Shown: positions 1 to 55,048 of the stretch, in pieces
Layout of the letters: every line of letters begins with the position of its first letter
How positions within the stretch are numbered: position 1 is the first letter of the stretch
Position numbers and translations under genes: made by a program
Notes under the pieces: model-generated
Seen by the model: the letters and a program-made list of their open reading frames with translations, nothing else
The model's database searches: none
Told to the model about the DNA's origin: nothing
Source of the DNA: Bacillota bacterium
GTDB taxonomy: Bacteria; Bacillota; Clostridia; Caldicoprobacterales; DTU083
DNA: 55,048 nt
Reading direction: 5' to 3'
Assembly: GCA_029549985.1 (NCBI GenBank)
Contig: JAKPIB010000042.1
Coordinates: forward strand, 1 to 55,048

Positions 1-45
1 CTGATGCGCTTAATATACCGTCTCTTCATGAAATCTATCTGCAAG

Positions 46-79
46 GCAAAAGAAGGTGCCTTCAAATTTGAAGACACCT
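46..79 (-). terminator. Rho-independent terminator after the Gfo/Idh/MocA gene
   Basis: Read on the minus strand this is a 10-bp stem (AGGTGTCTTC pairing with GAAGGCACCT, one G-U pair) around an AAATTT loop, followed by TCTTTTG. It lies about 125 bases downstream of the stop at 205 and probably ends the two-gene operon 2476-205. Confidence 0.7.
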
Positions 80-204
80 CTCTTTACATTCGGTTTATTT
101 ACTCTTGGGTTTATCTCTACCCCAACAATTGACATAGAGCCCAAAATATCAAGCGGGAGGTCTTGACAGCCAACATGGATACTGCAGCAATGCCGCATAA
201 CAGC

Positions 205-1365
205 TCACAGCGAATCGATATCCACCCATTGCCTTTCTTTTACTGAGATCTCGACTCCCTCCAGCACCTGGGAGCATTTGACTCCGTCGTTGAAGTCAGG
301 CTCCGGGGGCCTGTCATGGGCGATGGCTTCCACAAACTCATAGAGCTCATGCACAAAGGTATGCTCATAGCCGATGACATGGCCTACAGGCCACCAGATT
401 CCTCCGTAGGGGTGAACATCCTCGGTCACCTGGATGGTCCTGAAGCCCTGGGTGCCGGCTTCATCCTCGGCACTGTAATACTGGAGCTCGTTCATGCGCT
501 CGAATTCAAACCTCAGGCTGCCCTTGCTGCCGTTGATCTCAAAGGACATGCCGTTTTTATGGCCATTGCCAAAGCGGGTCGCTTCAAAGGAGCCCAGGGC
601 GCCGTTCTTGAATTCCGCGAGGAACAGGGTCGCATCATCCACAGTGACCTTGCCCCTTGCAGCACTGTCCTGGGCCCTTCCGCTAAGGCCGGTCATCTTC
701 TCGACTATGGGGCGCTCCTTTATAAAGGTCTTGCTCATCCCTATCACCTTGTCAAATTCACCAACAAGGTATCTGGCCAGGTCTATAATGTGAGCGCCGA
801 GATCGCCCAGCGAGCCTGAGCCCGCTATGTCCTTGTTGAGCCGCCATACCAGGGGAAATTCGGGGTCCATGATCCAGTCCTGCAGGTACAGGGCCCTGAA
901 GTGGTATATGGTGCCGATCTTTCCTTGGTCAATAAGCTTTTTGGCCAGCCTGACCGCAGGGGCAAACCTGTAGTTGAAGCCGATCTGGTGCTTTACCTCG
1001 TGGTCCTCGGCAGCCTTCAGCATCTCTCTTGCGTCCTTGAGGTCAAGCGCCAGGGGCTTTTCGCAGAATATATGCTTTTTAGACTCTGCTGCCGCAATGG
1101 CTATTTCCTTATGGACGTTACTCGGGGCGGTTATATCGATCATGTCGATATCATCCCGCTTTACGAGCTTCTCCCATGAGGTCTCATAGGACTCCCAGCC
1201 GTATTTCTGAGCGGACTGCTTCACCCATTCCTCATCCCTGCCGCATATGGCCTTCATTTGGATCTTCAGGCTGGGATCAAAGAACATGCCTATCCGCTGC
1301 AGGGCATTGCTGTGGGCCTTGCCCATGAATTTATAGCCAACCAGCCCTACGTTCAGTGTCTTCAT
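205..1365 (-). CDS. Gfo/Idh/MocA family NAD(P)-dependent oxidoreductase
   Basis: A 386-residue cytoplasmic sugar or inositol dehydrogenase-type protein. Seen: an N-terminal Rossmann nucleotide-binding segment GLVGYKFMG (residues 7-15), the family's EKP motif (residues 102-104, whose Lys takes part in catalysis in the family) and a C-terminal alpha/beta substrate domain with the LGAHIIDLA stretch. Length is normal. ATG at 1365 is preferred because AGGAGG (1375-1380) lies 9 bases upstream; a TTG one codon earlier is also possible. The gene follows the IolE-like isomerase by about 145 bases on the same strand, and this pairing is typical of inositol or rare-sugar catabolism. The substrate cannot be read from sequence; myo-inositol, scyllo-inosose or a keto-sugar are all possible. 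Confidence 0.88.
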   Translation of the reverse strand: MKTLNVGLVGYKFMGKAHSNALQRIGMFFDPSLKIQMKAICGRDEEWVKQSAQKYGWESYETSWEKLVKRDDIDMIDITAPSNVHKEIAIAAAESKKHIFCEKPLALDLKDAREMLKAAEDHEVKHQIGFNYRFAPAVRLAKKLIDQGKIGTIYHFRALYLQDWIMDPEFPLVWRLNKDIAGSGSLGDLGAHIIDLARYLVGEFDKVIGMSKTFIKERPIVEKMTGLSGRAQDSAARGKVTVDDATLFLAEFKNGALGSFEATRFGNGHKNGMSFEINGSKGSLRFEFERMNELQYYSAEDEAGTQGFRTIQVTEDVHPYGGIWWPVGHVIGYEHTFVHELYEFVEAIAHDRPPEPDFNDGVKCSQVLEGVEISVKERQWVDIDSL

Positions 1366-1510
1366 CAAGACATACCTCCTCTTACACAGGCACCTCCTTT
1401 GTTAGGATGGACCAGGCCAGCCTTGCCGGTCATCATGCCCGGTACCCTAACCAGGAGGTGCTTTGCTTTTCAAGTATTTCTATAATTATAATGCTTCTGC
1501 GGGGATGTGC

Positions 1511-2476
1511 TTATGCCCAGAACATTTCTCCCCTGTCCTCGAATACGAGTACTTCCTTCAGGAAGGCGATCGCCTTCTTCAGGCCTTCATTGCCGGACAT
1601 AAGGCTGTCTTCGTGCTCGATGCTGAGTACGTCATCATAGCCAACCATCCTCAGGTTGCTGACGATATCCTTCCAGACCTGGTGGGTATGTCCGTAGCCT
1701 ACGGAGCGGAATATCCAGGAACGGTTGATCTCATCGCCGTAATGCTTCGTATCCAGTACGCCGTTTACTGCGGTGTTGATCGCGTCTATCCTTGTATCCT
1801 TGGCATGGAAGTGATGGATGGCAGGGCCAAGCCTGCGGATCGCGGCAACCGGATCGATCCCCTGCCAGAACAGGTGGCTCGGGTCAAAGTTGGCACCGAT
1901 CGTGTCACCGACTGCTGCTCTGAGCTTCAAAAGCGTCTCGGGGTTGTAAACGCAAAAGCCCGGGTGCATCTCAAGGGCTATCCTGGTTACTCCATGGTCA
2001 TTGGCAAACCTGACCGCCTTTTCCCAGTAGGGGATAAGGACCTCGTTCCACTGGTAATCCAGGATCTTCAGGAAATCATCAGGCCAGGGGCAGGTGACCC
2101 AGTTGGGGTATGTGGCATTGGGGCCGTCGCCGGGGCAGCCTGAGAAGGTGATGACCCTGTCCAGGCCCAGCTTTTCTGCCAGGAGCACTGCTTTTTCAAA
2201 GTCAGCATGGAAAGCATCAGCTACCTCCTTGTTGGGATGCACGGGGTTGCCGTGGCAGGACAGGGCGCTGATCTCCATGTTGTGCCTGGCCACAAGATCC
2301 TTCAGGGCTTTTACTTTATTTGAGTCTGCAAGCAGCTCATCCGGCTTGACATGGGCTGTCCCAGGGAAACCGCCGCAGCCGAGCTCTACTGCCTGCACTC
2401 CTAATTCTGACAGATACTTAAGAGCTTCCTCCAGGCTTTGTCCGCCCAGAACTACCGTGAATACTCCTAGTTTCAT
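1511..2476 (-). CDS. Sugar phosphate isomerase/epimerase (IolE-like TIM barrel)
   Basis: A 321-residue xylose-isomerase-like TIM-barrel protein (AP endonuclease 2 superfamily). Metal-ligand-type residues are visible along the barrel: the His of ALSCHGNP, the Glu of ALEMHPGF, the Asp/His of NFDPSHLFWQG, the HFHAKD stretch and the late Glu of LSIEHED. This set is characteristic of divalent-metal-dependent isomerases, epimerases and dehydratases of the family. The start is preceded by AGGAGGCG in the minus-strand leader. It is the first gene of an operon with the downstream Gfo/Idh/MocA oxidoreductase, which suggests joint catabolism of a sugar or inositol derivative. The exact reaction is not determinable here. 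Confidence 0.88.
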   Translation of the reverse strand: MKLGVFTVVLGGQSLEEALKYLSELGVQAVELGCGGFPGTAHVKPDELLADSNKVKALKDLVARHNMEISALSCHGNPVHPNKEVADAFHADFEKAVLLAEKLGLDRVITFSGCPGDGPNATYPNWVTCPWPDDFLKILDYQWNEVLIPYWEKAVRFANDHGVTRIALEMHPGFCVYNPETLLKLRAAVGDTIGANFDPSHLFWQGIDPVAAIRRLGPAIHHFHAKDTRIDAINTAVNGVLDTKHYGDEINRSWIFRSVGYGHTHQVWKDIVSNLRMVGYDDVLSIEHEDSLMSGNEGLKKAIAFLKEVLVFEDRGEMFWA

Positions 2477-2570
2477 TGAAACGCCTCCTAAGCTATAATA
2501 CTTTGTTTATTATTTATTCTCTATGAGGACAAAAATTCCTTTTGAGTAATGGAAAGATGACGAAAATAAA

Positions 2571-2603
2571 AAAGGAGTGCCTGTCCGAAAAGAGCACTCC
2601 TTT
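2571..2603 (-). terminator. Terminator of the 51-aa membrane miniprotein gene
   Basis: A perfect 10-bp stem (AAAGGAGTGC with GCACTCCTTT, arms at 2571-2580 and 2594-2603) is followed on the minus strand by TTTATTTTC. It sits about 25 bases past the miniprotein stop and separates it from the isomerase operon downstream. Confidence 0.85.
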
Positions 2604-2628
2604 CAGCTTTGATATCCGGCCTGGATCA

Positions 2629-2784
2629 TCATAACAGTCCGTTTAGAAATCCCATCGTAAACAGATAATAAACAACGGCGGCTGCTATACCCAATAGCAA
2701 TACTACCTTCAGAACCTTGAAGGCTATCTTCAGCACGAAGAAAACAGCGACAACGGCAGCTATGATAACCAAAATATCCTGCAT
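2629..2784 (-). CDS. 51-residue hydrophobic membrane miniprotein
   Basis: Not recognised as a named family. It starts at ATG 2784 with a strong AAGGAGG ten bases upstream and stops at TGA 2629. The product begins MQDILVIIAA and is almost wholly hydrophobic: one membrane span at about residues 4-18, a short basic stretch with two or three Lys (19-26), then a second span at about 27-43, ending GFLNGLL. The Shine-Dalgarno, a consistent hydrophobic reading frame and a dedicated terminator 25 bases after the stop make it a real transcription unit. Function unknown; small two-span proteins of this kind can be regulatory or stress-related, but nothing here specifies that. Confidence 0.75.
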   Translation of the reverse strand: MQDILVIIAAVVAVFFVLKIAFKVLKVVLLLGIAAAVVYYLFTMGFLNGLL

Positions 2785-3072
2785 GATACCCAAACCTCCT
2801 TGCCAGGTATATTAATGCAATTATACCATACTTGATAAGTAAAATATATGCAAGCTTTCAGAAAAATAATTTCAGGGACCGGACCGCCGATGCCGAAAAA
2901 TGAAAGTTTTTGATTTTTCAATATCATTTTAAAATGGTATTGCTATAAACGCATATTTCAATTACAATGAAAGGAATTAGACAAATCACCCGTAAGTATT
3001 GATCTATCTGTTGTCCAGCCTAAGCATGCATACATATGTCTGCTGACCCAATGATCAGAAGGAGTGTTAAAA

Positions 3073-4452
3073 ATGAAATATGTGATCAGGAATATTGCAA
3101 AATGCGAAAAAATGGATGAATTTGTAAGCGTCCTGCAAAAGCTCGCCCATTCGAACAACTGGATCGAACCTGAATGGTATGACAAGCTTGGCGTCAAACG
3201 GGGACTCAGGAACAAGGACGGCACCGGAGTACTCGTGGGCCTGACCCAAATTGGCGAAGTACACGGATACATAATGAAGGAAGGCGAAAAGATCCCCGAC
3301 TACGGCAAGCTGTATTACAGGGGGGTCGACATAGAGGATATAGTCGAGGGTTGCGTGGCTGACGGCAGATTCGGCTTTGAGGAGGTCTGCTTCCTCCTCC
3401 TCTTCGGCAAGCTACCTACCGAGTCTGAGCTTGATACCTTCAACCAGATATTGTGGAGCAACAGGAGGCTTCCGAACGGTTTCATGGAGGATATGATCCT
3501 GAAAGCGCCAAGCCCCAATATCATGAACAAGCTTGCCCGCTGCACCCTGGCGAGCTACTCCTATGACGAAAGCCCTGACGATATGAGCCTGCAAGCGGTG
3601 CTGCGCCGGAGCATAAAGCTCATCGCCAGGTTCCCGGCCTTTGTGGCTTACTCGTACCAGGCCAAGCGCCATTACTATATGGACGAGAGCCTGTACATCC
3701 ACCTGCCGAAGAAGGGCCATAGCACGGCGGAGTGCTTCCTGCATATGATAAGGCCTGACAGCAGCTATACCCGGGAAGAGGCAGAGATCCTCGACCTGGC
3801 CCTTATACTCCACGCCGAGCACGGCGGAGGCAACAACTCTACCTTTACGACCAGGGTTGTTACATCCACAGGTACCGATACCTATTCAGCCATAGCTGCA
3901 GGCATAGGCGCTTTGAAAGGCCCCAAGCACGGCGGCGCAAACCTGAAGGTCACGGAAATGATCGAGGATATCAAGGCCAATGTGCCCAACTGGAATGATG
4001 AAGCAGCGCTCAGGGATTACCTGGTCAGGATACTGAAAAAGGAAGCCTTTGACAAGACAGGCCTTATCTACGGCATGGGGCATGCTGTATACACCCTGTC
4101 CGACCCCAGGGCAGTGCTGCTCAAGGACAAGGCCAGAGAGCTCGCAGCTCTCAAAGGCATGGAAGAAGAATTTGCACTGTACGATACGATAGAACGCATA
4201 TCACCCGAGCTGTTTGCTGAAGTCAAGGGCAGCGATAAAGCCCTTTGCGCCAACGTGGACTTTTATTCAGGCTTTGTCTACAAGATGCTCGGCATACCCT
4301 CAGACCTGTATACTCCGCTGTTTGCCATAGCCAGGGTGCCAAGCTGGTGCGCCCACTCCATGGAGGAGCAGATCAGCGGCGGCAGGATCATCCGCCCCGC
4401 ATATCAGACACTGAAGCAGATCAACGAGTACAAGCCCCTTCACGCAAGATAA
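3073..4452 (+). CDS. gltA: Citrate synthase (or 2-methylcitrate synthase)
   Basis: A 459-residue citrate synthase-family enzyme that condenses acetyl-CoA with oxaloacetate. The catalytic landmarks are present: the His-containing LILHAEHGGGNNSTF stretch (about residues 244-258), His286 in GPKHGGAN, the YGMGHAVYTLSDPRA segment and the catalytic Asp in CANVDFYSGFVY. The N-terminus is longer than in the shortest bacterial enzymes. ATG 3073 is chosen because GAAGGAG (3058-3064) is 8 bases upstream; the GTG at 3064 would overlap that ribosome binding site. No other TCA-cycle genes are next to it, so it may serve glutamate synthesis. 2-methylcitrate synthase activity cannot be excluded, but there are no prp genes nearby. 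Confidence 0.92.
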   Translation: MKYVIRNIAKCEKMDEFVSVLQKLAHSNNWIEPEWYDKLGVKRGLRNKDGTGVLVGLTQIGEVHGYIMKEGEKIPDYGKLYYRGVDIEDIVEGCVADGRFGFEEVCFLLLFGKLPTESELDTFNQILWSNRRLPNGFMEDMILKAPSPNIMNKLARCTLASYSYDESPDDMSLQAVLRRSIKLIARFPAFVAYSYQAKRHYYMDESLYIHLPKKGHSTAECFLHMIRPDSSYTREEAEILDLALILHAEHGGGNNSTFTTRVVTSTGTDTYSAIAAGIGALKGPKHGGANLKVTEMIEDIKANVPNWNDEAALRDYLVRILKKEAFDKTGLIYGMGHAVYTLSDPRAVLLKDKARELAALKGMEEEFALYDTIERISPELFAEVKGSDKALCANVDFYSGFVYKMLGIPSDLYTPLFAIARVPSWCAHSMEEQISGGRIIRPAYQTLKQINEYKPLHAR

Positions 4453-4467
4453 AGGGGCTCTTTCCTT
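4433..4467 (+). terminator. Terminator of citrate synthase
   Basis: AGCCCCTT (4433-4440) pairs with AAGGGGCT (4452-4459) and is followed by CTTTCCTTT. The stem begins inside the last codons of gltA. Confidence 0.75.
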
Positions 4468-4474
4468 TGCAGGG

Positions 4475-5314
4475 TCAGCGGCAGCTTTTTATGCCGCTGT
4501 GCCTTTCAGAGGCTATCACTGCATTTATCTCACCGCCGAGGATGACAAGCATCGCGCTCAAATACAGCCAGACTAGCAGGGCGATCAGGCCTCCGATGCT
4601 GCCGTAAAGCAGCCTTAGGTTCCAGAAGTTGTTTACATAATACGCAAAGCCCAGGGAGGTCAGCAGCCATCCCACCGTAGTGAAAACTGCACCGGGCAGC
4701 ACATCCCGCCACTTGGGCCTGGAGCACGGAGTATATTTATAAAGGGCGGCAAATACCAGTATCTGCATTATGACCACTGTCAGGTACCTGAGCTGGTCCC
4801 AGACCTTCCGGTATTGAGCAGGTACCCCTACGCTTATCATATAATCGCCTATCCTGTGTCCGAATACCAGGAGCACGAAATACAGCACTATCATTGCTGA
4901 CAGAGCCATGGTAAACAGCAGTGAAACGAGCTTCACCATGAAGAAGGAACGCTTCTCCTTGACATCATAAGCCTTGTTGATACTTACGATCACAGCCCCT
5001 ATGCCATTGGATGCGGCCCACAGGGTCGTGACAAAGCCTATGGACAGGATCTGGAAGTTCCTCTTGTCAGCCACATACTCCAGATTCACCTTCAACAGCC
5101 TGAAGGCCTCATAGGGCAGCATGTTCTCCAGGGGGCCGAGCACGTCTATATCCTCGAGCGGGATATATCCTATTATTGTCATCAGAAATATCATAAAGGG
5201 AAATACAGCAAGCAGGAAAAAGTAGGCTGTTTGCGCACTCAAGGCCGGCACCTCGTCTTCTATATAGCGCCGGTACAGGGATCTGGCTATGCGCAGCAAT
5301 GCTCTGGCTTTCAA
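4475..5314 (-). CDS. YihY/BrkB family integral membrane protein
   Basis: A 279-residue inner-membrane protein with about six transmembrane segments, matching the YihY/BrkB family. Family features are the N-terminal ALSAQTAYFFLLAVFPFMIFL region, the TLWAASNGIGAVIVSINKAYD stretch in mid-protein and the C-terminal YGSIGGLIALLVWLYL helix. Its old annotation as ribonuclease BN is wrong for this family; the molecular function is unsettled. The start is a TTG at 5314 preceded by AGGAGGGG. The gene is convergent with gltA and ends about 20 bases past the gltA stop. A GC-rich hairpin (arms 4476-4483 and 4492-4499) overlaps its 3' end. Confidence 0.88.
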   Translation of the reverse strand: MKARALLRIARSLYRRYIEDEVPALSAQTAYFFLLAVFPFMIFLMTIIGYIPLEDIDVLGPLENMLPYEAFRLLKVNLEYVADKRNFQILSIGFVTTLWAASNGIGAVIVSINKAYDVKEKRSFFMVKLVSLLFTMALSAMIVLYFVLLVFGHRIGDYMISVGVPAQYRKVWDQLRYLTVVIMQILVFAALYKYTPCSRPKWRDVLPGAVFTTVGWLLTSLGFAYYVNNFWNLRLLYGSIGGLIALLVWLYLSAMLVILGGEINAVIASERHSGIKSCR

Positions 5315-5396
5315 AACGTCCCCTCCTGTGGATTTTATGACAGCAAGATTATGCCCAAGGTAAAATTCCCCTATGTCTAATATGCCCTTTTTTTGC

Positions 5397-5402
5397 TATA
5401 AT
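5397..5402 (+). promoter_or_regulatory. Extended -10 promoter (TGCTATAAT)
   Basis: TATAAT at 5397-5402 is preceded by TG one base upstream, an extended -10 element; the -35 position is poor. It overlaps an ATG at 5401, which rules that ATG out as the start of the following gene. Confidence 0.65.
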
Positions 5403-5427
5403 GGTACTAATTCAGGATAAGGGTGAT

Positions 5428-5700
5428 ATGATGTACAAGGTATGGGGCAGAATACGCAAAAACAACAAGATTGTAAAGGACATGGTCGTTCCCTGCGATC
5501 CGGTAGGACAGTCAAAGGAGGATTGCCTCCACTACTGCATCCAGCAGATATGCTACGAGTTTGACCTGCAAAGGCCTGTCTGGTTTCCGAAAAACCAGAG
5601 GGAATACGACGAGTTCAGGCTTGTGACCTTCAATCAGGACAATTTTATGGAGACCGTCAATTTTGACGCCCTGGAGATAGAGGTTATAGAGGACGAATAG
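5428..5700 (+). CDS. Small conserved hypothetical protein (about 90 aa)
   Basis: No function recognised. The product is a soluble, acidic 89-90-residue protein beginning (M)MYKVWGRIRKNNKIVKDMV and ending IEVIEDE. It has three Cys residues and an alternating hydrophobic pattern at its N-terminus suggesting beta strands. Small proteins starting MYKVWG are, from memory, common in Clostridia. The start is ATG 5428 or 5431, both just after AAGGGTGAT; an earlier in-frame ATG at 5401 lies inside the -10 element and cannot be used. It is monocistronic, between its own promoter and a shared terminator. Confidence 0.7.
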   Translation: MMYKVWGRIRKNNKIVKDMVVPCDPVGQSKEDCLHYCIQQICYEFDLQRPVWFPKNQREYDEFRLVTFNQDNFMETVNFDALEIEVIEDE

Positions 5701-5781
5701 AACCTATTTCACAGGAAGTATAGATATGTGCTCTGCACGGATCACCTGACAAAAACACAGGGCAGGCAACAAGAAGCAGAA

Positions 5782-5810
5782 AAAAGACCGGCTGCAAAAG
5801 CCGGCCTTTG
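5782..5810. terminator. Bidirectional terminator
   Basis: The CCGGCT/AGCCGG stem (arms 5788-5793 and 5799-5804) with loop GCAAA has CTTTTTTC on the minus side and CCTTTG on the plus side. It separates two convergent genes. Confidence 0.75.
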
Positions 5811-5841
5811 CTTGTCCTATGATCAGTATCTCAAATCAGCG

Positions 5842-7050
5842 CTATTTTCTTTTCCTGAATGCCAGTACAGCTCCGGAAGCGGCTGCAAGGAGCACAAATC
5901 CTATAGTACTGATATCCCCGGTCTGAACAGGCGGCTCGTCCTCACCGGTCTGAGGCGGTGTGGACGGGGACTCGCCGGGCTCCTCTGATGGTTCTTCATA
6001 TTCACTGTCGATATATATGGAGATGTCTTTATCAAGCTCGGTATGGAACAGTATCTGGATACCAAACCTCATAAACGGCTCATCACCGATCGTATCCCCG
6101 TTATCATTCTTTGCATCGGCTGCCGGTAACGTATATGACATTGGAAGCCATTTGCCAGTCTCACCGTTTGTCCATGCAGAATTCCATGTCCAATCAGTAG
6201 AATCCTGGCTGAATATCTGGATCCCGTTCACATCAACCCCATCAGGTATGTAGATCACGCATTTGAATGTGTTTCCATTCTTGATCTTGTCTGGGTCTGA
6301 AGGGCCTATAATGTTGTATTCCTTCTGTCCTGGTTTCAGGTCAGCCCTCAGAGCACCTTTGCCTTTGGCTACAAATGTCGTCTCATGAGCTAAGGTAACA
6401 CCAGTATCACCTGTCCAGCCCTGCAGGCCATCTTCAAAATCATAGGTGAACTCTTCCGGTGTTGACGGGGTCGATGGCTCGGCTGCATCTTCAAAGTCGA
6501 TCCTTACCACTTCTTTGCCTTCGGTTTTGTCGTATATTACGACATCATCGATATAGAAACAGGTGTTGTCGTCCATATGCTCAAAGTACATGAACAATTC
6601 TTGGATCTCACCGTCTGTTGTATCTGTAAGATCCAATGGACGAACGATCTTGACCCACTGATTAATGTCTATCCAGTTTGTATAGGTATTATCATTGATG
6701 TATTGGTCGCCGCTTGCAGCACGAGAAAGCTTGATAGTGGTGGTCAACCCCTTGGCGGTGTCAACCTCGTTCTGGTATACCCAGAAAGTGATTTCATATT
6801 CATGCCCATCAGTCAGAAGCGGCTTAAGATCCAGTCTGCCATAATTGGGATACTGAGGCCTGTCTGCAGGCAGCTGGACCTTCATGCTGTATGTGCCGCC
6901 GTACGCAAAATCAGTTGACCTTGAAATCGTTGCATTGATGCCGACCCAGCCGCCCAGCTCATCGGCAGCACCGGCAACAACAAATGTGGTAATAGCAAAT
7001 ACTGCCACAACAAGCAAAGCTGCTAACCTTTTGAAAGCTCTCTTACGCAT
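5842..7050 (-). CDS. Secreted carbohydrate-binding-type surface protein with a PVQTGD sorting-like tail
   Basis: A 402-residue exported protein. Seen: a signal peptide (MRKRAFKR followed by a hydrophobic core, cleavage near residues 27-29); two beta-sandwich modules at about 30-190 and 203-350 that read like CBM4/9-type carbohydrate-binding modules (YSMKVQLPAD and YEITFWVYQ in the first, YDFEDGLQGWTGD in the second); a Pro/Glu/Ser-rich linker; and a C-terminal PVQTGD motif, a hydrophobic span and RKRK. The last part has the layout of an LPXTG-like cell-wall sorting signal. A second PPQTGED lies just before it. No catalytic domain is visible, so it probably binds polysaccharide at the cell surface. 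ATG 7050 follows AAGGGGGATC. The 5' leader is long and contains hairpins. Confidence 0.8.
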   Translation of the reverse strand: MRKRAFKRLAALLVVAVFAITTFVVAGAADELGGWVGINATISRSTDFAYGGTYSMKVQLPADRPQYPNYGRLDLKPLLTDGHEYEITFWVYQNEVDTAKGLTTTIKLSRAASGDQYINDNTYTNWIDINQWVKIVRPLDLTDTTDGEIQELFMYFEHMDDNTCFYIDDVVIYDKTEGKEVVRIDFEDAAEPSTPSTPEEFTYDFEDGLQGWTGDTGVTLAHETTFVAKGKGALRADLKPGQKEYNIIGPSDPDKIKNGNTFKCVIYIPDGVDVNGIQIFSQDSTDWTWNSAWTNGETGKWLPMSYTLPAADAKNDNGDTIGDEPFMRFGIQILFHTELDKDISIYIDSEYEEPSEEPGESPSTPPQTGEDEPPVQTGDISTIGFVLLAAASGAVLAFRKRK

Positions 7051-7438
7051 TTTGATCCCCCTTGTTAATATTTTTCTTCCTCTGTTGAGGAAGCTATTAT
7101 CAAAGCCTTTTCAGGCTTTTATTACAAAGCTTGTTTTCAGTAGGTTTTTCGCTGTTGTGAATATAAGAGATGCTGCGTCGAAAGCTGTAATATTATGTGC
7201 GATTTTCCTAACATGTCCTGATTATAATTATATTGATTTAACAATAAAAGGCCATGGACAAATTAAATAGCATATGAAATTATAAAAGAATCAAAAATTC
7301 AGAAAAAATTTGTGTTGAAGTTATAATTTTTTGAAATCCGGTTATCATAATAAACGTAAGTTACCCAAACCCCCAAACCCCTTACATAAAAGAGCCCCTA
7401 ATACTTTTCAGGGGCTCTTTTAATGTCTGTTCATTCTT
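7051..7438. other. Intergenic leader region with hairpins
   Basis: 388 bases without a gene. On the minus strand it would form the leader of the surface-protein gene: a perfect 7-bp hairpin (arms 7076-7082 and 7087-7093) lies about 25 bases upstream of the start and an AAAGCC/GGCTTT hairpin lies near 7102-7119. The middle is very AT-rich with several TATAAT-like hexamers, but no convincing -35/-10 pair could be picked. A terminator closes the upstream end. Confidence 0.5.
7388..7423. terminator. Strong terminator after the mutarotase-like gene
   Basis: AAAAGAGCCCCT pairs with AGGGGCTCTTTT around a 10-base loop, a 12-bp perfect stem with A/T flanks on both sides. It lies just past the stop of the minus-strand gene 7439-8365 and can work in both directions. 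Confidence 0.85.
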
Positions 7439-8365
7439 TTACTTGCAGCAAGCGCAGCACCTTATATAATTTGAAAACACCCTGTCTATCTCCTGCTCAT
7501 CGTCCCTCGCCGGAGGCGCAACGTTTTCGATCAGCTCCCATTCCTCAACATGGGTGACGGTCTCCTCCGGTTCAATCTCCACAAACGGTGACAGGGATTC
7601 CATCTCAAGCATGAAATCCGTGGTATAAGTCTCATAGGATGCGCCAAAGTCCGGGTATTCGGCATCCCTTACATGGGCAAAGCGCTTTATGAACAGATTG
7701 CCATGGTTGAAATAAGCCGCCCAGCCCTCCTCGTTGGGCATACCGAACTTGAAGGGAGCTGCAGTTTTCTCATCCTGCTTGAGGGTGATATACTTGTCTC
7801 CCCACCATACTCTGTGGTCATTCATTTTGGTATAGGGCCACAGGGACAGGAAGCGATTGGCCAGCAGGCCTGTATCGCGCGTGATCTGGGGCACTACCTC
7901 AAGCCCGCCCTTGGCCATAACAGTTATCGCCCATGCCGACAGCTTCACAGGCCAGGCATTTTTATTGGTTATGCGGTGGATGATCTGAACCTTGTTGCAA
8001 CAGCCGGCCATGGTAACTTCCATTTCCTTTTGAAGCTGGACCCAGGGTTCTGTCTCCTGGGTGACCCTGACCCCGTTTTCCACCTTGACCCATGCGACCG
8101 AACCGTTGTCAGGCATGTATGTCCGTGGATTGGCCTCGGGGCTGTGCCACAGCCTGTGGCCACCGTACATCTGCCACTTGCCGGCGAAGGTATCCATTGT
8201 GAAGGGCGCTTCATCACACAGCTCATTCTCCCTGCCGGTGAGCCCGAACCGGATGATCCTCGGCCCTCTGTCCACGGTCACAAGCAGGTCTGCACTGCCG
8301 TTGGACAGTTCAACGCATCTCCCGTACTTTTCAAGATGCACTTCCTTAACTGATATATCTGGCAT
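7439..8365 (-). CDS. DUF4380-like / galactose-mutarotase-type beta-sandwich protein
   Basis: A 308-residue cytoplasmic protein without a signal peptide. The pattern (VELSNGSADLLVTVDRGPRIIRFGL, YGGHRLWHSPE, and a long series of beta strands ending in HVEEWELI) fits the DUF4380 family, which has an aldose-epimerase-like super-sandwich fold; I infer a sugar-binding or mutarotase role. ATG 8365 is chosen because AAAGGAGGA sits 7 bases upstream; the longer frame to 8410 lacks a ribosome binding site. Odd: the C-terminus ends with a Cys cluster (YIRCCACCK), which is unusual for this fold and could bind metal. The neighbouring CBM-type surface protein and sugar enzymes fit carbohydrate work. Confidence 0.7.
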   Translation of the reverse strand: MPDISVKEVHLEKYGRCVELSNGSADLLVTVDRGPRIIRFGLTGRENELCDEAPFTMDTFAGKWQMYGGHRLWHSPEANPRTYMPDNGSVAWVKVENGVRVTQETEPWVQLQKEMEVTMAGCCNKVQIIHRITNKNAWPVKLSAWAITVMAKGGLEVVPQITRDTGLLANRFLSLWPYTKMNDHRVWWGDKYITLKQDEKTAAPFKFGMPNEEGWAAYFNHGNLFIKRFAHVRDAEYPDFGASYETYTTDFMLEMESLSPFVEIEPEETVTHVEEWELIENVAPPARDDEQEIDRVFSNYIRCCACCK

Positions 8366-8483
8366 ATGACGATCCTCCTTTATTTGACTGTTCAAGCATG
8401 GCAATAGCAATATTCTATACCGATACGGAAAATCCTTTTAGGGTATGAACTTTCTTATGGCAGGCCGCAGCAGGCAAAAACAC

Positions 8484-8512
8484 TTGCGGGAAACAAACGC
8501 AGGTGCTACACT
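8484..8512 (+). promoter_or_regulatory. Sigma-A promoter of the HAD phosphatase gene
   Basis: -35 TTGCGG (8484-8489), 17-base spacer, -10 TACACT (8507-8512) with an extended TG at 8504-8505. Transcription would start near 8519, so the in-frame codon at 8503 cannot be the start; ATG 8557 is. Confidence 0.65.
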
Positions 8513-8556
8513 GGTGTAAATTGCTTCACGAATGCCAACAGATATGGGGGGTCAAC

Positions 8557-9342
8557 ATGCACAAAAGGCCGCTTAAGGACAAGAAAGTCTTTGTTTTGGA
8601 TATGGATGGCACATTCTACCTTGGAGACAGGCTGCTCGAAGGCTCATTGGAGTTTTTGTCGGCAATTCGGGACAGGGGCATGAGCTTCATCTTCTTCACG
8701 AACAACTCCTCCAAAACCCCTGGCTACTACATAAAAAAGCTTGCATCCATGGATTGCCATATTGATGAAAGGCAGATAGTGACTTCTGGCATGGTCGCGA
8801 TCAGCTATCTGAAAAGAAGATTCAGAGCACCTAGGGTTTATCTGCTCGGCACCCCACTCCTTGAAGAAGACTTTGTCAACAGCGGCATCACCCTGACTGA
8901 CTGTGACCCGGATGCTGTAGTTGCAGGCTTTGATACGACCCTGACCTATGAGAAGCTTGACAAGGCCTGCGCCCTTATACGCAAGGGCATCCCCTTCATC
9001 GCGACACATCCTGATATAAACTGTCCGGTCGATAATGGGCTCATGCCTGACTGTGGTGCCATCTGCGCCTTTATAATCACCGCAACGGGCGTGCGGCCGG
9101 AGTACCTGGGCAAGCCCAGCTCAGAAACGCTGGACTTTATCACCCAATATACAAATACCGCCCGCAGCGATTTGGTCTTTGTCGGAGACAGGCTGGAAAC
9201 GGATATCGCCATCGGCTTCAGGCATGAAGTGACGACCGCCCTCGTGCTGACCGGGGTCACCCGCCTGAAGGACCTGGCGGGCTCGGAAATAAAGCCGGAT
9301 ATCATAGCTGACAGGCTGGTAGACCTGTTGGGATACCTATAG
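8557..9342 (+). CDS. HAD-IIA family phosphatase (NagD/AraL type)
   Basis: A 261-residue cytoplasmic sugar- or nucleotide-phosphate phosphatase. Seen: HAD motif I DMDGT with the nucleophile Asp15 and acid/base Asp17, motif II FFTNNSS (about residues 47-53), a C2a-type cap in the middle, the substrate-side GKPSSETLDF with Lys, and motif IV FVGDRLETDI for Mg2+ binding. Length is normal for NagD/AraL/PNPase-like HADs, which dephosphorylate small phosphometabolites. ATG 8557 follows GGGGGG five bases upstream. Its end overlaps the convergent membrane-protein gene by 6 bases. Substrate unknown. Confidence 0.88.
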   Translation: MHKRPLKDKKVFVLDMDGTFYLGDRLLEGSLEFLSAIRDRGMSFIFFTNNSSKTPGYYIKKLASMDCHIDERQIVTSGMVAISYLKRRFRAPRVYLLGTPLLEEDFVNSGITLTDCDPDAVVAGFDTTLTYEKLDKACALIRKGIPFIATHPDINCPVDNGLMPDCGAICAFIITATGVRPEYLGKPSSETLDFITQYTNTARSDLVFVGDRLETDIAIGFRHEVTTALVLTGVTRLKDLAGSEIKPDIIADRLVDLLGYL

Positions 9343-10143
9343 GCTCTCGCTTGCCCTCCCGCCCGTTCTGCGCCTGAAAGGCCCGGCAGCCCGAGACCTG
9401 GAGCCTTGGGTTTGACTGAGTCCTCTGAGTACAGCCTTTTCCAGGTACCAGTAAGCAAGGCAGATCAGGAAGCTGAGGCCCAGCAGCATCAAGGCATTGA
9501 ACGAGTTCACCTCAGGGCTGAATCCTGTCAGCGGGTTTATATCCAATATGCTCACAGCATGGTCAAAGGACGGATGGCTTGAGGCTGGTATGCCCTTAAG
9601 GCTCCGGGCATACACATAAGCGGATCCCTTGTACATGGTCACAAACGTAAGTGCGATGATCCCCGCATACTTGACGGCAGCCTTCACAAGCTTATATTTT
9701 GCCCTTTGGTTTGCCACAAGGCACAGGAAAAACCCTGAAGCCAGAAAAGCCCTGATTGCAGTCAGGTAGGTGTCGGAGCTGAAATGTACAAACAGCTTGT
9801 CCGCCATCACGAGGACATGGAACAGGTAGAGGACCAATCCTCCCAGCAGCCAGACCGGCATGGAGTCTATCGGAGGCTTCAGATCCCTGGTGCAGTACGC
9901 CAGCACTGCCCCTGCAGACAGGGCGATCGCCATGGTAGCCAGCACGAACCCGTACAGGCTGAACTGCAGATCCATATATACCTTATTGCTCAACACAAAT
10001 TTCACGTAGTCCTTTAACTTGATGTGCCGTGGTGACATGGTACCGTCAGGGGGCTCGGATGTCAGGTACAGGACCGTGAGTACACAAACACACAAAGCAA
10101 GCAGGATAATGAAAACCACAGGCTGTTTGCTCGGGCTGTACAT
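9337..10143 (-). CDS. Hypothetical multi-pass membrane protein
   Basis: No family recognised. A 268-residue protein with roughly six hydrophobic spans: about 8-28, 65-85, 95-113, 125-145, 157-172 and 217-236. It has a Lys/Arg-rich cytoplasmic-type C-terminus (RGLSQTQGSRSRAAG onward). Charged loops alternate in a way consistent with an integral membrane protein. ATG 10143 follows AAAGGAGAAG. It converges on and overlaps the HAD phosphatase gene by 6 bases. No transport or catalytic motif is visible. Confidence 0.7.
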   Translation of the reverse strand: MYSPSKQPVVFIILLALCVCVLTVLYLTSEPPDGTMSPRHIKLKDYVKFVLSNKVYMDLQFSLYGFVLATMAIALSAGAVLAYCTRDLKPPIDSMPVWLLGGLVLYLFHVLVMADKLFVHFSSDTYLTAIRAFLASGFFLCLVANQRAKYKLVKAAVKYAGIIALTFVTMYKGSAYVYARSLKGIPASSHPSFDHAVSILDINPLTGFSPEVNSFNALMLLGLSFLICLAYWYLEKAVLRGLSQTQGSRSRAAGPFRRRTGGRASESL

Positions 10144-10249
10144 TTGTATGCTTCTCCTTTTCCTATGTGTATTATCTTACTTTTATTTTCAAGTCCGTTA
10201 TGTTACCGTAATTATACTACAAAACCGGATGCGGCAGTAAGAAATTTTG

Positions 10250-10279
10250 CCGGCCCGGAATATCCGTTTCCTAGGCCGG
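10250..10279 (-). terminator. Probable terminator of the first CDF gene
   Basis: CCGGCC/GGCCGG arms (10250-10255 and 10274-10279) overlap the stop of the minus-strand CDF gene and are followed on that strand by CAAAATTTCTT. The loop is long and the T-tract weak. Confidence 0.45.
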
Positions 10280-11137
10280 ATTCACATGCACGATCACATC
10301 ATCCACCCTGCCGCAGATGCTGCAGCTTTTAAGCTCCTGTTTGATGCGGGCAGCGATGCCATGCCCCTCCTCCACAGTCAGGGTCCCCTTCACTGACACC
10401 TTTATCATTAGAATATACGACACGCCTATAGGCTTGGAGGCTATGTTGTCCACATGATCCACACCAGGCACCGCTTCAATGATCCGCTTAAGCTCCAGGA
10501 GCACTTTCTGGTCGATATTCGTATCCATCAGCACATTATAGGCGCCGGCGAATATCCTGAGGCCGGTCAGTATGATCCATCCCGAGATCCCTACGCCCAC
10601 GACCCCGTCCACCCAGTAAAGGCCATGGGAACCCAGCAGGATGCTTGTCAGGGTCGCTGCCGCCACAAAAACATCATTGCGGTGGTCCATGGCATTGGCG
10701 GCGATGAGCAGGCTGTCCTCCCGGCGTCCGACCCTGCTTGCATGGAAAAACAGCCAGAACTTGAGCATGATCGTCCCAATGGCTGTATACACGAGGTACC
10801 AGTTGAAGCTGAATTCCTGTCTGTAAACGATGGAGTTGAATGAGCTGCCAAGCACCCTGAAACCCACAAGCAAGAGGGTAAAGCTGATCATCATGGCAAA
10901 AACATACTCCGCCTTGCCGTGACCGTAGGGGTGTTCCCTGTCCTCCGGCTTGCTGGCTATTTTGTTGCCGATATAGGTCAGCAGGGATGCAAAAACATCC
11001 TGGGCGCTGTTGAAGCCATCTGCCAGCATGGCCTGGCTCCTGCTGAAATACCCTACAGTCAGCTTCAATATCGAAAGCAATATATTGGCGGATATGCCCA
11101 GCACAGCGATCCGCCTGGTAGCCTTATATCTGTCCAT
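10271..11137 (-). CDS. Cation diffusion facilitator (CDF) metal exporter, NxxxD/DxxxD type
   Basis: A 288-residue inner-membrane metal/proton antiporter. Six spans are visible in the first 200 residues, then a C-terminal cytoplasmic ferredoxin-like domain (VPGVDHVDNI... to VDDVIVHVNP). The metal-site motif in TM2 is ADGFNSAQD (Asn43, Asp47) and in TM5 MDHRND (an Asp-x3-Asp arrangement); HPYGHGKAEY lies between TM2 and TM3. In CDF proteins a TM5 DxxxD motif has been associated with Mn2+ rather than Zn2+, so manganese export is a reasonable inference. ATG 11137 has GGGAAGG upstream; the longer frame to 11155 lacks one. Compare the HxxxD/HxxxD paralogue at 20560. Confidence 0.87.
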   Translation of the reverse strand: MDRYKATRRIAVLGISANILLSILKLTVGYFSRSQAMLADGFNSAQDVFASLLTYIGNKIASKPEDREHPYGHGKAEYVFAMMISFTLLLVGFRVLGSSFNSIVYRQEFSFNWYLVYTAIGTIMLKFWLFFHASRVGRREDSLLIAANAMDHRNDVFVAAATLTSILLGSHGLYWVDGVVGVGISGWIILTGLRIFAGAYNVLMDTNIDQKVLLELKRIIEAVPGVDHVDNIASKPIGVSYILMIKVSVKGTLTVEEGHGIAARIKQELKSCSICGRVDDVIVHVNPA

Positions 11138-11270
11138 AGGCAACCTTCCCGGCATTGTTTTATATAATTAGATTACCCCCGACCAGAAAAATATCACGTT
11201 GCCGGAAGGTCATTACATCCATCATATACATGATACCAAGGGACGGTCCCGGAAGAGTATGTACCCAATC

Positions 11271-11303
11271 AAAAAATCCCTCCCGCATTTTTGCGGAAGG
11301 GAT
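11271..11303 (-). terminator. Terminator of htpG
   Basis: On the minus strand ATCCCTTCCGC and GCGGGAGGGAT flank an AAAAAT loop and are followed by TTTTTTGA. It lies about 12 bases after the htpG stop. Confidence 0.88.
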
Positions 11304-11315
11304 CCTGCCATATAA

Positions 11316-13178
11316 TTAGCTTTCAGCCCCGGCCAGCCTGGACAGGATCAGGTTGCTGCGCCTGATAAATTCCGTCATAGCTTCGGGCTCAAGGGGTCTT
11401 AGGCTGATCTGCGCCAAATCATACACATGGCGGCAGATAAGGGCTGTATCCTCCTTCTTGTCTTCTCTGTCACCGTACTCGACCAGCTTGTTTATCAGGC
11501 GGTTGTTTATGTTCAGCACCAGGGACTCCTCTGCCGGGATATCGCCAAAGCTGAACCCTGCGCCGAACCGCCTGCTGAACTCCTGCATGCGCCTTGACTG
11601 CTCGGCCAGAAGGATCACAGCCGGAGTGTCCTCAGCCTTCAGTGCCTCTATCTCGACCTTCAGGTCCTCCTTGCCAAGGGCCTCCTTGAACAGCTTTTCC
11701 AGGGTCTCCTTTGCTTCCTTCGAGTCCTTTGCCTTTGAGTCCTTGTCCTTGATAACGTCGGAAATATCCGAGTCCACCCTGTTGAACTTAAGGCCGGACT
11801 CTTTCATCTCCAGGAAGTTTATAAAGGCCGAGTCGATCTCGCTGGTCATATAGAGGGCTTCCAGGCCGTATTCCTTGAACATCCTTATGTACTGGGCCTG
11901 CTGCTTTTCATCGGTGATGTAGAATACCTGGTTCTTGTGCTTGTCACTGTTGCGATTCAGGTAATCCTTGAGCAGGGTGTATTCCCCGTCGGTATTTTTG
12001 AAGATGAGTATGTCCTTCATACGGCCGTAGAATTTGTCATCCCTCATGCAGCCGTACTTTATGAAGGGATTTATATCATCCCAGTATTTATTGAAGTTCT
12101 CCCGCTCGGTCTTGAACATACCCGTGAGCTTGTCCGCGACCTTTTTGGCGATATGATCGGAGATCTTCCTCACATAGCCGTCATTTTGCAGAAAGCTCCT
12201 GGAAACATTGAGCGGCAGGTCCGGGCAGTCGATGACTCCTTTGAGGAGGAGCAGAAACTCCGGGATCACTTCTTTTATATTGTCAGCAACGAATACCTGG
12301 TTGTTGTATAGCTTGATCCTGCCCTCCAGGGTCTCGAACTCGTTCCTGAGCCTGGGGAAATAGAGTATGCCCTTTAGCCTGAAGGGATAGTCCACATTCA
12401 GGTGGATCCAGAAGAGGGGATCCTGGAAGTCCAGGAACACCTTGCGGTAAAACTCCTTGTATTCCTCCTCGGTGCAGTCGGAGGGCTGCTTGAGCCACAG
12501 GGGATCGGTGTCGTTTATGGGCTTGTCGTCCTTCTCCTTTTCCTCAACATCCTCCAGAAAAATCTCCGTAGGCAGGAAGGCGCAATACTTTTCAAGTATC
12601 TGCCTCAGCTTGTACTTGTCAAGGAACTCCTTGCTGTCACTGGCTATATGGAGGGTGATCGTGGTGCCTCTCTCCGTCCTGTCGGAGGGGCCCATTTCAT
12701 ACTCTATGCCGCCGGAGCAGGACCACTTCACGGGCTCAGCGTCCTCAATATAGGATCTGGTATCGATCTCGACCTTGTCCGATACCATGAAGGCAGAATA
12801 AAAGCCCAGGCCGAAGTGGCCGATGATCTGGCTGGCCTCATCCTTTTGCGCCTGGTATTTCTTTAAAAATTCCTCGGCGCCTGAGAAAGCCACCTGGTTG
12901 ATGTACTTCTTCACTTCATCGGCTGTCATCCCGATGCCGTTGTCTATGATACGGATGGTCTTCTTTTTCTTGTCCAAAACCACCCTTATTTCAAACCTCT
13001 CATCCTCATTGAGCCTGGCTTCGCCAAGAGAGACGAGCCTTTTCAGCTTGGTTATGGCATCGCTGGCATTGGATATCATCTCCCGCAGGAAGATATCCTT
13101 GTCAGAGTACAGCCATTTTTTGATTATAGGGAAAATATCGGTCGTATTGACGGAAATACTGCCGTTTTCCTTGATCAT
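11316..13178 (-). CDS. htpG: Molecular chaperone HtpG (Hsp90)
   Basis: A 620-residue cytoplasmic ATP-dependent chaperone. The N-terminal GHKL ATPase carries the Hsp90 signature: FLREMISNASDAITKL (Asn and Asp for Mg-ATP), IRIIDNGIGMT and the GHFGLGFYSAFMV lid segment. The middle domain has the PLNVSRSFLQ catalytic-loop Arg. The C-terminal dimerisation domain is present, with no eukaryotic MEEVD tail. Length is typical. ATG 13178 has AGGAGGG nine bases upstream; the longer frame to 13247 would overlap the upstream SNF2 gene end. It may be cotranscribed with that gene (65-base gap). A strong terminator follows. Confidence 0.96.
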   Translation of the reverse strand: MIKENGSISVNTTDIFPIIKKWLYSDKDIFLREMISNASDAITKLKRLVSLGEARLNEDERFEIRVVLDKKKKTIRIIDNGIGMTADEVKKYINQVAFSGAEEFLKKYQAQKDEASQIIGHFGLGFYSAFMVSDKVEIDTRSYIEDAEPVKWSCSGGIEYEMGPSDRTERGTTITLHIASDSKEFLDKYKLRQILEKYCAFLPTEIFLEDVEEKEKDDKPINDTDPLWLKQPSDCTEEEYKEFYRKVFLDFQDPLFWIHLNVDYPFRLKGILYFPRLRNEFETLEGRIKLYNNQVFVADNIKEVIPEFLLLLKGVIDCPDLPLNVSRSFLQNDGYVRKISDHIAKKVADKLTGMFKTERENFNKYWDDINPFIKYGCMRDDKFYGRMKDILIFKNTDGEYTLLKDYLNRNSDKHKNQVFYITDEKQQAQYIRMFKEYGLEALYMTSEIDSAFINFLEMKESGLKFNRVDSDISDVIKDKDSKAKDSKEAKETLEKLFKEALGKEDLKVEIEALKAEDTPAVILLAEQSRRMQEFSRRFGAGFSFGDIPAEESLVLNINNRLINKLVEYGDREDKKEDTALICRHVYDLAQISLRPLEPEAMTEFIRRSNLILSRLAGAES

Positions 13179-13243
13179 AAGCCATATCCCTCCTGTAAAT
13201 TTCAACTGTCCAAGAAAACATTTTATAGCAGTTTGGCAGGTTG

Positions 13244-16200
13244 TCAAGGTTCAAACAGGGCCATGACCTCCTGCTCCGTCATCGCCGTTATGAAGGATTC
13301 ACCCGGGGTTATCACGGCATCTGCCAGCCCTCGTTTCTTTTCCTTGAGCTCTTCTATCTTCTCTTCTATGGTGCCCTTGGTTATGAGCCGCATCACATGC
13401 ACGGCCCTGGTCTGGCCTATCCGGTATGCCCGGTCTGAAGCCTGGTCCTCCACCGCAGGGTTCCACCATGGGTCAAAGTGTATGACCATGTCGGCGCCGG
13501 TCAGGTTGAGCCCTGTCCCGCCTGCCTTGAGGGAGATCAGGAAGACCTGGCCTTCCCCTTCGTTGAACTGCTTTACCAGCCTTCCCCGCTCCTTTACTTC
13601 GGTGTTGCCGTCAAGATACAGGGTGCTTATCCCCTGGCGGGCCAGGCGGTCATTAATAAGGCCCAGCATACTCGTAAACTGGGAAAAGAGAAGTATCCTG
13701 TGGCCGTTGCCCAGGGCGCTTTCCAGTATCTCATCCAGCAGGATGAGCTTGCCACTGTCTCCCCTGTAGTTTTCCAGAAATACTCCGGGATGGCAGCATA
13801 TCTGGCGCAGGCGGGTCAGGGCAGTCAGGATCTTCATACGGCTTTTATCAAAGCCCGCCTCCCTGACCTCATCGGTGATCTCCTTCCGGGCCCTGGCCAG
13901 GTAGGCCAGGTAAATGCGTTTCTGCTCCTCCGTAAGCTCGGCCAGCATCACGTTTTCTATCTTTTCAGGCAACTCCTTCAATACATCGGTTTTGAGCCGT
14001 CTCAGGATAAAGGGCTTTGTATGCATGGAAAGGTCAGCCAGGGCTTCCTCGTCCCCATCCTTTACGATCGGTCTCTCGTAGTCAGACAGGAATTTTGAGT
14101 GGGATCCGAGATACCCGGGCATTATAAAGTCAAAAATCGACCACAGCTCCGTCAGGGAGTTTTCGATCGGGGTGCCGGACAAGGCAAACCGCCGCTTCGC
14201 CTTTATGGACTTTACAGCCTTAGCCCCGCGGGTGGCCGGGTTTTTGATATGCTGGGCTTCATCCAGGATACAGCAGTGAAAGCTCACACCCTTGTAATCA
14301 TCCTTGTCCCGGATGACCAGGGGATATGAGGTTATGACAATGTCCACATCATGAATGGACTTCATGAGCCTTACCCGCTCTTCCTTGGTGCCTGTGATGA
14401 TGAGTGACCTGAGCCGGGGCGTGAACTTTTTTATCTCTGCTTCCCAGTTGTATATGAGGGAGGTCGGCGCGACCACCAGAGATGGCTCTTTTATGCCCTC
14501 CTCCTTGTCCGAAAGGATCATCGCCAGGACCTGGAGCGTCTTACCAAGGCCCATGTCATCTGCCAGGATGCCGCCAAAGCCATATCGGGACAGGGTTTTC
14601 AGCCATTTGAAGCCCTGGCGCTGGTAGTCTCTCAATATGTCCCTCAACGTTTCAGGGATGGCTATCGCCCGGTCCCCCGGCTTTTTCATGTCACTGATCA
14701 GAGTATTGAAACCCTCGTCCCTCTTAAGCCTCAGCGCACCGGCCTGCTCTAGCCGGTCCAGGTACAAGGCCCTGTATTTGGGCATACGGATGATACCCTG
14801 CCTGATATCCTTTTCACCAATGCTTAGCCTATCCAACAGCCTTGATATGCCGATCAGTCCCTCGTCGTCAAGGGGCAGGAAGCTCCCGTCCTTGAGGCGG
14901 TAGTACCGCTTTTTCTCCCGCAGGGCCCCAAGGATGCGGGAAAGCTCATCCGGGTCGATATCGCCCATGTCAAAGGTGAATTCCAACAGGTCTGTCTGGC
15001 TGCTCAAGCTGACTCCGGCAGTATAGGCCCCCTTTTCCCGCACGGTAATCCTGAAATCATCGGAATAATAGACATCAGCGTGTTCAAGGAGCCGCTGCAG
15101 CCCTGTGTAAAAGAAATCGAATATCCTGTCCTCGTCCTCGAGATATATCCCATCCGGCCGGACCACAAATGCATACCGGCTGAAAATCTCCAATATCCTG
15201 CGCTCCCTGTCCAGGTCCCTGAGCAGGATCCTGCTGCCCGTACAGGCATTGGATACCGGGTCAAAGGGGTCGATAGTCCTGTCGCCGTAGTTAAATCTTA
15301 CACCTGCCCTGATGCTGTCTTTCACCCTGTCGAAATAGACCTCGGCGCGCAGCTCCTCCCTCACCAGCATTTCCTCGATGTCGGGGCTCAAGTCCACCTC
15401 GCCGGCCTTCTCCGCATAGGGCAGGATCTCTGACATGAATCTCTCACGATCAGTGCCCGTGAATACAAACTTATGCTCCCCTGTCTGCTCAACGACTCTG
15501 AAAAAGGGCGACAAGCGTTTCAGGCTCTCCCTTGAAAGCCTGTAGATCTGCCCGCCTATCAGTACATAAGAGGCATCCCGGGTCAACGGCGTGATCTGAC
15601 CGCCGAAATCGACAGTAAAGGAGAGGTCCTCTCCCTCCCTGGCTACGGTAAAACGGACAGGGATGTCCGCATCCGGGACCCTCATCCGCTCGACCTGTTT
15701 ACCGTCAATGACTGCGCTGAACCCGGCATCGCCCATTATCGAGAAGAAACGCTTTGCCATGGCGTCGGTGAGGCAAAGGTATTTATCCTTGAATATGCCG
15801 CTGCGGTATCCCTCAGCGGCCTGCTCGTTGGCTTCGTATACCTCACGGACGAATTCAAATAGCGGGCTTTCGTCTATCTCATGCAAGTAGGGGTCGAAGG
15901 TGAAGCCTTTGCCGAATTCTATGGTCTCCCCTTGCTCAAGCTGTTGGAGAAACCTCCTGAGGTTCCTTATCACATAAGGCCTGCCCGTACCTATTCTGAA
16001 GTACAAGAGGGATGAGGTGCCATAGGAGCCCTTCAGGTCGGGCTTATACTCATAGACAGGCTCCAGGGGGATCCCGGCCTTTTCAGCCGATGGGGCATAC
16101 TGAAAGCAGTCAAATACCTTCATGGCCTTGCGCTTCAGCAATATCTGCCTGAAGCCGTCGTTTTCCTCCAGCCATTTCAATTGGAGCAGCACCGCCACGA

Positions 16201-16453
16201 CATGCTGGCAATAGCCCAGGTATTCTCTGCTGGCTAGGCAGGTGCACCTGGCTTCCTTGAAGATCCCGTCGTCGTCAAAGGTGATCCGGACGCTGTGATC
16301 CCGGCTTCCCCGCACCTTGCTGTATATGACGGGCCTGTTGCGCTGTATCCTGATGTCTGTGACCCGCCTGCCGCGGTAATATTCCACTCCCTTTTGGTAT
16401 GCCTGGGGAGACATGCTGTAGTTGACGATTAGGGAATCCGGTATGTGGAGCAT
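13244..16453 (-). CDS. SWIM zinc-finger SNF2/Rad54-type DNA-dependent ATPase
   Basis: A 1069-residue superfamily 2 ATPase. Domains in order: an N-terminal SWIM zinc finger (ARCTCLASREYLGYCQHV, about residues 69-87); a long region that reads like the bacterial SNF2-associated domain (about 150-560); the SNF2 ATPase core with Walker A DDMGLGKT near 632, DEAQHIKN near 730 and ALSGTPIENS; and a helicase C domain with SLKAGGTGLNLTGAD, DPWWNPAVE near 995 and the arginine-finger-like RAYRIGQTR. It probably remodels protein-DNA or RNA polymerase complexes and is not expected to unwind DNA. ATG 16453 follows AGGGTGATC. Complete and undamaged. The htpG gene lies 65 bases downstream on the same strand. 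Confidence 0.92.
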   Translation of the reverse strand: MLHIPDSLIVNYSMSPQAYQKGVEYYRGRRVTDIRIQRNRPVIYSKVRGSRDHSVRITFDDDGIFKEARCTCLASREYLGYCQHVVAVLLQLKWLEENDGFRQILLKRKAMKVFDCFQYAPSAEKAGIPLEPVYEYKPDLKGSYGTSSLLYFRIGTGRPYVIRNLRRFLQQLEQGETIEFGKGFTFDPYLHEIDESPLFEFVREVYEANEQAAEGYRSGIFKDKYLCLTDAMAKRFFSIMGDAGFSAVIDGKQVERMRVPDADIPVRFTVAREGEDLSFTVDFGGQITPLTRDASYVLIGGQIYRLSRESLKRLSPFFRVVEQTGEHKFVFTGTDRERFMSEILPYAEKAGEVDLSPDIEEMLVREELRAEVYFDRVKDSIRAGVRFNYGDRTIDPFDPVSNACTGSRILLRDLDRERRILEIFSRYAFVVRPDGIYLEDEDRIFDFFYTGLQRLLEHADVYYSDDFRITVREKGAYTAGVSLSSQTDLLEFTFDMGDIDPDELSRILGALREKKRYYRLKDGSFLPLDDEGLIGISRLLDRLSIGEKDIRQGIIRMPKYRALYLDRLEQAGALRLKRDEGFNTLISDMKKPGDRAIAIPETLRDILRDYQRQGFKWLKTLSRYGFGGILADDMGLGKTLQVLAMILSDKEEGIKEPSLVVAPTSLIYNWEAEIKKFTPRLRSLIITGTKEERVRLMKSIHDVDIVITSYPLVIRDKDDYKGVSFHCCILDEAQHIKNPATRGAKAVKSIKAKRRFALSGTPIENSLTELWSIFDFIMPGYLGSHSKFLSDYERPIVKDGDEEALADLSMHTKPFILRRLKTDVLKELPEKIENVMLAELTEEQKRIYLAYLARARKEITDEVREAGFDKSRMKILTALTRLRQICCHPGVFLENYRGDSGKLILLDEILESALGNGHRILLFSQFTSMLGLINDRLARQGISTLYLDGNTEVKERGRLVKQFNEGEGQVFLISLKAGGTGLNLTGADMVIHFDPWWNPAVEDQASDRAYRIGQTRAVHVMRLITKGTIEEKIEELKEKKRGLADAVITPGESFITAMTEQEVMALFEP

Positions 16454-16587
16454 CAATGATCACCCTGGTTCGAATGTATTATTTTATTTTATCATTTTTA
16501 CAAGCCCTGATAAAGGCGTCAGCACAAACTTTATACGCTTTTGCACGATAATTGATATGGAAAAGTAAAAAATGTCGCCATTCAGGA

Positions 16588-16616
16588 ATGACATGTCCTC
16601 ACTTTTGCATTAGAAT
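16588..16616 (+). promoter_or_regulatory. Sigma-A promoter of the alpha-galactosidase pair
   Basis: -35 ATGACA (16588-16593), 17-base spacer, -10 TAGAAT (16611-16616), each one mismatch from consensus; the GH4 start is 43 bases downstream of the -10. A GACATGTC palindrome at 16590-16597 overlaps the -35 and could be an operator. Confidence 0.65.
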
Positions 16617-16658
16617 AAAGGTATGCAGAGTAAAATGGATCGGGGAGGAGAATAAACT

Positions 16659-17984
16659 ATGCCTAAAATAGCTTTTATGGGTGCCGGCAGCACAGTCTTC
16701 GCCCGCAACGTGCTGGGAGACTGCATGTGCACACCTGCCCTCAGAGATAGCGAGATAGCCCTGTATGACATCGATGCAAAGCGGCTTGAAGAGTCAGAAG
16801 TGATCCTGAAGGCAATAAACCGGAACATCAACGATTCAAGGGCGAAAATAAAGACCTATCTCGGCGTCGAGCAGAGAAAGGCCGCCCTCAAGGACGCGGA
16901 TTTCGTGGTCAATGCGATCCAGGTCGGTTTCTATGACCCTTGCACGATCATAGACTTCGAAGTACCGAAAAAATACGGACTACGCCAGACCATAGCGGAT
17001 ACACTGGGAATAGGCGGCATCATGCGGGCCCTGCGCACCATACCCGTGCTTGAGGACTTTGCCCGTGACATGGAGGAAGTCTGCCCGGATGCCTGGTTCC
17101 TGAACTATACCAACCCCATGGCCATATTGACCGGATATATGCTGCGCTATACAGGTGTCAAGACCGTAGGCCTCTGCCACAGCGTCCAGGTCTGCTCCTA
17201 TTGGCTGCTGAAATCCTTAGGAATGGAGGACAAGCTGGAAGGCAGGCGGGAGCTGATCGCCGGCATAAACCATATGGGCTGGCTCCTTGAGATATATGAC
17301 AAGGACGGCAACGACCTGTACCCGGAAATCAGGAGAAGGGCCATAGAGAAAAACGACAGGGAAAAGCACAATGATATGGTCCGGTTTGAATACATAAGAC
17401 GCCTGGGCTATTACTGCACTGAGTCGAGCGAGCACAATGCAGAGTACAACCCCTTCTTCATAAAGTCCAAATATCCCGAGCTGATAGATAGATACAACAT
17501 ACCGCTGGATGAGTATCCCCGCAGGTGCGTGGAGCAGATCAAGGGCTGGGAGAATGAGAAGAACAATATCCTACAGGACGGCAAGGTCACCCATACCCGC
17601 AGCGAAGAGTACGCATCGTACATCATGGAGGCTATGACGACCGGCGGCATCTACAAGATCGGCGGAAATGTCATAAACAACGGAGCTATCGAGAACCTGC
17701 CCGCAGAAGCCTGCGTTGAGGTGCCCTGCCTGGTTGACGGCCGCGGGATCCATCCCTGCCATGTAGGCAGGCTGCCCGTACAACTGGCGGCTATGAACAT
17801 GACCAACATCAATGTACAGCTTATGACCATAGAGGCTGCACGTACAAGGAAGATAGAAAACATATACCAGGCAGCCATGCTCGATCCCCATACGGCAGCC
17901 GAGCTCTCCATCGACGACATCGTCAGGATGTGTGATGAGCTGATCGAAGCCCATGGGGAATACATGGCCATGTATCATAAGTAA
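16659..17984 (+). CDS. Glycoside hydrolase family 4 (alpha-galactosidase/alpha-glucosidase type)
   Basis: A 441-residue NAD+- and divalent-metal-dependent intracellular glycosidase. Seen: the N-terminal Rossmann motif IAFMGAGSTVFARN, the NYTNPMAILTGYML segment, the metal-site pair Cys173-His174 in GLCHSVQ, and His205 in GINHMGW, all standard GH4 landmarks. GH4 enzymes cleave via redox/elimination steps. GLCHSVQ resembles the alpha-galactosidase (MelA) and alpha-glucosidase branches more than the 6-phospho-glycosidases. GGGGAGGAG precedes ATG 16659. It is the first gene of a pair with a GH27 alpha-galactosidase, supporting alpha-galactoside substrates such as melibiose or raffinose. No transporter is nearby. 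Confidence 0.92.
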   Translation: MPKIAFMGAGSTVFARNVLGDCMCTPALRDSEIALYDIDAKRLEESEVILKAINRNINDSRAKIKTYLGVEQRKAALKDADFVVNAIQVGFYDPCTIIDFEVPKKYGLRQTIADTLGIGGIMRALRTIPVLEDFARDMEEVCPDAWFLNYTNPMAILTGYMLRYTGVKTVGLCHSVQVCSYWLLKSLGMEDKLEGRRELIAGINHMGWLLEIYDKDGNDLYPEIRRRAIEKNDREKHNDMVRFEYIRRLGYYCTESSEHNAEYNPFFIKSKYPELIDRYNIPLDEYPRRCVEQIKGWENEKNNILQDGKVTHTRSEEYASYIMEAMTTGGIYKIGGNVINNGAIENLPAEACVEVPCLVDGRGIHPCHVGRLPVQLAAMNMTNINVQLMTIEAARTRKIENIYQAAMLDPHTAAELSIDDIVRMCDELIEAHGEYMAMYHK

Positions 17985-18039
17985 TTCGTCAATGATCTTG
18001 TTTGGACCAGATCAGCATAATATAACAGGGAAAACTTAT

Positions 18040-18061
18040 GAGGCAGATGTTTATCTGCCTC
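18040..18061 (+). other. Intercistronic hairpin between GH4 and GH27 genes
   Basis: A perfect 9-bp stem GAGGCAGAT/ATCTGCCTC with a GTTT loop in the 112-base gap between the two glycosidase genes. It lacks a proper T-tract, so it may stabilise or process mRNA or attenuate transcription, not fully terminate it. Confidence 0.55.
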
Positions 18062-18096
18062 TGGCTTTACCCGTATCAGTAGGAAAGGTGGTCTCA

Positions 18097-19398
18097 ATGG
18101 ACAAGAACAGCTTTGCCAAGACCCCGCCCATGGGATGGAACAGTTATGACTACTATGATACCACGGTAAACGAGGACCAGGTGAAGGCCAATGCCGACTA
18201 CATGGCAGAGCGTCTAAAGGAGTATGGCTGGGAATACATAGTTGTCGATATCCAATGGTATGCTTACGATACCGGCTCTAAGAGGGACAAGTACCAGTAT
18301 ATCCCCTTCGGCCGGGTGGAGATGGATGAGTATTCACGGCTCCTGCCCTGTCCCGACAGGTTTCCTTCAAGCGCCAAAGGCCAGGGCTTCAAACCCCTGG
18401 CGGACTATGTGCATGAGCGGGGCCTCAAGTTCGGCATCCATATCATGCGGGGCATACCTCGCATAGCAGCCCACAATCACTGCAAAATACTCGGCACCGA
18501 CAGGACTGCTGACGAGATAGCCAACCCCTACTCCATCTGCGGTTGGAACCCCGATATGTATGGTGTGGATGCAAGCAAGGAGGGGGCTCAGGAATACTAT
18601 GATTCCCTGTTCGACCTCTATGCCCGGTGGGGCGTGGACTTTGTCAAATGCGATGACATCTGCAACACCAACCTTTACAGGCACAACCAGTTTTCCGCAA
18701 AGGAAGAGATAGAGCTGATCCACAGGGCAATACAAAAATGCGGCCGGCCTATCGTGCTCAGCCTTTCGCCCGGCCCGGCCCTGATCGACAAGGCATGGCA
18801 TTATGCAAAGCATGCCAACATGTGGCGGATAACCGATGATTTCTGGGATAGCTGGCCCCTGCTGAAAAACATGTTTGAGCGCTGTGAGGTATGGCAGAAC
18901 CATGTTGCAGAGGGCTGCTACCCTGACTGCGACATGCTGCCCCTTGGCTATATCGGAAAAGGCTTCAATGATGAGCGGTACACAAGGCTCACAAGGGATG
19001 AGCAGATTACCATGATGACCCTCTGGTGCATATTCAGGTCCCCTCTTTTCATTGGGGCAGAGCTGACCAGGCTTGACGATTGGACCTTAGGGCTCCTGAC
19101 CAACAGAAAGGTACTGGGGCTGCTTAAGCGCAGCTTCGGAGCAAGGCAGGTCATGAGGGACGATCACCAGGCAGTATGGACCAGCAGGGATACGCTTGAC
19201 GAAGGCATCTATGCAGCCTTGTTCAACCTGTCCGATGAAAAACGGGAAATATCTATGACTGCCGAAGATCTGGGCATAGGGGCCATCAAAAGCAAAACAG
19301 CCGAAGACCTTTGGAGCGGGCAGACCATGACGCTTCAGTCCGATATCCTTAAAGTCCTGGTCCCGCCCCACGGTGCAAGGCTGTTTAAGCTCAGATAA
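18097..19398 (+). CDS. Glycoside hydrolase family 27 alpha-galactosidase
   Basis: A 433-residue clan GH-D enzyme without a signal peptide, so intracellular. Seen: N-terminal TPPMGWNSYDYYD; the nucleophile motif DFVKCDDIC with Asp186 at the position of the KYDxC nucleophile; and WRITDDFWDSW, where Asp247 or Asp248 is the probable acid/base. A C-terminal beta domain follows (VWTSRDTLDEGIYAALFNL). The usual Tyr of the KYD motif is Cys here. ATG 18097 follows GGAAAGGTGG; the upstream extension to 17953 overlaps GH4 and is not used. Together with GH4 it gives two mechanistically unrelated enzymes for similar linkages. Beta-L-arabinopyranosidase or alpha-N-acetylgalactosaminidase activity also occurs in this family. 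Confidence 0.9.
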   Translation: MDKNSFAKTPPMGWNSYDYYDTTVNEDQVKANADYMAERLKEYGWEYIVVDIQWYAYDTGSKRDKYQYIPFGRVEMDEYSRLLPCPDRFPSSAKGQGFKPLADYVHERGLKFGIHIMRGIPRIAAHNHCKILGTDRTADEIANPYSICGWNPDMYGVDASKEGAQEYYDSLFDLYARWGVDFVKCDDICNTNLYRHNQFSAKEEIELIHRAIQKCGRPIVLSLSPGPALIDKAWHYAKHANMWRITDDFWDSWPLLKNMFERCEVWQNHVAEGCYPDCDMLPLGYIGKGFNDERYTRLTRDEQITMMTLWCIFRSPLFIGAELTRLDDWTLGLLTNRKVLGLLKRSFGARQVMRDDHQAVWTSRDTLDEGIYAALFNLSDEKREISMTAEDLGIGAIKSKTAEDLWSGQTMTLQSDILKVLVPPHGARLFKLR

Positions 19399-19415
19399 AT
19401 TATGATCAGCGATGA

Positions 19416-19709
19416 TCAAGGCCAACCATCTTCGACAAAAACATGTTCGATATCCTCATTCCAGGTGACTGCTTCGAGCCTGCCTTCATCAAATGTCCTA
19501 GACACGAAGGTAATATCATACTCTCCCACATCATAGTAAAAGCCCCATCTGTCACTAGAGCTATCGCTGCCTTCATTTTGTACCGATGCAAAAATGCATG
19601 TAGGCCTGCCTAATAGCTGTATGACATCACTGACCGTCATGACCTCCTGTGCACCGGGAAATGCATATTTAACAGGAACTTCTATCGGGGGACCTGCCGT
19701 ACCGTGCAA
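19416..19709 (-). CDS. Truncated DUF4309-like paralogue (no signal peptide)
   Basis: A 97-residue frame that matches only the C-terminal half of the gene immediately upstream: both contain an LGxPT turn followed about 25-35 residues later by YDVGEY and an F-rich strand. It has no signal peptide. The only start with any ribosome binding site is TTG 19709, 12 bases after AGGAGG; an ATG at 19720 is just one base from that site and runs into TAG after 12 codons. Adding one C to the five-C run (19687-19691) would join that ATG to the frame. It may be a decayed tandem duplicate or a short cytoplasmic protein. Cotranscription with 20399-19740 is likely (30-base gap). Confidence 0.5.
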   Translation of the reverse strand: MHGTAGPPIEVPVKYAFPGAQEVMTVSDVIQLLGRPTCIFASVQNEGSDSSSDRWGFYYDVGEYDITFVSRTFDEGRLEAVTWNEDIEHVFVEDGWP

Positions 19710-19739
19710 GATTTCTCCATACCTCCTTGGTATGCACGC

Positions 19740-20399
19740 TTATTCCCTGTTTGTCATCAAATACAGTATGTCGACCGGGCTGTCTTCAGTATCGGCTTGA
19801 AAATATACAATATATTCTCCGACATCATATTTGTATGTCCATCCATAAAACAACTCACTGTCTTCGTTGTATTCAGGCGTCATTGTATATGTTGGCTCTC
19901 CCAGAATTGCAGTTATCTCTTCGATTGTCATACCTAATCTTACATTGTATACTTCCCTGTCTTCCCCGAATATCCCTATGTCCACCACATCTCCGTTTAC
20001 TATTTCATTCCCATCTTGCCCGACGCTGCCTTCATTTGTGAAGAATACAACGTTTTTATCGTCATATCTATAGTAAAGCCCTCCCAGGAACCACTCTTTT
20101 CTATCTGGCTTGCCCCATTTTTCAACGATATCCTTTGTTTTGTCGCCAATACCAAATTCGATCCCGTCGACCCTGCCCTGGCGTGCCAGCTCAAGCAACG
20201 GATTGTCCTCATGTGCTGCATGAGGCTTGTCATCAGGACCTTCGATAGCTTTCGGTTCGTCGGTTGCATCTGATGCATCAGTTGGTACAGAGCTTATATA
20301 TGGCTGCCTGGTCTTGATTGTATCAACCACGCATGAACCGCATAAAGTAAAAAGTATAAAGATGACGGCCATCGAAGCTATTATTGGTGGCTTTTTCAT
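19740..20399 (-). CDS. Exported DUF4309-like protein
   Basis: A 219-residue secreted or lipid-anchored protein. The N-terminus MKKPPIIASMAVIFILFTLCGSC is a signal sequence; the Cys would fit a lipoprotein only with an imperfect lipobox. A low-complexity Asp/Pro-rich linker follows, then two tandem units of the DUF4309 type: LLELARQGRVDGIEFGIGD leading to GKPDRKEW and FF, and VRLGMTIEEITAILGEPTY leading to KYDVGEYIVYF. Function of the family is unknown; Bacillus members are found in the extracellular or spore fraction. ATG 20399 follows AAAGGGGG. A partial copy lies directly downstream. Confidence 0.68.
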   Translation of the reverse strand: MKKPPIIASMAVIFILFTLCGSCVVDTIKTRQPYISSVPTDASDATDEPKAIEGPDDKPHAAHEDNPLLELARQGRVDGIEFGIGDKTKDIVEKWGKPDRKEWFLGGLYYRYDDKNVVFFTNEGSVGQDGNEIVNGDVVDIGIFGEDREVYNVRLGMTIEEITAILGEPTYTMTPEYNEDSELFYGWTYKYDVGEYIVYFQADTEDSPVDILYLMTNRE

Positions 20400-20559
20400 A
20401 GGATTATCCCCCTTTATACTTCTTTGCATCGGTTAGGATAATACTTATCAAGCCTTGATCAATGTCAATGTTACCACTGTATGCCTTAGCTGTAAATATA
20501 ATTTATGATTTGTTAGAATATTGTAATCATTGTTACGTTTATATTACCAAATTCACCTG

Positions 20560-21423
20560 TTAAGCCTCATATGGTTCTATATGCGCTATCAGCTGCACGC
20601 TCTTGTTGATATCCGCCCTTAATTTCTCCTCTATATCATGGATAAGCTCATGGGACTCCTCGACGCTCATATCCGGCCTGGTCATAATATGCATATCGAT
20701 ATACAGGTCCGCTTCACTCCCCCTGCTCCTGATATCATGGACATCCTTCACCGATTCAAAGCTCAGGGCAATGTTCTTTATACTCTCGGTATCTACCACT
20801 GCCTTGTCAAGCAGTATGCCTCCGTTGTCCGCCAGTATCTCATAGGCTGCATGGAAAATGAACCCGGATACGATGAATGAGGCTATCGGGTCGATCACCG
20901 GCGGGAGCCCGAGCCTGATGCCGGCAAGTGCTGCCAGGACTCCTATGGATATATAAATATCGCTTCTTGTATGCATGGAGTCGGATATAAGGATCTTGCT
21001 GCCGAGCCTTTTGCCCTTGGCATGCTCGTATATGCAGACGAATATATTGACACACAAGGTGACCACAAGTATGAGCAGGCTTTGTACGGTTATTTCCGGT
21101 TCAACCGGGTTTATGAGCCGGCCTATCCCGTCGATCACGACCTTGGCACCCATCAAAAACAGCATGACTGCGATAAACAAGGCGGCCATCATCTCAAACT
21201 TGCCGTGTCCATAGGGATGGTCCTCATCCACCGGCTTTGAAGCCAGGTGTATGCCTATAAGGCCCACTATGTTGGAGGAACCGTCAGTCAGTGAATGGAA
21301 GCCGTCAGCAGTCATGCCGGCGCTTTTGATTGCCGTACCGATGATCACCTTTAGCCCCGCGACCACCAGGTTGGCAACCAGTATCGTCCATAATACCCTT
21401 TTTACCTGTTTATAATTATCCAT
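20560..21423 (-). CDS. Cation diffusion facilitator (CDF) metal exporter, HxxxD/HxxxD type
   Basis: A 287-residue metal/proton antiporter. TM2 carries ADGFHSLTD (His43, Asp47), TM5 carries SMHTRSDIY (His-x3-Asp), and DHPYGHGKFE lies between TM2 and TM3. The C-terminal cytoplasmic domain runs from VKDVHDIRSRG to IAHIEPYEA and contains several His residues that could bind regulatory metal. The His/Asp set differs from the paralogue at 10271, so a different metal (Zn2+, Co2+ or Fe2+) is likely. ATG 21423 is preceded by GGGAAGG. It appears monocistronic. Confidence 0.88.
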   Translation of the reverse strand: MDNYKQVKRVLWTILVANLVVAGLKVIIGTAIKSAGMTADGFHSLTDGSSNIVGLIGIHLASKPVDEDHPYGHGKFEMMAALFIAVMLFLMGAKVVIDGIGRLINPVEPEITVQSLLILVVTLCVNIFVCIYEHAKGKRLGSKILISDSMHTRSDIYISIGVLAALAGIRLGLPPVIDPIASFIVSGFIFHAAYEILADNGGILLDKAVVDTESIKNIALSFESVKDVHDIRSRGSEADLYIDMHIMTRPDMSVEESHELIHDIEEKLRADINKSVQLIAHIEPYEA

Positions 21424-21627
21424 ATAAGAATACCTTCCCGATTCACAAATTTATTTCCCATAATATTAAAAATACCTGTGAAACTATTGCATAGTCCCAC
21501 AGGCTATAATCCTGCTGCCAAAAACGGCCCGGCTCCATACATAAATGTACGGCCTGGTCTAATTGGTTTCATATTGGATTGTTAATAGTATATGGTATAA
21601 GGCTTGTATTTGTCAATCAATACTGCA

Positions 21628-22467
21628 TCATGTAAAGGCAAGCTCCGGAAATTTGAACTCTCCCAGGTCACAGGTGACATTTCGAACGAATAAGGGGTCA
21701 GATCCATATTCCTCCATAGTATAATCAACATCCGGCCAGCAGGGCATGGATCCAAACTCGACTCTGGTGACGTTTTTGAATGGCAGATGCTTTGCAAGCT
21801 GTGAAAAGCTGATATCTTTGAGGGAGAAAACACCTGTGAGCTTCAACGTCGTATCCCTTTGGTCTGCTATGATCATAGTATCAAGCTCAGGGATCTCATA
21901 TATGGAATCCTTCAGAGGGCCCAGGTGTATATGGAACATATTGATGGAGGCTGAGTTCAGGCAGTCCAGCTTGTGTGAGAAGTTGACCCGCCCGGAGACA
22001 TAATCCCATACCCTGGGATCATTGTATTGCAGCTTGACCGGCTGGATGTCATTGTTTATATCCATATGACATACCGGCAGCCTGTCATATATACGCCTGA
22101 AACCGAACCTTGGGTAGAAATCCAGGACCCCCTCATTTGCTGACAAATACATGGGGGTGTCAGGATACTTTGCGAATATATGCTCCATAAGCAGGCGCGA
22201 CAGTCCTCTGCCTCTGTGCTCCTGCCTGGTCGCTACCGCTCCGAATGACAGCGCAGGATACCTCCTGCCTTCGAACAGTATTTCTGTCTTATACACGCAT
22301 ATGTTTGATATGATCTCATCATTTTCTATGATCGAATAGCTTTCATACCTCTCGTCCCAAAGGTTTAAGTCATACCAGAACTGAAAATCGAAAAATATCT
22401 CCTTCAACAGCTTGTTCAGCTTGCTCTGATAGTCTATATCATTTCTGTTGTTGAATGCGATCTGCAT
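21628..22467 (-). CDS. GNAT acetyltransferase, Eis-like two-domain type
   Basis: A 279-residue protein. The N-terminal GNAT domain has the acetyl-CoA motif A at about residues 80-100 (GAVATRQEHRGRGLSRLL, the R/Q-x-x-G-x-G/A turn) and the ANEGVLDFYPRFGFRR segment. A second C-terminal domain (about 150-279) fits the Eis/SCP2-like extension of larger GNATs. It probably acetylates a small molecule or peptide amine. ATG 22467 has GGGAG eight bases upstream; a GTG three codons earlier is less likely. Confidence 0.8.
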   Translation of the reverse strand: MQIAFNNRNDIDYQSKLNKLLKEIFFDFQFWYDLNLWDERYESYSIIENDEIISNICVYKTEILFEGRRYPALSFGAVATRQEHRGRGLSRLLMEHIFAKYPDTPMYLSANEGVLDFYPRFGFRRIYDRLPVCHMDINNDIQPVKLQYNDPRVWDYVSGRVNFSHKLDCLNSASINMFHIHLGPLKDSIYEIPELDTMIIADQRDTTLKLTGVFSLKDISFSQLAKHLPFKNVTRVEFGSMPCWPDVDYTMEEYGSDPLFVRNVTCDLGEFKFPELAFT

Positions 22468-22574
22468 CAAAATCACTCCCTGCCTGTTCCGCTCTTTTTG
22501 TCATGCATCACAATAAGCCGACCAGATTGTCTCCCAGTATGCTGCAGAACCGCTTTACGATCATGTCCAGTATT

Positions 22575-23129
22575 TTATACAGGTCCATTATGTTGATGCT
22601 CCCTTGTATATGTCCTGTAGGCTCTTCTTATGGACCTGACCCTTGTGCTTTTGCAGTCAAGAGGCAGGCGAGCGATCATCTCTCCGCAGGATACGACTCC
22701 GGTCTCTTTGAAGCCAAAGCCGGCATACAGAGCCCTGGCAGCCTCATTTGACCGGTTGTAGGCGACATATATGGCATCTGCGCTGCCCAGGGGACAAGCT
22801 TTGATCTTGTCAAGCAGTATGGCAAAGGCCATTTTCCCATACCCCCTGCCCTGATAGTCCTTGTCGATCATAAACCTGCAGATAACATAGCTGCTTTCGC
22901 CGAATCTGCTTTCCCTTGCTGTCTCCCTGTATGCCATGGCAAAGCCTATGACGGTCCTGCCCAGGCAGATGGCATAGGTCAGGGGAGGCTGCCTGTCATT
23001 GAGCAGGGCAACATAAGACTGGGCCAGGCTGTAGACATTGGATGCAATGAAAGGTTTCTGTTCATCCTTGACCCTAAGGTTGATGCAGGCTTCCCAATTG
23101 TCCCAGGTGATCTTTTCGAGACTGACCAT
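22575..23129 (-). CDS. GNAT acetyltransferase (intact paralogue of the broken copy at 28088)
   Basis: A 184-residue GNAT protein: MVSLEKITWDNWEACINLRV at the N-terminus, acetyl-CoA motif CRFMIDKDYQGRGYGKMAF (about residues 86-104) and the NEAARALYAGFGFKETG signature near the end. It resembles SpeG/PaiA-like acetyltransferases that act on polyamines or small amines. ATG 23129 is chosen because the broken homologue aligns from the same Met; GGGGGAT precedes it. The tail after the domain (TRVRSIRRAYRTYTREHQHN) is an Arg-rich extension absent from the paralogue, possibly from a shifted 3' end. Confidence 0.83.
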   Translation of the reverse strand: MVSLEKITWDNWEACINLRVKDEQKPFIASNVYSLAQSYVALLNDRQPPLTYAICLGRTVIGFAMAYRETARESRFGESSYVICRFMIDKDYQGRGYGKMAFAILLDKIKACPLGSADAIYVAYNRSNEAARALYAGFGFKETGVVSCGEMIARLPLDCKSTRVRSIRRAYRTYTREHQHNGPV

Positions 23130-23223
23130 CACACCATCCCCCGCAGGAGCAGTCATGCTCACTAAAACCCCGGCTGCATCTTTCAGTCACAATCACATCC
23201 GGAAAAACTACAAGGGGTTCACA

Positions 23224-26200
23224 TTATTGATATTTCGAGAAAATCTCCTCCATTTTATCGTCTGAAAGCCCGAAATATCTCTGCATCTGGCTCTTGAAGA
23301 CCTCATTGCGGCCTGCTATCCTGTTTCGCAGCTTTTCCACGTTCCCTTTCCAGGTCGTGTAGCTGTATATCATCCAATAGCTGCAATGCCTTTGCATTTC
23401 AGGCTCAAGCTGGGCATACAGCCTATCGAAGATCTCAAGGCGGTCCTCTACCGTATGGGTCAGGTGGTAGGCCCAGCGGTCATACAGCTTTTCCCGCCAG
23501 CCATCGTTCATCTTGAGCCCTGTTGTGATCCACATGTTCGTAAAGGAGCCATCCCCTGTCTGTATGCCTTTCCCGGAGAAATAATGCCAGATCACGTTGG
23601 CATTGAAGTAGCCATAATCCAGATCGAACCATATGGGCCGTATTTTGACCGTATTATCATTGGTGTACCAGTATTTCTGGTTGAAGGTGTCAGCATTGCC
23701 CGTATAGGCTTGCAGGAATATATGGTCTATGAAGGCATCCACGTCCACATACTTTGCAAACTCCTCGTAATGCCCAGGGTCATTCAGGTCATAGGTCTGG
23801 GCATACTCCTGGGCCCACAGGATCCGCTTGTTGCTCCCCTGCAGGACCGAGGAGTTGCGCCTGATTATGCTGATATCATCCGGATCGACGCCATGCCTTG
23901 CGGCGAACATGTCCTCGTTGGAGTTCTCCTTGAGCTCATATACTCCACGGTACTGACCGTTTATGTATACTACCACATACCGGGTCTCTGCATAGTCTGA
24001 GTTGAACTTCTTTCCCAGCATGGAGCAAAAGGCGTCGGTTATAAAGGTAGAGGTGGAATCATCGTTGTCCTGCCCCCCATTCCTCAGGGTCAGGCTCTTG
24101 AACTCCGTTATATCATAATCCTCGAAAAACGGATATATGACTGACGATTGGCCATATCCGCCCCGCAGATATATATTGTAGGATTTTTGCGGGTATATGC
24201 GGGTACTGGCCCCGGCCAGCCTGAAGCCGGCCGGAAAGGAGGTCCCCAGCTTGCCGTCCGGCTCATAATATTCTATATGACAGAGCCGCTCCACAATGGG
24301 CGCAGACTTTTTAAGATCAGCATTTACCTCATCGATATCCGACGGCTTTGCCGAAAGACAAACCACAGGGATCTTATGCGGCTCCTCGAACAAAAATGTC
24401 GCCACCACCTTGTCGCTGGGGAGCTTGCCCGGCTCTAAGGACACAGCAGATACTACGGTGTTTTTCGTTATCCTGATAGGCCCTGTATAGGGTATCGAGT
24501 CCTCAGTCGGCGTGCTGCCGTCTGTGGTATAGTATACATTTTTACCTTCGATCTCAAGGGTAAAGCTTTTGGTGTAAAAGCCCCCCTTATGGGAAAAAAC
24601 CGGAGCCGCTGAATAAGTGGTTACCGGTTTTGAATTCGCCGCCATAGGAGTTGGTTTTGTGAAGAAATACCTCTGCCCGGAATAGTCATCCCGGGCACGC
24701 CCGCTCGTGAGCCCGTATCTCAATGCCCCTGTATAAAAAACGTCTACTATCTCGTTTGAGGCATTTGAGAGCACGAGCAGGTCACCCGCCATGCTTATGT
24801 TCATCTGCAGGGTATCCTTTTCCCTGGAGCCTGCCCTCGCGTAAAAGACCTTATATGACCTGGGCCCTATAGTCCCTGTCAGCTTGCACATGAAAGGGTC
24901 ATCCAGATCCTTGCCGATATGCCAGCCTGTGAGGTCTACCTCCTTGTCGCCGCTATTGTAGAGCTCGATCCAGTCCCTGTCCTCCGCTCTATTTGCAGAA
25001 GCCCTGGGCATGGACACGGCTGACACCTCGCTGATAAACACCCCTGTCCTGCTCAGCCTCTCAACTGATGAAATGCTTTTATGGCCGTGGGAGGTGTTGG
25101 CGGAGTTGGGCGTAGGCTGGCCGAAATACAGCCATTCGCCGTCCTGCTCGCCGTAGGATATGTTGTCGAGCCGGCTCTCGTCGGGTATCTCGATGGTTTG
25201 TGTACGCAGGGCGGAGAAATCAGTCAGGATCACAGGCTCGCCTGCTGCCACCCTGAAGCCGGTATGCAGGCCGGTGTCCCGCCCGCTAAGGAAAATCACC
25301 AGGTATTCTCCGGGACCCAGCTTTTTATCCGGCAGCCTCCACTTGTCAAGGTCGTATGGGTTGTCGGATAGGTAATAGTAGCTTAGATCGATGGCTCTGT
25401 CCGAGTAGTTGTGCAGTTCCACCCAGGGAGACCTGTCCCCGAACTCATCCATCAGGGATGTCGTGTTCTTGAGCAATACCTCGGATATCCTCACCGGGTC
25501 CGCTTCAGTCATGGGCGAGATATCCAGGCTATAAAGGCAGATATCGGAGTTTGCCTGCCCAGGGGTGAGATCCGGGAAATAAGCGATATCGCCGTTTTGA
25601 TCCAGCCCCACGGACATGCTGTCGTACAGGTCCTTTACCACTAGTGAGCCGATGAGCCTGGATTCTATGGAGAAGTAAACGGCCTCTTCCGTACCGGAGA
25701 TCCCGAAGGATGCCCTATGATCCCCTATATCCCTGTTGAGCCCTATGACCATGTACTGGCCGGGCAGGATCTCTACATTGGGGAAGCGCCATTTCGTAAG
25801 GCTGGAGGCATTGTCTGACAGGCAATAGGAAGCAAGGTTCACAGCCTCCTGTGAACCATTGTATATCTCGACCCAGTCCCTGGTGGCCTCGTTCAGGCGC
25901 AGGCCTGGCGCTGCGCTTATCATTTCGAGCTCATCGATCGAGTCGGCCATGATGCCTGAATTCTTGTATCCAGGAGTAGTAGTCGAGCAATACTTGAACC
26001 CTTCCGGTGTCCTGCACCAGCTGATGTCCCTTTTCAGGGCAGGGACCTCCACCTCGTCTACGACCCTCAGGCTGGAGTTGAGCAGCACAAGCCCTACTCC
26101 GTCCCTGGAAAGGTTGAAGTCCGTGCAAAATGCCCAAAGCTCCTCGTCCTCAGGCTTGCTGCAGGCATAAATGACCAGGTAGTCGTCCGCCTTCAGGACG

Positions 26201-26484
26201 ATGTTTGGGAATATGTAATAGGCGGAAGGCTTTTTCGAGCTGCGCAGCACATAGCCTCCCATATTTATGTCATTGCCGCTCCCGTTGTATATCTCTATCC
26301 AGTCAGGCGATCCCAGCCCGGATACGGACAACGAGTTGGTGTTCGATGTCACGACCTCGTTTATGACAAGGCCGCGGTCTCCTGTGTCAAGGAGCGAGCA
26401 TGCCGCCATAAGGCCTGCCAGTGACCCGGCAAGCAAAACCAGGCTTACAGCCAGGGATATTGTCTTTATAATCCTTACAGCCAT
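23224..26484 (-). CDS. CotH-kinase lipoprotein with four lamin-tail domains and a chitobiase-type domain
   Basis: A 1086-residue surface lipoprotein. Order: signal peptide with lipobox-like GLMAAC (about residues 24-29); four lamin-tail-type beta domains (about 36-170, 185-315, 325-485, 490-640), each with an INE/LNE/ISE opening and a W-[IV]-E-[LI]-[YH]-N strand; a chitobiase/HEX C-terminal-type module with YYTTDGSTPT (about 655-720); then a CotH kinase domain (about 725-1080) with LAGASTRIYPQKSYNIYL, LRNGGQDND, VVYINGQYRGVYELKENSNED and IRPIWFDLDYGYF. CotH is a protein-kinase-like fold that phosphorylates spore-coat proteins in Bacillus. ATG 26484 follows AGGGAGATC. Third gene of the VTC-DUF4956-CotH operon; it may phosphorylate or attach to surface proteins. 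Confidence 0.87.
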   Translation of the reverse strand: MAVRIIKTISLAVSLVLLAGSLAGLMAACSLLDTGDRGLVINEVVTSNTNSLSVSGLGSPDWIEIYNGSGNDINMGGYVLRSSKKPSAYYIFPNIVLKADDYLVIYACSKPEDEELWAFCTDFNLSRDGVGLVLLNSSLRVVDEVEVPALKRDISWCRTPEGFKYCSTTTPGYKNSGIMADSIDELEMISAAPGLRLNEATRDWVEIYNGSQEAVNLASYCLSDNASSLTKWRFPNVEILPGQYMVIGLNRDIGDHRASFGISGTEEAVYFSIESRLIGSLVVKDLYDSMSVGLDQNGDIAYFPDLTPGQANSDICLYSLDISPMTEADPVRISEVLLKNTTSLMDEFGDRSPWVELHNYSDRAIDLSYYYLSDNPYDLDKWRLPDKKLGPGEYLVIFLSGRDTGLHTGFRVAAGEPVILTDFSALRTQTIEIPDESRLDNISYGEQDGEWLYFGQPTPNSANTSHGHKSISSVERLSRTGVFISEVSAVSMPRASANRAEDRDWIELYNSGDKEVDLTGWHIGKDLDDPFMCKLTGTIGPRSYKVFYARAGSREKDTLQMNISMAGDLLVLSNASNEIVDVFYTGALRYGLTSGRARDDYSGQRYFFTKPTPMAANSKPVTTYSAAPVFSHKGGFYTKSFTLEIEGKNVYYTTDGSTPTEDSIPYTGPIRITKNTVVSAVSLEPGKLPSDKVVATFLFEEPHKIPVVCLSAKPSDIDEVNADLKKSAPIVERLCHIEYYEPDGKLGTSFPAGFRLAGASTRIYPQKSYNIYLRGGYGQSSVIYPFFEDYDITEFKSLTLRNGGQDNDDSTSTFITDAFCSMLGKKFNSDYAETRYVVVYINGQYRGVYELKENSNEDMFAARHGVDPDDISIIRRNSSVLQGSNKRILWAQEYAQTYDLNDPGHYEEFAKYVDVDAFIDHIFLQAYTGNADTFNQKYWYTNDNTVKIRPIWFDLDYGYFNANVIWHYFSGKGIQTGDGSFTNMWITTGLKMNDGWREKLYDRWAYHLTHTVEDRLEIFDRLYAQLEPEMQRHCSYWMIYSYTTWKGNVEKLRNRIAGRNEVFKSQMQRYFGLSDDKMEEIFSKYQ

Positions 26485-26528
26485 TTTGATCTCCCTATAT
26501 ATCCGGCGCATAGACAAGGCCGCCCTGG

Positions 26529-27203
26529 TCAACCCAGCGTTTCACCGCTTCTTGCGACCATGTTCACAGTGAATACTCCGTCTATGTCCTTGATTTTCTG
26601 ATTAGTGTATCCATTGGCCTTGCCTTTTTTCAACTTGATCTGGTAGACAAGCTCCGTATAGTCTCCGGTTATCGTCTCACCCCGCAGCTTGTGGGTCTCA
26701 TACAGCTTTTCGGTCTCCCGCCTTACTGAAGCAGCGGCATCCTTGCTGCAGCGGACGATCAGGAGGTAGCTGTCATCATTTTTCAAATTTTTGCTCAGCA
26801 GGATTGTAACTGCGCTCACTACAAGGGTGCCGGCCCCTACCATGAAATAGTTGCCCGAGCCGCAGCCGAGCCCGATCGTGATCGCCCAGAATATGTAGGC
26901 CGTATCCCTGGGGTCCTTAATGGCAGTCCTGAAACGGACTATGGACAGGGCGCCAACCATACCCATTGAAAGGGCCAGGCTGTTGCCCAGTATGTTCATG
27001 ACGATCGTGGTGATAAGAGAAAGCATGACAAGGGTGATATTGAACTTTTTACTGTAAGCTACCCCGCTGAATGTGATCTTGTAGACAAAATACACTATGG
27101 TGCTTAAGCCGGCCGCAACAAGCATGTTCAAAAGAGCGATACCGGGCTTTACAGTGGTTCCGGCATTGAAAAACAAAGCTAAAATCTCTTTGATGGTCTC
27201 CAT
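26529..27203 (-). CDS. DUF4956 membrane protein
   Basis: A 224-residue protein with about four transmembrane spans in the first 135 residues and a cytoplasmic alpha/beta tail. The diagnostic stretch GMVGALSIVRFRTAIKDPRDTAYIFW (about residues 80-105) between spans is the hallmark of DUF4956 and is followed by the glycine-rich GLGCGSGNYFMVGAGTL. It starts at ATG 27203 with AGGAGACAG upstream. It sits between the polyphosphate-polymerase-type gene (24-base gap) and the CotH lipoprotein (44-base gap) in one operon. A role as membrane partner of the VTC enzyme, for example polyphosphate movement, is inference. Confidence 0.85.
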   Translation of the reverse strand: METIKEILALFFNAGTTVKPGIALLNMLVAAGLSTIVYFVYKITFSGVAYSKKFNITLVMLSLITTIVMNILGNSLALSMGMVGALSIVRFRTAIKDPRDTAYIFWAITIGLGCGSGNYFMVGAGTLVVSAVTILLSKNLKNDDSYLLIVRCSKDAAASVRRETEKLYETHKLRGETITGDYTELVYQIKLKKGKANGYTNQKIKDIDGVFTVNMVARSGETLG

Positions 27204-27227
27204 AACATCTGTCTCCTATACTATTTA

Positions 27228-27932
27228 TTAGGATATAAAATCGCCAAACAGCCTGCGTGACAGGGTATATTTGCTGTATGCCCCCATATCGAGACCATAG
27301 GCATCCAATATATCGCTGATCCATTTAAACAAATAGTTGTCGTACTTTACCTCAAGTATTGCTTCATAGTAGTCCGTTACCGGAAAAAGTACAGGTGCTT
27401 GTGAAAACAGGTCAAAGTTGGTTTCGCTGCTCAATATATCCCTGTCAAGTGTTATGCGGATATTGTTGATGGGATGCATAAAGGCGCTGCGCCTGTATTG
27501 ATTCATCACGACAGGCCGCATGGTGTAGATGGCTATGCCGTTTTTAAGCAGCATCTCCTCTATGCCTTTGTTTTGAAGGGCGATATCGTAGTCCTTGTTG
27601 ATCAGCGCTTCCGCCTCGGGTCTGCTTATCAACAGCGTGTGCTTCTGCTGGAATCCCCCTCTCTTTTCCTTAAGCTCAAGCTTCACCGTATCAAAATCGG
27701 GCGGATAGATGCGCAAGCGAAGCTTGAACCGTTCCATGACCCCGCTGACCTTGTCATAATATGCCGTTTCGGAATAGTCATCAAAATAGACAGAACGTAT
27801 CATATAGCCGTCTGGAGCATTATGCCTGTCCGGTATCAGCATTGCGCTCAATGCTGAATACAGGCCGGTATACTGCCAAAAGCTTATCGGATACTTCTCT
27901 TCTACCCGTTTGACCCTCAAATCTCCGCTCAT
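27228..27932 (-). CDS. VTC-domain polyphosphate polymerase
   Basis: A 234-residue single-domain VTC-type (CYTH/triphosphate tunnel) enzyme. Basic and acidic tunnel residues typical of the family are present: VEEKYPIS at the start, MIRSVYFDDYSETAYYDK, RFKLRLRIY, KLELKEKRGGF, MNQYRRSAF, IRITLDRDI and EAILEVKYD near the C-terminus. VTC enzymes make polyphosphate from ATP. There is no SPX domain and no membrane span; the neighbouring DUF4956 gene supplies a membrane component. ATG 27932 follows GGAAAGGAG; the extension to 28001 lacks a ribosome binding site. First gene of the operon. Confidence 0.86.
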   Translation of the reverse strand: MSGDLRVKRVEEKYPISFWQYTGLYSALSAMLIPDRHNAPDGYMIRSVYFDDYSETAYYDKVSGVMERFKLRLRIYPPDFDTVKLELKEKRGGFQQKHTLLISRPEAEALINKDYDIALQNKGIEEMLLKNGIAIYTMRPVVMNQYRRSAFMHPINNIRITLDRDILSSETNFDLFSQAPVLFPVTDYYEAILEVKYDNYLFKWISDILDAYGLDMGAYSKYTLSRRLFGDFIS

Positions 27933-28087
27933 GGGTCTCCTTTCCATATTAACAGCAGAATGATACAAAATGTCCTGAACTTCGATATAAATGCTTACCA
28001 ATTGTTATATTTTTTGTCTATTGTATCATGCCGGTCCAATATATACAATGTATAATGCGATATTGTGCATAGTATTATAGTCTTATT

Positions 28088-28561
28088 CTATAGAGCCAGC
28101 CTTGCGACCACCTCTCCGCCGGACATTTCACCGGTCTCGACAAAGCCAAATGCCGAATACAGCCTTCGCGCGGCTTCATTTTCAGGATGGTATGACAAAT
28201 ATACAGCGGTTGCATTCCCCTGAGGAAATGTTCTGATCAGCTCCAAGGCCTTTGCAAGCGCCTCTTTGCCATACCCCTTTCCCTGATGGTCCTTATCGAT
28301 CATAAACCTGCATATCCCATAGCTTTCTTCATCATATTCGCTCTCATCTGCCGTATCGTGATACATCATCACGAACCCGATAACATCGCCGTCATTGCAT
28401 ATGGCATATGTCATAGGCGGCAGCTCGTCATTGAGCAATGCAACATATGACTGGGCCAGGCTATACATATTGGATGCGATGAACTCCTCCTGCTCCTCCT
28501 TGACCCTGAGTCGAATGCATGCTTCCCAGTTGTCCCATGTGATTTACTCCAAAGTGATCAT
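28088..28561 (-). pseudogene. GNAT acetyltransferase interrupted by an in-frame TAA
   Basis: The frame opens at ATG 28561 behind GGAGGACAG and reads M-I-T-L-E, then TAA (28544-28546), then ITWDNWEACIRLRVKEEQEEFIASN and on to the complete GNAT domain ending at 28088. The intact paralogue at 22575-23129 reads MVSLEKITWDNWEACINLRV, so the stop replaces its Lys6 (AAA or AAG to a stop). After the stop the first in-frame Met is at 28468, and it would remove about 30 N-terminal residues. The rest of the domain (CRFMIDKDHQGKGYGKEAL, NEAARRLYSAFGFVETG) is undamaged, so the mutation looks recent. It follows the membrane-protein gene 29059-28610 by 48 bases. Confidence 0.85.
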
Positions 28562-28609
28562 CTTCTGTCCTCCCAAATCGATAGTAATGTCTGATAAGCC
28601 TTACTGATT

Positions 28610-29059
28610 TCAGTTCTTCAAATCTCTTTTGACATGTGTAAAATATTCATGGATGAAGTTCATTGGGAATAAACGCTGCTCAAACAGAATGACCGTCGAA
28701 AGTGCCACTTCCACCAAACCTATAAGGAAATATAGGACATGAAGAAAGACGACAGAATTGAGCATTATGCATTGAACCACGATCCAGATGACCAAAGCCA
28801 TGCCGAAAACACTGCTTATGTAGCCTTGAAACCCTGATTTCAGCCAAAGGGTCACTGCGCTTATGATATTACCAAGCCCTATCACAGAGAATAGAATCAT
28901 CCCTGGTATGAGGAAATCGGTAAAGGGCGAGTTTTTCAATGCATCGGTCGTTATCCCAAGCGGGGTCTTTGGGTCTAATATCGCAGCCAGACCCCCGAAT
29001 ACAGCTCCTATCCCTACAAATAAATGCAATCCAAAAAGCAAACGGTATACTGTCTTCAC
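28610..29059 (-). CDS. Hypothetical four-span membrane protein
   Basis: A 149-residue integral membrane protein with spans at about 8-28, 46-70, 76-97 and 103-126 and a short basic tail (HVKRDLKN). It resembles small uncharacterised Firmicute membrane proteins; no catalytic motif is seen. The start is GTG 29059 preceded by GAGGGATC. It lies 48 bases upstream of the broken GNAT gene, and the two probably form one transcript. Confidence 0.7.
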   Translation of the reverse strand: MKTVYRLLFGLHLFVGIGAVFGGLAAILDPKTPLGITTDALKNSPFTDFLIPGMILFSVIGLGNIISAVTLWLKSGFQGYISSVFGMALVIWIVVQCIMLNSVVFLHVLYFLIGLVEVALSTVILFEQRLFPMNFIHEYFTHVKRDLKN

Positions 29060-29171
29060 CCCAGATCCCTCTATGCCTGTATCTTCTTACATCGAAATGA
29101 TAATCTATGGCCGGAAAATATGCAAGCATATCATCAATATAGTTTATATGCCTGCTAGAGTCCGCTGATTT

Positions 29172-29744
29172 CTACTTATTTGCCACCCTTGACTGCCTTA
29201 ACAGGATATACTTCATATCCTCAAAGGTCTTTTGCAGCAGTTTTGCATGATACTGGCCTTTCTTTACAAATGAGAATCCGCATTTTTCTATAACCCTTCT
29301 GGACTGGTTGTTGAAGATAAAGTGGCTGACGGTCAATGCATCCAAGCCCAGTTTTTCAAAGCAAAAGCTTATCACGGCTTTGACGGCTTCAGGCATAAGC
29401 CCCCTCCCCCAGTAGGCCTTTGACAAGACAAATCCGATCTCCTTCACCTTCAAATGGGCGTACTCATCATCATACTCTGCCCATGACCTATGCAATCCCA
29501 ATGAACCAATCACCTTGTTATCCTCTTTATGTACGATCGCAAAGACGTTTTTCTCAATAATGAAGGCTTGCAGTATCGCGCGCGAAGCCTCTATCGACTC
29601 ATGATGCTTCCAGCCCGCCATTTCACCGACACCCTCGACCGATGCATACTCAAACAGATCATTCACATCTGTTTCCTTCCACGGCCGTAGGATCAGCCTG
29701 TCGGTTTCTATGACCGTGTCGGAAATATCGATTTTGATATCCAT
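29172..29744 (-). CDS. GNAT acetyltransferase, RimJ/RimL type
   Basis: A 190-residue protein opening with the RimJ/RimL-like ETDRLILRPWKETDVNDLFEY, then an acetyl-CoA site EIGFVLSKAYWGRGLMPEAVKAV (about residues 100-122) and NQSRRVIEKCGFSFVKKG. This subfamily acetylates N-terminal or small-molecule amines. ATG 29744 follows GGAGGAGC. Undamaged. It is the third GNAT frame in the 21.6-29.8 kb region on this strand besides the broken one. Confidence 0.87.
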   Translation of the reverse strand: MDIKIDISDTVIETDRLILRPWKETDVNDLFEYASVEGVGEMAGWKHHESIEASRAILQAFIIEKNVFAIVHKEDNKVIGSLGLHRSWAEYDDEYAHLKVKEIGFVLSKAYWGRGLMPEAVKAVISFCFEKLGLDALTVSHFIFNNQSRRVIEKCGFSFVKKGQYHAKLLQKTFEDMKYILLRQSRVANK

Positions 29745-29797
29745 TTATTGCTCCTCCCAAATCTTGCGTCTTTCGTCCTGGTACATTCCCATGTCTT

Positions 29798-29821
29798 TAA
29801 AAAATCCGCTAAATCAGCGGA
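29798..29821 (-). terminator. Terminator of the methyltransferase operon
   Basis: On the minus strand TCCGCT-GATTT-AGCGGA is followed by TTTTTTAAAG. It lies about 110 bases past the methyltransferase stop. Confidence 0.75.
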
Positions 29822-29931
29822 CATTTAGCACGCCCATATAGCATCCGCCCATATGCTCAGAAACTGTATAGCCGCCTTCCGCCGCAAGTCAAATCCATGA
29901 CAGCACATGCAGAATAGTCGTATCGGCTGTT

Positions 29932-30759
29932 CTACCTGGTATATACACCGCATATGGTTTCGCCTGTATCAGAATACTCCTTCCCTGCCACATCCCCGTA
30001 AAACTCAAATGCGTTGAAACCTATGCCCCGGGCTTCTGACAAGAGCGCTTCCCTGGTAAAGAAGTGATCCCATATGTTATAGCATTTCACAGCATCCTCG
30101 GTCATCACTATATACCGTCTCAGTTCCGTACTGTCTTCATCATCATATTGATAGACGGCTTCCAGGCAAAGATACGGTTTTTCGCTCCAAAACCCGCCCT
30201 TTCCGCTGAAATGCCATGACCGGCTTTCCTTCTTTCGCATTTGGGGTGTAAATACATCAAAAATGAACTTCCCGCCGGGCTTTAAGGCCTGGTATACCTT
30301 CTCCAGCAAAACGATCCTGTCCTTCCTTGATAGGGCTCCGTAATCACAGTATATCAATGTGACGACATCGAACAGCTCCACGTAGTCAATCGACAGGTAG
30401 TCACGGCAGAGATAGTCTATCCTGCTGCCGTTTCGCAATGACTGCTCCTTAGCATACGCTATGGAACGCCTGGACATGTCCACTCCCGTTACTATGTACC
30501 CTGCCCTGCTGAACCGCTCGGCATACAGACCGGGGCCGCAGCCCAGATCAAGCAGGAACCTGTATTGGGACGGAGGCGCGACTTTTGAGATCCAGTCTAC
30601 CGACCTGTTGAGAAAATCATGCTTCCGGGTCGCCGCATCCAAGTCAGGATCCAGATGAGCTTCCAGCAGTCCCTTGGATATATGCTCGTCATCCCAGAAG
30701 TTGTCCGTGCCTGGGGCATATAATTCCGGTTTGGTCAGATATTTTTCAAACCCGATCAA
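29932..30759 (-). CDS. Class I SAM-dependent methyltransferase
   Basis: A 275-residue cytoplasmic methyltransferase. Motif I FLLDLGCGPGLYAERF (about residues 68-83) binds SAM, followed by the acidic loop VTGVDMS, motif IV FDVVTLIYCDYGAL and the KPGGKFIFDVF strand. The Methyltransf_25/11-type core is complete; the substrate is unknown. The start is TTG 30759 with GGGGGTGAG upstream. It is 14 bases downstream of the 2H phosphoesterase gene, so the two form an operon. Confidence 0.87.
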   Translation of the reverse strand: MIGFEKYLTKPELYAPGTDNFWDDEHISKGLLEAHLDPDLDAATRKHDFLNRSVDWISKVAPPSQYRFLLDLGCGPGLYAERFSRAGYIVTGVDMSRRSIAYAKEQSLRNGSRIDYLCRDYLSIDYVELFDVVTLIYCDYGALSRKDRIVLLEKVYQALKPGGKFIFDVFTPQMRKKESRSWHFSGKGGFWSEKPYLCLEAVYQYDDEDSTELRRYIVMTEDAVKCYNIWDHFFTREALLSEARGIGFNAFEFYGDVAGKEYSDTGETICGVYTR

Positions 30760-30773
30760 TGGCTCACCCCCAT

Positions 30774-31325
30774 CTATTTGCTGTTGATCTTAAAGCTCCT
30801 GACTATTTCCCATTGGTCCTGGCCGGCTTTTCTGATAAGGTGCAGCTCTGAAAGGACCTGTCTGTATACCGGATGCAAGCCCTCAAGGGAATTTTTCAGC
30901 TGCTGGAAATCCTCGTCCGAGATGTCGTCCAGCGCTATCGTTATATGTGGCACCCACATGTCAGGTGTATAGTATTTGAACACCATCCTGCAGTTTTGCT
31001 TGAGGGCTTCGTTGATTTCCTTGTTTACCTTTAAAAGCTCATCGGTTTTGACGACCTTTACGAAGGCGACATTTGAAGGACGGTCAAAGAACCCGAATCC
31101 GTCGGTGATGACTTCAAAGGGCTCCAGCCGGGAGCATGCTTGTTCCAACAGGCGCTCCAGACCATCCATATCGGAGGTGTGGCCGCCCTGAAAGCTGACA
31201 TGAGGATGCCCCAGGGTCCAGACTGCTTTGGAATCATACTTCTCTTCTACGGTTTTCCATTGATCCAGTATGAAATCCCTGAGCTCATCCCTTACCAGGC
31301 CGACTACTACGATCGTTTCCTCCAA
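30774..31325 (-). CDS. 2H phosphoesterase (2'-5' RNA ligase-like)
   Basis: A 183-residue protein of the 2H superfamily, marked by two His-x-Ser/Thr motifs: GHPHVSFQGG (first half) and WVPHITIALDD (second half). Members hydrolyse or form 2'-5' or cyclic phosphate bonds of RNA or nucleotides. TTG 31325 is preferred since AAAGGAG sits about 7 bases upstream; the longer frame to 31379 has no ribosome binding site. It is followed after 14 bases by the methyltransferase gene, which hints at a shared RNA- or nucleotide-modification role, but that is inference. Confidence 0.78.
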   Translation of the reverse strand: MEETIVVVGLVRDELRDFILDQWKTVEEKYDSKAVWTLGHPHVSFQGGHTSDMDGLERLLEQACSRLEPFEVITDGFGFFDRPSNVAFVKVVKTDELLKVNKEINEALKQNCRMVFKYYTPDMWVPHITIALDDISDEDFQQLKNSLEGLHPVYRQVLSELHLIRKAGQDQWEIVRSFKINSK

Positions 31326-31587
31326 CCCGATACTCCTTTCATACCGCTTTACTAAGCATATATATAAAAACAGGGTCAAGATATGCCGTCTCGACCCCGA
31401 AGCAATAAAATGTAACCATTAGTCTTTGCAACCATATTATACCCCACTTTTATACAAAACTACAAATGCCAGAATTTGAATACCCATATATTACTTCACT
31501 TGATAAACTATTTCATCATGCCTTTTATGGCTGGCCCCGTTGAGGAATGCCGCCATCTGGCATTTATTTATGTCGAAAGCCTGAAAT

Positions 31588-31614
31588 AATATTGAATGTT
31601 GACGGAACAATATT
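31588..31614 (+). promoter_or_regulatory. Inverted-repeat operator candidate AATATTG-N13-CAATATT
   Basis: Perfect 7-bp arms at 31588-31594 and 31608-31614 enclose the -35 hexamer of the mannosidase promoter. The ROK regulator encoded second in this operon is the obvious candidate to bind here. Confidence 0.6.
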
Positions 31615-31627
31615 GTCTATATATCAT
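31599..31627 (+). promoter_or_regulatory. Sigma-A promoter of the mannosidase-ROK operon
   Basis: -35 TTGACG (31599-31604), 17-base spacer, -10 TATCAT (31622-31627); the GH38 start is about 47 bases downstream. Confidence 0.7.
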
Positions 31628-31674
31628 TAGTATATAGTTAAATCATTTAACAAATTGAAACCGGAGGAATCAAA

Positions 31675-34600
31675 ATGTTTTTGCCTGAGCAAAGAATAGA
31701 TCGCATACTGCATGAATTGGAAAAATACATCTATTGCAATAAAATCGAGCTGAGCGGTTGCCGGTTCAAGGAGACCCGCAGCAATGACAGAGAAGCAGTG
31801 ATAAGAGATGAATCCGGCTGGCGTGACTTTGGCAGATATGACCGCTGGGGCGGAGTGGACAAGCTTGCCTGGTTTTCATTCTATATAACGATCCCGGACA
31901 GTTACGCAGGCCAGACCGTTGAGGTCCACTTCACCACAGGGCGTGAAGGCGAGTGGTATCCGGGAGGCCCTCAATACCTGGTGTTTGTGGATGGAGAGCC
32001 CAGGCATCACATGGATCTGTGGCATGAAAAGTTTATCCTTACTGAAAACGCCGAACCCGGCCGCAGCTACAGGATCGACATACAGGCCTTCTCTGGCGTC
32101 AAGGAAAAGCTCACAGGCTTTGAAATAAACCTTTATACAGTGGATAAACGAGTAGAAGCAGCATATTTCGATATAAAAGCTGCATATGACAGTGCTCTGG
32201 TCCTGAAGGATGACGATAAAAACCGCCTTGACGCTATCAATGAGATCATAAATGCGGTCAACCTGCTTGATATGCGAAAACCGCTGTCCGATGAATTTTA
32301 TGCCTCCCTGGATCTGGCCAGGGAACACCTTGCAAGGACACTCTATTCGGAGAATAATGCGGTACGCAATATAACCGCCTACTGTGTAGGGCATTCTCAT
32401 TTTGATGTGGCCTGGCTCTGGACGGTAGAGGACAGCAAAAAGAAAGCCGTCCGCACCTTTGTGCATAACCTGGAGCTTATGGAGCTATATCCTGAATATG
32501 TTTTTATGTGCAGCCAGCCCCAGATCTACAAGTACGTAAAAGAGAGCTACCCAGAAGTGTATGAAAAGGTCAGGCAGCGGATAAAAGAGGGGCGCTGGCA
32601 GCCCGAAGGGGCCATGTGGGTCGAGCCTGACTGCAATATACCCTCCGGAGAGTCCTTTGTCCGTCAGCTATTGCTGGGCAAGCGCTTTTTCAAGGAAGAA
32701 TTCGGTGTTGACAGTCGTATACTATGGCTGCCTGATGTATTCGGGTTCAGCGGAGCGCTGCCTCAAATACTTAAAAAATCCGGCGTTGACTTCTTCATGA
32801 CTACAAAGCTGTCATGGAATGAGTACAATGTGTTCCCCTACAGCCTGTTCAGCTGGCAGGGCATCGACGGCACCGAGATACTCTCCTATTTCACATGCCA
32901 CCATGCCGCATACCTTGGAAGCAAGTCCATAAATGAGGTTTGGGATGACTTCAAGCAGAAGGACATAAATGACAAGATACTCGTACCCTTTGGCTGGGGT
33001 GACGCCGGTGGCGGTCCGACCACAGACATGCTGGAAGTGGGCAAACGGCTGGTGAAAGGGGTGCCCGGATGCCCCAGCGTCAAGCTGACCGGGATCAGGG
33101 AGTTTGCAGAGGATCTGGAGAAATCAGCCCAAAAGGCAGGCAGCAGGCTGCCCAAGTGGGTCGGCGAGCTGTATTTTGAGCTCCACAGGGGTACCTATAC
33201 CTCCGTTGCAAAGAGCAAGCTGTATAACCGCAAAAGCGAGCTCCTGTATCAGGACTGTGAGCTGTTATCCTCCTCAGCCATGCTGCTGACGGGCAGAAAG
33301 TACCCTCAGGCTGATATCAACAATTCATGGGAGATCATTGCCCTCAATCAGTTCCATGACATACTGCCGGGCTCTTCTATATGGGATGTATACAAAAACA
33401 CCTTTGCGGAATACGAGCAGGTGATATCAAGCGGAAAGGACATGCTTGAAGCAGCCGCGCTGGATATCGTAAAGAACATAAATACACCTGCCATGTCTGT
33501 CATCGTGTTCAACCAGTTGGGCTTTACAAGGTCAGATATAGTTGAGTTTACTGTCCCTGAAGGCTTTGACAGCATCACAGTCTATGATGCAGACGGCAGC
33601 CGGCTTCCCGTACAGCTTGTCGGGGGAGGGAAAGCGGTATTCGTAGCCAGGGATGTCCCCTCAAAGGGATACAAGGCCTATCGTATCACAAATGAGGTAT
33701 ATGACATCCAAAGCTATATGACCGTATCGAAAGAGATAATAGCCAATGACTTTTTCGATATAAGGCTGGATGAGACCGGCGCCTTTGTGTCTGTTTTCGA
33801 CAAGGTGAACAACCGTGAGATACTGAAGGAAGGCTCAAGAGGCAATGTACTGCAGGTGTTTGAGGATATGCCCCAGTGGGTCAACGATGCCTGGGATATA
33901 AATATCTATCACAACGATAAAATGTGGGAAGTAAACGATGTCAGATCCATCCAAGTGCTGGAGACCGGCCCGGTCCGCTCTACTTTGAGGATCGAGCGCC
34001 GCTTCCTTGATTCGGTCATCACCCAGGACATAAGTGTATACAGCGATATCGACCGGATCGACTTCAAGACCCATATAGACTGGAAGGAGAAGTTTATGCT
34101 TCTCAAGGCCGCCTTCCCCGTAGATATCCATGCAAACTATGCAACGTATGATATCCAGTTTGGCAGCATACAGCGTCCAAATCACTGGAACACCAGCTGG
34201 GATTATGCCCGGTTTGAAGTAAGCGGCCATAAATGGGCGGACCTGTCCGAGGGCGGCTATGGAGTCAGCATCCTGAATGATTGCAAATATGGGTATGACA
34301 TCAAGGGCGACCAGATGCGGATAACCCTTTTAAAGAGCGCCGAATATCCTTCTTCAGCGGATATAGGTACACATGAGTTTGTGTACAGCCTCTACCCCCA
34401 TGCCGGCGGGTATCATGAAGGCGGGACCGTATATATGGGCTATCGACTCAACTGCCCGATGTATGCCTTTGTATCGGAAGCCCATACTGGCACACTTCCC
34501 GATGTGTTTTCCCTCTGCTCGGTAGATCAGGACAATGTAATAATCGAAACCGTAAAGAAGGCCGAATACAGCAATGATATCATACTGCGCGTGTATGAGG

Positions 34601-34773
34601 CCCATAACAAGAAAACCAACGCCGAATTCACCTTCTTTGCAAAAAATATCAAGGTTAGAGAGTGTGACCTGATGGAAAATGAAATAGGCGAAATCGAGTC
34701 GAAGGACGGCCGGTTTGCCTGCGTGATAAAGCCCTTTGAGATCAAAACCTTTAAAATAGCTGCAGTTTTGTGA
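31675..34773 (+). CDS. Glycoside hydrolase family 38 alpha-mannosidase
   Basis: A 1032-residue cytoplasmic alpha-mannosidase of the bacterial type. The N-terminal beta domain (1-230) is followed by the catalytic (alpha/beta)7 barrel: zinc-site GHSHFDVAWLW (His240, His242, Asp244), nucleophile Asp354 in WLPDVFGFSGALPQ, and the NQFHDILPGSS helix with a further zinc-site His/Asp. C-terminal beta domains fill 620-1032. Length fits bacterial GH38. No signal peptide, so it cleaves imported manno-oligosaccharides. CCGGAGGAATC precedes ATG. Eighteen bases before the ROK regulator gene, forming an operon behind the promoter at 31599. Confidence 0.94.
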   Translation: MFLPEQRIDRILHELEKYIYCNKIELSGCRFKETRSNDREAVIRDESGWRDFGRYDRWGGVDKLAWFSFYITIPDSYAGQTVEVHFTTGREGEWYPGGPQYLVFVDGEPRHHMDLWHEKFILTENAEPGRSYRIDIQAFSGVKEKLTGFEINLYTVDKRVEAAYFDIKAAYDSALVLKDDDKNRLDAINEIINAVNLLDMRKPLSDEFYASLDLAREHLARTLYSENNAVRNITAYCVGHSHFDVAWLWTVEDSKKKAVRTFVHNLELMELYPEYVFMCSQPQIYKYVKESYPEVYEKVRQRIKEGRWQPEGAMWVEPDCNIPSGESFVRQLLLGKRFFKEEFGVDSRILWLPDVFGFSGALPQILKKSGVDFFMTTKLSWNEYNVFPYSLFSWQGIDGTEILSYFTCHHAAYLGSKSINEVWDDFKQKDINDKILVPFGWGDAGGGPTTDMLEVGKRLVKGVPGCPSVKLTGIREFAEDLEKSAQKAGSRLPKWVGELYFELHRGTYTSVAKSKLYNRKSELLYQDCELLSSSAMLLTGRKYPQADINNSWEIIALNQFHDILPGSSIWDVYKNTFAEYEQVISSGKDMLEAAALDIVKNINTPAMSVIVFNQLGFTRSDIVEFTVPEGFDSITVYDADGSRLPVQLVGGGKAVFVARDVPSKGYKAYRITNEVYDIQSYMTVSKEIIANDFFDIRLDETGAFVSVFDKVNNREILKEGSRGNVLQVFEDMPQWVNDAWDINIYHNDKMWEVNDVRSIQVLETGPVRSTLRIERRFLDSVITQDISVYSDIDRIDFKTHIDWKEKFMLLKAAFPVDIHANYATYDIQFGSIQRPNHWNTSWDYARFEVSGHKWADLSEGGYGVSILNDCKYGYDIKGDQMRITLLKSAEYPSSADIGTHEFVYSLYPHAGGYHEGGTVYMGYRLNCPMYAFVSEAHTGTLPDVFSLCSVDQDNVIIETVKKAEYSNDIILRVYEAHNKKTNAEFTFFAKNIKVRECDLMENEIGEIESKDGRFACVIKPFEIKTFKIAAVL

Positions 34774-34791
34774 TGTAAAGGTGAAACCGTC

Positions 34792-35967
34792 ATGAAGCCG
34801 AAGGCCGCAAACCACAAAAATCTGAAGGAAATAAACAAGCTTGCCATACTCAACAACCTGCGAAAAAGAAAGCTGTCAAGGGCGGAGCTGGCACGGGTCA
34901 TACATCTGTCGAGAGCGGCTGTTTCCCTGCTTACAGAGGAAATGATCGAAGAAGGGCAGATCCATGAGACCGGGACTGTCCGCTCCTGTGCAGGAAGAAG
35001 GCCGATATTGCTTGGTTTGAGGCCGGACTATTGCTATACCGCAGGGGTTTCCATAGCGAGGGACAAAACAGGGATAGGCCTCGTAGACTTTCAGGGAAAT
35101 ATCCTATGCTACATGGAGATCGATGACACCGGAAATGCATATAAGATCCTTGACAATATTGCAGAGGGCATAGCCCTCCTGGTTGAGCAGCTAAAAATAC
35201 CTTATGGCAAGCTCCTTGGGATCGGCGTTATTTCACCCGGCCCTGTCGATACAAAGGATGGCAGGATCCTAAAGCCTGCAAACTTCACAAAGTGGCATGA
35301 TATAGATATCATCAAAGAAGTGCAAAGCCGTACCCATATCAGGGCCTTTCTGGAGAATAACGCCAACTCCATAGCCATAGCCGAAAAAAGCTATGGCTGC
35401 GGCGGACAGTTTGAAAGTATGATCGTGATGACGGTAGATACCGGGATAGGCATGGGCGTTATATTGAACAATCAGTTGTTCAAGGGCGGCAACGGCTTTG
35501 GCAATGAGATAGGCCACACCTGTGTGGACATCAACGGCGAGGTATGCGATTGCGGGAACCGCGGATGCCTGGAGCTTTACGCTTCCCGGTCCGCCGTCCT
35601 AAAGAGCGCCCGGAATATTTCACCTGCGGTCGAAAGCTGGCCGGCCATAGTGGATAGAGCAATCGACGGTGATAAGGCATGCATGGATATCATTCACAGA
35701 CAGGCCGAGTATCTGGCGACCGCTATCGTGAACTGTGTCAACTTGATAGACGTTGATGCAGTCATCATGACGGGTGATATAGTCTACAAGCCGGATATTC
35801 TGCTGTCACTCATAAGGCAGCGGGTAAACAGCCAGGCTATCGCGAGAAACATGAGAAAAATACCGATCATCATCTCCAGCTTACCTGAACATTCAGAGAT
35901 ATTGTGTGCCGCATCCGTCGTGCTGGAAAAATACTTCACCGGAGAGATAGGACCCTCACAGTTATGA
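34792..35967 (+). CDS. ROK-family transcriptional regulator
   Basis: A 391-residue regulator. The N-terminal winged helix-turn-helix (about residues 15-65: INKLAILNNLRKRKLSRAEL, HLSRAAVSLLTEEM) is followed by a ROK sugar-kinase-like domain with GIGVISPGPVD, VDTGIGMGVI and the zinc-binding EIGHTCVDINGEVCDCGNRGCLE motif. This is the NagC/XylR layout, in which a sugar releases DNA binding. Located directly downstream of the mannosidase (18 bases), it probably controls its own operon through the inverted repeat at 31588-31614, with mannose or a manno-oligosaccharide as inducer (inference). Confidence 0.92.
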   Translation: MKPKAANHKNLKEINKLAILNNLRKRKLSRAELARVIHLSRAAVSLLTEEMIEEGQIHETGTVRSCAGRRPILLGLRPDYCYTAGVSIARDKTGIGLVDFQGNILCYMEIDDTGNAYKILDNIAEGIALLVEQLKIPYGKLLGIGVISPGPVDTKDGRILKPANFTKWHDIDIIKEVQSRTHIRAFLENNANSIAIAEKSYGCGGQFESMIVMTVDTGIGMGVILNNQLFKGGNGFGNEIGHTCVDINGEVCDCGNRGCLELYASRSAVLKSARNISPAVESWPAIVDRAIDGDKACMDIIHRQAEYLATAIVNCVNLIDVDAVIMTGDIVYKPDILLSLIRQRVNSQAIARNMRKIPIIISSLPEHSEILCAASVVLEKYFTGEIGPSQL

Positions 35968-36000
35968 CGCTGCGGCACCGGAAAACCCGCTTTTTACACG

Positions 36001-36789
36001 CTAAAGCAATCTGCCCTTTCGAAAGCCCGCTGTCATAAAGCGCCAAGCGGCCTTGCTGCTAGTCAGCCATTTGATCTGAGCATTGTTTTTCCTGTTGCCA
36101 AGTATCCTGGGCACAAAAAACCTTGCAACTGTTTCAGGCCTGTCTGCCAGTATGTTGAATATCTTCCTGAACCTTTTATCCGATATCACATCCGACTGCC
36201 CTCCATCCGGTGTTTTTGTGATGAAATCGGTAAGCATCATCCCAGGTGACAACCGGCCGGCTATGATGCCGGTGCCCTCAAGCTCTTTGGCCAGTCCCTT
36301 CATATAGTAGGTCAGTGCACATTTCGTGGTACCGTATAGGATGGTCTTAGGTTGTACCATGTTGTTTGATCCCAGGCCCTCCATGCTGTATATTGCACCA
36401 TGGCCCTGTTTCAGCATCCCCGCAGCAGCGATTTGAGAACCGTATATCATCCCGATGATATTGGTCCTGATGACATTTTCGGTATAAGCCTCGCCTGTCT
36501 CCCACGAAAACATATGCGGCACGTTCTGCCCTGCATTGTTGATCCATATGTCGACTCTGCCCCATCGTTTCAAGGAGGCATCCCAAAGGTCTTGCAGGCT
36601 TGCTTTATCCTGGACATTGCACTTTACATAAATATACTTGCCCTTATAGGGTGACAGCTTATCAAGCGCTGCATCCGGCAAAGCTTCTCCTCTGCCTGAC
36701 AAGGTAACATTACATCCGGCCTGCAGAAATTCAAGCGCCATGGCTAACCCAATGCCACGCGTGCTGCCGGTTATTACAACATTTTTCAT
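36001..36789 (-). CDS. Short-chain dehydrogenase/reductase (SDR)
   Basis: A 262-residue classical SDR. Seen: TGSTRGIG (residues 7-14) for NAD(P), the NNAG motif in WINNAGQNVP, and the catalytic YGTTK (Tyr-x3-Lys) around residues 152-156; the usual Ser lies in IYSMEGLGS. The C-terminal 60 residues are basic. Substrate unknown. ATG 36789 follows GGAGGG. It is convergent with the ROK gene, 33 bases from its stop. Confidence 0.88.
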   Translation of the reverse strand: MKNVVITGSTRGIGLAMALEFLQAGCNVTLSGRGEALPDAALDKLSPYKGKYIYVKCNVQDKASLQDLWDASLKRWGRVDIWINNAGQNVPHMFSWETGEAYTENVIRTNIIGMIYGSQIAAAGMLKQGHGAIYSMEGLGSNNMVQPKTILYGTTKCALTYYMKGLAKELEGTGIIAGRLSPGMMLTDFITKTPDGGQSDVISDKRFRKIFNILADRPETVARFFVPRILGNRKNNAQIKWLTSSKAAWRFMTAGFRKGRLL

Positions 36790-36938
36790 GATGAAATCCC
36801 TCCATCTCCATGATCTCTCAGAGCACCCCTCGACCAGGCATGTCCAATGATCGAATCAAGAATGTAGAAAGGCAGATAATTGCATGGCAACCATCTGCCT
36901 TAGTAATAACATGTTTGTGCTTTATGTTCAACAATAAA

Positions 36939-37355
36939 TTATTCCGATCTCATCCCAGCCTTCTTCACAGCCGACATATAGAGCACCAGCACTGACACAA
37001 GGCCAAGCGACGCCCAGAGAACAATGCTTGCATGATCACCTGTCTGAGGGATCTCTTCCACATTCTCTGCTGACACTGCAGTAGTGATCGTGATTGATTC
37101 TCAGCTGTATGCAGAAGCATAGGAGTTTTCAGTAGCCTTTATCCTTGCGATGAACCTATATCCGGTGTTGGGCGTGAGCCCTTCAAAGACCGGGCTGTCC
37201 TGCCAGGTCAGGCCGCTGTCCACGCTGTATTCCGCTCCGGGGATCTCGTTCTTTAACTCAGTCTTTTCCATGTCACGATACTGCTCATTGAATTCATCAA
37301 TAATAAACAAACAAGTTGACAGTAAATACTGATCAATAGTAGGGTACAAGCTCAT
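36939..37355 (-). pseudogene. Remnant of a sortase-anchored surface protein, split by an in-frame TGA
   Basis: The minus-strand frame starts at ATG 37355, behind GGAGG, with MSLYPTIDQYLLSTCLFI. It carries one Fn3-like module (EYSVDSGLTWQDSPVFEGLTPNTGYRFIARI), ends at TGA 37101-37103 and then continues in the same frame with ESITITTAVSAENVEE, the sorting signal IPQTGD, a hydrophobic span and a KK-containing tail to TAA at 36939. A sorting signal directly beyond a stop in the same frame is strong evidence for one former gene. The N-terminal 36 residues do not look like a signal peptide, so the 5' part is probably deleted or fused too. Confidence 0.75.
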
Positions 37356-37750
37356 AAAACACCACTCTCCTCCATAGAATTATACAACATGGATTATACA
37401 AATCTTCCCTTTTGTATAAGTGTTTGTACCCACTACATCCCTTACGATCTCAAAGCGAAGTCTCAGTTTTATAATAGCTTGCAACTCTCAATGAAAACGA
37501 GCTGGGTAATGCCTGACTTATGTTGATATTAAATGATCAATAATATCTATCGCATTTGATGCATAATACTTCCTCATTTTTACAAGTCATGTATATACTA
37601 TCATATTGTGTATCTTCCAGTAAGTACTATACCCAAACATATTATACCATAGCTGTAATAGCATACAACGATAAAATCGTAAAAAAGAGGAAACATGTCA
37701 GTTTCCCCTTTTCTAAAAGTACATTTGCATATATGTAAGTGTAACCAATA
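37356..37750. other. AT-rich intergenic region, no gene
   Basis: 395 bases. It contains a perfect 9-bp inverted repeat TTATACAAA/TTTGTATAA (37394-37402 and 37411-37419), just upstream of the surface-protein remnant, and the terminator of the second Gfo/Idh/MocA gene at the right end. Otherwise nothing is recognised. Confidence 0.5.
37681..37709 (-). terminator. Terminator of the second Gfo/Idh/MocA gene
   Basis: On the minus strand AGGGGAAAC and GTTTCCTCT (one mismatch) flank a short loop and are followed by TTTTT. It lies about 40 bases past the stop at 37751. Confidence 0.75.
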
Positions 37751-38812
37751 TTATTCAAAGTCCACAACCTGCTGTTTCTCAGCAGACTCGAATATTGCCT
37801 CCATGAGCTTCATAACGCGCATTACCTCGGGCAGCTTGACAATTATCTCGGCCTTGCCTGAGATCGTAGCGGCAACATTCCTGTAGAATTCCTTGATGTC
37901 GCTTTTAGCGATCGGAACTGTATACTCGTGGATCGTGTCCTCTCTTCTGGGTGCCATGGTCTTGGTCAGGCCGGCAGCCGTTACGACAGGCACTATATCC
38001 TTTTCGCTCTTTCCCTTTGCGACGACGACCCTGGCATCCCTGCCCCAGTCTTCGATCATGGCTGTCCCGTTATTGCCAAGCATGTACCAGCGGGGCAGGC
38101 TGATAAAGTTGCTGGTGCCTACCTCCACCAGGAACCTTTTTCCGCTCTCAAAGGTCAGCTCAGCCCTGAACCCGTCATCCACCAGTTGGTTTGTTACATG
38201 GGTCAGCACTGCATATACCTTTTTGACCTTTTCGTTTACCATCTGCAGAGCCTGGTCCAGGATATGTACTCCCCAGTCAAGCACCATGCCGCCGCCATGC
38301 TCCTTCTTTTGTCTCCAGTCTCCAGGGATCCCCCTTGAGCCATGGACCCTGGATTCTATGGCATACACTTCGCCCAGCATGTTTTCATCATATATCTTTT
38401 TCATTGTGATGAAATCTTCGTCCCAGCGTCTGTTCTGATGGACCACCAGAAGCTTGCCGGTCCTCTCGGATGCATCGATCATTTCCTGAAGATCAGCAGA
38501 GCTCAAGGTGACAGGCTTTTCGCACACGACATGCTTGCCTGCCTCCATTGCCTTGATGGCGATCTCCTTGTGAACGTCATTTGGTGTTGCTACCAGCACT
38601 ATGTCTATAGTTTTGTCACTCAGCAGCTCTTCCAGGCTGTTGTACACATGAAGGCCTTTCTGTCTGGCTGCTTCCTGCCTGTCCTCCTTTATATCGAAGG
38701 AGCCGACTATCTTTACTTCTTCGATCCCTTCTGCCAGATGCAGATGGAAGCTTCCCATGCCCCCGAACCCTACGACCGCTATTCTGTAAGCTCTTGACGT
38801 TTCTGCAGACAT
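37751..38812 (-). CDS. Gfo/Idh/MocA family oxidoreductase
   Basis: A 353-residue NAD(P)-dependent dehydrogenase. Rossmann motif VVGFGGMGSFH near the N-terminus, VATPNDVHKEIAI, the catalytic-lysine motif CEKPVTL, and a GGMVLDWGVHILDQAL stretch where the His is the likely acid/base residue. Same family as 205-1365 but clearly different in sequence, so not a recent duplicate. GAGGGGGATT stands before two consecutive ATGs (38815, 38812); the second has better spacing. It is monocistronic with its own terminator and sits between two gene ruins. Confidence 0.87.
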   Translation of the reverse strand: MSAETSRAYRIAVVGFGGMGSFHLHLAEGIEEVKIVGSFDIKEDRQEAARQKGLHVYNSLEELLSDKTIDIVLVATPNDVHKEIAIKAMEAGKHVVCEKPVTLSSADLQEMIDASERTGKLLVVHQNRRWDEDFITMKKIYDENMLGEVYAIESRVHGSRGIPGDWRQKKEHGGGMVLDWGVHILDQALQMVNEKVKKVYAVLTHVTNQLVDDGFRAELTFESGKRFLVEVGTSNFISLPRWYMLGNNGTAMIEDWGRDARVVVAKGKSEKDIVPVVTAAGLTKTMAPRREDTIHEYTVPIAKSDIKEFYRNVAATISGKAEIIVKLPEVMRVMKLMEAIFESAEKQQVVDFE

Positions 38813-38869
38813 CATAATCCCCCTCAATATCGCTGTAGCTGAATTATTGTTCAATGTAATATATGACTC

Positions 38870-39262
38870 TCACCTGAAACATTTTATCACCCATTGCCCA
38901 CCATTACAATGCAGATTATGACAAATATGCTGTTCAAAATAAGGCAGGTTTTTGTTCAGGCCACTTCTTTCTCTATACATATAAGTATATATCAAATAAA
39001 GAGTCGTCAAACGTTGTTGTCCATCTATCACTTCAAACCATTCGTCGGCTTCGAGCCCCTTTTCTTGCACATCTTTTTCCGAAAGTCTCTTTACTACCAG
39101 AGGCTGCAAGCAATAGTTCTTAGGTCCATTAATATAGATATCGTCAAGAAGTCGTATAACTTCTTCTTGGCCCCAGCGGTATCCTCGCTGGTAGGATGGT
39201 ATAAAAAATCCACCTTGAATTTCTCCAACCAGCTTTAATGTAAGCTTATTTTCTGAATCCAC
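38870..39262 (-). pseudogene. Truncated DUF262 (GmrSD-like) gene, N-terminal fragment only
   Basis: The GTG at 39262, eight bases after GGGGG, starts VDSENKLTLKLVGEIQGGFF, then FIPSYQRGYRWGQEEVIRLLDDI and WFEVIDGQQRLTTLYLIYTYM. These are the hallmarks of the DUF262/ParB-like N-terminal domain (the DGQQRLTT motif is the nucleotide-hydrolysis signature). Family proteins are usually above 500 residues; here homology stops after about 110 and a non-matching tail ends at 130. The C-terminal part (DUF1524 or similar HNH-type domain) is gone. Such proteins take part in defence against modified phage DNA, so this is a likely relic of a defence gene. Confidence 0.75.
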
Positions 39263-39392
39263 TGTAAAAACCCCCAAATACATCATAATCATCAAAATTT
39301 CACCATGTACAATATGTATTATATCATGTATAACTGAAATCAGTGCCCCAATAAATAAAAAGTTAGATATACACAATTTGCATAAAAGGGTT

Positions 39393-39584
39393 CTATATTA
39401 TACCGAATAGAACATCGGTCCAACCAACGAGCTTGACACCCTGGGTTTCTATTGTGATAATGACGATGTCATAGAGCATCAGCCTGTACTTCCAGGTATC
39501 ATCAATGTAGCGAATGTTATGTGGCCATCGTCGTAAGATGCTCAACAGCCTCATTGGCTTGCCAGGCTTATTAATCATTGGCAT
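39393..39584 (-). CDS. Doubtful 63-aa frame in a decayed region
   Basis: It reads MRLLSILRRWPHNIRYIDDT and then a hydrophobic stretch ending DVLFGII. It is basic at the start, has no ribosome binding site and matches nothing I recognise. It may be a transposase fragment or chance. It lies between the DUF262 ruin and superoxide dismutase. Confidence 0.2.
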   Translation of the reverse strand: MPMINKPGKPMRLLSILRRWPHNIRYIDDTWKYRLMLYDIVIITIETQGVKLVGWTDVLFGII

Positions 39585-39699
39585 TTATATCAGATATCGT
39601 TTCATTTTTACAACTCACTGAGCTGTAAATCTAGAGTTAGGCAGATTCATAAAGGCTCTATCTCTGTTCCATATTCAACATGAGTATATATTTTCCTCC

Positions 39700-39727
39700 A
39701 ATACAAAGCCCGCCCATAGGGCAGGCT
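39700..39727 (-). terminator. Terminator of superoxide dismutase gene
   Basis: Arms 39707-39715 and 39719-39727 (AGCC and GCCC pairing across one mismatch) are followed on the minus strand by TTTGTATT, about 40 bases past the stop. Confidence 0.65.
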
Positions 39728-39768
39728 ATAGTCTGATGTCAGGTATGAGCCTGGTGTCTAGCGTGCGT

Positions 39769-40248
39769 CTAATGCTTCTCTTTCATGCCGCACCACTCGA
39801 TTACCCCGCAGGCCAGCCTTTTTCCCGCATTACCCGACGGCTGGGTCCTGTAGTCATCCGGGTTTTCATGGATGATCACTGACCTTCCGATCACCTCGTG
39901 CACCCTGAACTTGTTTGTGTAAAAGCTCATCAGGGCCCTGCCATTGTTGGAAAAGAGAACAGGAAGGTCGCCGGCGTGGTTGCCGTGGGGCTGGTTATAA
40001 GGATTCCAGTGGTCGCCCGCCGCCTTGAATGGGTCATTGGGGTCCCCGACCTCGCAGTTTCCATACTGGTGTATATGGAACCCAAAGGGGCCTATGGGAC
40101 CTGAAGTGTCTGTACCGGGTTTATATTCCGGCAGCCCCGAGACCTGTACGCTAACCCAGGTGCCGCCTATCGTATCCCTGAAATGCACGGTCCCCCTAAG
40201 CTGCGGGCACAGGGGACCTCCCTTGATGTGAGCCACAGCCGTATTCAA
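39769..40248 (-). CDS. Cu/Zn superoxide dismutase-family protein without a signal peptide
   Basis: A 159-residue member of the SodC family. Copper/zinc ligands are recognisable: GFHIHQYGNC, the HGNHAGDLPVL segment (His and Asp for zinc) and SVIIHENPDD; the disulphide partner Cys is in GNAGKRLACGVIEW. Unlike most bacterial SodC proteins it has no export signal. The start is TTG 40248 with AGAGGTGAT upstream. It may remove superoxide in the cytoplasm or act in metal handling. No other oxidative-stress genes are adjacent. Confidence 0.87.
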   Translation of the reverse strand: MNTAVAHIKGGPLCPQLRGTVHFRDTIGGTWVSVQVSGLPEYKPGTDTSGPIGPFGFHIHQYGNCEVGDPNDPFKAAGDHWNPYNQPHGNHAGDLPVLFSNNGRALMSFYTNKFRVHEVIGRSVIIHENPDDYRTQPSGNAGKRLACGVIEWCGMKEKH

Positions 40249-40379
40249 ACGATCACCTCTTTATATATTTTTATACTTCAGTATATGAGCTGATATATCC
40301 AAAAGGGAACGACCTGGGGAAATACTTGCTATATGTCTTGCAGGATTAATTTCCAAAACGTAGAATACTAAAGAATGGA

Positions 40380-40385
40380 TATAAT
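40380..40385 (+). promoter_or_regulatory. Possible -10 element of the M16C peptidase gene
   Basis: TATAAT at 40380-40385, 48 bases upstream of the start. No good -35 is present at 17 bases. Confidence 0.35.
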
Positions 40386-40432
40386 AAATCAAAGCATGAT
40401 TGCATTTGCGTACAATGAAAGGAGTTTTGCCT

Positions 40433-43357
40433 ATGGATTATCAGACGGGAAAGGTATACCACGGTTTCCGGCTGGACGAAATAAAGGAGATCAGAGAGCT
40501 CAAAGCCACAGCCAGGCTTTTTGAGCATGTCAAGAGCGGAGCCAGGCTGTTCTATCTTAGCTGTGATGATGACAACAAGGTGTTTTACATAGGGTTCAGG
40601 ACGCCACCCTCGGATAACACCGGCCTCCCCCACATCATGGAGCACTCGGTGCTGTGCGGCTCCAGGAAGTTTCCCACCAAGGAGCCCTTCATAGACCTGG
40701 CCAAGGGCTCACTCAACACATTCCTCAATGCGATGACTTACCCCGACAAGACGGTTTACCCTGTTGCCAGCCGCAATGACAAGGATTTTGTAAACCTGAT
40801 GGATGTGTACCTTGACGCCGTATTTTACCCCAACATCCATTCTGAGCCCACGATCCTGATGCAGGAGGGCTGGCATTATGACCTTGAGGACAAGTCACAG
40901 CCGCTTGCCTACAAGGGCGTTGTTTACAACGAGATGAAGGGGGCCTTCTCATCACCGGAGCAGGTGCTCTTCAGGAAAATCCAGGAGTCTTTGTATCCCG
41001 ACACGCCTTACAGCTTTGAATCCGGCGGAGACCCTGACTATATACCCGATCTGACCCAGGAGCAGTTTACCGCCTACCATAAAAAATACTACCATCCGTC
41101 CAACAGCTACATCTACCTGTATGGCGACGGCGATATCGACGCTCATCTTGAGTTTCTCGACAATTATCTGAAGGACTATGACAGGATCGATATAGATTCA
41201 GCCATCCCTGAGCAAAAGCCTTTTGATGCCTTGAGAGAAATAGAGGTCGAATACCCGGTTTCGAGCGAGGAGGGCACTGACAACAAAACATACCTGAGCC
41301 TCAATTTTTCAGTAGGCTGCTCAACTGACCCCTTCCTCTACCTGGCTATGGACATACTGGAGTACATACTGCTGGAGCACCCTGCTGCGCCGCTGAAGAA
41401 AGCCCTGCTGGACGCCAACATCGGCAAGGATGTTTTTGGCTTGTACGAAAGCAGCCTGCGCCAGCCATTCTTCTCCATAGTGGCAAAGGACGCAAATCTT
41501 GAGGACAAGGAGGCTTTCATAAAGGTCATAAATGAGACCCTGACAGGGCTTGTCCAGAAAGGCATCGACAAGCGCATGGTCGAAGCCGGGATCAACAACC
41601 GCGAGTTCCGCCTGAGGGAAGCTGATTACGGCCGCAGGCCCAAGGGGCTGATATATGGGCTCAAGTGCCTGGAAAGCTGGCTGTATGACGAAGATCCCTC
41701 CATGCACCTTTATTACGAGGACACCCTGGCTGAGGTAAAGCGGGCGCTAAATGAACCCCTCTTTGAGGAGCTGATCGAAAAGTACTTGCTTGACAATGCC
41801 CACAGCACCATGGTCGTAGTCAAGCCCAGGCCCGGACTGGCCGAGGAGAGGGACAAGGAGATCTTTGAAAAACTCCAGGCCTACAAGGCACAGCTTTCCG
41901 ATGAAGAGCTGGATGACATAGTCAGGTGCACATTGGAGCTGAAGAAAAGGCAAACGGAGCCGGATCCGCCGGAAGCTCAGGCCAAAATACCCATGGTCGA
42001 GCTTTCCGATATCGATAAGAAGGCCGAGGTCCTGCCCCTGACCGAAAAGGATGAGAGCGGGATCAAGGTCCTGTTCCACCCCATTGAAACCAATGGCATA
42101 GCATACCTCAACCTGTGGTTTGATACAAGGACCATCCCGGCAGACCTGCTTCCCTATTCTGCCCTGCTTGTAAATGTGCTGGGTGAGATCGGGACCGAAA
42201 ACTATACCTACGAAGAGCTGTCCAATGAGATCAACATCCATACGGGCGGCATCCACTATTCGAATGAAGCCCTGGCATACAATGACATGGACGGGGCCTT
42301 CACCGGCAAATTCGTGGTCAAGTCCAAGGCACTCGTTGAGAAGCTCCCCGACCTCGTAAGGCTCTTGAGCGAGATCATCACAGGCAGCAGCTTCAAGGAT
42401 GCCAAAAGGCTGAAGGAGATCATCCAGCAGGCCCGTTCACGCATGGAGATGAACATCAGCTATTCAGGCCATGTGGCTGCAATGAACCGCCTGGCTTCAT
42501 ATTTCTCCGCTGCTGGAAAATACAACGAGATAACCAGCGGCGTTACATTCTACCACTTCCTCAGCGGCATCGAAAAGAGCTTTGATGCCAAAAAGGACGA
42601 GATAGCAGCCAGCCTGGAAAAGGCCTCCTCATACATTTTCACTAAGGACAACCTCACAGCCGGCATTACGATATCAGAAAAGGATTATCCGGCATTCCAA
42701 GGCCAGTTTGCCCGTCTGGCAGGGGCCTTGAGTGACAGCAAGGCAGAGCCTGTTACCTTTGAAGTAGTTGATAAAGCGGCCAATGAAGGTCTGATGACGC
42801 CCGGCAAGGTACAGTACGTGGCCAAGGGCTACAGCTATAAGCGGTTGGGCTACAGCTACTCCGGAGCCCTGCAGGTACTCAGTACCATTGCCAGGCTTGA
42901 CTATCTGTGGAACAGGGTCAGGATCCAGGGCGGAGCCTACGGTATCTTTGCCCAGTTCACAAGGAGCGGCATGGCCATATTCTCATCCTACAGGGATCCC
43001 AACCTGAAGCAGACCCTGGACAACTACGATGGCTTTGCCAAATACCTGGCGGATTTCAATGCCAATGAGACAGAGATGACCAGATATATCATAGGCACCA
43101 TCAGCCGCCTGGATGAACCCCTGACACCTCAGATGAAGGGTGAGAGGTCAGAGATCAACTACTTCACCGGTACGACCCAGGAGGATATCCAGAGGGAGCG
43201 GGACGAAGTGCTCTCTGTAAAATCCGCAGACATAAAGGCCTTAAGCCAGATGATCGATGATGTGATGAAGCGCGATTATTATTGCGTCGTTGGCAGCGAA
43301 GGAAGGCTGAAGGCTGAAAAAGACCTGTTTGGTGAGCTCGTCAACGTATTTGGTTAA
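40433..43357 (+). CDS. M16C-family zinc metallopeptidase (presequence protease-like)
   Basis: A 974-residue cytoplasmic peptidase. The inverted zinc motif HxxEH is at residues 67-71 (LPHIMEHSVLCGS), with the distal Glu in VVYNEMKGAFSSPEQ (about 167). Four M16-type domains, with the second half (from about 500) a catalytically inactive repeat, form the typical clamshell that degrades peptides. Length matches presequence protease/PreP. ATG 40433 follows AAAGGAG. The gene is followed by a bidirectional terminator and is convergent with the c-di-GMP gene. Confidence 0.9.
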   Translation: MDYQTGKVYHGFRLDEIKEIRELKATARLFEHVKSGARLFYLSCDDDNKVFYIGFRTPPSDNTGLPHIMEHSVLCGSRKFPTKEPFIDLAKGSLNTFLNAMTYPDKTVYPVASRNDKDFVNLMDVYLDAVFYPNIHSEPTILMQEGWHYDLEDKSQPLAYKGVVYNEMKGAFSSPEQVLFRKIQESLYPDTPYSFESGGDPDYIPDLTQEQFTAYHKKYYHPSNSYIYLYGDGDIDAHLEFLDNYLKDYDRIDIDSAIPEQKPFDALREIEVEYPVSSEEGTDNKTYLSLNFSVGCSTDPFLYLAMDILEYILLEHPAAPLKKALLDANIGKDVFGLYESSLRQPFFSIVAKDANLEDKEAFIKVINETLTGLVQKGIDKRMVEAGINNREFRLREADYGRRPKGLIYGLKCLESWLYDEDPSMHLYYEDTLAEVKRALNEPLFEELIEKYLLDNAHSTMVVVKPRPGLAEERDKEIFEKLQAYKAQLSDEELDDIVRCTLELKKRQTEPDPPEAQAKIPMVELSDIDKKAEVLPLTEKDESGIKVLFHPIETNGIAYLNLWFDTRTIPADLLPYSALLVNVLGEIGTENYTYEELSNEINIHTGGIHYSNEALAYNDMDGAFTGKFVVKSKALVEKLPDLVRLLSEIITGSSFKDAKRLKEIIQQARSRMEMNISYSGHVAAMNRLASYFSAAGKYNEITSGVTFYHFLSGIEKSFDAKKDEIAASLEKASSYIFTKDNLTAGITISEKDYPAFQGQFARLAGALSDSKAEPVTFEVVDKAANEGLMTPGKVQYVAKGYSYKRLGYSYSGALQVLSTIARLDYLWNRVRIQGGAYGIFAQFTRSGMAIFSSYRDPNLKQTLDNYDGFAKYLADFNANETEMTRYIIGTISRLDEPLTPQMKGERSEINYFTGTTQEDIQRERDEVLSVKSADIKALSQMIDDVMKRDYYCVVGSEGRLKAEKDLFGELVNVFG

Positions 43358-43405
43358 GCAGTGATGATACAAAAAAGAAGTGATGACAGGAATCCTTATA
43401 AAAAG

Positions 43406-43431
43406 GCCGGCAGCTTATTCAGTCTGCCGGC
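43406..43431. terminator. Bidirectional terminator
   Basis: GCCGGCAG/CTGCCGGC arms (43406-43413 and 43424-43431) around a 10-base loop, with CTTTTT on the minus side and TCTTTGCTT on the plus side. The EAL-gene stop at 43415 lies in its loop. Confidence 0.85.
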
Positions 43432-45532
43432 TCTTTGCTTGCCCCAAAAGCTCTATTGCCTTTTCCTCATCCAGGGGCTTGCTTATAAAATAGCCCTGTA
43501 TCTTGTCGCACCCACATCCCTGCAGGTACTCCATTTGCTTCTCATGCTCAACGCCCTCTGCTATGGCATAGTGGTTCAGCTTGTGGGCCATCGAGACGAT
43601 ATCGCCCGTGATGGCCCTGTGGGGGCCAAGCATCAGGATCTTATCTATGAAGGACTTGTCAATCTTGATATAATCGACGTTGAGCTCCCTTTCCCTTGAA
43701 AGGCTCGAATACCCGGTGCCAAAGTCGTCTATGGCGATAGTGATCCCTGCGCTTCTCAACCGGCCAAGGATGCGGTTTATCTCATCAAAGTCCGAGCAAA
43801 ATACGGACTCTGTGATCTCAAACACTATGTTTTCCGGTGTTACCTGCATCTTCTTTATCATATCAAACAGGTTGTCCACAAAATCATTCTTAAAAAGCTG
43901 GACAACGGATAGGTTGATGGAAACATAAATATCCTTATAGCCGTACTCCTTGAGCTTGTTCAGAAAACGGAAGGCATACATGATGACCTTGTTGCCGATA
44001 GGGATGATCAGCTTTTCTTCTTCGGCTATGGGGATAAACTCAGAAGGCGGTATATGACCGAGCTTGTCGCTTTTCAGCCTGGCCAGCGCTTCAAAGCCGC
44101 AGATCCGCCTTGACTTGAGGTCCAGTATGGGCTGGTAGACTAAATAGAAGCTCCTGCTGCCTTCATCTGTCACAACAGCCGTGAGCTCGCTTATTATATC
44201 GTTCTTGCGCCTGACCTCTGCCTCAATATCCTTGTCATAAAAGCAGTATCCAAATTCCCTGTCATTTCTCTGCAGGGCCTTTTCTGCAGCGATCAACAGG
44301 TTCTTAAGGATGAGCACTGCATCCTGCCCCTCCTCCGGATCTATCTCCACGATCCCGATCCCCCCGTCTATCCTCTCGATAGTCAGCAGGGAGCTTAGAG
44401 TATTGGAGACAGCTTCGCAAAAGCTTATCAGCTCATTCCTGTCCCTGTAGCCTTTGATATAGAAGACGAATTGATTGCCATAAGTGCTGAAAAGCCGCCT
44501 GGTATCCGTGCAGTGATCTGCAAGGGCAGCAACAAGCTTTTTTATCAGGTTTTGTGTGTAGTTGAAGCCGTAAGTAACGGTCAGGGATTGGATCTTGCTG
44601 AGGTTGATGCCTACGACAGCCCTGTTCCCGCTGTTTTTATCCCGGGAATCATTGTTCAGTAGATTCACCAGATAGCTCTGGTTATGCAGCCCGGTCAGGC
44701 TGTCATGCTCGTTGCTGTACTTGAGGGCTTCCTCGATCGCTTTTCTGTCCGTTATGTCTATGACTATCCCTTCGACTGCCTCTACTTCGCCTTTACTGTT
44801 GAATATGCCTTCACCCAGCTCCAGGACCCATTTTCGCTGGCCGCCGGCGGTGATGATCTCATACTCGTATTTGAATGTTTGGCGCTTCGGCAGGACCCGC
44901 AGCCATTCGTTCCAAATATCTTCGCGGTACTCAGGGGCGATAAGGTCATTGAAGGACAGGTCCCGGTTGTATAGAAGGCTTTCCGACGGATAACCGGTCA
45001 GCTTAAGGCAGCCGCTCGAAGCATACTGCACCGTCCAGTCCCGGTCATAGCTGCACCGGTAGGCCAGGCCGGGAAGATGGGAAAGGACGACTGACTTTCT
45101 GCGTTCGCTTTCCTGCAGGGCCTGGCTTTGCTCCTGCAGCTTCTGCTCCAGCGCCCGCTTCAACCGGAAGAAATCCGCATGCACCTTGATCCTGGCCAGC
45201 AAGGACTCTGTATGTATCGGCTTTCTTATATAGTCTATCGCTCCAAGCTCAAGACCTCTCAGCTCATTTTCAGGCTCATCCTGTCCGGTCATAATTATCG
45301 TACGCAAGCCCTTGTACTGTTCGACCGAGCTCAAATGCTCCAGCAGGCGAAAGCCTTCCATTTCTGGCATATCCAGATCGACCAGGACCAAGTCTATGTC
45401 TTTGTGCTTCTCGATCAAACCTAAGGCTTCATGTCTGTCAGTCGCAATCACAACTATATATCCGGTCAGCTTATCCTTGATGAGCAAGCAATCTGACGTA
45501 GAATCAGCAACTAATAAAATCTTCAACAACAT
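43415..45532 (-). CDS. REC-PAS-degenerate GGDEF-EAL protein (predicted c-di-GMP phosphodiesterase)
   Basis: A 705-residue signalling protein. Order: receiver domain (1-120) with phosphoacceptor region LVDLDMPEMEG, MTG and RKP; a coiled-coil-like linker (about 120-145); PAS/PAC (about 150-275); a GGDEF-fold domain (about 275-440) in which the active-site loop reads STYGNQFVFYI, so cyclase activity is not expected; and an EAL domain (about 450-700) with all key residues: FEALARL, NLSVVQL, EITESV, DDFGTGYSSL, DYIKIDKSFI, AEGVE and QGYFISKPL. In the receiver, one acidic pocket residue is Ala (LLVADST). No histidine kinase is near. ATG 45532 follows GGAGGTC. Confidence 0.9.
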   Translation of the reverse strand: MLLKILLVADSTSDCLLIKDKLTGYIVVIATDRHEALGLIEKHKDIDLVLVDLDMPEMEGFRLLEHLSSVEQYKGLRTIIMTGQDEPENELRGLELGAIDYIRKPIHTESLLARIKVHADFFRLKRALEQKLQEQSQALQESERRKSVVLSHLPGLAYRCSYDRDWTVQYASSGCLKLTGYPSESLLYNRDLSFNDLIAPEYREDIWNEWLRVLPKRQTFKYEYEIITAGGQRKWVLELGEGIFNSKGEVEAVEGIVIDITDRKAIEEALKYSNEHDSLTGLHNQSYLVNLLNNDSRDKNSGNRAVVGINLSKIQSLTVTYGFNYTQNLIKKLVAALADHCTDTRRLFSTYGNQFVFYIKGYRDRNELISFCEAVSNTLSSLLTIERIDGGIGIVEIDPEEGQDAVLILKNLLIAAEKALQRNDREFGYCFYDKDIEAEVRRKNDIISELTAVVTDEGSRSFYLVYQPILDLKSRRICGFEALARLKSDKLGHIPPSEFIPIAEEEKLIIPIGNKVIMYAFRFLNKLKEYGYKDIYVSINLSVVQLFKNDFVDNLFDMIKKMQVTPENIVFEITESVFCSDFDEINRILGRLRSAGITIAIDDFGTGYSSLSRERELNVDYIKIDKSFIDKILMLGPHRAITGDIVSMAHKLNHYAIAEGVEHEKQMEYLQGCGCDKIQGYFISKPLDEEKAIELLGQAKSRQTE

Positions 45533-45914
45533 CGTTGACCTCCGTCATAAACTTACTACTTAAGCCCATCATTCGGTCTACTCTTGGTGACAAACTTATA
45601 TTGTTATTCTACATTGTCCAGGCTTAATTTCCATTTGTTAGTTTCCATTTATATAGTTAATCACTAAAAACTAAGTCAAAACATAGATTTTTATATTTTT
45701 TCTCGCGAATTGGCAAATATGCCAGATTATCGCCATTTAGCCCGGCCGGTGGCGCTTTTTAAGCAAAATTACAACTTCTTGTTGAGGTTTTTACGACAGC
45801 TAATTTCTTTAGATTAGCCTGTCCGTAATTGTCATACCAAGTCTCCTGACAGGCAATGCAAAACCCCCGGTAATACGCTCACATATACCGAGGGTTTATG
45901 TTGGTTAATGGTTT
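45533..45914. other. AT-rich intergenic region, no gene
   Basis: 382 bases. It contains the terminator of the anti-sigma gene (separate entry). No riboswitch was identified despite the c-di-GMP gene downstream. A C/G-rich motif with CCGGCCGG (about 45750) could fold as a weak hairpin. Confidence 0.45.
45862..45896 (-). terminator. Terminator of the sigma/anti-sigma operon
   Basis: On the minus strand AACCCTCGGTA pairs with TACCGGGGGTT (11 bp, one G-U) and is followed by TTGCATTG. It lies about 20 bases past the stop at 45915. Confidence 0.75.
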
Positions 45915-47288
45915 CTATTTTACTGATATCTCGAATTTCCATGGCCCTTTGAGGGTGGTGACAAGCTCAGTAAAGGTTATTGTGACCTTTTTGTCTTCGG
46001 GCCTTATCTCCAGGTCATACCGGTCTGCGGTGATATATTCGTTATAGTTGTAGCTGTAGCTATAGCTTCTATAGGGCAGGGCCAGATGCAGCACACTGAT
46101 GTTTTCGGCGTGTTTGCTGCTGTAGCCGGTGTCAACATACAACCGGAGCGTATCCCCTTCCCTCTCAGCCTTTAACAGCCTTAGTTCAAACCCGTTTATG
46201 TCCAGGGCCTTGCCTATTTCTATGGTTTCGCCTTCAGCCGGTATCGGGACCGTGACCTTTTTGTCTATCTTGTATGACAGCTGCACCTGAGGTATGGCCA
46301 CGGTATATTCAGATATATCAGGATCAGGAGTAAAGCTGTATGCTGATACATTGGCCAATGGCCACTGGTATTCATCAAGGGGGTATATATTTCCCTTATC
46401 GTCAGTTATCCGTATATCCCTGTGTCCTTTTGCATCCCTGTCGTAATACCCGTATAGCTTTACCTTCCTGCCGGATTTGGCATGCTCGACTATATTGAGC
46501 CTGACCTTGCCATCAGCCCGGCTCGCGAGTACCGTCAGCCCAAGGCCGTTTTTGTAGTCGGTAGGCCCCAGCTCTGCATAATCATCAAAGCCTCTGGCTC
46601 TTGTCAGCCTGGCCTGGGCCACCCTGCCGCCGGGTATGACGATCGAAAACTCAAGCAAGTCATCAGGGATCTCATACAGGTAGGTTGCGGTCCAGCCATA
46701 GCCTACTCCGGACCAGGAATGGCTGCTTTCATAGGCGGTCCCCTTTTTATCCTCTATCGTGACCGCCGGCGCTTCATAGCCGTCGCCGGACATTTCTATC
46801 TGCAGGGATCTACCCTGCTTGACAATGGATGCTATCAATACTCTGCCGCCCTCAGTCCCCAGCTCTATAGGCTCGCTCAATATATATACCTCCGTCCCCT
46901 TGTTCTCGATCACTTCCCCGAGCCCCGGTATAAAGTAGAGCTTCTCCCTTATCTCAGCCAGGATCTGCCTGCCTGCCGGCGTAATGGCCCCTGCCAGCAC
47001 CAGCAGGATGACTGCCGCCGCGATCACAGGCTTTTTAGCCTTGAAAGTAGGCCTGCTCATATCTGTCAAGCTTTCGCTGCTTGAAGGCCTACAAGGTATC
47101 GTATGCCTTTTAGCTGCAACGCTGCTCTTGTCAATGCCTGCCAGCACATTGTGCTTTATCCTCTGCCTTTGCAGCTCAGTCAGACTTGCCTTCTCAGCCT
47201 CCGGCTCAAGGCTCTCAAGCAAGGCCAGGGTCTCTTCATCCGAGAGCCCCAGCATGATGTCCCTGATCTCTCTTTCAGCCCTATCCAT
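45915..47288 (-). CDS. DUF4179-type membrane anti-sigma factor
   Basis: A 457-residue bitopic membrane protein. An N-terminal cytoplasmic part (about 1-85, SDEETLALLESLEPEAEK) is followed by one transmembrane segment (about 87-105, KKPVIAAAVILLVLAGAITP) and a large extracytoplasmic beta-rich region. The domain after the membrane (FIPGLGEVIENKGTEVYIL onward) matches DUF4179-like anti-sigma proteins. ATG 47288 follows AGGAGGG and overlaps the sigma-factor stop by 8 bases, the usual coupling of a sigma factor and its anti-sigma. It probably holds the sigma factor inactive at the membrane until an envelope signal; that is inferred from the pairing. Confidence 0.82.
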   Translation of the reverse strand: MDRAEREIRDIMLGLSDEETLALLESLEPEAEKASLTELQRQRIKHNVLAGIDKSSVAAKRHTIPCRPSSSESLTDMSRPTFKAKKPVIAAAVILLVLAGAITPAGRQILAEIREKLYFIPGLGEVIENKGTEVYILSEPIELGTEGGRVLIASIVKQGRSLQIEMSGDGYEAPAVTIEDKKGTAYESSHSWSGVGYGWTATYLYEIPDDLLEFSIVIPGGRVAQARLTRARGFDDYAELGPTDYKNGLGLTVLASRADGKVRLNIVEHAKSGRKVKLYGYYDRDAKGHRDIRITDDKGNIYPLDEYQWPLANVSAYSFTPDPDISEYTVAIPQVQLSYKIDKKVTVPIPAEGETIEIGKALDINGFELRLLKAEREGDTLRLYVDTGYSSKHAENISVLHLALPYRSYSYSYNYNEYITADRYDLEIRPEDKKVTITFTELVTTLKGPWKFEISVK

Positions 47289-47862
47289 TGATATCCCTCC
47301 TCCTGGCTTTGCCAAGCAGCTCCCGGATCGCCCTGCGGCCACGCCAAAGCCTGTTATCCACTGCCTGCCTGGACAGTCCCATGGTCCGGCAGATGTCGTC
47401 TATGCTTTCATCCAGCAGGTACCTACGCAGGAAGATCGCCCTGTCCACATCCCCAAAGGAGAGGATGACCTCAAGGAGCTCCGCTTTCTGCTCCTTTACA
47501 AGGTACAGGTATTCTATATCATCGCTTCCCGCCGGTTTGCTGTCCTCAGTGAAATCCTTGAGCTCCACTACCCTGGCCTTGTCTGCGAGGGATCTCCTCC
47601 GGTTCAGTGCCTTGTATTTGCACAGTATCAGAAGCCAGGTCCTGAATGATCCCCTTTCCGGATCGTATTGGTCGATGAGATTCCATGCGTCTATGAATAC
47701 ATCCTGCACGCATTCCTCGATATCCATCGTGGAGCCGGTATTCCTGAGTATGCCGGCCGCCAGCCTGTACACGCTGTCCATGTAAAGGTCCATGGCCTGC
47801 TCCAGGGCTTTGGGGTCTTTCTTCTTCAACTGTTCAACGAGCAAGTAGACATCCGTCCCCAT
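47281..47862 (-). CDS. ECF-type sigma-70 factor
   Basis: A 193-residue RNA polymerase sigma factor. The sigma-2 region covers about 25-95 (IEECVQDVFIDAWN, FRTWLLILCKYKALNRRR) and sigma-4 about 130-185, with a helix-turn-helix at SIDDICRTMGLSRQAVDNRLWRGRRAI. ATG 47862 follows GGGGAAGGTG. Its 3' end overlaps the downstream DUF4179 anti-sigma gene by 8 bases. Target promoters cannot be derived from the window. A strong link to envelope stress or surface-polysaccharide genes is plausible but not shown. Confidence 0.88.
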   Translation of the reverse strand: MGTDVYLLVEQLKKKDPKALEQAMDLYMDSVYRLAAGILRNTGSTMDIEECVQDVFIDAWNLIDQYDPERGSFRTWLLILCKYKALNRRRSLADKARVVELKDFTEDSKPAGSDDIEYLYLVKEQKAELLEVILSFGDVDRAIFLRRYLLDESIDDICRTMGLSRQAVDNRLWRGRRAIRELLGKARRRDING

Positions 47863-47994
47863 ATCTGCACCTTCCCCGCGTATGCGTTATTGCACACAAC
47901 TACTTTAAGTCTAAAAGGTCCTCTCATCTATTACTACAAGATCAGGAGCGGATTTCTCCCATAGATTTTATGGAAGGATACCAATATTTTTGAG

Positions 47995-49221
47995 TCATCT
48001 CCTTTTCCACAGGGCCAGTACTCCAAAGATGAGTACCACCGGGAATACTATGGCCGTAAGCAGTCCCGCCTTGAGGCCGATCTCTGTGATAGTGCCGCCT
48101 GCAAACCAGGCAGTGAGGAACGCGCCCCCGCCACCTATGACCCGGTCGGATATGAAGCCTACAAGCCCCGGGCCCAAGGAACAGCCCACATCACCTGCAA
48201 ATGCAAGGTAGGCGAACATGGCCGTGCCGCCCATCGGGAAAACCCTGGCTGAAAGGCTGAACACCCCGGGCCACATAAGGCCGACGAAAAGGCCGATCAG
48301 GGCGCAGCCTATAAGCGATATCAGGAGATTTGCTGAAAATACAACGAGAATGTAGCAAGCGGCACAGCATACGCTGCTGAACACCAATGCCTTGTGCAGG
48401 TCGATCCTCCCGCCCTTTAGCCCGTAAAAGGTGCGGGATAGGGCCATGAACAGCGCAAAGGCACACGGCCCCAAAAGGTCGCCGACCGTCTTTGAGACGC
48501 CGAGCCCCAGCTCGGCAAACAGGGATGACCATTGGGACATGGCCTGCTCAGAGGCTCCGGCGCTGACCATTAGGACCAGCAGCAGCCAGAACAGGCCTGA
48601 GGAGAAGAGCTTCCGAAGGGGCATCTCCCTGCCCTGCTCGACCATCGTCCTCAAGGGCACCCGGGCAAAAAGGAATGCGTTGGCCAGGGGAACAAGGGCC
48701 CAGATCATCGGCAGATAAGGCCAGTTTTCGATGCCTGCAGCCAGGAAGTACAGGGTGGACAGGATGACAACGGCCATATGGCCCCAGCAGTAAAAGGAAT
48801 GGAGCATGCTCATAGCGGAGGCCTTTTCCTCGCCGGGCAACGACTCGACTATGGGGCTTATGAGCACCTCTATCAGCCCGCCCCCTATTGCGTTGATCGT
48901 CACGGCAGCGATCAGCCCGATATAAGGGTTGGGCAGAAGGCCGGGCAGTACGCCAAGGCATACAAGTCCGACCGTGTCGGCTATATGGGCAAAAACAATG
49001 CATTTGCGCCACCCTATCCTGTCAGCGAGCTTTGCAACAATAAGGTCGACCGTGATCTGCACCATGAAGTTCAATGAGATGAGGAGGCCTATCGCATCCA
49101 GGGAGATCCCGAATTCTCTTTGAAAGGTCACGAACAAAAGGGGTGTCAGGTTGTTTATGATAGCCTGGGTTATGTAGCCGCCCCAGCTCGCGTAAAGTGT
49201 ATGCCTGTATGTATAGTTCAA
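47995..49221 (-). CDS. Major facilitator superfamily transporter
   Basis: A 408-residue inner-membrane transporter with about 12 predicted spans. The first half has the MFS loop 2-3 motif KLADRIGWRKCIVF and the second half the ARVFPMGGTAMFAYLAF region. No substrate-specific signature. Sugar-related FucP-like MFS proteins have a similar size. The start is TTG 49221 with AAAGGGACTG upstream. It lies between the sigma operon and the LiaF-like gene as its own unit. The substrate is not predictable. Confidence 0.87.
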   Translation of the reverse strand: MNYTYRHTLYASWGGYITQAIINNLTPLLFVTFQREFGISLDAIGLLISLNFMVQITVDLIVAKLADRIGWRKCIVFAHIADTVGLVCLGVLPGLLPNPYIGLIAAVTINAIGGGLIEVLISPIVESLPGEEKASAMSMLHSFYCWGHMAVVILSTLYFLAAGIENWPYLPMIWALVPLANAFLFARVPLRTMVEQGREMPLRKLFSSGLFWLLLVLMVSAGASEQAMSQWSSLFAELGLGVSKTVGDLLGPCAFALFMALSRTFYGLKGGRIDLHKALVFSSVCCAACYILVVFSANLLISLIGCALIGLFVGLMWPGVFSLSARVFPMGGTAMFAYLAFAGDVGCSLGPGLVGFISDRVIGGGGAFLTAWFAGGTITEIGLKAGLLTAIVFPVVLIFGVLALWKRR

Positions 49222-49320
49222 TGCTTTCAGTCCCTTTCCTTTGGACCGGTCCTTTTTCGCCGGCCCTTTCCTTGGTCTGCACTAATGTTGATTTTAGCAT
49301 ATATGTCACTTAAGGCAAAT

Positions 49321-49346
49321 AAAAAAGCGAACCCCAAGGATCCGCT
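49321..49346 (-). terminator. Terminator of the PAP2-LiaF operon
   Basis: On the minus strand AGCGGATCC pairs with GGGTTCGCT (with G-U pairs) around a TTG loop and is followed by TTTTT. It lies about 65 bases past the LiaF-like stop. Confidence 0.65.
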
Positions 49347-49411
49347 AGAGTGATAGTGCCTGACCTGTCACGAAGCGTCAGGTCTGGCGCAGACGCTGCA
49401 ACGAAAGCGCC

Positions 49412-49921
49412 TCAGCGCCGGATCTCCGTTTTTCCGAAAACAGTGCTTAAGTCTATTATAAGGTCGGCTTCATTTTTATCTACATTGTCTGTAAACCTGT
49501 GATTTCCGAAAAAGCTGATATCCGATCCGTCCGGCAGGTCTATCTGCCCAAAGGCGCAGCTTGCATCTATGTATACCTTGGCATCCTTTGGCAATACCAG
49601 GTCCAGAGAGCCGAACACGCAGGTGACCTCGACCTTCACAGGCTTGTCTTTGGGTACGAAATCGTCGAATGATAGCCTGGCCTCGCTGAAGATCACTTCG
49701 TATTCATCCTCTGACGGATCGTATTTGAATGTGCCTTCCCTGAACATGATCCTGTCGCCGGCGCTGACTCCAAACCCGCCGATCAGGATGGATGCTCCCA
49801 GGGACAGAAGAAAAAGCCCGATCACTACCCTGCCGGTCGAAACATTCAGGTTGAAGTAATGCTTGATCAACAGAAATACACCGGTGGAAATAAGGAATAT
49901 GCCCCAGAAATATGATTTCAT
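49412..49921 (-). CDS. LiaF-like two-span membrane protein
   Basis: A 169-residue membrane protein. Two N-terminal spans (about 3-20 and 33-50: YFWGIFLISTGVFLLIKHY, RVVIGLFLLSLGASILIGG) are followed by a soluble beta-helix-type tail (FGSLDLVLPKDAKVYIDASC, FGQIDLPDG) like the C-terminal domain of LiaF/VraT-type cell-envelope-stress proteins. ATG 49921 is preferred by spacing; the longer frame to 49972 overlaps the truncated PAP2 gene. A LiaRS two-component pair is not present nearby. Cotranscribed with the PAP2 fragment. Confidence 0.78.
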   Translation of the reverse strand: MKSYFWGIFLISTGVFLLIKHYFNLNVSTGRVVIGLFLLSLGASILIGGFGVSAGDRIMFREGTFKYDPSEDEYEVIFSEARLSFDDFVPKDKPVKVEVTCVFGSLDLVLPKDAKVYIDASCAFGQIDLPDGSDISFFGNHRFTDNVDKNEADLIIDLSTVFGKTEIRR

Positions 49922-49940
49922 AAGAAACACCGCCTTCCTG

Positions 49941-50175
49941 TTATTCCTTCCCCGCAGCAGCCTCCCTTTCATAAATGCCCGTGGAGAACTGGAACCTGGG
50001 AATCACTACATATACGATAACACAACAAAAGCCGCTGAGCAATATACCATAAAGGACATCTAGGGCTGCATGCTGTTTGATCAGCGCTGTTGAGAGTATC
50101 ACAAGTATCATGTTTGTGAATGATATTGAAGACAGGAGCTTATGCCTTGCAAAGGGTCCATATTTCATGTGCCCG
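49941..50175 (-). pseudogene. C-terminal fragment of a PAP2 phosphatase, cut at the 129-bp repeat
   Basis: The frame reads KYGPFARHKLLSSISF and then FTNMILVILSTALIKQHAALDVLYGILLSG. STALIKQH-xxx-D is the PAP2 phosphatase motif 3 (Ser/Thr, His and Asp near the end of the protein). Motifs 1 and 2 are missing: the frame opens only a few codons upstream, right where the 129-bp repeat copy begins (50176). The remainder of about 75 residues cannot be active. The ATG at 50168 is probably not a true start. This is either a rearrangement or an insertion that removed the 5' part. Confidence 0.65.
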
Positions 50176-50304
50176 ACATGGGTCGAGATGATGGAATTGA
50201 TGTCTGCGGCCTGTTATAGAAACCATCTGTTCGCGGGAACATTTCAATCAGTTTTTCGGCGATTTTTGAAGAACCGCCGTTCAAGGAAATATGTCAATAA
50301 TTAA
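50176..50304 (+). repeat. 129-bp repeat, copy A (mobile-element-end-like)
   Basis: 129 bases beginning acatgggtcgagatgatgg and ending in aataattaa. About three-quarters identical by hand alignment to 52368-52496 in the same orientation. Inside, the motif C[TC]GTTC..GG.AA.AT.TCAAT occurs twice about 48 bases apart, which resembles the multiple transposase-binding repeats at IS21-type ends. Confidence 0.7.
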
Positions 50305-50363
50305 GGTTGCTATTCCTGTATTTCTAGAGAGAATGTGATATATAAACCATATGAAGGACTATT

Positions 50364-50972
50364 TCATTTTAACCACTTTCTCATAATGAATATATCTTCT
50401 GTTTCCCCATGAATAAGCCGTATTTCTTAAATAAACCGACAGGGCCCATAAAATCTTTGGCTTCATTGATATATCCTTTCAAAGGATATGCCTCAATAAA
50501 ATCAAATCCGTCATTAACCGCATCTTGACAGACACGTTCTAATAATAACTTCGTAATTCCTTTTCTTCTAAACTCTGGAGCCACCAAAAAACAGAATATA
50601 GATTTCACGCGAATACCTGATGCAAGTTCCTCGGTAGGTACATCTCTCATGAATCGCCGCCAACAATAACATTTTAGGCAATCAGCTTTGGTGTTGGTAT
50701 TGCACCATCCTACAACCTTTCCATTATGGTAAGCAAGGTAACCCTGTATTTTGTTTTCTCTTATTTTTTTGGATAGCACAATCTCTTCTTTTTTCTTTTG
50801 ATAATAAATAATCGATATGATCAACATCTTGATCGTCATTACATCACCATACACAATAACATTTGCAGTCATCAGAATCAGGTATTTCGGAATGCGGTGT
50901 TATATCAAAAAAATGAACATAATCTTCTGCAAGTTCAGGTGACAGTTTTCGTATCTCAATATTATTACCCAT
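50364..50972 (-). pseudogene. GNAT acetyltransferase with one stop and two frameshifts
   Basis: From ATG 50972 the first frame gives MGNNIEIRKLSPELAEDYVHFF and then CKCYCVW, where TGA follows. A second frame gives ENKIQGYLAYHNGKVVGWCN and IKSIFCFLVAPEFRRKGITKLLLERVC-type GNAT sequence to GPVGLFKKYG. A third frame then gives IHGETEDIFIMRKWLK and stops at 50364. These pieces assemble in order into one GNAT protein, so the gene carries a nonsense codon (near 50850) and at least two frameshifts (between about 50740 and 50850, and near 50410). It is clearly dead. It is AT-rich, as is the whole patch. Confidence 0.8.
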
Positions 50973-51297
50973 ATATTACTTCAAATAATATTTTAGGAAA
51001 ATTATATCAACCGAGATTTTTTAAGTCAATTTTATTTATAAATGAGGCTTTGTTATTCTATCTTTGAGAGATATTAAGCTTGCATAGAATGTACATCCAT
51101 CCTGTCTCCTCAATCTTATGAAAGATGCCCATTATCTAATCTGTCAACTCAACCCTACTAATTTTTGGGCTCAAATATAACCCCAAAATACTCCCTCAAT
51201 ATGTTTCCATGTACGTATTTTCGCCCTTTAGGTTGAGTAGGCAGACTGAATGTAATCCAGCAAATCCAGTAAAATAGTGGAAACATATCCATGTGTT
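50973..51297. other. AT-rich intergenic patch with a 106-bp inverted-repeat element
   Basis: No gene. It contains inverted arms TCTGTCAACTCAACC (51140-51154) and GGTTGAGTAGGCAGA (51231-51245), 13 of 15 matched, enclosing 76 bases with an inner TTTTGGG/CCCAAAA hairpin. It looks like a small non-coding mobile or structural element. Confidence 0.5.
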
Positions 51298-51735
51298 TTA
51301 CATCTCTTTATGGTATTTAATCAAGTAGTAAACTTTCGTAGAAATGATAAATAAATAAACTACTACAAGAGTAATTTCAACGTACAACTCTACTCCCATC
51401 AGAGCAAAAGCCAACAATATTATGAAATAGGTGTACAGCATTAAATCATAGGCTTTTGCTTTTGCCCTATCGCTAATTGAACGATTACGCTCATCTTTCT
51501 CCTCAATTTCAACTTGCTTTGCAATTTCCGGATTTTTAAGTACAAACCAATTTTTAATAGCCGTTCCAAGACTACCACCAAACAAACCCGAACCCAAACC
51601 TATGCAAATATATGGCAATGTTTTGAGTATGCCATCTGCATCAGGCAACTGTATAATCAAAAACAATCCTATCCCGAAGATTATAAAACCGATTATAGCA
51701 AAGACGATGTAACGCACAATTTTATTTTGTTTCAT
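51298..51735 (-). CDS. Four-span membrane protein of the DUF2178/DUF6442 type
   Basis: A 145-residue membrane protein with spans at about 8-28, 38-58, 90-108 and 115-135. The cytoplasmic loop before the third span carries EKDERNRSISDRAKAKAYD, the charged motif of this type. ATG 51735 follows GAGGAGGG. It overlaps the upstream XRE regulator gene by 14 bases, so translation is coupled. Such XRE + membrane-protein pairs are common in Firmicutes; function unknown. Confidence 0.72.
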   Translation of the reverse strand: MKQNKIVRYIVFAIIGFIIFGIGLFLIIQLPDADGILKTLPYICIGLGSGLFGGSLGTAIKNWFVLKNPEIAKQVEIEEKDERNRSISDRAKAKAYDLMLYTYFIILLAFALMGVELYVEITLVVVYLFIISTKVYYLIKYHKEM

Positions 51736-51937
51736 TTTCCTGACCCTCCTCATAAATAAAAATATCTTCAATGCTCATACCAAAGTATCTTGCAATTTTA
51801 AAAGCTAAAATGATAGATGGGTTGTACCGTCCATTTTCTAAAGAGCTAATCGTTTGCCGAGATACTTCTAAATCAGCGGCAAGTTTTTCTTGCCGTATTC
51901 CTTTTTGTTTGCGGATCTCTTCCAGTCTGTTTTTCAT
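51722..51937 (-). CDS. XRE-family regulator (71 aa)
   Basis: A 71-residue single-domain Cro/CI-type helix-turn-helix protein: RQEKLAADLEVSRQTISSLE with the recognition helix SRQTISSLENGRYNPS (about residues 25-40), ending in an acidic tail. ATG 51937 has AGAAGGTGAT upstream; the frame extension to 51991 lies within the promoter and is not translated. First gene of a two-gene operon with the membrane protein. Probably autoregulated through the -35/-10 region. Confidence 0.87.
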   Translation of the reverse strand: MKNRLEEIRKQKGIRQEKLAADLEVSRQTISSLENGRYNPSIILAFKIARYFGMSIEDIFIYEEGQENETK

Positions 51938-51981
51938 AGCATCACCTTCTGCAACAAATGGAAAGCATGCTTTACATTTGG

Positions 51982-52010
51982 AGTATAACATGGATTAAAT
52001 TAAATGTCAA
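51982..52010 (-). promoter_or_regulatory. Consensus sigma-A promoter of the XRE operon
   Basis: Minus strand: -35 TTGACA (52010-52005), exactly 17 bases, -10 TATACT (51987-51982). A transcript would start near 51975 and the ATG is at 51937. It is the best promoter in the window. Confidence 0.85.
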
Positions 52011-52021
52011 GTATACTTTCC

Positions 52022-52052
52022 AAAAAAAATAACAGACTTTTTCAAGTCTGTT
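52022..52052 (-). terminator. Strong terminator with no obvious upstream gene
   Basis: On the minus strand AACAGACTT-GAAAA-AGTCTGTT is followed by ATTTTTTTT. It lies immediately upstream of the XRE promoter, while the next 600 bases on that strand hold no gene. Confidence 0.85.
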
Positions 52053-52684
52053 ATGAAGAATATAAATGATCAACCATTCAAATTACGTTTTATCGTCGCA
52101 ATAGCAGTCTATTTCACGGCCACATCCAACCTGACAATACAACCTCAAAAAAGCTGAAAAAACATCTAAAATCGACCACTCGCGAAGGCTGATATCTAAC
52201 CTGACCACTTAACTATCAAATACAGCCTTTATGGACTTGTTACTGCGAAGTGAAAAATTCTCGTTTTCGCCCAATGGATTTCATAATCATGTATGCTAAA
52301 AGTATTGATTTATGAGGCTTTTTCACACATTCACTCTTTTACCCTTGACATTAAAACTACACACTCAACATGGGACGAGTTGATGGAATTGATGTCTATG
52401 GGTGATTTTTTGTAGTATCTGTTCGAGGAAACATATCAATCGTTTTTTCGGTCATTTTTGAGAAAGCACCGTTCGCGGGAACATATCAATAATTAAAATG
52501 TGAATTATATAAAATATCTAAATAACATTTCCACTGTTAGGGCTAATTATCTGTTACGTTATAAAATCTTCCTTGCTTACTTGATGAAAGAATCAAAACA
52601 CTTCGGCAATATCTCGAACAGTATCTAATGCCCCTAATAGGGAGTCGGTTTTTAATGTTTAAATGTTAACCCATATCCTATAGT
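52053..52684. other. Gene-free AT-rich region between XRE and nrdG
   Basis: About 630 bases. It holds copy B of the 129-bp repeat and, near 52125-52195, two occurrences of a motif ATC[CT]AACCTGAC in direct repeat, which look like debris of another insertion sequence. No gene-sized frame was found. Confidence 0.55.
52368..52496 (+). repeat. 129-bp repeat, copy B (mobile-element-end-like)
   Basis: 129 bases, direct copy of 50176-50304, beginning acatgggacgagttgatgg and ending aataattaa. It contains two copies of the motif with GTTCGCGGGAACATATCAAT (here the downstream copy is the more symmetric one). Confidence 0.7.
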
Positions 52685-53191
52685 TTAATCCATAATAACA
52701 ATTCTATTTTCAGATTTTGACCTTTTAACATCTATAATCCTTTGATTTTCAGAACCACGGAATTTGAGGAGAAGATTTCGTTTATTTAATTCAAACCTGC
52801 CATCCACAAGTATATCGGTTTCATTCAGCAATTCCTCCCAGCCCTTATGTCTGGATGAATTGCTAATGATATATTCATATGTATAGCCGGTGTAAGTCAT
52901 TACATTAAGGTGAAGCTTTTTTGATTCTCGGGCAAGAACGGCAAATGCCTGGGCCTGTTCAAAAGGTTCACCTCCGCTAAATGTAATACCGTCCAGCAGA
53001 GGATTCCTTTTAGCTTGCTCGATTATTGAATCAACTGTTACTAATGTACCTCCATCAAAAGAATGAGTTTCCGGGTTGTGGCAGCCAGGGCAGTTGTGTT
53101 TACACCCCTGGGCAAAGACCACCATTCGTATTCCCGGTCCGTCCACTATGGATTCTTTAATAATTCCTGCTATTTTTATGTAGGTATCCAT
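52685..53191 (-). CDS. nrdG: Anaerobic ribonucleotide reductase-activating protein
   Basis: A 168-residue radical-SAM enzyme. It has the CxxxCxxC iron-sulphur motif Cys30-Cys34-Cys37 (CKHNCPGC), a GxIxxSxVDGPGIR start and FSGGEPFEQ. It generates the glycyl radical on NrdD using SAM and a [4Fe-4S] cluster. Length is typical. AGGTGAATTAAT precedes ATG 53191, and the gene begins 6 bases past the nrdD stop, so they form one operon. Confidence 0.94.
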   Translation of the reverse strand: MDTYIKIAGIIKESIVDGPGIRMVVFAQGCKHNCPGCHNPETHSFDGGTLVTVDSIIEQAKRNPLLDGITFSGGEPFEQAQAFAVLARESKKLHLNVMTYTGYTYEYIISNSSRHKGWEELLNETDILVDGRFELNKRNLLLKFRGSENQRIIDVKRSKSENRIVIMD

Positions 53192-53197
53192 ATTAAT

Positions 53198-55048
53198 TCA
53201 CCTCATGTTTTGACTTTTGAAAGACATATGTTTTACCCTGTCACGTTCCTCTTCCCTTTTGGCATCATTGAATCTGTCAAGAGTACCTACCAGGTATCCG
53301 GTAATCCGCCTTATCCTTTCAAATTTGATTTCTCCTTCTTCACGACCGCAGTAAGGACATGTATTGCCAATAATTCCGGTATATCCGCATACAGGATCTC
53401 TGTCTATCGGATGGTTAACAGCACCATAGCCTATGCCGGCTTCCTTCATCGCTCTGATAATTTTCTCAAAAGCCTTCAGGTTTTGCTTTGGATCACCATC
53501 CACCTCAATATAAGTAATATGTCCTGCATTGGTCAGCTCATGGTATGGTGCTTCAATTCTTATCTTATCAAAAGCATTAATTTCGTAGTATACCGGAACA
53601 TGGAAGCTGTTCGTGTAATATTCCCTGTCAGTAACACCTTCTATGGAACCATATATTTTTCTGTCCATTTTCACAAATCTTCCTGCCAGTCCTTCAGCAG
53701 GAGTTGCCAAAAGGGTGAAGTTCATTTTACATTTTTGGCTAGCCTCGTCCATACGTTTACGCATATGACCAATTATTTTTAGACCAAGTTTCTGGGACTC
53801 TTCAGATTCTCCATGATGCTTTCCTGTCAATGCCTTAAGGCATTCTGCAAGCCCAATAAATCCAACTGAGAGCGTACCATGCTTCAATACTTCTCTGACT
53901 TCATCTTCCCAGCCAAGTTTGTCCGAATCAATCCATACCCCTTGCCCCATCAAGAATGGGAAGTTCTTGACTTTTTTGCGGGCCTGAATTTCAAATCTTT
54001 CCAGCAACTGGTCTATAACAAGATCAATTTTTTCATCCAGCTCAGTAAAGAATTTACTTATGTCATTATTACTTCTTAATGCAATCCTTGGAAGATTTAT
54101 TGTTGTAAAGCTCAAATTTCCTCTTCCGTAGACTATTTCCCTGGAAGGGTCATAGACATTGCCTATTACTCTTGTCCTGCAGCCCATATATGCTACCTCT
54201 GTTTCAGGTCGACCCGGTCTGTAATATTTGAGATTGAACGGAGCATCCAGAAATGCAAAGTTCGGGAACATTCTTTTGGCGCTTACTCTGCAGGCAAGCT
54301 TGAACATATCATAGTTTGGATCTCCGGCATTATAATTAATGCCTTCTTTAACCTTAAATATTTGTACAGGGAATATGGGGGTTTCTCCATTGCCAAGACC
54401 TGCTTCAGTGGCCAGAAGAAGGTTTTTGATAACCAGCCTGCCCTCGGGGGAAATATCAGTACCATAATTTATTGAACTGAAAGGCACTTGTGCCCCGGCT
54501 CTGCTATGCATGGTATTTAGATTATGAATAAAAGCCTCCATAGCCTGGTATGTGTTCCTGTCTGTTTCCGCCTGTGCCTTTTCAATAGCAAAAGACTGCA
54601 CCTTGTTGATAAGTTTCACATCCGGTATAAATTCTAAAAGATGCTTTCGTTCCTTATCCAAATATCTTTCATTGGGAATCAGCGTCGGATAAAGTCCATC
54701 CTCATCTTCAAGTTTTTTTGAAACCATTTTAACCAGCGTTGTCGCATCTTTCATGTCCAATAATAACTCCAATCCTTTGGCCAAATTCTGCCTGTATAGT
54801 CTGGAATAGGTCTTTGCAACACCTAAAGCCATACCATAATCAAAGTTAGGTATGCTTTGCCCACCATGCTGATCGTTCTGATTAGACTGAATTGCTATAC
54901 ATGCCAGGGCGGAATAGCTTTGGATATCGTTTGGTTCTCTCAGATACCCATGCCCTGTACTGAAACCATTTTTGAAAAGTTTAACTATATCAATCTGGCA
55001 GCAGGTGGTAGTAAGGATATAAAAGTCTAAATCATGTATGTGAATATC
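53198..55048 (-). CDS. nrdD: Anaerobic (class III) ribonucleoside-triphosphate reductase, N-terminus beyond the window
   Basis: The frame is open to the right edge, giving the last 616 residues. Seen: TTTCCQIDIVKLF near the visible start, NQNDQHGGQSIPNFDYG, the MGCRTRVIGN catalytic Cys region, a C-terminal zinc-ribbon CxxC pair (DPVCGY and NTCPYCGREE) and the glycyl-radical sequence RITGYLVGT close to the C-terminus (the Gly in GYLVG). It makes deoxyribonucleotides without oxygen. The missing 5' part would hold the ATP-cone if present. nrdG follows directly. Confidence 0.95.
   Translation of the reverse strand, partial: DIHIHDLDFYILTTTCCQIDIVKLFKNGFSTGHGYLREPNDIQSYSALACIAIQSNQNDQHGGQSIPNFDYGMALGVAKTYSRLYRQNLAKGLELLLDMKDATTLVKMVSKKLEDEDGLYPTLIPNERYLDKERKHLLEFIPDVKLINKVQSFAIEKAQAETDRNTYQAMEAFIHNLNTMHSRAGAQVPFSSINYGTDISPEGRLVIKNLLLATEAGLGNGETPIFPVQIFKVKEGINYNAGDPNYDMFKLACRVSAKRMFPNFAFLDAPFNLKYYRPGRPETEVAYMGCRTRVIGNVYDPSREIVYGRGNLSFTTINLPRIALRSNNDISKFFTELDEKIDLVIDQLLERFEIQARKKVKNFPFLMGQGVWIDSDKLGWEDEVREVLKHGTLSVGFIGLAECLKALTGKHHGESEESQKLGLKIIGHMRKRMDEASQKCKMNFTLLATPAEGLAGRFVKMDRKIYGSIEGVTDREYYTNSFHVPVYYEINAFDKIRIEAPYHELTNAGHITYIEVDGDPKQNLKAFEKIIRAMKEAGIGYGAVNHPIDRDPVCGYTGIIGNTCPYCGREEGEIKFERIRRITGYLVGTLDRFNDAKREEERDRVKHMSFKSQNMR

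Follow-up and report, generated by a model that had tools for sequence, protein, structure and literature searches.

The module described here comprises three genes on one strand of the window, i.e., the whole 55,048-nucleotide stretch of DNA that was analysed (Table 1). The genes are separated by gaps of 24 bases (VTC/DUF4956) and 44 bases (DUF4956/CotH), and each is preceded by a Shine-Dalgarno-like sequence. A promoter and terminator scan found no convincing promoter in the minus-strand region upstream of the VTC gene. The open reading frames and Pfam searches confirmed all of the coordinates, gap sizes, protein lengths and domains that had been given in an earlier note on this DNA.

Table 1: Features of the three-gene module, with positions numbered within the window.
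Feature	Positions	Strand	Details
Three-gene module	27932-23224	minus	Order VTC, DUF4956, CotH lipoprotein
VTC-domain triphosphate tunnel enzyme (putative polyphosphate polymerase)	27228..27932	minus	234 aa; PF09359
DUF4956 membrane protein	26529..27203	minus	224 aa; PF16316
CotH lipoprotein	23224..26484	minus	1086 aa; Pfam domains and lipobox
Four lamin-tail domains	24730..26397	minus	Residues ~30-585 (approximate outer limits); PF00932
CHB_HEX_C_1 / Fn3_assoc beta-sandwich	24415..24585	minus	Residues 634-690; PF13290/PF13287
CotH kinase domain	23302..24222	minus	Residues 755-1061; PF08757
Shine-Dalgarno-like AAGGAG	27938..27943	minus	5' of the VTC start codon; sequence reading

The VTC protein has a single domain, with VTC the only family above the Pfam cut-off (115 bits against 23) and neither an SPX domain nor a transmembrane segment. 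Its profile matched the Vtc4 structure 3G3Q at 7e-13, and in the alignment to that structure every tested Vtc4 active-site residue was conserved, the equivalents of R264, R266 and E426 being R72, R74 and E194. Across 95 VTC proteins from module loci, R9, E11, K13, R72, R74, E86, K88, K97, R148, R159, E194, K196 and K221 were each conserved at 100% (rounded). The active site of the Vtc4 tunnel is retained in the module VTC, which is probably a polyphosphate-making enzyme.

The DUF4956 protein (53 bits against a cut-off of 30.6) has five predicted transmembrane helices and an ACT-like C-terminal domain. The motif GALSIVRFRT..KD is near-invariant, and the residues R90 and R92 form an invariant Arg-x-Arg, present in 100% (rounded) of 101 sequences. 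Structural matches to its AF2 model (pLDDT 86.6) cover the C-terminal domain only, not the membrane part, and the best of them was the MgtC C-domain 2LQJ (Z 10.8 over 84 residues, 2.6 Å). Other ACT/ferredoxin-like domains followed at Z 9-10, near the value for 2LQJ, indicating that the fold is widely shared. The prediction for DUF4956 is a membrane protein of several helices whose C-terminal domain is MgtC-like. It resembles the MgtC family in both of these parts, but its score against PF02308 was 13.4 bits, far under the cut-off of 31.4.

The CotH lipoprotein scored 95 bits against PF08757 (cut-off 23.8), as compared to 177-179 bits for the two other CotH proteins of the host genome. Its lipoprotein signal contains the lipobox LMAAC, which reads LSAC and LAAC in orthologues, and a signal peptide, membrane anchor or lipobox was present in 82 of 84 module CotHs. 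The best of the four PF00932 stretches is at residues 480-584, and PF13290 scored 50.6 bits; residues 4-80 of the CotH model (623-699 of the protein) matched domains in two structures, one of a carbohydrate-active enzyme (8ayr, Z 10.8) and the other of BT0459 (6q63, Z 10.3). A phmmer search of the PDB with the single CotH sequence returned chance matches only, whereas a profile search found the spore-coat kinase structure 5JD9. The AF2 model of the kinase domain (pLDDT 93) matched 5JD9 at Z 31.4 over 318 residues and 2.5 Å, and thus has the CotH-kinase fold.

Across 96 module CotHs, the catalytic residues E853, N930-x-D932 and D954 are each shared by 93-98% of the sequences, including the window protein, where D932 and D954 are equivalent to the catalytic D228 and D251 of Bacillus subtilis CotH. 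The QKS lysine is also retained. The earlier note would have been refuted by a loss of tunnel residues in VTC and of catalytic residues in CotH, and neither loss is seen in the alignments. The adenine-sandwich positions Tyr142 and Trp245 align with Ser/Ile and Phe in the window CotH, while both the Tyr and the Trp are kept in most small CotHs. In lamin-tail CotHs, the aligned sequences suggest that half of this sandwich is missing, with the Tyr142 equivalent gone and W245 replaced by F. The D-x-x-N loop of the window CotH also appears to be shorter.

The set is not confined to this genome. VTC and DUF4956 occurred together in 24 of 61 related genomes, with DUF4956 in 25 and VTC in 26 (Fisher p ~1e-13), and CotH accompanied DUF4956 in 23. 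Among 80 independent loci chosen by DUF4956 alone, VTC was present in 78 and CotH in 76, and the loci fetched in this way showed at least four different gene orders. Tree distances of the three proteins were correlated (r 0.79-0.91), with none of 999 permutations as high, and the three proteins co-evolve. Five family relatives kept exactly VTC-DUF4956-CotH, with flanks that differ except in the sister genus member, and in these relatives the dN/dS of the three genes was 0.05-0.12 (0.08-0.12 for the CotH gene where not saturated), which indicates purifying selection. There is strong support for the earlier remark that genes of these families often adjoin one another, and the co-occurrence test proposed with it revealed a conserved neighbourhood across genomes. 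Corynebacterium glutamicum also scores for all three families. The VTC-DUF4956-CotH set is a real functional unit, and it occurs across bacteria and some archaea.

A chance neighbourhood is ruled out by the 80-locus counts, the co-occurrence in 61 genomes, the conservation in family relatives and the tree correlation. Degenerate or dead enzymes can be rejected for VTC and are unlikely for CotH, given the residue conservation and dN/dS. The flanking GNAT genes were also considered as part of the unit, but of the family relatives only the sister genus member (L118) has them and the others (L119-L122) do not, which places these genes outside it. No VTC-DUF4956 gene fusions occurred among the surveyed loci, and three loci (L051, L082 and L111) carry a VTC-DUF4956 pair without CotH. 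In Hymenobacter, the DUF4956 gene adjoins a TolC gene, but the upstream proteins have no Pfam match that would mark one of them as a VTC.

The set has been published as an accessory of the Pel exopolysaccharide operon (PLoS Pathog 2020; mBio 2025; PMC7112168, PMC12345266). In our survey, most copies lie outside Pel loci: nine module loci are Pel loci, 32 carry a PgaC-like GT2 synthase, a HEAT protein and/or a ~700-aa protein, and seven additionally carry MBOAT/AlgX-like acetylation genes. Small CotHs adjoin polysaccharide synthases in 41 of 51 loci, as against none of 25 loci with lamin-tail CotHs of the window type. In two Paenibacillus, CotH is fused to the exporter PelG, with an extra transmembrane helix that puts CotH outside. 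No exopolysaccharide synthase was detected near the window by Pfam, no pel genes were found among the annotated window ORFs, and no PelG was found in the host genome. The non-Pel majority, the split between small and lamin-tail CotHs, the PelG-CotH fusion and the apparent loss in the adenine sandwich are new here.

Among known systems, the closest counterpart is the Gram-positive Pel cotH-PPP-DUF4956 set (PMC7112168), e.g., SIR_1594-SIR_1593-SIR_1592 of Streptococcus intermedius (PMC12345266), in which the same three families are adjacent, CotH is secreted and DUF4956 has MgtC/ACT features. That set flanks pelDEADAFG, whereas the window module stands alone. An FN3 domain is found in the CotH of S. 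intermedius, and four lamin-tail domains, a CHB_HEX domain and a lipobox in the window protein. Deletion of VTC in S. intermedius had no reported aggregation phenotype, while deletion of DUF4956 or CotH altered aggregation; the Pel level rose on DUF4956 deletion and fell on CotH deletion (PMC12345266). NELoc-2 of Clostridium perfringens, where the protein at the DUF4956 position was named ‘tubulin/FtsZ’ in 2010 (PMC2879425), and a Planococcus maritimus plasmid counterpart (L139) share the tight VTC-DUF4956-CotH order. Both continue with genes for a GT2 synthase, a HEAT protein and a protein of ~690 aa, which the window does not contain. The eukaryotic VTC complex (Vtc1/3/4) has the same tunnel catalytic residues and a membrane partner, along with an SPX domain and a Vtc1-type three-helix subunit that the window module lacks by Pfam; the partner in the window is instead the MgtC-like DUF4956, and CotH is added outside. 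The Bacillus spore-coat kinase CotH (5JD9/5JDA) shares the kinase fold and catalytic Asp residues, but no such partners are described for it in the literature surveyed, and the window CotH differs in being a lipoprotein with extra domains and, by alignment, an altered adenine pocket.

The explanation that we tentatively favour, although it falls somewhat short of probable, is that the three genes form a single module, centred on the membrane, through which phosphate chemistry takes place outside the cell. VTC would make polyphosphate from ATP at the cytosolic face, and DUF4956 would dock it to the membrane, where the invariant basic motif lies on the predicted cytosolic side. DUF4956 may either pass the nascent chain outwards, as does the membrane part of yeast Vtc1/3/4, or gate the reaction via its ACT-like domain. 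On the exterior, a surface protein or glycan would receive phosphate from CotH. This acceptor may, in most small-CotH loci, be the exopolysaccharide encoded nearby or the machinery that exports it, while in the stand-alone window type the lamin-tail and CHB_HEX domains of CotH itself would bring the acceptor. That CotH acts on a surface polymer gains support from its polysaccharide contexts and from its fusion to PelG.

The 80-locus adjacency, tree correlation, family conservation, catalytic residues, CotH fold and export signals, polysaccharide contexts, yeast VTC precedent and the effects of the DUF4956 and CotH deletions in S. intermedius were all taken as points for this explanation, as was the host genome, in which no PPK1 was found. 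The CotH-less pairs count against it, as does the Tyr/Trp adenine sandwich retained by small CotHs, which favours a nucleotide donor. The earlier proposal, a path by which ATP or polyphosphate is used to modify an extracellular protein or polymer, survives as the best reading. A simple linear pathway from VTC through DUF4956 to CotH is nevertheless not established, since of the three deletions in S. intermedius only that of VTC had no reported aggregation phenotype, and such a pathway does not fit the opposite effects of the other two deletions on Pel.

It is possible, if rather unlikely, that DUF4956 is instead an MgtC-like metabolite sensor or regulator that controls VTC or the polysaccharide synthase, with polyphosphate staying inside and CotH acting independently with a nucleotide donor that arrives at the cell surface. 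The modelled fold would be equally compatible with regulation, the MgtC-like C-domain being the best structural match, and the adenine sandwich of small CotHs agrees with such a donor. The rise in Pel on DUF4956 deletion also looks regulatory, and the authors of that study remark on a link to MgtC (PMC12345266). However, the near-obligate partner of DUF4956 is VTC and not a synthase, some pairs stand alone, and the invariant basic motif would be unusual for a mere sensor. A further reading, which we regard as unlikely, is that a bacterial VTC complex exports polyphosphate as the phosphate donor of an extracellular kinase, allowing ATP-free phosphorylation of surface proteins or glycans; if so, the lamin-tail CotHs, which appear to lack the adenine-sandwich Tyr, would be its most specialised form.

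We think it improbable that polyphosphate is itself the exported product, extruded by VTC-DUF4956 and attached or primed by CotH to give covalent polyphosphate-protein or polyphosphate-glycan. We know of no kinase of the CotH fold that transfers a polyphosphate chain, the operon encodes no acceptor, and small CotHs adjoin glycan synthases. Stand-alone modules without a nearby polysaccharide synthase are nonetheless in line with this idea, as are yeast VTC, in which polyphosphate is passed through a basic membrane channel as it is made (PMC9911596), and the repeated phosphorylation of serine-rich coat repeats by B. subtilis CotH (PMC7821199). Equally doubtful is a VTC enzyme that acts as a tripolyphosphatase or nucleotide-processing tunnel enzyme, clearing or feeding a phosphate metabolite for its membrane partner. 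The silent VTC deletion (PMC12345266) and the functional diversity of the tunnel superfamily, with its many phosphatases (PMC4641920 and PMC8233210), would fit, but the assignment of the domain to the VTC family by score and the conservation of all tested Vtc4 active-site residues, including R72, R74 and E194, argue against it. Finally, the comparatively low PF08757 score and altered adenine positions of the window CotH might point to a pseudokinase or adhesin-like surface scaffold whose function resides in its lamin-tail and CHB_HEX domains; this is very improbable given the retained E853, N930, D932, D954 and QKS lysine, the low dN/dS and the fold match at Z 31.

It is not obvious where a surface kinase would obtain ATP. 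The presence of an exported kinase, a probable polyphosphate synthase and a membrane protein in one conserved set makes the question of the phosphate donor directly testable, and the module could reveal how bacterial surface polymers come to be phosphorylated where ATP is absent. Our survey revises the published Pel-bound view: the module is a general one and comes in two forms, one embedded among exopolysaccharide genes and the other standing alone with a lamin-tail CotH, and each form has what appears to be its own kinase pocket signature. It also ties the enteritis-associated, poorly understood NELoc-2 and the streptococcal Pel accessory genes to one system.

The earlier note had described a compact operon, and its gene positions and intergenic gaps (24 bases between the VTC and DUF4956 genes, 44 between DUF4956 and the CotH lipoprotein) were confirmed on the minus strand. 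All three genes scored above the curated Pfam cut-offs, as the note's family and domain calls had anticipated: four lamin-tail stretches and a chitobiase-type CHB_HEX/Fn3_assoc domain lie N-terminal to the CotH domain. Reading of the sequence revealed a Shine-Dalgarno-like sequence upstream of each start codon and a lipobox, also present in orthologues, in the long CotH protein.

Features of the window and of related loci (L-numbers denote other genomic loci carrying the module families)
Location	Strand	Feature
27932-27228	minus	VTC gene
27203-26529	minus	DUF4956 gene
26484-23224	minus	CotH lipoprotein gene
22575-23162		GNAT acetyltransferase gene beside the operon
28088-28468		Similar GNAT acetyltransferase gene, opposite side
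38870-39376		Short ORF, partial N-terminal domain of a GmrSD restriction endonuclease; a probable gene remnant
39769-40248		Copper/zinc superoxide dismutase gene
53198-54832		Anaerobic ribonucleotide reductase, in the same genome as the dismutase
L008:6534-10656		Paralogous operon; CotH carries a single lamin-tail domain plus a C-terminal membrane helix; adjoins an SpoIID-like SH3 protein
L038:4072-6186		~700-aa protein directly after CotH
L074:6080-9187		PelG-CotH fusion, Paenibacillus
L099:6077-9181		PelG-CotH fusion, second Paenibacillus species
L080:3608-13062		Single polysaccharide cluster holding two DUF4956-CotH pairs, separated by about 5 kb; Lachnospiraceae
L138:6977-9060		DUF4956 gene followed immediately by a gene for a TolC-family outer-membrane channel, no CotH annotated; Hymenobacter plasmid

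The three families travel together. The genome of the window holds a second operon (contig C26, locus L008) in the order DUF4956-VTC-CotH, and a lone CotH gene on contig C49. Among 61 related genomes, DUF4956 was present in 25, VTC in 26 and CotH in 27; DUF4956 coincided with VTC in 24 (Fisher p about 1e-13) and with CotH in 23 (p about 1e-10). The earlier note's statement that these genes are often neighbours was borne out by 80 loci sampled by the DUF4956 profile alone, one genome per species: VTC was found in 78 and CotH in 76, mostly spaced within 50 bases, in the orders VTC-DUF-CotH, CotH-VTC-DUF, CotH-DUF-VTC and DUF-CotH-VTC. These loci are mainly from Bacillota, with others from Spirochaetales, Campylobacteraceae and archaea. 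Pairwise tree-distance correlations of the three proteins over 64 loci (r 0.91, 0.79 and 0.84, uncorrected for shared species history) were not reached by any permutation. Five same-family relatives keep the window-type operon as exactly three genes, with dN/dS of 0.05-0.12 where unsaturated; the flanking GNAT genes are shared only with the sister genus member among them.

Neighbouring genes split the module loci into two clear classes, with small CotHs (51 loci) or large lamin-tail CotHs (25), and the window's operon belongs to the latter, stand-alone class. Nine small-CotH loci lie in Pel operons, while 32 adjoin a PgaC-like GT2 synthase and/or a HEAT protein plus a ~700-aa protein, the layout of Clostridium perfringens NELoc-2 (PMC2879425) and a Planococcus maritimus plasmid. 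None of the 25 lamin-tail CotHs had such a synthase in the 10 kb retrieved, or in the shorter stretch available on many contigs (5 kb on both sides was covered in 46 of the 80 loci). The ~700-aa protein, which follows CotH in GT2-type operons at L038 and 26 other loci, had no Pfam or NCBIfam match and is a conserved component of the GT2-type polysaccharide system. MBOAT and AlgX-like acetylation genes also occur in seven loci. Two Paenibacillus species encode CotH and the Pel exporter PelG as a single fusion protein, the two parts being separated by one more transmembrane helix and a relic lipobox. The NELoc-2 proteins CP4_0461 and CP4_0464, named 'tubulin/FtsZ GTPase' (PMC2879425, Table 4), have the position and size of DUF4956 proteins, which they most likely are.

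Loss of VTC tunnel residues and CotH catalytic residues, which would have counted against the earlier note, was not seen. The module VTC profile matched yeast Vtc4 (3G3Q, E 7e-13), and the tunnel residues are conserved across 95 module VTCs, among them the counterparts of R264, R266 and E426, whose mutation impairs yeast VTC (PMC9911596). Because no PPK1, the other type looked for, was found in the window's genome, its VTCs are the only putative polyphosphate polymerases detected there. The module CotH profile matched Bacillus cereus CotH (5JD9, E 1e-35). The structure prediction that the note had proposed gave a CotH-kinase fold for the window's CHB+CotH region (AlphaFold, pLDDT 93; Z 31.4 against 5JD9 over 318 residues), the next fold relatives (PI4K, Fam20C and others) reaching at most about 13; D932 and D954, equivalent to the catalytic Asp residues, are in place, and so is E853. 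Of 84 module CotHs, 82 have a membrane segment, signal peptide or lipobox at the N terminus.

The DUF4956 model (AlphaFold, pLDDT 87) has five membrane helices and a C-terminal ACT-like domain, best matched by the MgtC C-domain (Z 10.8). Its motif GALSIVRFRT..KD varies very little, and R90 and R92 are conserved throughout. This basic motif would lie at the cytosolic membrane face if the C-terminal domain is inside the cell, the location given for the Streptococcus intermedius homologue (PMC12345266).

The earlier note had proposed a route from ATP or polyphosphate to modification of an extracellular protein or polymer; its observation stands and this interpretation is partly supported. The simplest version, a chain passing polyphosphate as donor from VTC through DUF4956 to CotH, has two main points against it. 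One is a mismatch with S. intermedius, where deletion of the DUF4956 or CotH gene reduced aggregation and altered Pel levels, whereas no phenotype was reported on loss of the VTC gene by deletion (PMC12345266). The other is the adenine pocket of small CotHs. In Bacillus CotH, the adenine of ATP is sandwiched by Tyr142 and Trp245 (PMC12189002); in a sequence alignment of this variable region, small CotHs have Tyr/Phe at the first position (53/57) and Trp at the second (52/57), which makes a nucleotide the likely donor in that class. The lamin-tail class may or may not share it: by the same alignment these CotHs mostly appear to lack the Tyr, with Phe or Tyr in place of Trp in 34 of 39, and the window's CotH aligns with Ser/Ile and Phe. 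We tentatively favour, at somewhat below even odds, a scheme in which VTC would synthesise polyphosphate in the cytosol, DUF4956 would dock that synthesis to the membrane, as conduit or regulator, and both would serve an extracellular CotH phosphotransferase that may act on a surface polymer using polyphosphate or a nucleotide.

The three-gene set is already described as accessory to the Pel operons of Gram-positive bacteria (PMC7112168), and the authors of the S. intermedius study found no such arrangement away from Pel loci (PMC12345266). The present survey places the module mostly outside such loci, and the window's operon is a stand-alone lamin-tail variant of this known but unexplained module.
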